IMG/VR virus record: IMGVR_UViG_3300031839_000063
Span: 1 to 23,033 of that record
From: a virus
Direction: 5' to 3' (one strand)
DNA length: 23,033 nt
In this document: positions 1 through 23,033 of the stretch, in pieces
How positions within the stretch are numbered: position 1 is the stretch's first letter
How the letters are laid out: the number at the start of each line of letters is the position of its first letter
Made by a program: the position numbers and the translations under genes
Notes under the pieces: generated by a model
What the model was told of the DNA's origin: nothing
Databases searched by the model: none
The model's input: only the letters and a program-made list of their open reading frames with translations

Positions 1-2
1 TT

Positions 3-1619
3 GTAATATTAAACATTACTGAAAACGATGTATCAGAGCAAGGAGGTTGGCCATTCCCTAGAAGAAGTCTTGCAAAAATTCAAGTAGATCTGATTAATGC
101 AGGAGCTATAGGAGTTGGTTGGGTTATAGGATTTCCACAAGCTGATCGTATGGGTGGTGATGAGATCTTTGCACAAACATTATCTTATGCACCATCAGTA
201 TTATCTGTTTTTGAGTCACCTAATGGTAAATATCCACAAACTACTGGCACCGTAATACTAGGTAAAGAAGTTGAAGGTTATGTATCACCTGGAGTAGTAG
301 AAAATATCCTATCTCTTAGAGAGTCTGCAGCACAAGGAATATCTACTGCTCCTGTTGATATAGATCAGTTAGTAAGAAGAATACCATTACTAGTTAAAAC
401 TCCAGATGGGTATGCAAGCTCATTTGGTACAGAAGTATTAAAAACATTAACAGGTGCCAAGACTTATATTATAAAAACTAATGATAATGGTATAGAGGAA
501 ATATCAGTAAAAGGTATACCACCTGTTAAGGTAGACAGTCTTGGTCGTAAATGGATCAGTTGGGTAGATACACCACAAACAGATTTAAAAGAAATGAATG
601 TTGCAGGTAAGTTTGTTTTTGTTGGCGTAACTGCTAACGGAGTAATGCCACAAGTTGCAACTCCAGTTGGTTTATTAGAACCACATAAAATTCAAGCAGC
701 ATTATCTGAGTCAATTTTAATAGAAAACTCTCCAATAATTCCAGATTTTGCTTTAGCTTTGGAAATTTTAATTTTTGGAATTTTTGTGTCATTGACATGG
801 CTTGTAATAAATTATCTTGGTGTAACTAAGGGCGTAAGTATAGCTGTGATTTTGCTTTTAACTACAGGCTTTACAGGAGCTTATAGCATTCAGAAGGGTT
901 ATTTAATAGATTTTTCGTGGACTTTTATATCACAATTTATAACTGGAGCTATTGCTTTCTATATAAACTTTAGAAAACAGTTTAAGTTACGTCAATTAAT
1001 TAAAAAACAATTTGAACATTACCTTGATCCAAGACAAGTTAAACAATTACAAAATAATCCTAATCTATTAAAACTTGGTGGCGAAAAAAGATACGCTACA
1101 TTTTTGTTTACAGATGTTAGAGGCTTTACCAGTCTTTCAGAAAAACTAAAACCAGAAGAAGTTACTGAGATAATGAACAAAGCATTAACAGTACAAGTAG
1201 AATGCGTACAAAAAAATGGAGGCATGGTAGATAAATTTATTGGTGATGCTTGCATGGCTATATTCTCAGCACCTTTAGATTTAGAAGATCACGAAGACAA
1301 AGCAGTAAAGACTGCTATCGAAATGCAGGATCGTATAAAAGAACTTAATAAAGAATTATCACATGAGATTGCTATTGGGGTGGGAGTAAATACTGGTACA
1401 GCTGTGGTAGGTAACATGGGATCTGATACTAGATTTGACTTTTCAGCTATCGGAGACTGCGTAAATATAGCAGCTAGACTTGAGTCTGGTACAAAAGAAG
1501 CTGGAGTTGATATACTTATAGGAGAAGAGACTGCCAAAAACTGTAGTTTTGAGTTAAAATCTTTAGAAGCAATTAAAGTTAAAGGTAAAGAAAAATCTTT
1601 AAACGTATATACAATTTGA
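3..1619 (+). CDS. CHASE2-domain membrane adenylyl cyclase (5' partial)
   Basis: The frame is open from base 3, so the gene begins before the window; the ATG at 150 lies inside the CHASE2 domain and is not the start. Visible CHASE2 features include WPFPRRSLAKI (about nt 60-92) and the GGDEIFAQTL stretch. Three hydrophobic segments follow at about nt 747-815, 834-890 and 909-971, then a HYLDPRQVKQL linker and a class III nucleotide cyclase domain. The catalytic set is complete: metal-binding Asp in FTDVRGFTSLSE (codon 1113) and in DKFIGDA (codon 1245), adenine-selecting Lys (1233) and Asp (1455, in AIGDCVNIAAR), and the transition-state Asn (1464) and Arg (1476). By family knowledge it should sense something outside the inner membrane and make cAMP from ATP inside. 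The stop at 1617-1619 overlaps the ribosome binding site of the holin-like gene, tying it to the lysis cassette. Domain identity is very secure; its role in a phage is unknown. Confidence 0.93.
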   Translation, partial: VILNITENDVSEQGGWPFPRRSLAKIQVDLINAGAIGVGWVIGFPQADRMGGDEIFAQTLSYAPSVLSVFESPNGKYPQTTGTVILGKEVEGYVSPGVVENILSLRESAAQGISTAPVDIDQLVRRIPLLVKTPDGYASSFGTEVLKTLTGAKTYIIKTNDNGIEEISVKGIPPVKVDSLGRKWISWVDTPQTDLKEMNVAGKFVFVGVTANGVMPQVATPVGLLEPHKIQAALSESILIENSPIIPDFALALEILIFGIFVSLTWLVINYLGVTKGVSIAVILLLTTGFTGAYSIQKGYLIDFSWTFISQFITGAIAFYINFRKQFKLRQLIKKQFEHYLDPRQVKQLQNNPNLLKLGGEKRYATFLFTDVRGFTSLSEKLKPEEVTEIMNKALTVQVECVQKNGGMVDKFIGDACMAIFSAPLDLEDHEDKAVKTAIEMQDRIKELNKELSHEIAIGVGVNTGTAVVGNMGSDTRFDFSAIGDCVNIAARLESGTKEAGVDILIGEETAKNCSFELKSLEAIKVKGKEKSLNVYTI

Positions 1620-1625
1620 GGAAAG
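1618..1625 (+). promoter_or_regulatory. Ribosome binding site deciding the start at 1628
   Basis: GAGGAAAG lies just upstream of the ATG at 1628 and overlaps the stop codon of the cyclase gene. It favours ATG 1628 over the in-frame TTG at 1616 and implies translational coupling between the cyclase and the first lysis gene. Confidence 0.7.
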
Positions 1626-1627
1626 AT

Positions 1628-1813
1628 ATGGCAACAGCAAAAGATGCCCTTACTGCAATAGAATCTCATGAAAGAGAATGCAAAGCATTATACAAAAGTA
1701 TTGATAGAAGACTAGAAGACGGTGCAAAGCGTTTTGATAAGCTAGAGAATATGATTTGGGCTGTGTATCCATTCATACTAGTATCAATAGTTTTGTCGCA
1801 GGTTATTAGTTAA
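1628..1813 (+). CDS. Small XhlA-like membrane protein, candidate holin
   Basis: This 61-aa protein has a charged, helical N-terminal two-thirds (ALTAIESHERECKALYKSID onward, with heptad-like spacing) and one C-terminal hydrophobic helix, MIWAVYPFILVSIVLSQVIS. That layout resembles the XhlA/hemolysin-like small lysis proteins common in phages. A holin would assemble in the inner membrane and open it at lysis time, releasing endolysin and triggering the spanins. Placement directly before the spanin and endolysin genes supports this. The start at ATG 1628 is chosen for its strong GAGGAAAG site. The stop TAA shares one base with the next ATG (TAATG). Holin function is inferred from size, topology and position; it could instead be an accessory membrane anchor or antiholin. 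Confidence 0.6.
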   Translation: MATAKDALTAIESHERECKALYKSIDRRLEDGAKRFDKLENMIWAVYPFILVSIVLSQVIS

Positions 1814-2208
1814 TGTCTAAAGTTTTGATAGGAATTATAGTAGTTATGGGATTATCTACTTATTTACTATGGAATGAAAACTCTAAACTATCTGCTCTTA
1901 ATCAAGCATTTGAAATAAGAAATCAAGAACAAAGGTTAGCAATAGAATCATTACAAAATGATTTTGCTTTACAGACATCGAGCTTACTAGACTTACAAAG
2001 TAGAAATCAAGAGATTCAACAAGAAATGTCAAGATACCTTGACATATTTAAACGACATAACTTAACTAAATTAGCCGCAGCTAAACCAGGTTTGATTGAA
2101 CCAAGAGTAAACAAAGGAACTAAAGATGTATTTGATAGCATTGAAGAAGACAGCCGTAACATTGACAGTCTTGATGATGGCTTGCAGTTGCAGCCTGATA
2201 CCAAGTAA
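1813..2208 (+). CDS. Rz: Rz-like inner-membrane spanin (i-spanin)
   Basis: The 131-aa product starts with a single N-terminal transmembrane helix (about residues 3-20, VLIGIIVVMGLSTYLLW), followed by a Gln/Glu/Leu-rich segment with coiled-coil character to about residue 75 and a polar C-terminal tail. This matches the type II membrane topology of Rz-type i-spanins, which span the periplasm and fuse inner and outer membranes with an Rz1 lipoprotein partner in the last step of Gram-negative lysis. The strongest support is that a lipoprotein gene begins out of frame inside its 3' end (2126), the classic Rz/Rz1 overlap. The gene is joined to the holin candidate by a TAATG junction. Sequence similarity to known Rz proteins was not judged; the call rests on topology and gene arrangement. 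Confidence 0.75.
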   Translation: MSKVLIGIIVVMGLSTYLLWNENSKLSALNQAFEIRNQEQRLAIESLQNDFALQTSSLLDLQSRNQEIQQEMSRYLDIFKRHNLTKLAAAKPGLIEPRVNKGTKDVFDSIEEDSRNIDSLDDGLQLQPDTK

Positions 2209-2497
2209 ACAACAGGTTGAGGTTATATCTAAACCTATAGAAAGAACTATAGTGCAACCTGTAATGCCTAGAGAAATAGATCTAAAAGATCCGTATTGGT
2301 ATGTAGTGTCAGATAAAAATTTAGAAGAGTTCTTAACAAGAGTTGAGAAAGACCAAGGTCAAGTGGTATTCTTAGCTATGTCTGTGCCCGATTACGAGCT
2401 CATGTCATATAATATGCAGGAATTAAAAAGGTATATAAATGAACTTAAAGAAGTTGTTGTCTATTACAAAAAAGTTACTACAAAAGAAGGAGAGTAA
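2126..2497 (+). CDS. Rz1: Rz1-like outer-membrane lipoprotein (o-spanin)
   Basis: This gene starts inside Rz in another frame and shares 83 bases with it. The N-terminus is a lipoprotein signal: basic KK, a hydrophobic run (AVTLTVLMMA) and a Cys at position 20, with a second Cys at 22, fitting signal peptidase II processing. The mature protein would sit in the outer membrane and contact the i-spanin C-terminus. At 123 aa it is long for Rz1 (lambda Rz1 is about 60 aa before processing). The region after about residue 50 (DPYWYVVSDKNLEEFL, FLAMSVPDYELMSYNMQELK) looks like a small folded domain of a kind I recall from other marine phage lysis regions, which I cannot verify here. ATG 2126 has an AAAGGA site seven bases upstream; the TTG at 2141 (reading MKKTAV) is an alternative start. 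Its last codons carry the ribosome binding site of the endolysin gene. Confidence 0.75.
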   Translation: MYLIALKKTAVTLTVLMMACSCSLIPSKQQVEVISKPIERTIVQPVMPREIDLKDPYWYVVSDKNLEEFLTRVEKDQGQVVFLAMSVPDYELMSYNMQELKRYINELKEVVVYYKKVTTKEGE

Positions 2498-2501
2498 AAA
2501 T

Positions 2502-2945
2502 ATGAATATATCGCAAGAAGGATTAAGTTTAATTAAAAAGTTTGAAGGTGTTGAATACAATGCTTACAAATGTGCAGCAGGTGTATGGACAATAGGATAT
2601 GGTCATACTGCTGGCGTTAAAGAAGGTGATTTAATTTGTCAAAGAGAAGCAGAAGAAATATTAGATCAAGATATAAAAGAGTTTGAAGGTTATGTTAAAG
2701 ATAGCGTTACTGTTGATCTTGATCAAAATCAATTTGATGCATTGGTATCTTGGGTATTTAACCTAGGGCCTGCTAACTTAAAAGCTTCGACTATGCTTAA
2801 AGTATTGAACTCAAGTGATTTTGATAATGTGCCTGCACAAATTAAAAGATGGAATAAAGCTGGTGGCAAAGTGCTTGAAGGACTTATAAGACGTAGAGAA
2901 GCAGAAGCCTTACTATTTGAAGGCAAGGAATGGCACGAGGTTTAA
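2502..2945 (+). CDS. GH24 (T4-type) lysozyme, endolysin
   Basis: The 147-aa product is a glycoside hydrolase family 24 muramidase that cuts the N-acetylmuramic acid to N-acetylglucosamine bond of peptidoglycan. Visible features are LIKKFEG with the catalytic Glu, YKCAAGVWTIGYGHT, FDALVSWVFNLG, and the C-terminal GGKVLEGLIRRREAEALL block. In T4 lysozyme the triad is Glu-Asp-Thr; here the position of the Asp is Cys (YKC), a variant found in other phage endolysins of this family. There is no clear secretion signal, so export would rely on the holin. The frame is open upstream to 2439, but ATG 2502 is chosen because AGAAGGAGAG (2485-2494) sits at the right distance and the product then begins MNISQEGLSLI, typical of the family. 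Confidence 0.93.
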   Translation: MNISQEGLSLIKKFEGVEYNAYKCAAGVWTIGYGHTAGVKEGDLICQREAEEILDQDIKEFEGYVKDSVTVDLDQNQFDALVSWVFNLGPANLKASTMLKVLNSSDFDNVPAQIKRWNKAGGKVLEGLIRRREAEALLFEGKEWHEV

Positions 2946-2946
2946 T

Positions 2947-4812
2947 ATGCCGTTAAGTAAATTACAATTTACTCCAGGAATTAACAAAGAGATGACTGAT
3001 CTTATGGACAAAGGCGGCTGGGCTGACGGTAATTTAGTTAGATTTAGAAAAGGATTACCAGAAAAAATAGGAGGTTGGCAAAAATCAAACAACAACTCTT
3101 ATTTAGGAACAGGCAGAGCATTGTTAGCATGGGTTGATTTAGAGTATACAAAATATTTAGGACTAGGAACTACTTGGAAATATTATGTTAGTAGTGGATC
3201 AGACTATTCTGATATAACTCCAATTAGAGCTACAACAACCAATGGCATTACTTTTGCAGCAACAAATGGTAGTGCTACTATAACTGCAACTGACAATGAT
3301 CATGGAGCTGTAGTAAATGATTTTGTAACTATTAGTGGTGCAGTAAGTCTTGGCGGTAACATAACAGCAACAGTTTTAAATAAAGAGTATCAAGTAACTT
3401 CTGTACCAAGTGCAGATACATTTACCTTTACAGCAACAGCTACAGCAAATGGAAGTGATACAGGTAATGGCGGATCAGGAGCTGATGCAGCCTATCAAAT
3501 AAATGTAGGATTAGATGTGTATGTACCATCAACAGGTTGGGGTGCAGGTACATGGGGTGCGGGTGGTTTTGGATCAACAACTGCACTAACAGAATCAGGT
3601 CAGTTAAGACTTTGGTCACACGATGCTTTTGGTGAAGATTTAATTATTAATCCAAGAGCAGGTAATATCTATTACTGGGATGAGTCTGGTGGTACAAGTA
3701 ACAGAGCTGTAGCTATTAGCACTTTAAGTGGTGCTAATCTTGCACCAACAAAAGGTTTACAAGTTATAGTAAGTGACATTGATAGACATGTTATTGTACT
3801 AGGTGCTGATCCTATTGTTGGTAGTTCTAGGTCTGGTTCTATAGATCCTTTACTTATAGCTTTCTCAGATCAAGAAAGTGTTACAAATTGGGAACCAACA
3901 GCTACTAATACAGCTGGATCATTAAGGCTATCATCTGGATCACAGATAGTTGGCGGATTAAGATCAAGACAAGAGATACTTATTTGGACTGATACTTCTT
4001 TATATAGTATGCAATTTATTGGTGCTCCATTTACTTTTGGATTAAACCTAGTTAATGAAAATGTAGGTCTTATATCTCCTAGTGGCATGATTAATGCACC
4101 TGATGCAATTTATTGGATGGCTAGAGATGGCTTCTATACTTACTCAGGATCAGTTAAAAGGCTAGTTTGTAGCGTATTAAATTATGTATTAGATGATATT
4201 AATACTACTCAATCATTTAAAACATTAGCTTTTACTAACAGAGAATTTAATGAGGTTGGTTGGTTCTATTGTTCTTCTTCTTCTGAAGAGATAGATAGGT
4301 ATGTAACTTATAACTACTTAGAAGGTGCATGGAGCATAGGCAATCTATCAAGAACAGCATGGATAGATGACGGTGTATTTGAAAAACCTAGAGCTACAGG
4401 TAAAGACAGCGATGGTGATAGTTATGTATATATACATGAAAGCACTGATGATGATGATGGCTCACCAATGGATAATGTATTTATAGAATCTGGTGATATA
4501 GATATAGAAGAAGGTAATCAACTGGGTTTTGTTAGCAGAATTATTCCAGATGTTAAATTTTTTGGTACAACACCTACAGATGGACAGATCAATTTTGTAT
4601 TAAAAACTCGTAACTTCCCTGGAGAAAGCTTAACAACTAATTCAACTAACAATATTACAAGCACTACTCAACAAGCATTTACACGTGCTAGAGGCAGACA
4701 ACTTGTTCTTAGAGTTGAATCAGATGATGATGCAGCAACAGGATCAAGAACTGGTTTTAAATGGAGACTAGGTGCAAACAGGATTGATATTAGAACTGAC
4801 GGCAGAAGATAA
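2947..4812 (+). CDS. P22 gp10-like tail hub/stabilisation protein with an inserted FCCH-like domain
   Basis: The 621-aa product begins MPLSKLQFTPGINKE, followed by GGWADGNLVRFRKGLPEKIG. The middle (SRQEILIWTDTSLYSMQF, FTFGLNLVNENVGLISPSG, AIYWMARDGFYTYSG) and the end (GRQLVLRVES, GFKWRLGANRIDI) follow the pattern of P22 gp10-type head-to-tail stabilisation proteins, which form the distal tail tube of short-tailed phages. Residues about 94-187 are a Thr/Ala/Ser-rich insertion including VNDFVTISGAV and KEYQVTSVPSADTFTF, like the FCCH-type beta domains seen in some phage structural proteins. The GAGG at 2937-2940 favours ATG 2947 over an open frame back to 2917. The gene follows the endolysin stop by one base and joins the next gene through TAATG. 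Virion role is fairly sure; the exact gp10 equivalence is moderate. Confidence 0.6.
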   Translation: MPLSKLQFTPGINKEMTDLMDKGGWADGNLVRFRKGLPEKIGGWQKSNNNSYLGTGRALLAWVDLEYTKYLGLGTTWKYYVSSGSDYSDITPIRATTTNGITFAATNGSATITATDNDHGAVVNDFVTISGAVSLGGNITATVLNKEYQVTSVPSADTFTFTATATANGSDTGNGGSGADAAYQINVGLDVYVPSTGWGAGTWGAGGFGSTTALTESGQLRLWSHDAFGEDLIINPRAGNIYYWDESGGTSNRAVAISTLSGANLAPTKGLQVIVSDIDRHVIVLGADPIVGSSRSGSIDPLLIAFSDQESVTNWEPTATNTAGSLRLSSGSQIVGGLRSRQEILIWTDTSLYSMQFIGAPFTFGLNLVNENVGLISPSGMINAPDAIYWMARDGFYTYSGSVKRLVCSVLNYVLDDINTTQSFKTLAFTNREFNEVGWFYCSSSSEEIDRYVTYNYLEGAWSIGNLSRTAWIDDGVFEKPRATGKDSDGDSYVYIHESTDDDDGSPMDNVFIESGDIDIEEGNQLGFVSRIIPDVKFFGTTPTDGQINFVLKTRNFPGESLTTNSTNNITSTTQQAFTRARGRQLVLRVESDDDAATGSRTGFKWRLGANRIDIRTDGRR

Positions 4813-5147
4813 TGGCCAAGCTTCTTGCAAGTAGATTACCTCAAGCAAATGGTGAGGTTGATGCTAATGTATTCAACAGATTAATAAGAATCCTTGAGTT
4901 AAACCTAGGAACATTTGATCCTAGCTCAACACCACAGTTTAATGATTCTCAAATTTCTACTTTAGCTTTTAACGTAGGTGATGTAATATGGAATACATCT
5001 ATTGGTGTTTTACAAGTATATATAGGCAACCAATGGGTACAGTTACACACTCCGAAGAATCCACAAGGCTTCGAGACAACTGCATCACTAGGATTTGTTT
5101 CTGTTAAGACAAACGGAAACATATCAATTAATGTAACAGCCTCATAA
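4812..5147 (+). CDS. Small tail-associated hypothetical protein
   Basis: The 111-aa product is not assigned to a named family. It has an N-terminal helical part (VFNRLIRILELNLGTFDP) and a beta-rich C-terminal half with VGDVIWNTSIGVLQVYIGNQ, the kind of repeat-like strand seen in phage fibre tips and carbohydrate-binding structural proteins. It ends in a polar strand (VSVKTNGNISINVTAS). It is joined to the gp10-like gene by a TAATG junction and is the last gene before a 56-base gap, so it is probably made together with the gp10-like protein and may attach to it. No signal peptide or membrane segment is visible. Confidence 0.6.
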   Translation: MAKLLASRLPQANGEVDANVFNRLIRILELNLGTFDPSSTPQFNDSQISTLAFNVGDVIWNTSIGVLQVYIGNQWVQLHTPKNPQGFETTASLGFVSVKTNGNISINVTAS

Positions 5148-5191
5148 GAGATGATACATAGAAAAAATGGTACACTTAAAACAATATTGTA

Positions 5192-5197
5192 TATAAT
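5192..5197 (+). promoter_or_regulatory. Possible -10 box in the 5148-5203 gap
   Basis: A perfect TATAAT lies seven bases before the ATG at 5204, in the only gap inside the late block (56 bases). No convincing -35 box is seen 16-18 bases upstream, and the DNA is A+T-rich, so chance is a real alternative. If used, transcription would begin almost at the ATG. No purine-rich ribosome binding site precedes 5204. Confidence 0.3.
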
Positions 5198-5203
5198 TTA
5201 GTT

Positions 5204-6541
5204 ATGAAGAAAATATCAGAAGGTAATAAAGGAATACAAGCACTAGCAAAGAAGAATCCTGCTTTAGTAGAAAACAAGTTTGGGTACGATGTACCAGGAT
5301 ATATGAATGGCGGTATGCCATTACAATATTTTCAAAGCGGTGGGATGCCTTTTGATCCATCAACTCTTGCGAACCTTGGCAACATGATGCCTAAACCTGG
5401 GCCAATGTCATCAGGTTCTTCCATAGGTTCTGCAAACATAAACATACCAGATAATATACCAGGGGATCCTAGAGGATTAGAAGCAATCTTATCAGGAGAT
5501 ATGACAGGTGGAGATCCATATAATGTAACAGATCCAAACTTTAAGTTTGAACCAGACTTATCAGTAGAATACGATGAAGACAATCCTTATGATACAGACA
5601 AGTCTGCTTACGATAACTACATGGAAAACACAAGAACAGTAGAAGATGATGCTAGAGATGATTTAGAGCAATCAGTAGAAAATGCAGAGCAACAAGCAAA
5701 ACAGGATAAAAGAGATAGAATAATGCAAGGTTTAGGTGCTTTAGGAGATATAGAAAGTATGATGGGCGATACTCCAGAAATGACACAAGGTTATTCTATA
5801 GGTGGAACAAAAGCATCAAAGGTTGGCATACAAAGATTTAGAAGGGGTGGCATGGCTGATGAAAGAAAATTTGAAAATGGAAGAGAGTTTAATTTTGATG
5901 ACTATATGTTTGATGATTTTGATTTTAGTGATATAGACTTTGGTGATTTTGGTGGAATTATAAACTTACCAGGTGGTGGTGGAGGATATAGCTATACACC
6001 ACCAACAGAAGAAGAGATTGCAGAACAACAAGCAAAACAAGCAGCAGCTAGATTAGCAAAAGGTTATGGAGGATCAGGTGCAGCAGGTCGTAGTAGCTAT
6101 GGTTCACAAACTCCTGGAGCATCTATATCTATTGATGCTAGAGATGAAACACCAGATGCTTACAGATTCTACCCTAGTGAAGTATCAAAACTTTATTCAC
6201 AAATGAAAGGCACGCCTTTCTCACCATTAGTAGCACCTCCTAAAGAAGCTACTTATGTAGATGATCTACAACCAAGAAGAATAGCCAGTCAGTTATATGC
6301 AGCTGACGGTAAATTTGTAGATAGAAGCGAATTAATTACAGGCCCAGGTGGAGAGCGTGGCGACAAGATACCAGCTATGTTAAGTGATGGTGAGTTTGTT
6401 GTTAATGCTGAAGCAGTTAGAGGTATGGGTGTTGCAGCAGGTGCTAATCCACAAGACGAATACGAACAACGCCTAGAAGGTGCACGTCAAATGTATGCCT
6501 TACAAAAAGAAGGCGAACAAATGATGAGGAAATACAGATAA
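5204..6541 (+). CDS. Gly-rich virion protein with IPAMLSDGEF motif
   Basis: The 445-aa product starts MKKISEGNKGIQALAKKNP and contains several GGM segments (YMNGGMPLQYF, FQSGGMPF, FRRGGMADERKF), an acidic Asp/Phe run (about residues 230-247, DDYMFDDFDFSDIDFGDFGG) and a Gly-rich linker. From residue 380 comes GPGGERGDKIPAMLSDGEFV followed by VNAEAVRGMG, a motif found in many phage structural and tape-measure-like proteins, and a helical C-terminus. The protein looks modular and partly disordered. Place and company (between the tail hub and ejection-protein candidates) suggest a virion internal or tail component. The start lacks a clear ribosome binding site, but the N-terminal sequence is sensible. 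TAATG joins it to the next gene. Confidence 0.65.
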   Translation: MKKISEGNKGIQALAKKNPALVENKFGYDVPGYMNGGMPLQYFQSGGMPFDPSTLANLGNMMPKPGPMSSGSSIGSANINIPDNIPGDPRGLEAILSGDMTGGDPYNVTDPNFKFEPDLSVEYDEDNPYDTDKSAYDNYMENTRTVEDDARDDLEQSVENAEQQAKQDKRDRIMQGLGALGDIESMMGDTPEMTQGYSIGGTKASKVGIQRFRRGGMADERKFENGREFNFDDYMFDDFDFSDIDFGDFGGIINLPGGGGGYSYTPPTEEEIAEQQAKQAAARLAKGYGGSGAAGRSSYGSQTPGASISIDARDETPDAYRFYPSEVSKLYSQMKGTPFSPLVAPPKEATYVDDLQPRRIASQLYAADGKFVDRSELITGPGGERGDKIPAMLSDGEFVVNAEAVRGMGVAAGANPQDEYEQRLEGARQMYALQKEGEQMMRKYR

Positions 6542-8331
6542 TGGGAATCTTTAGTAGTAAAACAAAACAAGCACCACCAGCAGATGTAATAACAACTCCA
6601 GAAACAGGTTATTCTTTTATATCTCCTTACATGGAGGACTACTCAAGAAGACTTCTTGCTTCCTACTTTGGCTCTCCTGGTGAATACGAAGGACTAATAT
6701 CTCGAGCTAGAGATATACCCATAGAACAAACAGCAGGTCTTACACCATTACAAATACAAGCACGTCAAGCAGCAGGTGGTTTAGGAGACTTTTCTGCATA
6801 CACAGAAGATGCTGGTAGATTATACGGCAGACAAGAAGATGCACTAGATCAAGCTATGGGATTTGTACCACAAGCTCAAGCTGGTATTGAAGAAGGTATG
6901 GGCTTTCAAAGAGAAGGATCTGATTTAGCAAGAGGTGCTGGAAGATTCTCAGATGCAGCAGAAAGAATGATAGGTACAGGAGCTGAGACTGTAGCAGGTG
7001 GACTAGGTTCTTTACAAAGAGCTGGTCAATTTGCAGGCATGGCTTCTCCTGAGTTTGGTGAATCAGAAGGAATAGTAAGAGGTGCTGGTTTTGATCCTAG
7101 CAGAGCAGAAGCTGGATTAGGTATGGCTGCAATGACAGGTGCTGGAGCCACAAGAGGATTTGATCCTAGAAGTTCATCTGCTTTTTACGATCCATACGAA
7201 GATCAAGTAGTACAACAAACATTAGAAGATATAAATAGACAATCAGCACAGCAAGATATAGGGCTACGTGATAGAGCTGTATCTGCTGGTGCATTCGGTG
7301 GATCAAGAGGTAGAATAACTCAAGAAGAATTAGCAAGACAAACAGGAAGAGGAGCCGCTGAAGCAGTCGGTGCTCTTAGAAGTCAAGGATTTGGTAGAGC
7401 TCAAGATGCTGCAAGACAATCCTTTGAAGCACAACAAGGTAGACAAGCACAACAAGCAGGGTTATTAAGTGGTATAGCAGGACAGCTTGGCAATCTATCT
7501 TCACAAAGATCAGCAACAGAATTACAAAGAGCAGGGCAACTTGGTCAATTTCAAGGACAAGGTGCAGATGCTGCAGCTAGACAGTCACAACTATTCTCAG
7601 GATTAGGCGGACAACAAGCAGCCATAGGTGGTCAACAGGCCGCACTAGGTAGTCAGATGGCTGGACTAGGACAACAACAAGTACAAAGAGGACAAGCCCT
7701 AGGTGGCTTTGGTTCTAGCCTTATGCAAGGCGGACAACAACTAGGTGGCTTAGGTCAATTAGCTAGTGGTATGGGACAACAGTTTGGTCAGATAGGTCAA
7801 GGCATTGCAGGTTTAGGACAACAAGGACAAGGAATGCTAGGCAACCAAATCAATATGTTGAATCAACTCGGTCAGCAAGGTCAAGCAACTCAACAGGCTG
7901 CACTATCAAGACAGTTCCAAGGAGCACAGCAACTTGCGAACGAGCCAATGCAAAGACTACAACAAGGTCAAGCATTACTTGCTGGATCACCAATGGGAGG
8001 AATCTCTGGTGGTACTGGTACAAGTGCTTATCAACGTGGTTCTTATCAAGAGCCAAGCACCTTCTCTAAAGCAGCAGGTGCCGCAGGTACTATAGGTACT
8101 TTAGTTGGTATGTTCTCTGACTCAGAGTTAAAAACTAATATCACTAAAGTAACAAACATTGAACCTAACATTGGTTGGTATACATGGGATTGGAATGACA
8201 AAGCTAAAGAGCTTGGAATAGACGCAGAGCCAACAGAAGGTGTGCTAGCTCAAGAAGTATTAGAAGTTAAACCAGATGCAGTAGTAGTTAAAAATGGTTA
8301 CTACGCTGTTGACTACGCTAAGGTATTGTAA
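6541..8331 (+). CDS. Gln/Gly-rich virion protein ending in an S74 intramolecular chaperone
   Basis: The 596-aa product has three parts. The N-terminal half holds FISPYMEDYSRRLLASYFG, YDPYEDQVVQQTLEDINRQ and AGAFGGSRGRITQEELARQ, a segment I associate with tail or ejection proteins of marine phages. The middle (about residues 300-480) is Gln/Gly/Ala low-complexity helix-like sequence. The last 71 residues form a peptidase_S74 chaperone: SDSELKTNI, GWYTWDWN, GVLAQEV, GYYAVDY. S74 domains help trimeric fibres or spikes fold and then cut themselves off at a Ser/Lys dyad five residues apart; here Ser526 and Lys531 have that spacing, with cleavage predicted just before Ser526. No beta-helix spike domain is seen ahead of it, which is unusual. 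It is joined on both sides by TAATG junctions. Confidence 0.75.
   Translation: MGIFSSKTKQAPPADVITTPETGYSFISPYMEDYSRRLLASYFGSPGEYEGLISRARDIPIEQTAGLTPLQIQARQAAGGLGDFSAYTEDAGRLYGRQEDALDQAMGFVPQAQAGIEEGMGFQREGSDLARGAGRFSDAAERMIGTGAETVAGGLGSLQRAGQFAGMASPEFGESEGIVRGAGFDPSRAEAGLGMAAMTGAGATRGFDPRSSSAFYDPYEDQVVQQTLEDINRQSAQQDIGLRDRAVSAGAFGGSRGRITQEELARQTGRGAAEAVGALRSQGFGRAQDAARQSFEAQQGRQAQQAGLLSGIAGQLGNLSSQRSATELQRAGQLGQFQGQGADAAARQSQLFSGLGGQQAAIGGQQAALGSQMAGLGQQQVQRGQALGGFGSSLMQGGQQLGGLGQLASGMGQQFGQIGQGIAGLGQQGQGMLGNQINMLNQLGQQGQATQQAALSRQFQGAQQLANEPMQRLQQGQALLAGSPMGGISGGTGTSAYQRGSYQEPSTFSKAAGAAGTIGTLVGMFSDSELKTNITKVTNIEPNIGWYTWDWNDKAKELGIDAEPTEGVLAQEVLEVKPDAVVVKNGYYAVDYAKVL
7609..7824 (+). repeat. 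GGACAACAA-rich low-complexity repeat inside the S74 gene
   Basis: GGACAACAA (coding Gly-Gln-Gln) occurs exactly at 7609, 7669, 7732 and 7816, with a one-base variant at 7774. Spacings of 60, 63 and 84 bases are all multiples of three. The repeats encode a Gly/Gln-rich, probably alpha-helical or disordered rod and are a likely site of in-frame length variation. Confidence 0.6.
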
Positions 8332-10361
8332 TGCAAGGAATAATGTCAGGTATGGAGCCTGTAAGATTAAAAGACGGTGGCTTTCCTGATCTAACAGGTG
8401 ATGGCAAAGTAACTCAAAAAGATATTCTTAAAGGACGTGGCATAGAAGGATTTGCTGAGGGTGGTGATGCTGATAAAAGATTTATGAATCTTCAAAGAAC
8501 TGCTGAAGGTTCGGGTGCAAACCTTAGAGACTTTACTGATCTTGTATTTGATCCAACCGATCCTGTTGATTATGCAATAGCAGGTCTAATGATTTTTCCT
8601 CCAGCAGCAATAGCAGCTAGGCTTATTAAATTAGGTGTTAAAGGAAATAAACTTAAAAATAAAATGAAAAAAGTTGAGGTCATGAAAGATGCTCAACGAT
8701 CAATGGGTAAAAAAGCAAAAGATTTATTTACCACCAATCCAATAGACAATATGGCAGCTGCTAATGGTTTAGTTCTTGGAGGTACAAGAGCAACAGCTTT
8801 AGGTGCAACAGGACAACTAGCATTAAGAAATGAATTGGCTGACATGGCAACTACAAACGAAAGAAGCATATCAAGAATTGGGCCTGCTGAACTTTATAGC
8901 TATGAAGCTAGAGATCAAATTAAAGAAGATCCTTCTTTAGTTAAGAAAGGTGGCATAAGTGATTATGTTGAAATAGCTAAAATGGTTCCAGAGTTTTATG
9001 ATATTGCAAAAGATCCTGAAGGAAGAGAAGCAATGGCTGAGGTAATAAAAGAATCTTTACCTTCTATGCCTAATGTATTTGGAACAGTCAATGATGAAAT
9101 TCTTAACAGAAGAGATGGAGGCATAATTGGATTTGCAAAAGGTGGTGCTGTAAAAAAAGGTGGTAAAACTTTCTTAGATAAAACTAAAGAAAAAATTAAA
9201 CTAAAAAAAGATGGCACACCAGATAAAAGATATCAACCTAAAACTAAAACTCCAGACAAACCTAAGTCTAGTGGTACAAAGATTAATGAAAAGGTAGCTC
9301 AAGCCAAACCCAAACAAACTCCAGCACAAAAAAAAGCAGCGGCAGAAAGAAAAAGACAAGCAACAAATAAGAAAGCAGCACAACAAAGACAAGCTGATAT
9401 AGATGCTAAAGCTAAAGCTAATGCAGATGCTAGAAGAAAAGCAGATACAGATGAGTTTAATCAAAGCAGACAACAAACTCCTGCTACTAAAGTAGATGAT
9501 GCAGCTACAGGCGGTACCCCTAAAACAGGTGGAGGAGTTCCAGAAACTCCTATGACAACAGGAAACACTTTGCGTAATAATATTATTACAAGAAACCCTT
9601 TTAGATCTACAATAGCTGGTGGAGTAATTGCTGCTGGAATGGGATTCAATCCGTTTGCAGGCGATGGCTCCGAAGAAGATAGACCTGGTGTAGAAGATGT
9701 AACCATTACAGATAGCCCATTTGATTTTAATAATTCTGGCGGAAACACAACTCTTGTTGATACAGATCCTACTGCATGGGCACAAATCATGAAGGATAGA
9801 ATAGTTAATGACAGAGGCATTCCATTAGATGACCAAGGTAACTTTACTGAGAAGCCTAAGTTTATGGACTACTTAAAGTCATTACCTGGTGCATACTCTG
9901 ACAAGGTACAAAGAGATCCTGACTTTGCTAAGAAAATGATGGCAGGTTTCTTAAACATGATGAAGCCAGTAGAAGGATATGTTCCTATTAACTCAGCCGT
10001 TGCATTCGGTGAGGGATACCTAGGAGAAGAGACAAGACAAGCTGATATGCTACCTGCTGACGCTAAAATGCTTAAGTTCTTACAAGCTAATCCAGATCTT
10101 TATGATAAGTATTTGGAATCTGAATCAGCTAAAGCTGGTGTGTTATTGTCAGATATAAAAGCAGAACAAGGGACAACACTCTTTAATCAATTAGTAGATA
10201 CAGTAGCAGGAAAACAAAATATATCATTAGATCAAGTAGCCAAAGGTAACTATCAACTTACGTACCAAGGAATACCTGTTGGGCCTTCTGACATAACATC
10301 TATACTTGATCAAGGTGTAAGCATTGTTGGTAATCCTGACTTTAAACTAGAAATAAAATAA
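8331..10361 (+). CDS. Virion protein with EF-hand/dockerin-like loop and Lys/Ala-rich segment
   Basis: The 676-aa product opens with LKDGGFPDLTGDGKVTQKD. Its Asp20-x-Thr-x-Asp24-Gly-x-Val-Thr-x-x-Asp31 fits the 12-residue calcium loop of EF-hand and dockerin modules. GG-type motifs recur (IEGFAEGGDADKRF, DGGIIGFAKGGAVKKGG). About residues 280-375 are Lys/Gln/Ala-rich and very basic, possibly DNA-binding or disordered, followed by a Gly/Thr linker and a more globular C-terminal third (FMDYLKSLPGAYSDKVQRDP, YVPINSAVAFGEGYLGEETR). A hydrophobic stretch lies at about residues 79-97. I know no enzymatic activity for it. Between the S74 protein and the 1291-aa protein, it is best read as an internal or ejection virion protein. 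TAATG junctions occur at both ends. Confidence 0.6.
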   Translation: MQGIMSGMEPVRLKDGGFPDLTGDGKVTQKDILKGRGIEGFAEGGDADKRFMNLQRTAEGSGANLRDFTDLVFDPTDPVDYAIAGLMIFPPAAIAARLIKLGVKGNKLKNKMKKVEVMKDAQRSMGKKAKDLFTTNPIDNMAAANGLVLGGTRATALGATGQLALRNELADMATTNERSISRIGPAELYSYEARDQIKEDPSLVKKGGISDYVEIAKMVPEFYDIAKDPEGREAMAEVIKESLPSMPNVFGTVNDEILNRRDGGIIGFAKGGAVKKGGKTFLDKTKEKIKLKKDGTPDKRYQPKTKTPDKPKSSGTKINEKVAQAKPKQTPAQKKAAAERKRQATNKKAAQQRQADIDAKAKANADARRKADTDEFNQSRQQTPATKVDDAATGGTPKTGGGVPETPMTTGNTLRNNIITRNPFRSTIAGGVIAAGMGFNPFAGDGSEEDRPGVEDVTITDSPFDFNNSGGNTTLVDTDPTAWAQIMKDRIVNDRGIPLDDQGNFTEKPKFMDYLKSLPGAYSDKVQRDPDFAKKMMAGFLNMMKPVEGYVPINSAVAFGEGYLGEETRQADMLPADAKMLKFLQANPDLYDKYLESESAKAGVLLSDIKAEQGTTLFNQLVDTVAGKQNISLDQVAKGNYQLTYQGIPVGPSDITSILDQGVSIVGNPDFKLEIK

Positions 10362-13300
10362 TGCCTACCATTACCTTTGCTGATGGTTCTTCTTCTTACA
10401 TACCTGATAAAAAACCAGAAACTATAGCTGAAGCTAAAAGACGTTACGAACTAAGCAGAAAAGGTGAAGCTAGTGTCTTGGGTGATGTTGGTCGTCAAGC
10501 TGTTAGAGGTTTACAAAAAATTGGAGAAGGTCTAGCTACTACAGTAACTTCAGGTGTTGATCTTTTTGCTGACACTGACCTAACTAAAGACGTTACAGAA
10601 TACTATCAAGGCATTGATCCAGGCGAAGCTGAAACTACAGCAGGTGAAGTAACAAGATACATGGTTCAGTTTGGATTACCTGGCTTTGGCGTAGCAGGAG
10701 TCTTATCAAGATACGGCAAGATGGGTAAAATTAAATCAGCGATAGCTGGTGGACTTGTAGATGGAGCTGTAGCTACAGACGATGTAAAGACTCTTGCTGA
10801 TACATTCATAACTAAAAGCGAATCAGATCAAGATAGATTAGCTAGACTCAGCGGTGCAGATGCAGCCAAAGCTAGGCTAACAGATAGACTAGAAGTAGCA
10901 GGAGAAGGTGCAGCATTTATACTAGGGCTACCACTTGCAGGTAAACTTGCATTAACTGTAGGAGGTACAGCAATAGATGCTTTAGCTCCCGCTGCATCTT
11001 ATGCAACTAAAGCTTTAACATCTAGTAAAAGCGGAGAGTTACAAAAGACAGCCTTTGATTCTAATACAGGTATGGCTAATACAATTAAAAAATATTTTAC
11101 TTTTGCTGGAGAAAGACCAGACAATCTTACAGCTCAAGCCATGGCTACTAAAACATTTCAAGTTAAAGCAGCTCAAGAATCAGTTGATGCTACCTTTGAT
11201 ACTGTAATTAATACAACACAAAAGGCTATGGATCAAGGAACAATAAACCAAACCAATGCTTTAGCTTTATCAAGAAACATAGAAGACTTTATGTTTCCTA
11301 GAATCAGAGTTGACTTTCAATCTCCCAACATGAAAGCAGCAGACAAAATTAAAGAAGCAAGAAAGTTACAGAAACAAGCTGAACAAAATATTAAAGACTT
11401 AGAAAATAGATATATTAACTATAACTCTATGGGGCTTGGAAAAGGATTAGAAATATCTACACTATTAAAAAACAATAGAGATGTGTTTGATACTTACTCT
11501 CAAAATGTTTTAAATTATAGTGACGAAGGTGCAGATGGTTTTATGCACTTATTTATACCAGATGAACTTAGAACTGCTATAGCAGAAAATGCAGGATTGT
11601 ATGGAACTAGAGCTTACAAAGCTATGGTTGATAATACTTACACTATAAATCCAGAGTTTCAAAAAAAAGCTATAAAAGAAATACAAGATACATTTGGTAT
11701 TAATCAAGAACAAGCATACAGAGAGTTCTCTAGCTTATTAAATCCTGGGCCTAAGAATAAAAATGCTTTTAGTTTTGAAACAGATCAAATGATTTTACAA
11801 GGATTAAATGCAGACAAGGGTATATTAAAAGGTAGAACATTAAACAACTTACCAGAAACAAGGAGAGCATTAGGTGAATCAGCTGGTTACTTGCAAGGAG
11901 ATTGGAAGTCTGCTTTAAATAATACCAAGCTTACCGCTAGTGTTACATCACAAAAACTTTCTAGTTTAGTAGCTAAAACAGAAATGTTTAATAACTTAAA
12001 ACAATTAGATGATGTTGCTGATAAGACAGGCGGAGTTAAATTTTTAAGACCAAAAGAATTTGGCATGTCTCAAGATGGAACATTTGCAAAAGAAATAACT
12101 CAACCCAATCCTACAAACCCAAGAGAACAAATTATATTTAAACAGTTTGATGATGATGCTGGTGCACTTGCAGGATCTTATGCAAGAGCAGATGTTCACG
12201 ATGCTTTAATGGATGCGGTGACTGATCAAAAATCTAACTGGCCCATCCTTGGAAGAGCATACACAGGATTTTTAGGAGTTAAAGCAGCATCACAGTATGG
12301 TAAAACAGTTCTCTCTCCTGGTGCACAGGTAAGAAACTTTACTAGTATTCCTTTCTTCTCTTTACTTAATGGTAATGTTGGTACTACTGGCAGGTTTACT
12401 GATGCAGTATCAACAAGTTTCGCTGGATTGTTTGATCCAAAGAAAAGAATATTAAAAGCTGACAAGATCAACGAGCTTATAGAAGAAGGCATAATGCAAA
12501 AGGGTGGTGCTCAACTTGGTGAGATAAGAGAGATAGCAAGACTAGCTAGTGATGAGTTTAAATTAGCAGCACAAATAGGTAAAGCTAAAGATGCTAGTAG
12601 TATAAAAGTATTTGAGAAAGCATACGGTATGACTGATGATGCTGGTCGTGTGTTCGGATACTTAAATGAAAAAGAAAGACTTATGCAATCTTTAATTAAA
12701 GAGTCTGATTCTTTAGTGCCAGTAGAAGCTTCTAAAAATATTATAAGATTTGCTGACGACATACAATCAGGTACAGGTGGTGCCATGATAAGGCCATCTG
12801 AACTTATTAGTAAGTATGGCGATGAAGGATTAGAAATGTTTGTAAGAGGTGAGGCAGGAGAGATAGCTGCCAACACTATACAGAACTATAAGAGAGTAGT
12901 TCCTATAGTCGGCGAAGTAATAAGAAGATCTCCTTTTGGTAACTTCGTTGCTTTCCCTGCTGAGATCATGAGAAATACAAGCAATGCTGTATCAAGAGCT
13001 ATAAAAGAATTATCTAGTGATAACAAAGAGATACAAAAAATAGGCATGAGAAGATTGACTGGAGCTGTTACTACTACCAGTGCACTGCCCTCTGGCTTAG
13101 TAGCTCTTGGATCAGCACTAACAGGAGTAGATAAAGAAAAAGTAGATTCATATAAAAGATCATTTGCTGCACCTTGGGATAGAACAGCGTCATTAATACC
13201 TATAGCATCTGATAAGAATGGTAATCCTACACAGTTTATAAACTTTAGTTACATGAACCCATACGACTATCTTAAAAGACCTATAACAAGAGTCATGCAA

Positions 13301-14236
13301 GAAGTTGCTAATGGAGAAAGAGACGAAGAGACGTTACAAAAAATATTATTTGATGGCACAGTTGGTGCTGTTGGTGAGTTGTTTCAACCATTTGTAGAGC
13401 CAGCCTTTTCTTTACAAGCAATTAATGATTCTATAAGAGGTGAAACATCTACAGGTAAAAAGATATGGGGATCTTCAGATAGCACTGGAGATAAAATAGC
13501 TAAAGGTATGTATCACTTTGCAGATACAGCCATACCAACTCTTAGTCCTTACAGAATACAACCAAACTTAGGTGCTGACAAAGGCGTGTTTGGAGTATCT
13601 CCACCAGAGTTTGTAGATAAAAACTTTCCCCGTGCAGTTTTTGGTAGCACCAATAAAAAAGGCGAAGATAAAATCCTAGATAGAATGGGTAATGTTATAG
13701 ATGTAGAAGAGACATTGGTACAAGCATTCAGTGGATTAAAAGTAGTCAAGCCACAGATTGATAGATCTTTAAGATACAGAGGCTTTGAAGCTAATGATGC
13801 TATAAGAGATGCTACTAATACTTTTAATAGATTGCTTAGAAGCAATGATCCAAAGCAAGCAGAAGAATTATTACAAGGCTACATGAATCAAAATGAAAAT
13901 AGATTTAGAGCTTTAAGAGATTTGTATACATCAATAGAAGACGCTAGAACTTTAGGATTATCAGAGCAACAGATTAAAGAACAATTAAAAGAAGCTAAGG
14001 TTGCTAACTACGAGACAGTCATGAGAGGAATATTTAAACCTATAACAGTAGACCAAGGGTTAGTAAGAGAAGCACGTATGAGAGGTACTCAAATTAATCC
14101 ATCAGCATTCCCTGTTGCTGAACAAAGATTAAGACAAGACCTTACAGGTAGATTTATTAATCCATTAGATATAGAAAGATCAAGAGCATCTCAACTATTA
14201 AGAGAAGAAGAAGAAAAGAAAATACTAGGAATCTAA
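10361..14236 (+). CDS. 1291-aa large internal virion / DNA-ejection protein candidate
   Basis: The product begins MPTITFADGSSSYIPDKK and is mostly predicted helix, with several Ala/Gly-rich hydrophobic stretches (residues about 95-107, FILGLPLAGKLALTVGGTAI near 187-206, and a weaker TTTSALPSGLVALGSALTG). LSPGAQVRNFTSIPFFSLLN, in its middle, resembles a segment I recall from giant structural proteins of marine podoviruses. No lysozyme, transglycosylase or polymerase motif was found. In short-tailed phages the largest late gene after the tail genes usually encodes internal proteins that leave the head with DNA and form a trans-envelope channel; size, helicity and position fit that role. TAATG joins it to the gene before, and its stop is one base before the DUF1064 start. 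Function is inferred from context. Confidence 0.6.
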   Translation: MPTITFADGSSSYIPDKKPETIAEAKRRYELSRKGEASVLGDVGRQAVRGLQKIGEGLATTVTSGVDLFADTDLTKDVTEYYQGIDPGEAETTAGEVTRYMVQFGLPGFGVAGVLSRYGKMGKIKSAIAGGLVDGAVATDDVKTLADTFITKSESDQDRLARLSGADAAKARLTDRLEVAGEGAAFILGLPLAGKLALTVGGTAIDALAPAASYATKALTSSKSGELQKTAFDSNTGMANTIKKYFTFAGERPDNLTAQAMATKTFQVKAAQESVDATFDTVINTTQKAMDQGTINQTNALALSRNIEDFMFPRIRVDFQSPNMKAADKIKEARKLQKQAEQNIKDLENRYINYNSMGLGKGLEISTLLKNNRDVFDTYSQNVLNYSDEGADGFMHLFIPDELRTAIAENAGLYGTRAYKAMVDNTYTINPEFQKKAIKEIQDTFGINQEQAYREFSSLLNPGPKNKNAFSFETDQMILQGLNADKGILKGRTLNNLPETRRALGESAGYLQGDWKSALNNTKLTASVTSQKLSSLVAKTEMFNNLKQLDDVADKTGGVKFLRPKEFGMSQDGTFAKEITQPNPTNPREQIIFKQFDDDAGALAGSYARADVHDALMDAVTDQKSNWPILGRAYTGFLGVKAASQYGKTVLSPGAQVRNFTSIPFFSLLNGNVGTTGRFTDAVSTSFAGLFDPKKRILKADKINELIEEGIMQKGGAQLGEIREIARLASDEFKLAAQIGKAKDASSIKVFEKAYGMTDDAGRVFGYLNEKERLMQSLIKESDSLVPVEASKNIIRFADDIQSGTGGAMIRPSELISKYGDEGLEMFVRGEAGEIAANTIQNYKRVVPIVGEVIRRSPFGNFVAFPAEIMRNTSNAVSRAIKELSSDNKEIQKIGMRRLTGAVTTTSALPSGLVALGSALTGVDKEKVDSYKRSFAAPWDRTASLIPIASDKNGNPTQFINFSYMNPYDYLKRPITRVMQEVANGERDEETLQKILFDGTVGAVGELFQPFVEPAFSLQAINDSIRGETSTGKKIWGSSDSTGDKIAKGMYHFADTAIPTLSPYRIQPNLGADKGVFGVSPPEFVDKNFPRAVFGSTNKKGEDKILDRMGNVIDVEETLVQAFSGLKVVKPQIDRSLRYRGFEANDAIRDATNTFNRLLRSNDPKQAEELLQGYMNQNENRFRALRDLYTSIEDARTLGLSEQQIKEQLKEAKVANYETVMRGIFKPITVDQGLVREARMRGTQINPSAFPVAEQRLRQDLTGRFINPLDIERSRASQLLREEEEKKILGI

Positions 14237-14237
14237 C

Positions 14238-14567
14238 TTGTATAACAAATACGGAGCAAAGAAAGTAAGACTTGATGGCTATACTTTTGATAGCAAACTT
14301 GAGGCAGCTCGATACAATCATCTTAAAGAACTAGAAGAGCAAGGTCTAATTTCTGACATAGAGATACACCCACCCTTCCCATGCTTTGTTAATGAAAAGA
14401 AGGTATGTCTTTACAAGGCTGACTTTAAATATAAGAACATCAATGGCGATGAGATCATAGAAGATACCAAGGGTATAGAGACACCTATGTTTAGATTAAA
14501 GAAGAAACTTGTTGAAGCTCTGTATCCAAGTGTAGAAATTATAGTAATAAAAAAAGCTAAAGCTTAG
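14238..14567 (+). CDS. DUF1064-type phage nuclease (PD-(D/E)XK-like), TTG start
   Basis: The 109-aa product starts MYNKYGAKKVRLDGYTFDSK, followed by LEAARYNHLKELE, IEIHPPFPC, YKADFKY and IIEDTKG. This is the DUF1064 family pattern, thought to be a small phage endonuclease or Holliday-junction resolvase: a Glu in the SKLEA helix, an Asp in YKADF and a D-x-K pair in EDTKG would form the metal site. The start is TTG, with AGGA (14227-14230) seven bases upstream and no ATG that keeps the N-terminal motif. It follows the 1291-aa gene by one base, so it is transcribed with late genes, which fits resolving branched DNA before packaging. Its stop overlaps the stop of the convergent exonuclease gene (TTAG). 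Confidence 0.75.
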   Translation: MYNKYGAKKVRLDGYTFDSKLEAARYNHLKELEEQGLISDIEIHPPFPCFVNEKKVCLYKADFKYKNINGDEIIEDTKGIETPMFRLKKKLVEALYPSVEIIVIKKAKA

Positions 14568-15649
14568 AAAGGCACGCCTGTTTCAACCCAAGGTCTGATA
14601 CTCTTGATCGTACCATTCATTAATTTCTTAGCAGAAGCACACTGTTCTAGTAATTCTTTTGGAAAGCCACTGTTGATTACTTCTATCAGCTCCTCACTAG
14701 AGTAAAGGTTGTCGCCAGTAGATTCTTTCTGACTAGCTACGTTAATAAACTTAAACCCATCTTTCTCATACATAACAAAGTTATCATCCTCTTCAATCAT
14801 GGTTGCTGGTATTAGCTCTGGTATATAGTTATGTCTTGGACATCCCTTGGTCTGTCTATCCTCGCTGATTCCTTTGTCATGTTGAGAGCAATGCCAATGC
14901 CCCCCACCCTTGTTAATATCAACACTAGCAAAGCGACATGATCTGCAATGAACTTTCTCAGGTAAAGATCTGCCAAGATATGCGGCCCTTTCTTTAGCAG
15001 ACATAAAGCTACGTATTCTGTAGTCAGTTTCGGGTATGTTGTTGTCAGGTGGCGTATTAGTTTTCAATACATGCTCTGCTTTTTCCATAAGCATTTCAAA
15101 CTTTAAGTAATCAAAGTCAATAACTTCTGTATACAAAGCTGAATTGTTTTTGTTGTAAACGATTGCTATGCAATGATCCATTTTAAAAAGTCCCATGTAC
15201 AAATGAATCTGTGCGTCATACTCTTCTGACCAAGCACAATAACTACCTAGCTTTTCTAAGTTTTTAAAACGATTGTCGTTAGCTGTTTTAAACTCTAACA
15301 GATAAGGTATGTTTTCTTTCAAGCCTGGTAGGTTTCTAGCGACACCATCTATGTGTCCTTTGACATGCCCTCCAAGAGCTTCTGTTTTAAATTGCTTACC
15401 ATCCTTTTGAACATCATAGATAATGGCTCCTGGTATCTTACGTAACTTCTCAATCAAATGATCTTCTACTACATTGCCTAGGTCTAAAAGTCTAAGAACT
15501 CTTGGCTCCCATTCATCGGGCATGAGCCAGCGGTATCGCATCCAAAGGAGCCTTTGATTTGGATTGCCGATACCACTGATACCCAAATAAAACCTTTGGT
15601 GTCTCTCAGTATTTGTTTCTACTTCATCAAGAAGATGATTGATTGTCAT
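14564..15649 (-). CDS. PD-(D/E)XK exonuclease with C-terminal Cys/His cluster
   Basis: The 361-aa product shows a RecB/Cas4-like nuclease core: Glu62 in LGNVVEDHL, Asp101 in GHVKGHIDGVA, Glu119-x-Lys121 in YLLEFKT and the Gln147/Tyr151 motif in QIHLYMG. A later cluster, Cys235, Cys238, Cys254, His257, Cys270 and His273 (VHCRSCRF, WHCSQHDKG, KGCPRHNYIP), probably binds zinc or an iron-sulfur centre. By family it should degrade or resect DNA ends, giving ssDNA for the Sak4-like annealing protein in the same operon. Its ATG overlaps the helicase stop by four bases (ATGA), implying coupled synthesis. It is the last gene of the minus operon and its stop overlaps the convergent DUF1064 stop. Nuclease identity is secure; the metal type is a guess. 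Confidence 0.85.
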   Translation of the reverse strand: MTINHLLDEVETNTERHQRFYLGISGIGNPNQRLLWMRYRWLMPDEWEPRVLRLLDLGNVVEDHLIEKLRKIPGAIIYDVQKDGKQFKTEALGGHVKGHIDGVARNLPGLKENIPYLLEFKTANDNRFKNLEKLGSYCAWSEEYDAQIHLYMGLFKMDHCIAIVYNKNNSALYTEVIDFDYLKFEMLMEKAEHVLKTNTPPDNNIPETDYRIRSFMSAKERAAYLGRSLPEKVHCRSCRFASVDINKGGGHWHCSQHDKGISEDRQTKGCPRHNYIPELIPATMIEEDDNFVMYEKDGFKFINVASQKESTGDNLYSSEELIEVINSGFPKELLEQCASAKKLMNGTIKSIRPWVETGVPF

Positions 15650-17316
15650 AGTAATATCTCCTCGTTTTGTTTTGTTCTGATCCCTATAACATTCTCATAC
15701 TTGCCCTGCTTTTGTAAGACAATCTCTGCTATGTTTTCAAAGGCACCACTGTTTATTAATTCAGCGGCCATCCATGGTTGCTTGGGCGATCCCCACTTCT
15801 CTGCTATCTTCTTCCACTTACGTACTGCCATGTGGTGTGCTTTGGGATGTCCAAACATCAACGGCATTTTCTTAGGGAAAAATTCATTCTTAACTGTAAA
15901 GATTACTTGACAATACTCACTGCCATTCTGTGACTTGGTTACTGTTGCATAGATGTCAGTGACAGGTTTGTATCTAGGCTTGGCCTTCTCTCTCTCATCA
16001 GATAACACAGCTTGTCTCTCTGCCTTAGTTCTTTTAGCAACTTCTTTTTCTTTCTTAGTCTGTAGTTCTTCAAACTTTTTAGATCCTTCAAACTCTTGAC
16101 CACACTCAATACATTTCTTTGCTGAGGGTAAGTTAATTGCACTACAGTTAGAACATATCTTAGGATGGTATCTAGCTGGAGATGACTGATCAGGTTGTAT
16201 CTCATCAAGACAACCATGCCTAGCTACATTTTCTCCATAGTCAAGTAGTAGGCAGTTGTCTTTCTCCTCGTGCAGTCTCATCCCCCTTCCGCACATTTGA
16301 ACAAACAAGCCAACGCTTTGTGTTGGTCTAAGTAATGCTACGCAGTCAGCTCTTGGAGCATCCCAACCTTCAGTCAGCACACCCACATTACATATAGCAT
16401 GTATAGATCCAGCGTTGAATCTTTTTAATACATCTTCTCTTTTATCTTTTGGTGTCTCACCTGTAACGCATTCAGCTTCGATCCCATAGGTCTTCAAACA
16501 TTGAGTCATTTTCTCTGCATGTAATACTGATACACAAAAGAATACTGTAGCTGTTCTACCTTTGGTATAAGCGTTATCAATCCAGTCATTAATAACCTGT
16601 AAGATCGTATCATCGACCATAGCTATTTTTTCTAGTTCGCTTTCCTTAAAGTCTCCATTCTTAAACTTTAATGCAACAGCTCCTGCATCAATGATGGCAT
16701 CCTCATTCACAGCATAGGCTGATAACCTACACAAAAATCCATTACGGATCAGCTCAGGTATTGATACTGAATAAGCTAGTCCTTTAAAGAAATGATCTTT
16801 ACGATTGCCATAGATATAACCTTGTCCCATACGATATGGTGTGGCAGTACAGCCCATAACCTTCATAGGATTCCTGTCTGATAAGGTTGTTATAATCTTT
16901 TTGTATCTAGTATGAGAGCTTGGCGGTACGTTATGTGCTTCATCTATGATCATGTAATCAAAGCTACCGACAGCATCTAATCTCTTGGGTGATGCTAGGG
17001 TATCTCTACTTGCTATAAGGATCTGTGAATCTATCTCAAAGCGTTTCATTCCTGCTGCCAATACACCCACTGGAGCATCGGGCCATACAGTTTTAAGTTT
17101 AGTCTCTGCTTGTTCTACTAATTCTTTTCTATGAGCCATAACCAAGAACCTAGCTGTAGGATCTTTGGCTAGTATCTCTTTAATAAAATGAGAAAAGATA
17201 ATGGTCTTACCAGCAGCCGTTGGCAGTACGATTAAAGCATGATCCTCTGCTGGACGATTGGCAAACCAATGGTGTAGGGAATCTATTGCATCCCTTTGAT
17301 AGTATCTAAGCTTCAA
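15646..17316 (-). CDS. RadD/YejH-like superfamily 2 helicase, TTG start
   Basis: The 556-aa product has the SF2 motifs in order: YYQRDAID (Q region), LPTAAGKT (31-38), AHRKELV, IIDEAH (DEAH 125-128), GCTATPYRMGQGYIYG (155-170), GVLTEGWDAP and QMCGRGMR (340-347), then a four-Cys zinc finger (388, 391, 402, 405). The TATP(Y/F)R(M/L)G(Q/K)G(Y/W)IY stretch and the zinc finger after motif VI are very close to E. coli RadD (YejH), an SSB-interacting repair ATPase. The C-terminal about 100 residues (DIYATVTKSQNGSEY, KKMPLMFGHPKAHH) are a separate domain I cannot name. The TTG start overlaps the upstream TGA (TTGA); no usable ATG precedes the Q motif. It probably unwinds or remodels DNA in phage recombination, with the exonuclease encoded next. 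Confidence 0.88.
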   Translation of the reverse strand: MKLRYYQRDAIDSLHHWFANRPAEDHALIVLPTAAGKTIIFSHFIKEILAKDPTARFLVMAHRKELVEQAETKLKTVWPDAPVGVLAAGMKRFEIDSQILIASRDTLASPKRLDAVGSFDYMIIDEAHNVPPSSHTRYKKIITTLSDRNPMKVMGCTATPYRMGQGYIYGNRKDHFFKGLAYSVSIPELIRNGFLCRLSAYAVNEDAIIDAGAVALKFKNGDFKESELEKIAMVDDTILQVINDWIDNAYTKGRTATVFFCVSVLHAEKMTQCLKTYGIEAECVTGETPKDKREDVLKRFNAGSIHAICNVGVLTEGWDAPRADCVALLRPTQSVGLFVQMCGRGMRLHEEKDNCLLLDYGENVARHGCLDEIQPDQSSPARYHPKICSNCSAINLPSAKKCIECGQEFEGSKKFEELQTKKEKEVAKRTKAERQAVLSDEREKAKPRYKPVTDIYATVTKSQNGSEYCQVIFTVKNEFFPKKMPLMFGHPKAHHMAVRKWKKIAEKWGSPKQPWMAAELINSGAFENIAEIVLQKQGKYENVIGIRTKQNEEILL

Positions 17317-17600
17317 TGTAGTATCTTTATTTTTTCTACAGGATCTTCTGATCCTGGTTTTTCAAACCCTAGTATGTCCATGTGATCTTGTACCATACTT
17401 AGTATTAACTCTAAGGCTTCTTTTTGTGTAAAAGAAAACTTAAAGGTAAGATCAACAGCAAATCTTGTTAGTGTAATGATTGCTGATCGTGAGTCTAATT
17501 CTTTCATTGACCAAGCATCAACACATTGTTGCACGTCATCAATAACTGTGTCGCAAGTCTTACTGTCTAAATATTCTATAAATTTTTCTTTGTCTGTCAT
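17313..17600 (-). CDS. 95-aa hypothetical protein of the early operon
   Basis: Not recognised. The 95-aa product is acidic and helical (KEKFIEYLDSKTCDTVIDDV, ELDSRSAIITLTRFAVDLTF, QKEALELILSMVQDHMDIL) with no signal or membrane segment. It begins inside the 3' end of the upstream 63-aa gene (41-base overlap) and its stop overlaps the helicase TTG start, so helicase translation may depend on it. The start at 17600 has a GTGGA-like site; an in-frame ATG at 17510 is a weaker alternative. Confidence 0.6.
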   Translation of the reverse strand: MTDKEKFIEYLDSKTCDTVIDDVQQCVDAWSMKELDSRSAIITLTRFAVDLTFKFSFTQKEALELILSMVQDHMDILGFEKPGSEDPVEKIKILH

Positions 17601-17751
17601 CTTTAGTATCCACGTTTAATAATGTTAGTTTAGCTTCTTTTACTACAGTATCTAACCCAGAGGGTAGGCTGTCAAAGTTTTGATCTAAAGAATCTAATAG
17701 TGATGTCATTGATTCTACTAAAGCATTCGCTTCTCTTTTATCTATTGCCAT
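17560..17751 (-). CDS. 63-aa hypothetical protein of the early operon
   Basis: Not recognised. The 63-aa product (MAIDKREANALVESMTSLLD start) is helical in its first half and basic at its end (DDRQRKIYRIFRQ). The minus strand carries TTTGGAGAAATATAAATG, a good ribosome binding site, which supports it as a real gene despite its size. It is the first gene after the palindrome-rich 110-base region and overlaps the next gene by 41 bases. Confidence 0.55.
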   Translation of the reverse strand: MAIDKREANALVESMTSLLDSLDQNFDSLPSGLDTVVKEAKLTLLNVDTKDDRQRKIYRIFRQ

Positions 17752-17773
17752 TTATATTTCTCCAAAAATACAT

Positions 17774-17793
17774 TAGGGTATACAATAACCCTA
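17774..17793 (-). other. Inverted repeat C (6-bp stem, 8-base loop)
   Basis: TAGGGT (17774-17779) pairs with ACCCTA (17788-17793). On the minus strand it is followed by ATGTATTTTT and then the ribosome binding site of the 63-aa gene. It might be a weak intrinsic terminator or attenuator; the U-run begins four bases after the stem, so this is tentative. A CCTAGG palindrome (17790-17795) overlaps its outer arm. Confidence 0.4.
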
Positions 17794-17801
17794 GGTGCGA
17801 G

Positions 17802-17827
17802 GAGTAGTCTTGGTATTAAGACTACTC
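17802..17827 (-). other. Inverted repeat B (perfect 10-bp stem, 6-base loop)
   Basis: GAGTAGTCTT (17802-17811) and AAGACTACTC (17818-17827) are perfect reverse complements around a 6-base loop. There is no U-tract after it on either strand, so it is not a classic terminator. An 8-bp palindrome, ACTCGAGT (17828-17835), directly adjoins it. Possible roles are mRNA processing or stabilisation between the SSB-like and 63-aa genes, or a DNA site. Confidence 0.6.
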
Positions 17828-17836
17828 ACTCGAGTT

Positions 17837-17864
17837 ATTTATTTACTCTCTCCTGTAAATAAAT
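17837..17864 (-). other. Inverted repeat A (perfect 10-bp A+T stem, 8-base loop)
   Basis: ATTTATTTAC (17837-17846) and GTAAATAAAT (17855-17864) are perfect reverse complements with loop TCTCTCCT. On the minus-strand RNA the loop reads AGGAGAGA, which looks like a ribosome binding site, though no gene start follows at the right distance. It begins at the stop codon of the SSB-like gene. Confidence 0.5.
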
Positions 17865-18364
17865 TATTTGTCCCAATCGAAATCATCGTCAGCTGACTTT
17901 GATTCTTCTTTAGGACTTTGCGAAGGAACTGACTTACTGCTTGTCTCAACTGCAAGAAACTTAGCAATCTTGTTCTTGTCGTCCCACTTCGTTCCGTCTC
18001 CCTTATCTCTACCAACTTCAACACTGACCTTGGCTTTGAAAGGAATGTTCAACATGCTCTCTAACTGTTCAAGACCAAAGGCATCAACATCAGCTTCCAT
18101 GCCCATGGATCTTCTCCAGTCTCTTATTCTGCTGATAGATACGTTTAACCCAGCTCCTTCGAGCATGAATGTTTCCCATATCTTACGACCTGAATGAGAA
18201 GGGCCTGTCACATCAAAGGTAATTGATAAATATCTATCACCCTTAGCACTAGTTTTATTCTCCCATCCAGTAGCTACAAATTCGTAGTCACCGACTGGCA
18301 TTAGATCAAACGATCCACCTGTATCCTCGACATCAGTCAAGTTTAAATTAAAATCATCAGACAT
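17864..18364 (-). CDS. DUF669-type SSB-like protein with acidic C-terminal tail
   Basis: The 166-aa product (MSDDFNLNLTDVEDTGGSFD start) contains LMPVGDYEFVATGWENKTSA, GDRYLSITFDVTGPSHSGRK, IWETFML and FKAKVSVEVGRDKGDGTKWD, the pattern of the DUF669 family that occurs beside phage annealing proteins and is thought to bind ssDNA. The Ser/Lys-rich linker and final ADDDFDWDK resemble the acidic partner-recruiting tip of bacterial SSB. The ATG lies one base after the Sak4-like gene stop, with AAGGAG inside that gene's end, so the two are co-translated. It probably coats ssDNA made by the operon's nuclease and helicase and recruits partners by its tail. Family call good, ssDNA binding inferred. 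Confidence 0.75.
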   Translation of the reverse strand: MSDDFNLNLTDVEDTGGSFDLMPVGDYEFVATGWENKTSAKGDRYLSITFDVTGPSHSGRKIWETFMLEGAGLNVSISRIRDWRRSMGMEADVDAFGLEQLESMLNIPFKAKVSVEVGRDKGDGTKWDDKNKIAKFLAVETSSKSVPSQSPKEESKSADDDFDWDK

Positions 18365-18365
18365 A

Positions 18366-19124
18366 TTATTCTCCTTTTTTAGATTTTAAAGATTCTTTAA
18401 ATGCAGACATGAACGCTGTCCAATCAAGATCCAAGGGAGCATTCCCTAAATCAACTCGACTCTTGGCATCAAATGCTGCGGTGTATTTATGAAACAACTT
18501 ACGCTTGCCGTATGACACAGCCCTGGTTGTTTCCTTAAAACCCTGTCCGCTAGTACGAGTTGATACCTCGTAGTTTGCAAACAGGTTGAAGTCTACCCAC
18601 TCACGTATCATCGCTGATACTTTCTTATGAGTAGCCATCTCCCAACGATCATAGGGCTCACGCTCTGGATCATTAAAAGTTCTTATGCCTACATGAGATA
18701 GTAAGATGATGTGCATCTTCTTCTTTTGTAGGGCATCAAACATTCTTAGCAGTCTGCCGAATAACTCAGCAGATTCTGTAAAACCTTTTCCATATCCCAT
18801 GGACTCAATAGATTTCTGACCATGAATCTGACATACCTTTTGCTGTACTAATTTCTCAGCCCAGTCAGTTGTATCAAAGACCACTGTCTTGTAGTCATGA
18901 TCTTCTTCATACAAAGTTTTGATTTGTATTAGTATGTCGTCATAACTTTCACACAAAGGAAAGGATGCTGTATCTATATAGTTAGTACCAGCTTCTGTCT
19001 TTATAAAGATAGGGTTTGGTGCTTGACTTGCAAAGGTAGTTTTACCAATGCCATCTGTACCAGATAGGTTTATTTTAATTGAAGGGATTTGTATCCCTGT
19101 GGTTACGCTATTCAACAGGCTCAT
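18366..19124 (-). CDS. Sak4-like RecA-fold ATPase, single-strand annealing protein
   Basis: The 252-aa product has Walker A GTDGIGKT (22-29), an acidic residue after it (FIKTEAG), Walker B TVVFDTTDW (Asp84) and a sensor-like LLSHVGIRTF (His144), followed by a region typical of AAA_24/Sak4 proteins (THKKVSAMIREWVDFNLFAN). Sak4 proteins are shortened RecA/Rad51 relatives used by phages to anneal or exchange strands, usually with a cognate SSB-like partner, which is the next gene here. The ribosome binding site AAGGAG precedes ATG 19124. It overlaps the upstream 57-aa gene by 17 bases. The ATPase fold is certain; the Sak4 role is well supported by size and neighbours. Confidence 0.85.
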   Translation of the reverse strand: MSLLNSVTTGIQIPSIKINLSGTDGIGKTTFASQAPNPIFIKTEAGTNYIDTASFPLCESYDDILIQIKTLYEEDHDYKTVVFDTTDWAEKLVQQKVCQIHGQKSIESMGYGKGFTESAELFGRLLRMFDALQKKKMHIILLSHVGIRTFNDPEREPYDRWEMATHKKVSAMIREWVDFNLFANYEVSTRTSGQGFKETTRAVSYGKRKLFHKYTAAFDAKSRVDLGNAPLDLDWTAFMSAFKESLKSKKGE

Positions 19125-19281
19125 AGTTTTGCACTCCTTGTGACATCATTTCGTCTGTTATGGTTTCTACATCGTCAACAATCATTAATATTTTATTAAC
19201 CCAAGCTTTGTGTAAACCTGGTGCAACATCTCTTTTGATACGATCACGTATCTCTTGTACTACATCATTGTGTGAAATCAT
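19108..19281 (-). CDS. 57-aa hypothetical protein between the 148-aa and Sak4-like genes
   Basis: This small gene is easy to miss. Reading the minus strand from ATG 19281 gives MISHNDVVQEIRDRIKRDVA, then a helical remainder (KAWVNKILMIVDDVETITDE, MMSQGVQNYEPVE) to a TAG at 19108-19110. The start has a good AAAAGGAG site and overlaps the upstream TGA as ATGA; the end overlaps the Sak4-like start by 17 bases. It fills an otherwise unexplained gap in a tightly packed operon. No family is recognised; its charged helical make-up suggests a small binding partner. Confidence 0.7.
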   Translation of the reverse strand: MISHNDVVQEIRDRIKRDVAPGLHKAWVNKILMIVDDVETITDEMMSQGVQNYEPVE

Positions 19282-19724
19282 TTCTCAGCTCCTTTTAATG
19301 GATCAACGAACTGGATGTATGGTCGTTCATTAATCTTGGTTTGTAATCCTTCTTGAAACTTATCAAAGATGTCTTGATGATTTGCTTCTATCATTTTAGA
19401 TAGAGCAGTATCTTCTTTGTATACAGTTGTGAAAGGAAATAGATCTTCAGGTATCTCGTCTTTTACTTTAGATAAAAAACTCTGATCCCATGATCTTGTT
19501 ATTTTATAATTAACTCGTAAGTCTTTTGGTATGACACCATTAAGATGTACCCGAGTAGATCCGCCAGTGTTAGAAAGTCTGTTGACTTGCTTATGCACAT
19601 CGGGATGTTTGGTGATTGCAAAATCAAGCTGTGCACTTTGTTCTTTTAGTTCAGCTTGTTTTGCTAGATTCTTTTTCTTCTCCATCAAAAGTTGAGGTAG
19701 AGATAGCGTAGAATAGTCTTTCAT
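19278..19724 (-). CDS. 148-aa hypothetical protein, first gene of the recombination operon
   Basis: The product begins MKDYSTLSLPQLLMEKKKNL, with an N-terminal coiled-coil-like helix (LAKQAELKEQSAQLDFAIT), then a mixed domain (RVHLNGVIPKDLRVNYKITR, IPEDLFPFTTVYKEDTALSK, HQDIFDKFQEGLQTKINERP). The C-terminal pattern recalls small phage early proteins near recombination genes, but I do not assign a family. The frame is open to ATG 19736, yet ATG 19724 is preferred because GGAG (19731-19734) is six bases before it and the predicted promoter leaves almost no leader for 19736. As first gene of the operon it is probably made early. Confidence 0.65.
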   Translation of the reverse strand: MKDYSTLSLPQLLMEKKKNLAKQAELKEQSAQLDFAITKHPDVHKQVNRLSNTGGSTRVHLNGVIPKDLRVNYKITRSWDQSFLSKVKDEIPEDLFPFTTVYKEDTALSKMIEANHQDIFDKFQEGLQTKINERPYIQFVDPLKGAEK

Positions 19725-19730
19725 ATAAGG

Positions 19731-19734
19731 CTCC
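19731..19734 (-). promoter_or_regulatory. Ribosome binding site deciding the start at 19724
   Basis: GGAG on the minus strand, six bases before ATG 19724, overlaps the alternative ATG at 19736. It makes the downstream ATG the likelier start. Confidence 0.55.
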
Positions 19735-19754
19735 ATTTTTTAAATACAAGATAG

Positions 19755-19782
19755 ATGATACGCCTATGAAAAATATTGTCAA
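19755..19782 (-). promoter_or_regulatory. Sigma70-type promoter of the minus-strand operon
   Basis: On the minus strand a perfect TTGACA (19777-19782) is followed by a 16-base spacer and TATCAT (19755-19760, one mismatch to TATAAT). Transcription would start near 19748, about 25 bases before ATG 19724. It is the best promoter match in the window and fits immediate-early transcription by host RNA polymerase. Confidence 0.75.
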
Positions 19783-19799
19783 CACTTTTGTAATAAAAT

Positions 19800-19818
19800 T
19801 CTTTACTTATTGTAAAGA
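19800..19818. promoter_or_regulatory. Operator-like inverted repeat
   Basis: TCTTTAC (19800-19806) and GTAAAGA (19812-19818) form a perfect 7-bp inverted repeat with a 5-base centre, between the divergent genes and 17 bases upstream of the minus -35 box. Size and symmetry fit a dimeric HTH repressor site; the obvious candidate is the HTH protein encoded at 19933. A weak plus-strand promoter (TTGTAA 19810-19815, GATATT 19832-19837) would overlap it. Inference only. Confidence 0.5.
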
Positions 19819-19837
19819 GCAATGTTAAGATGATATT

Positions 19838-19914
19838 TGGTATGAGTTAATGAAGTTATATATCAAATATAAAACTCCTCACTCAACCCCCTATAAGAGC
19901 ATTAACTTATACCA
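19838..19914. repeat. Long inverted repeat, 15-bp arms, 47-base centre
   Basis: TGGTATGAGTTAATG (19838-19852) and CATTAACTTATACCA (19900-19914) are reverse complements at 14 of 15 positions; the odd pair would be G-U in RNA. The centre holds a second pair, ATATTTG (19833-19839) with CAAATAT (19864-19870), which competes with the left arm. The right arm ends eight bases before AAGGAG of the HTH gene. It may be two operator half-sites, a leader RNA structure, or part of a replication origin beside the primase gene. Confidence 0.6.
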
Positions 19915-19932
19915 TTCTATATAAGGAGAACT

Positions 19933-20130
19933 ATGGAACTTAAAGACTACATTGTTAAAAGAGGTGAAGATAAGTTAGCCAAAGACTTAGGTGTATCTAT
20001 TGATACTGTTAGATCTTGGCGATACGGAACCAGGCAACCCTCAGTCAATCAAGCTAAGAAACTTATTAAGATGACAGGCTATGCTTTAGGTTGGGAAAAC
20101 ATTTATGGATCAGTAGACGAATGCCAATAG
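19933..20130 (+). CDS. Small HTH (Cro-like) DNA-binding protein
   Basis: The 65-aa product reads as a compact helix-turn-helix domain: GEDKLAKDLGVSIDTVRSWR gives helix, turn (GVS) and recognition helix, followed by YGTRQPSVNQAKKLIKMTG and GWENIYG. The size fits Cro-type regulators. The ribosome binding site AAGGAG (19923-19928) precedes ATG 19933. It sits beside a divergent control region with two inverted repeats and heads the primase operon, so it most likely represses one or both divergent promoters. It overlaps the primase start by ten bases. Confidence 0.8.
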   Translation: MELKDYIVKRGEDKLAKDLGVSIDTVRSWRYGTRQPSVNQAKKLIKMTGYALGWENIYGSVDECQ

Positions 20131-22121
20131 AAATAAAACCAAACACAGTCGGACAAGACATAGCTAATGATGAGCGTAAAGATATGCTCATGTCATATCA
20201 TGAAAATAATTTTCATCTAATACCATGCGGATCTACAAACGACATCATACCTGAATACTTTAAAAGCAGACATCCCTTTGAAGACGATATGGTTTTACAA
20301 AAGCGTTGGTCAAAAACACCAAGAGTAAAATGGGCTGACTATATAGAGAAGCAACCTACTCTTAATGAAGTCAAGCAATGGTATCTACAATTTAAAGATT
20401 GCAACTGGGCTGCTATCACAGGCGTAACATTTATAGTGCTAGATGCAGACACCCAAGAGGCATGTGATTTTTGTGAGTCAGGTCAGATAACAAGAACAAT
20501 GTTAAAACAAAAGACACCTCGTGGTGGCTATCATTACTTCTATGCTATCAATGATGATCTAAAGATAAGAAACACTACAGGTAAATTAGATATAAGAGGA
20601 GAGGGTGGCTATGTCATGGTCAGTCCTTCTGTTAATTATCAGTTCGAAGTAGTTGAAGGAGCTGTCGTAGATTCACTTGATGATTTACCTACTCTTAGTA
20701 GTCAAGACATGAATATTATCTATGACTATAACAACACAGGTAAGATCAACACAGAAAGTAAGACACCACTAACAACAGATGGTGTGCAAACAGGAATGCG
20801 AAACGACACCCTTGCTAGGCTAGTAGGTAAATGGATACTAGAAGGTTGGGGCATGAGAGAAGTTGTAATCAAAGCATTAGATTGGAATCAAACAAACAAC
20901 CCACCTATGAGTGTGCAAGAAGTATTAAATACAACTCAAAGCATTTGTGCTGGACACTTGAAAAGAAATCCTGAAGAAGAAAGCGGTATACAAAAATGGA
21001 ATACAAGTCAGTGGCAGATACAATTAACAGATGATTTAAAAGAAATCATGGATCAAGAAGATCCTATAATAAAAGCTAAGGATGATATACAAAGCGATCC
21101 TCTTGGACTCAAATCATTTAACGATCCCTTTTGGGATTCAATGGACAGCAGTAGGATTGAGCAGTATTGGGGAGATGCTTTTGTCTTTGAACAATCCAGA
21201 GTCTTACTGCTAGGTAAACCAAAGATAGGTAAGTCGCATTGGCTAGGAGCATTCGCGGCAGCAGCTACTACAGGCACAGACTTTATGGGTATGAGTTTCT
21301 CAAGACCTATCAAAGTAATGTGGCTACAAGCAGAGATCATTCATGAGTTCTTAAAGAAAAGAATTGAGATGTATTATCAACCCTATCATCATGATCCTGA
21401 ACTATACAACTTAGGTAAGTCAAACCTTATAGCATCAGGTAGATTAAGAAAGAACATCATGAGGGACAGCGACATAGATGCTATCGCAGAGAGTATAGAG
21501 TTTCATAAACCAGACTTGGTAATGATAGATCCTATTATTAATTTCTTTAGTGGAGAAGAGAACTCCAACTCAGAGATACATGAGATGTTATCAAGAGTAG
21601 ATAAACTTATTGAACTATATAAAGTAGCAGTGATCATTGCTCACCATACTGGTAAAGAAAGGGCAGATGATTTATCTTTCATGTCAGCTAGGGGCGGTAG
21701 TGCTTTCGCTGGGTGGATGGATTCAGGTGTTAAGCTGTCAGGTAAGAAACCAAACATAACATTATTCTATGAAGCTCGTAATGCAAGAGAACCTGATCAG
21801 CATTTAGCATACTTTGATTTTGAAAAAGGATACTTCAAGGTAGTAGATGCACAAGACAGTCCTGATGAGGTAGAGATTGCAAGAGTAGTAGCATCAGGTA
21901 TGAGCAAACAAAAGTTTTATACAAGACAAGAACTAGAACTATTAGCAAGAAAAACTCTTAAAGAAAATGAGATGGCATCAGGAGAGAGGGCCGCTCGTTA
22001 TGCAGTAAGTTATGTGCAGAAGTATCTAGGCGAAAGAGTAAAGAATCATAACGTACCTGGTAAGAATACTTGGTATTATTTAGCAGACAATGAAATGAAA
22101 CGACCTTGGAAAGATGATTAA
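20121..22121 (+). CDS. PrimPol-PriCT-helicase replication protein
   Basis: The 666-aa product combines three modules. The N-terminal bifunctional primase/polymerase (PF09250-like) shows IVLDADT (Asp108, Asp110), RGGYHYFY (His138) and KLDIRGEGGYVMVSPS (157-170). A PriCT-like helical domain follows (about 225-280, GMRNDTLARLVGKW, PPMSVQEVLN). The C-terminal RecA-fold helicase (AAA_25/RepA-like) has Walker A GKPKIGKS (365-372), Walker B DLVMID (Asp470), VIIAHHTGK and SARGGSAFAGWMDSG. It probably primes and unwinds at the phage origin. ATG 20121 is chosen, overlapping the HTH stop; the TTG at 20091 would lie deep in the HTH gene. It overlaps the next gene by eight bases (ATGATTAA). Confidence 0.9.
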   Translation: MPIEIKPNTVGQDIANDERKDMLMSYHENNFHLIPCGSTNDIIPEYFKSRHPFEDDMVLQKRWSKTPRVKWADYIEKQPTLNEVKQWYLQFKDCNWAAITGVTFIVLDADTQEACDFCESGQITRTMLKQKTPRGGYHYFYAINDDLKIRNTTGKLDIRGEGGYVMVSPSVNYQFEVVEGAVVDSLDDLPTLSSQDMNIIYDYNNTGKINTESKTPLTTDGVQTGMRNDTLARLVGKWILEGWGMREVVIKALDWNQTNNPPMSVQEVLNTTQSICAGHLKRNPEEESGIQKWNTSQWQIQLTDDLKEIMDQEDPIIKAKDDIQSDPLGLKSFNDPFWDSMDSSRIEQYWGDAFVFEQSRVLLLGKPKIGKSHWLGAFAAAATTGTDFMGMSFSRPIKVMWLQAEIIHEFLKKRIEMYYQPYHHDPELYNLGKSNLIASGRLRKNIMRDSDIDAIAESIEFHKPDLVMIDPIINFFSGEENSNSEIHEMLSRVDKLIELYKVAVIIAHHTGKERADDLSFMSARGGSAFAGWMDSGVKLSGKKPNITLFYEARNAREPDQHLAYFDFEKGYFKVVDAQDSPDEVEIARVVASGMSKQKFYTRQELELLARKTLKENEMASGERAARYAVSYVQKYLGERVKNHNVPGKNTWYYLADNEMKRPWKDD

Positions 22122-22950
22122 CCCATATAAAATAGAAGGCCCTGCACTCATTAGCTTTAGTGGTGGAAGAACATCAGGCTTTATGTTGCACAATATAATA
22201 CAAGCACATGGCGGTAAGTTGCCCGATGATATTCATGTAGTCTTTGCTAATACAGGCAAGGAAGCACCTGAAACATTAGACTTTGTAAACGACATAGCGA
22301 TTAAATGGGGCATTAAGATACACTGGCTAGAGCTTTACTTTGGTGATGAGCGACCTATCTATAGAACTAAAGAGGTCACATACGAAACAGCATCAAGAAA
22401 TGGTGAGCCCTTTGAAGCATTGCTTGATCATAGAAAATATTTACCCAACCCAGTAACTAGATTCTGTACATCAGAGTTAAAGATAAAAGTTATGTACAGG
22501 TTTATGAGAAAAATTAAAGATTATAAAAATTGGTACAATGTAATTGGTCTTAGACATGACGAACCTAGAAGAGTAGCAAGTGCAATGAAGCAGTACGAGG
22601 TATGGACAAACATAACTCCTATGAATGATGCCAAGCATACAGTCAAAGATGTATCAGAGTTTTGGAAGAAACAAAACTTTGATCTAAACCTAACGAATGC
22701 AAATGGTAAAACTCCTGCTGGTAATTGTGATTTGTGTTTCTTAAAAGGCATGGATACAACACTATCTATATTAAGAGAAAGACCAGAGATGGCAGATTGG
22801 TGGATCAAACAAGAACAAAAGTTTGGTGAACATCAAGGAGCTACCTTTAGAAAAGACAGACCAGGATATATAGAGCTTGTTGATATCAGTAAAAGTCAAC
22901 AAGAATTATTTAATGATGACGATCAGATGACATGTTTCTGCCATGATTAA
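22114..22950 (+). CDS. PAPS reductase-like PP-loop protein
   Basis: The 278-aa product has the PP-loop SFSGGRTS (14-21), FANTGKEAPETLDF (44-57), NPVTRFCTSELK (Cys118), GLRHDEPRR (145-153) and GNCDLCFLKG (Cys205, Cys208), plus a C-terminal CFC (274-276). This is the phosphoadenosine phosphosulfate reductase/DndC-like superfamily, whose members activate substrates by adenylation or handle sulfur. The extra cysteines could hold an iron-sulfur cluster as in DndC-type proteins. Phage members are common but their reaction is unclear; sulfur metabolism, DNA or tRNA thio-modification are options. There is no DndB, D or E partner in the window. It overlaps the primase stop and the next start by identical eight-base ATGATTAA junctions. 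Confidence 0.85.
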   Translation: MINPYKIEGPALISFSGGRTSGFMLHNIIQAHGGKLPDDIHVVFANTGKEAPETLDFVNDIAIKWGIKIHWLELYFGDERPIYRTKEVTYETASRNGEPFEALLDHRKYLPNPVTRFCTSELKIKVMYRFMRKIKDYKNWYNVIGLRHDEPRRVASAMKQYEVWTNITPMNDAKHTVKDVSEFWKKQNFDLNLTNANGKTPAGNCDLCFLKGMDTTLSILRERPEMADWWIKQEQKFGEHQGATFRKDRPGYIELVDISKSQQELFNDDDQMTCFCHD

Positions 22951-23033
22951 GATAGATAAGGAATCATTAAATGAAGCTATGAATGATGTCAGCATAGGAT
23001 TGATCATGTCCTTTCCGATCAGCTTTGGTTTGC
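22943..23033 (+). CDS. Start of a small protein, cut by the window end
   Basis: ATG 22943 opens a frame that runs to the window end (30 codons): MIKIDKESLNEAMNDVSIGL, then IMSFPISFGL. It overlaps the preceding stop by ATGATTAA, the same junction as at 22114. The hydrophobic run at the cut suggests a small membrane protein. No family is assigned. Confidence 0.6.
   Translation, partial: MIKIDKESLNEAMNDVSIGLIMSFPISFGL

Follow-up and report, generated by a model that had tools for sequence, protein, structure and literature searches.

The 23,033-base stretch of DNA analysed here (the window) is an entire IMG/VR record that opens inside the gene of a CHASE2 class III adenylyl cyclase. We propose, with a probability of about 0.8, that this cyclase is the sensor and output end of a phage-borne curli module that is made late, together with the lysis proteins. 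The phage curli module and its cyclase are known already; what seems to be new is the adjacency to lysis genes in podovirus-like marine phages, and within the open-licence PMC main texts searched the lysis link of the cyclase in podophages seems to be unpublished. Proposals in the literature for the curli genes of ocean phages include sibling capture, uptake, superinfection defence and lysis timing, and the close attachment of the module to differing sets of lysis genes within a single phage branch provides an independent clue pointing to late infection and to the envelope. The relevant features of the window are as follows.

3..1619, + strand: CHASE2 / three-TM / class III (IIIb-like) adenylyl cyclase, 5'-truncated (Pfam, alignment, model)
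3..785, + strand: CHASE2 domain, predicted periplasmic (Pfam PF05226, residues 1-261, E 9.5e-22; alpha/beta fold in the model)
750..1013, + strand: three putative TM helices with the beginning of the linker (residues 250-337, AlphaFold)
1095..1598, + strand: class III cyclase catalytic domain (Guanylate_cyc PF00211, residues 365-532, E 4.8e-23)
1618..1621, + strand: GAGG, Shine-Dalgarno-like, overlapping the cyclase stop TGA (1617-1619) and 6 nt 5' of the ATG at 1628
1628..1813, + strand: 61-aa protein with one C-terminal TM at residues 39-57, putative holin (topology)
1813..2208, + strand: Rz-like inner-membrane spanin (phrog_739, E 2.4e-12); its ATG shares 1 nt with the stop codon before it
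2126..2497, + strand: Rz1-like lipoprotein spanin, out of frame over Rz (phrog_812, E 1.2e-11; lipobox-like LMMAC by eye)
2502..2945, + strand: GH24 endolysin of the T4-lysozyme type (PF00959, E 4.8e-49; phrog_7, E 7.4e-60)
2947..4812, + strand: virion structural protein after the lysis genes, given as context (phrog_3287, E 3.2e-68)

The architecture given in a preliminary description of this DNA, i.e. CHASE2, three transmembrane (TM) helices and a class III cyclase with all catalytic residues, is confirmed by Pfam, by AlphaFold and by an alignment of the window protein with 72 relatives. The reading frame is open at the record start, and alignment to a 90% identical relative (L002) indicates that about 44 N-terminal residues are absent. 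According to a hydropathy scan of a full-length relative (L013) this missing part contains an N-terminal TM, which together with the Pfam matches and the model helices gives the layout of a CHASE2 receptor: N-terminal TM, CHASE2, three TMs and an output domain. Between the two domains AlphaFold places three long helices (250-272, 274-297 and 305-337, mean pLDDT 75), two of which are also called as TM by a Kyte-Doolittle scan (251-269 and 272-290). The PDB neighbours of the catalytic domain are class III cyclases, e.g. 1wc1, 2w01 and 3r5g. All 73 proteins share Asp 371, Lys 411, Asp 415, Asn 488 and Arg 492, and at position 481 each of them has either Ser (51) or Thr (22). We take these to be the two metal-binding Asp, the adenine-binding Lys with its Thr/Ser partner, and the Asn and Arg of the transition state. 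With these roles the residues indicate ATP as the substrate, and we predict with considerable confidence that the protein is an active adenylyl cyclase. In the six informative pairs dN is well under dS, and a comparison of the window with L002 shows that the cyclase half and the CHASE2 half recombine separately.

The genes after the cyclase had been described as a holin-Rz-Rz1-endolysin series. The last three assignments stand, as the spanin pair and the endolysin of a phage lysis cassette are present in the window by PHROGs, while the holin label derives from topology: the 61-aa protein found no family in a Pfam search and one uninformative match (E 0.009) in a PHROG search. Its relatives are present in 22 of the 80 closest cyclase loci. 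The overlapping Rz/Rz1 pair and the GH24 endolysin are as in known holin-Rz-Rz1-endolysin cassettes, but the cassette of the window is abutted at its 5' side by a signalling enzyme. The overlap of the cyclase stop with the ribosome-binding site of the next gene was correctly noted earlier, where it was taken to argue against a chance contig junction. A chimeric join near position 1620 is ruled out, as many further contigs show this passage from cyclase to lysis genes. The structural protein that follows has relatives in HTVC027P, HTVC023P and Roseobacter phages.

Since the contig begins inside the cyclase and the module lies outside the window, membership in the curli module was inferred from relatives, namely the 80 closest IMG/VR loci of the 599 found. 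FecR is upstream of the cyclase in 65 of the 67 loci with at least 700 bp upstream, and CsgG plus CsgF are upstream in all 24 loci with at least 4.5 kb. The genes run in the order small TM protein(s), CsgF, CsgG, CsgA/B-like, FecR and CHASE2-cyclase; in L013 the Pfam matches are 1.8e-15 for CsgF, 5.8e-46 for CsgG and 2.2e-9 for FecR. When CsgG was used as the seed (80 closest loci, 9 of them too short), FecR and the cyclase were found in 70 of 71. On the basis of these neighbourhoods it is nearly certain that the cyclase of the window belongs to a phage module CsgF-CsgG-CsgA/B-FecR-AC. The preliminary description missed this context because only the contig edge was in view; its general interpretation holds in as much as a conserved, probably active cyclase directly precedes lysis genes in a large marine phage clan.

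Two parts of the module deserve further comment. The podoviral protein at the CsgA/B position has no Curlin_rpt match in a Pfam search, and its profile matches the CsgB-annotated protein of HTVC008M (E 1.1e-24). The small proteins 5' of CsgF have 90-116 aa and one TM, and they have relatives in HTVC008M and Melnitz; a Pfam search found no kinase domain in them, and their matches to unrelated Pfam families were below cut-off and were ignored. The three tested match a holin PHROG weakly (7e-5, 7e-4 and 2e-4).

It is useful to compare these loci to the published phage systems. In the parts of Wittmers et al. 2022 (PMC9599517) considered here, a pelagiphage T8SS-FecR-AC module is described in HTVC023P-type podophages and in myophages, with the same genes and order (CsgF, CsgG, CsgA/B, FecR, adenylate cyclase) as in the relatives of the window. 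A "histidine kinase, sometimes two" is placed there before CsgF (PMC9599517), and this may correspond to the one-TM proteins of 90-116 aa. The terms CHASE, holin, spanin, lysozyme and endolysin do not occur in the main text of that paper (PMC9599517). A difference from the HTVC023P type is that DNA polymerase A is absent in 10 of 13 records (the window and 12 relatives), which may be incomplete. HTVC008M and Melnitz (Kyanoviridae) carry two small TM proteins, CsgF, CsgG, CsgB-like, FecR, a curli repeat protein and the cyclase, the latter already annotated and 31-34% identical to that of the window. Unlike in the relatives of the window, FecR and the cyclase are separated there by a second gene with curli repeats, and unlike the window these two phages have no annotated lysis gene directly after the module, which is near reverse-strand tail or hypothetical genes. 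In the HTVC008M-type set FecR is present in 34/34 and CsgG in 24/24 informative loci, and tested lysis genes are beside the module in 0/64 informative loci; the lysis linkage is therefore not intrinsic to the cyclase.

In the closer relatives the lysis linkage is pronounced. We defined strict lysis genes as Rz, Rz1, GH24, GTA holin or M15, and a loose count adds putative holins. Of the closest 80 cyclase loci, 73 extend for 1 kb or more beyond the cyclase, and in that first 1 kb 72 (loose) or 60 (strict) of them show a lysis-type match. A strict lysis gene is found within 1.5 kb after the cyclase in 53 of 62 informative loci. In a further 8 of the 62 a putative 3-TM holin, supported by no Pfam family, is the only lysis-type neighbour, and one locus (L079) has no lysis gene after the cyclase across 10 kb. 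The putative 3-TM holin was kept as lysis-associated because, in the set seeded with it, 62 of the 64 loci with room also have GH24 at a distance of up to 1 kb; the cyclase is at most 700 bp upstream of it in 76 of the 80 closest. With the Rz1 of the window as the seed, 71 of the 80 closest loci have the cyclase no more than 700 bp in front of Rz and the other 9 have at most 43 bases upstream, i.e. the cyclase precedes Rz in 71/71 informative loci. Of the 70 CsgG-seeded loci with a cyclase, 60 continue into a lysis-type match, 8 stop no more than 111 bases beyond the cyclase and 2 are exceptions (L224 and L230, with 4.9 and 6.5 kb after the cyclase and no tested lysis gene there); where 1.5 kb or more follows the cyclase, the strict count is 45 of 47. 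The seeded sets share some loci (L013 and L142 are one contig) and each comprises only the best 80 relatives of its query, so the linkage may reflect few ancestral events.

One explanation of this linkage is purely positional: the curli module would be one late cargo block, and its site before the lysis genes would reflect shared late transcription and a tolerated insertion. We give this explanation slightly less than even chances. It agrees with the different location of the module in HTVC008M and Melnitz, and with the uptake of unrelated genes, DNA methyltransferases among them, at the FecR-cyclase junction, where the gap exceeds 30 nt in 16 of 66 of the closest cyclase loci. In 48 of these 66 FecR overlaps or directly adjoins the cyclase, with -8 to 0 nt from the stop of the first to the start of the second. 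Against it, the constancy in the Rz1-seeded loci and the variety of the adjoining lysis sets (Rz/Rz1/GH24; GH24 with the putative holin; GTA-type holin with M15 peptidase, the latter in 9/9 GTA_holin_3TM loci) exceed what one founder insertion would leave, although recombining linked blocks could explain them.

A direct role of the cyclase in lysis timing, which competes with simple late-operon co-expression, appears doubtful to us. In its fullest form FecR/CHASE2 would sense the envelope and cAMP would trigger or delay lysis via an unnamed receptor, with the CsgG pore helping to permeabilise the outer membrane; we consider this rather unlikely. We judge it just as doubtful, or slightly more so, that the curli module including FecR and the CHASE2-cyclase is a lysis-control apparatus, instead of or besides having fibres as secretion cargo; cAMP from this envelope sensor, in hosts that lack CRP-type receptors, would act via an undescribed receptor of phage or host and set the moment of envelope rupture. 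The idea draws on the different lysis sets directly after the cyclase, on the short distance from the cyclase stop to the next lysis-type match, no more than 20 nt in 56 of 77 closest loci (putative holins included), and on the weak holin matches of the small TM proteins. In addition, two other contigs, L296 and L310, have the reverse order (GH24, then 3TM, a small TM gene, CsgF and so on), and here too the module block touches lysis genes. On the other hand, holins are normally timed by accumulation, which needs no second messenger. The HTVC008M-type loci, as well as L224, L230 and L079, also speak against such a role. Curli pores have been proposed as a pinholin or secretin that times lysis in the portion of Buchholz et al. 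considered (PMC9004378), which favours it.

For our preferred reading, the cyclase as the sensor and output end of a late curli module, we envisage the following course of events. FecR would be exported to the periplasm and serve as the partner or ligand relay of CHASE2, and the two together would thereby sense the condition of either the outer membrane or the curli pore. A signal would then cross the three TMs and change the conversion of ATP to cAMP. The module block would be expressed late with the lysis proteins, so that assembly of fibre and pore, cAMP synthesis and envelope breakdown would share one phase. The partnership of FecR and CHASE2 is probable by analogy to bacterial clusters, in which a FecR-domain protein is likewise encoded close to a CHASE2 class III cyclase. 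In Campylobacterota the gene clusters of CHASE2-cyclases contain FecR along with a phosphodiesterase and a TPR protein, according to the sections of the source consulted (PMC9239204). In the class of a MAG deposited as Ca. Pelagibacter, FecR is within about 8 kb in 10 of 20 CHASE2 loci and CsgG is nearby in 0 of 20, the latter being a difference from the phage module. Over 44 loci the distance correlation is r 0.44 for FecR with CHASE2 and r 0.20 for FecR with the cyclase domain, values confounded by gene order. A structure model of FecR was discarded (mean pLDDT 33).

The target of the cAMP is best considered together with the host. The primase and helicase of the window match cultured phages in a weak or generic way and single out no host. 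The cyclic-nucleotide-binding domain PF00027 is absent from 113 of 118 genomes (completeness not given) in the family of the Ca. Pelagibacter MAG, and HTH_Crp_2 exceeds the cut-off in 1 of the 118, 22 matching at E 1e-3 with that one included. This SAR11-type group is also mostly devoid of a class III cyclase of its own. A CRP route is therefore doubtful if the host is SAR11-like; other cAMP-binding folds may serve, and the target would probably be other than CRP. Phages that carry a cyclase and whose host group is mostly without this receptor domain would need either a receptor of another kind or a signal that works otherwise than through CRP. Action of cAMP on a CRP-type host regulator, leading to biofilm or altered catabolism, is accordingly improbable: the predicted ATP substrate would suit it and some non-SAR11 hosts may have CRP, but the PF00027 and HTH_Crp_2 counts disfavour the rewiring of host catabolite control suggested earlier if the host is SAR11-like. 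An analogy to cAMP-CsgD is discussed in the part of Wittmers et al. considered (PMC9599517).

PF00027 was found in 0 of 16 phage records, which weighs against the lysis-timing role discussed above. It also bears on the earlier suggestion that the cyclase counters a host defence by interfering with a cyclic-nucleotide system such as Pycsar, for which we found no specific support and which we consider very improbable. The PycC models of PADLOC do hit the catalytic domain (best 1.1e-29), as would be expected for a class III cyclase. Pycsar effectors carry a cNMP-binding domain, and the phage records searched show no such partner for the cyclase, whose neighbours are curli/FecR and lysis genes; SAR11-type genomes mostly lack the domain as well.

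As a side observation, the module block adjoins at least three different lysis gene sets and lies between holin-like proteins. Three MAG contigs from a cyclase scan of genome contigs were dropped as bacterial examples, as they appear to be phage contigs that were put into MAG bins. All three have curli-module genes beside the cyclase, and Rz, Rz1 and GH24 occur in one of them; in the MAG contig L085, which is cut at the contig start, only a CsgA-like gene and FecR accompany the cyclase.

The window gene is a real and conserved member of a known phage module. It stands first in a record that the window covers entirely (23,033 bases, IMG/VR class 'linear'), and the genes at this end are:

3-1619 (+), CHASE2-cyclase, open at the 5' edge of the record
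1628-1813 (+), 61-aa protein with one transmembrane helix (TM)
1813-2208, Rz
2126-2497, Rz1, overlapping Rz
2502-2945, GH24 endolysin

The first gene codes for a CHASE2 domain (Pfam PF05226, E 9.5e-22), then membrane helices, then a domain of the class III cyclase type (Pfam PF00211, E 4.8e-23). Its AlphaFold model (22 rows, mean pLDDT 75) predicts an alpha/beta CHASE2 domain and helices at 250-272, 274-297 and 305-337, and the near solved-structure neighbours of the modelled cyclase domain include CyaC, Cya2 and CyaB. The closest relative among the best 80 of at least 599, locus L002, is 90% identical, and compared with it the window protein is short of about 44 N-terminal residues; the full-length cyclase of a second relative, L013, has an extra N-terminal TM in the missing part. 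In all 73 sequences compared, window included, five of the six catalytic positions carry the same residue and the remaining one carries Ser or Thr. Nine cyclase pairs were tested for selection, three of them near-identical and thus uninformative; dN was well below dS in the six informative pairs, the exception being the cyclase half of the window versus L002, which is identical. A GAGG that shares bases with the cyclase stop codon lies six bases ahead of the ATG of the next gene. The preliminary description, a CHASE2-cyclase joined to a phage lysis cassette, therefore stands, as the domains, catalytic residues, stop overlap and lysis genes (Rz, Rz1, GH24) were all found; its label 'holin' for the 61-aa protein is unproven.

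Since the window ends at its own first gene, the upstream order was read from relatives obtained by scanning viral contigs with the window cyclase (best 80 of at least 599 kept; the counts in this paragraph refer to them). Where the sequence reaches, the order is fixed: one or two small TM proteins, CsgF, CsgG, a protein in the CsgA/B position, FecR and the cyclase. At least 700 bp of upstream sequence is available in 67 loci, and FecR is present in 65 of them; of the other two, L069 offers no more than 717 bp, and L081 has a reading frame for a C5-cytosine methyltransferase that continues up to the end of the contig. CsgG and CsgF are found in 24/24 loci with at least 4.5 kb. Among the 66 loci where the distance from FecR stop to cyclase start could be measured, the two genes overlap or abut (-8 to 0) in 48; the gap is up to 30 nt in 2 and above 30 nt in 16, with inserted genes in several of those examined. 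This fixed order and overlap place the cyclase at the end of the phage curli module, a set of genes that Wittmers et al. described in 2022 (PMC9599517, accessible part) and that is also present in the Kyanoviridae phages HTVC008M and Melnitz. The junction between FecR and cyclase takes up insertions: L002:889-1560 holds an N6/N4 DNA methyltransferase, L081:3-1622 the C5-cytosine enzyme, of which L050:3186-4690 is by eye a near copy, and other insertions are small unknown genes.

The proteins of 90-116 aa encoded ahead of CsgF each carry a single TM with a polar tail after it, have relatives in HTVC008M and Melnitz, and weakly match a holin PHROG (7e-5, 7e-4, 2e-4); no kinase domain was found in them by Pfam. 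We suspect that they are the 'histidine kinases' of Wittmers et al. Such small one-TM proteins occur in podo- and myophages (L013:6452-6799, L014:3166-3716, L082:3773-4332).

On the downstream side, 73 loci extend for 1 kb or more; a lysis-type match (putative holins counted) falls within the first 1 kb in 72 of them, L079 being the exception. A strict count limited to Rz, Rz1, GH24, GTA-type holin and M15 gives 60/73 within 1 kb and 53/62 within 1.5 kb; of the nine loci failing the latter, eight have a putative 3-TM holin as their sole neighbour of lysis type, and L079 lacks any. The distance from the cyclase stop to the next lysis-type match is at most 20 nt in 56/77 loci (all four counts from the best 80 of at least 599). 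When the window's Rz1 was the query (80 closest loci), the cyclase lay within 700 bp upstream in 71, i.e. 71/71 informative loci, because the other nine have at most 43 bases upstream. With CsgG as query (80 closest loci, 9 dropped as too short), FecR and cyclase were present in 70/71 and a lysis-type match followed in 60/70, or 60/62 informative loci because eight end within 111 bases of the cyclase (exceptions L224 and L230); the strict count was 45/47 where at least 1.5 kb follows. The putative 3-TM holin (80 closest loci) had the cyclase within 700 bp upstream in 76/80; no cyclase was seen in L292 and L294, and L296 and L310 have the order GH24, 3-TM protein, small TM protein, CsgF, CsgG, CsgA-like, which continues with FecR and cyclase in L310 and ends before them in L296. 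As the seeded sets overlap and each comprises the nearest relatives of its query, they are not independent samples. No report of this physical union of module and lysis genes was found in the accessible literature.

At least three lysis sets follow the cyclase: Rz/Rz1/GH24 with or without the 61-aa protein; a 71-aa one-TM protein, the putative 3-TM holin and GH24; and, in 9 loci, a GTA-type 3-TM holin (PF11351, E 5.2e-17 in L058) followed in 9/9 by an M15 peptidase (PF08291 in the two loci tested by Pfam, all 9 by profile). For the putative 3-TM holin Pfam gives no family, and the PHROG that it matches has no assigned function; a hydropathy scan gives it two TMs, and GH24 lies within 1 kb of it in 62/64 loci with enough sequence. 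A relative of the 61-aa protein precedes the curli module in some loci (e.g. L014, L066, L070), so that the module sits there between this relative and Rz; in L079 the relative is found some 5 kb upstream, immediately ahead of the structural gene.

A control set seeded with the HTVC008M cyclase (80 closest loci) has FecR in 34/34 loci with at least 3 kb upstream and CsgG in 24/24 with at least 5 kb, while the tested lysis genes, M15 included, follow the cyclase in 0/64 loci with at least 2 kb downstream, a count that could miss divergent myophage genes, since podophage lysis genes were the source of the profiles. By gene neighbourhood, the curli link of the cyclase is general in the loci seen and the lysis link belongs to podovirus-like lineages. 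DNA polymerase A is present in 3 and absent from 10 of 13 possibly incomplete records (window and 12 relatives), the window record being among those in which it was not found, and more than one phage lineage is likely involved. The replication end of the window (20091-22950) encodes a Prim-Pol/PriCT/AAA_25 protein and then a PAPS-reductase-domain protein.

From position 903 to the last of the lysis genes, identity between the window and L002, taken in 150-base steps, is 96-100%; over 153-602 it is 67-81%, which indicates a recombination boundary inside the cyclase gene, a mosaic gene. In the stretch compared (window 3-1616, L002:1691-3304), part of the CHASE2 half has diverged, and the cyclase half and lysis genes are near-identical.

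Pairwise distances in 44 loci correlate at 0.85 for CsgG-FecR, 0.44 for FecR-CHASE2 and 0.20 for FecR-cyclase; CHASE2 thus appears to track FecR more than the cyclase half does, but DNA distance explains the same gradient. CHASE2 occurs in 138/289 genomes of the class, presumably Alphaproteobacteria, of a MAG deposited as Ca. Pelagibacter. In 20 bacterial CHASE2 loci (19 picked among the top-scoring matches, plus one of a SAR11-family genome; flanks up to about 8 kb), a FecR-like protein was nearby in 10/20 and CsgG in 0/20. In two of the 20, L433 and L442, the match to the phage cyclase profile is only weak, and the CHASE2 protein there may thus be coupled to a different output domain. Locus L442 (G025:C1:316111-333130) comes from the SAR11-family genome, which encodes a CHASE2 protein of its own close to a FecR-like gene, although class III cyclases are otherwise scarce in that family. 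In a study of Campylobacterota (PMC9239204, accessible part), CHASE2-cyclases are reported to occur mostly in clusters that contain FecR, a phosphodiesterase and a TPR protein.

The cyclic-nucleotide-binding domain PF00027 was found in 0/16 phage records, of which HTVC008M and a Melnitz strain are complete and the other 14 may be fragments. Among 118 SAR11-type genomes (the family of the MAG; completeness not given), PF00027 occurs in 5, PF00211 at E 1e-3 in 3, one being a curli-module contig in the MAG itself, and HTH_Crp_2 above cut-off in 1, with weak matches in 21 more. Receptors of other folds are possible.

From this anatomy, the function most in line would be envelope sensing by the FecR-CHASE2 pair in late infection. 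Lysis timing, among the roles suggested in the preliminary description, is a possible role that Buchholz et al. (PMC9004378) put forward for the curli pore from other evidence; it gains positional support here, and the myophage lineage argues against its being obligatory. Sibling capture was proposed by Zaragoza-Solas et al. (PMC7029224), and the accessible part of Buchholz et al. records that no clumping was seen. The curli-module contigs L084, L085 and L086, at least one of them plainly phage, are binned in MAGs deposited as Pelagibacter, Neomarinimicrobiota and Flavobacteriaceae, and phage-like contigs of this kind can mislead searches for bacterial origins.
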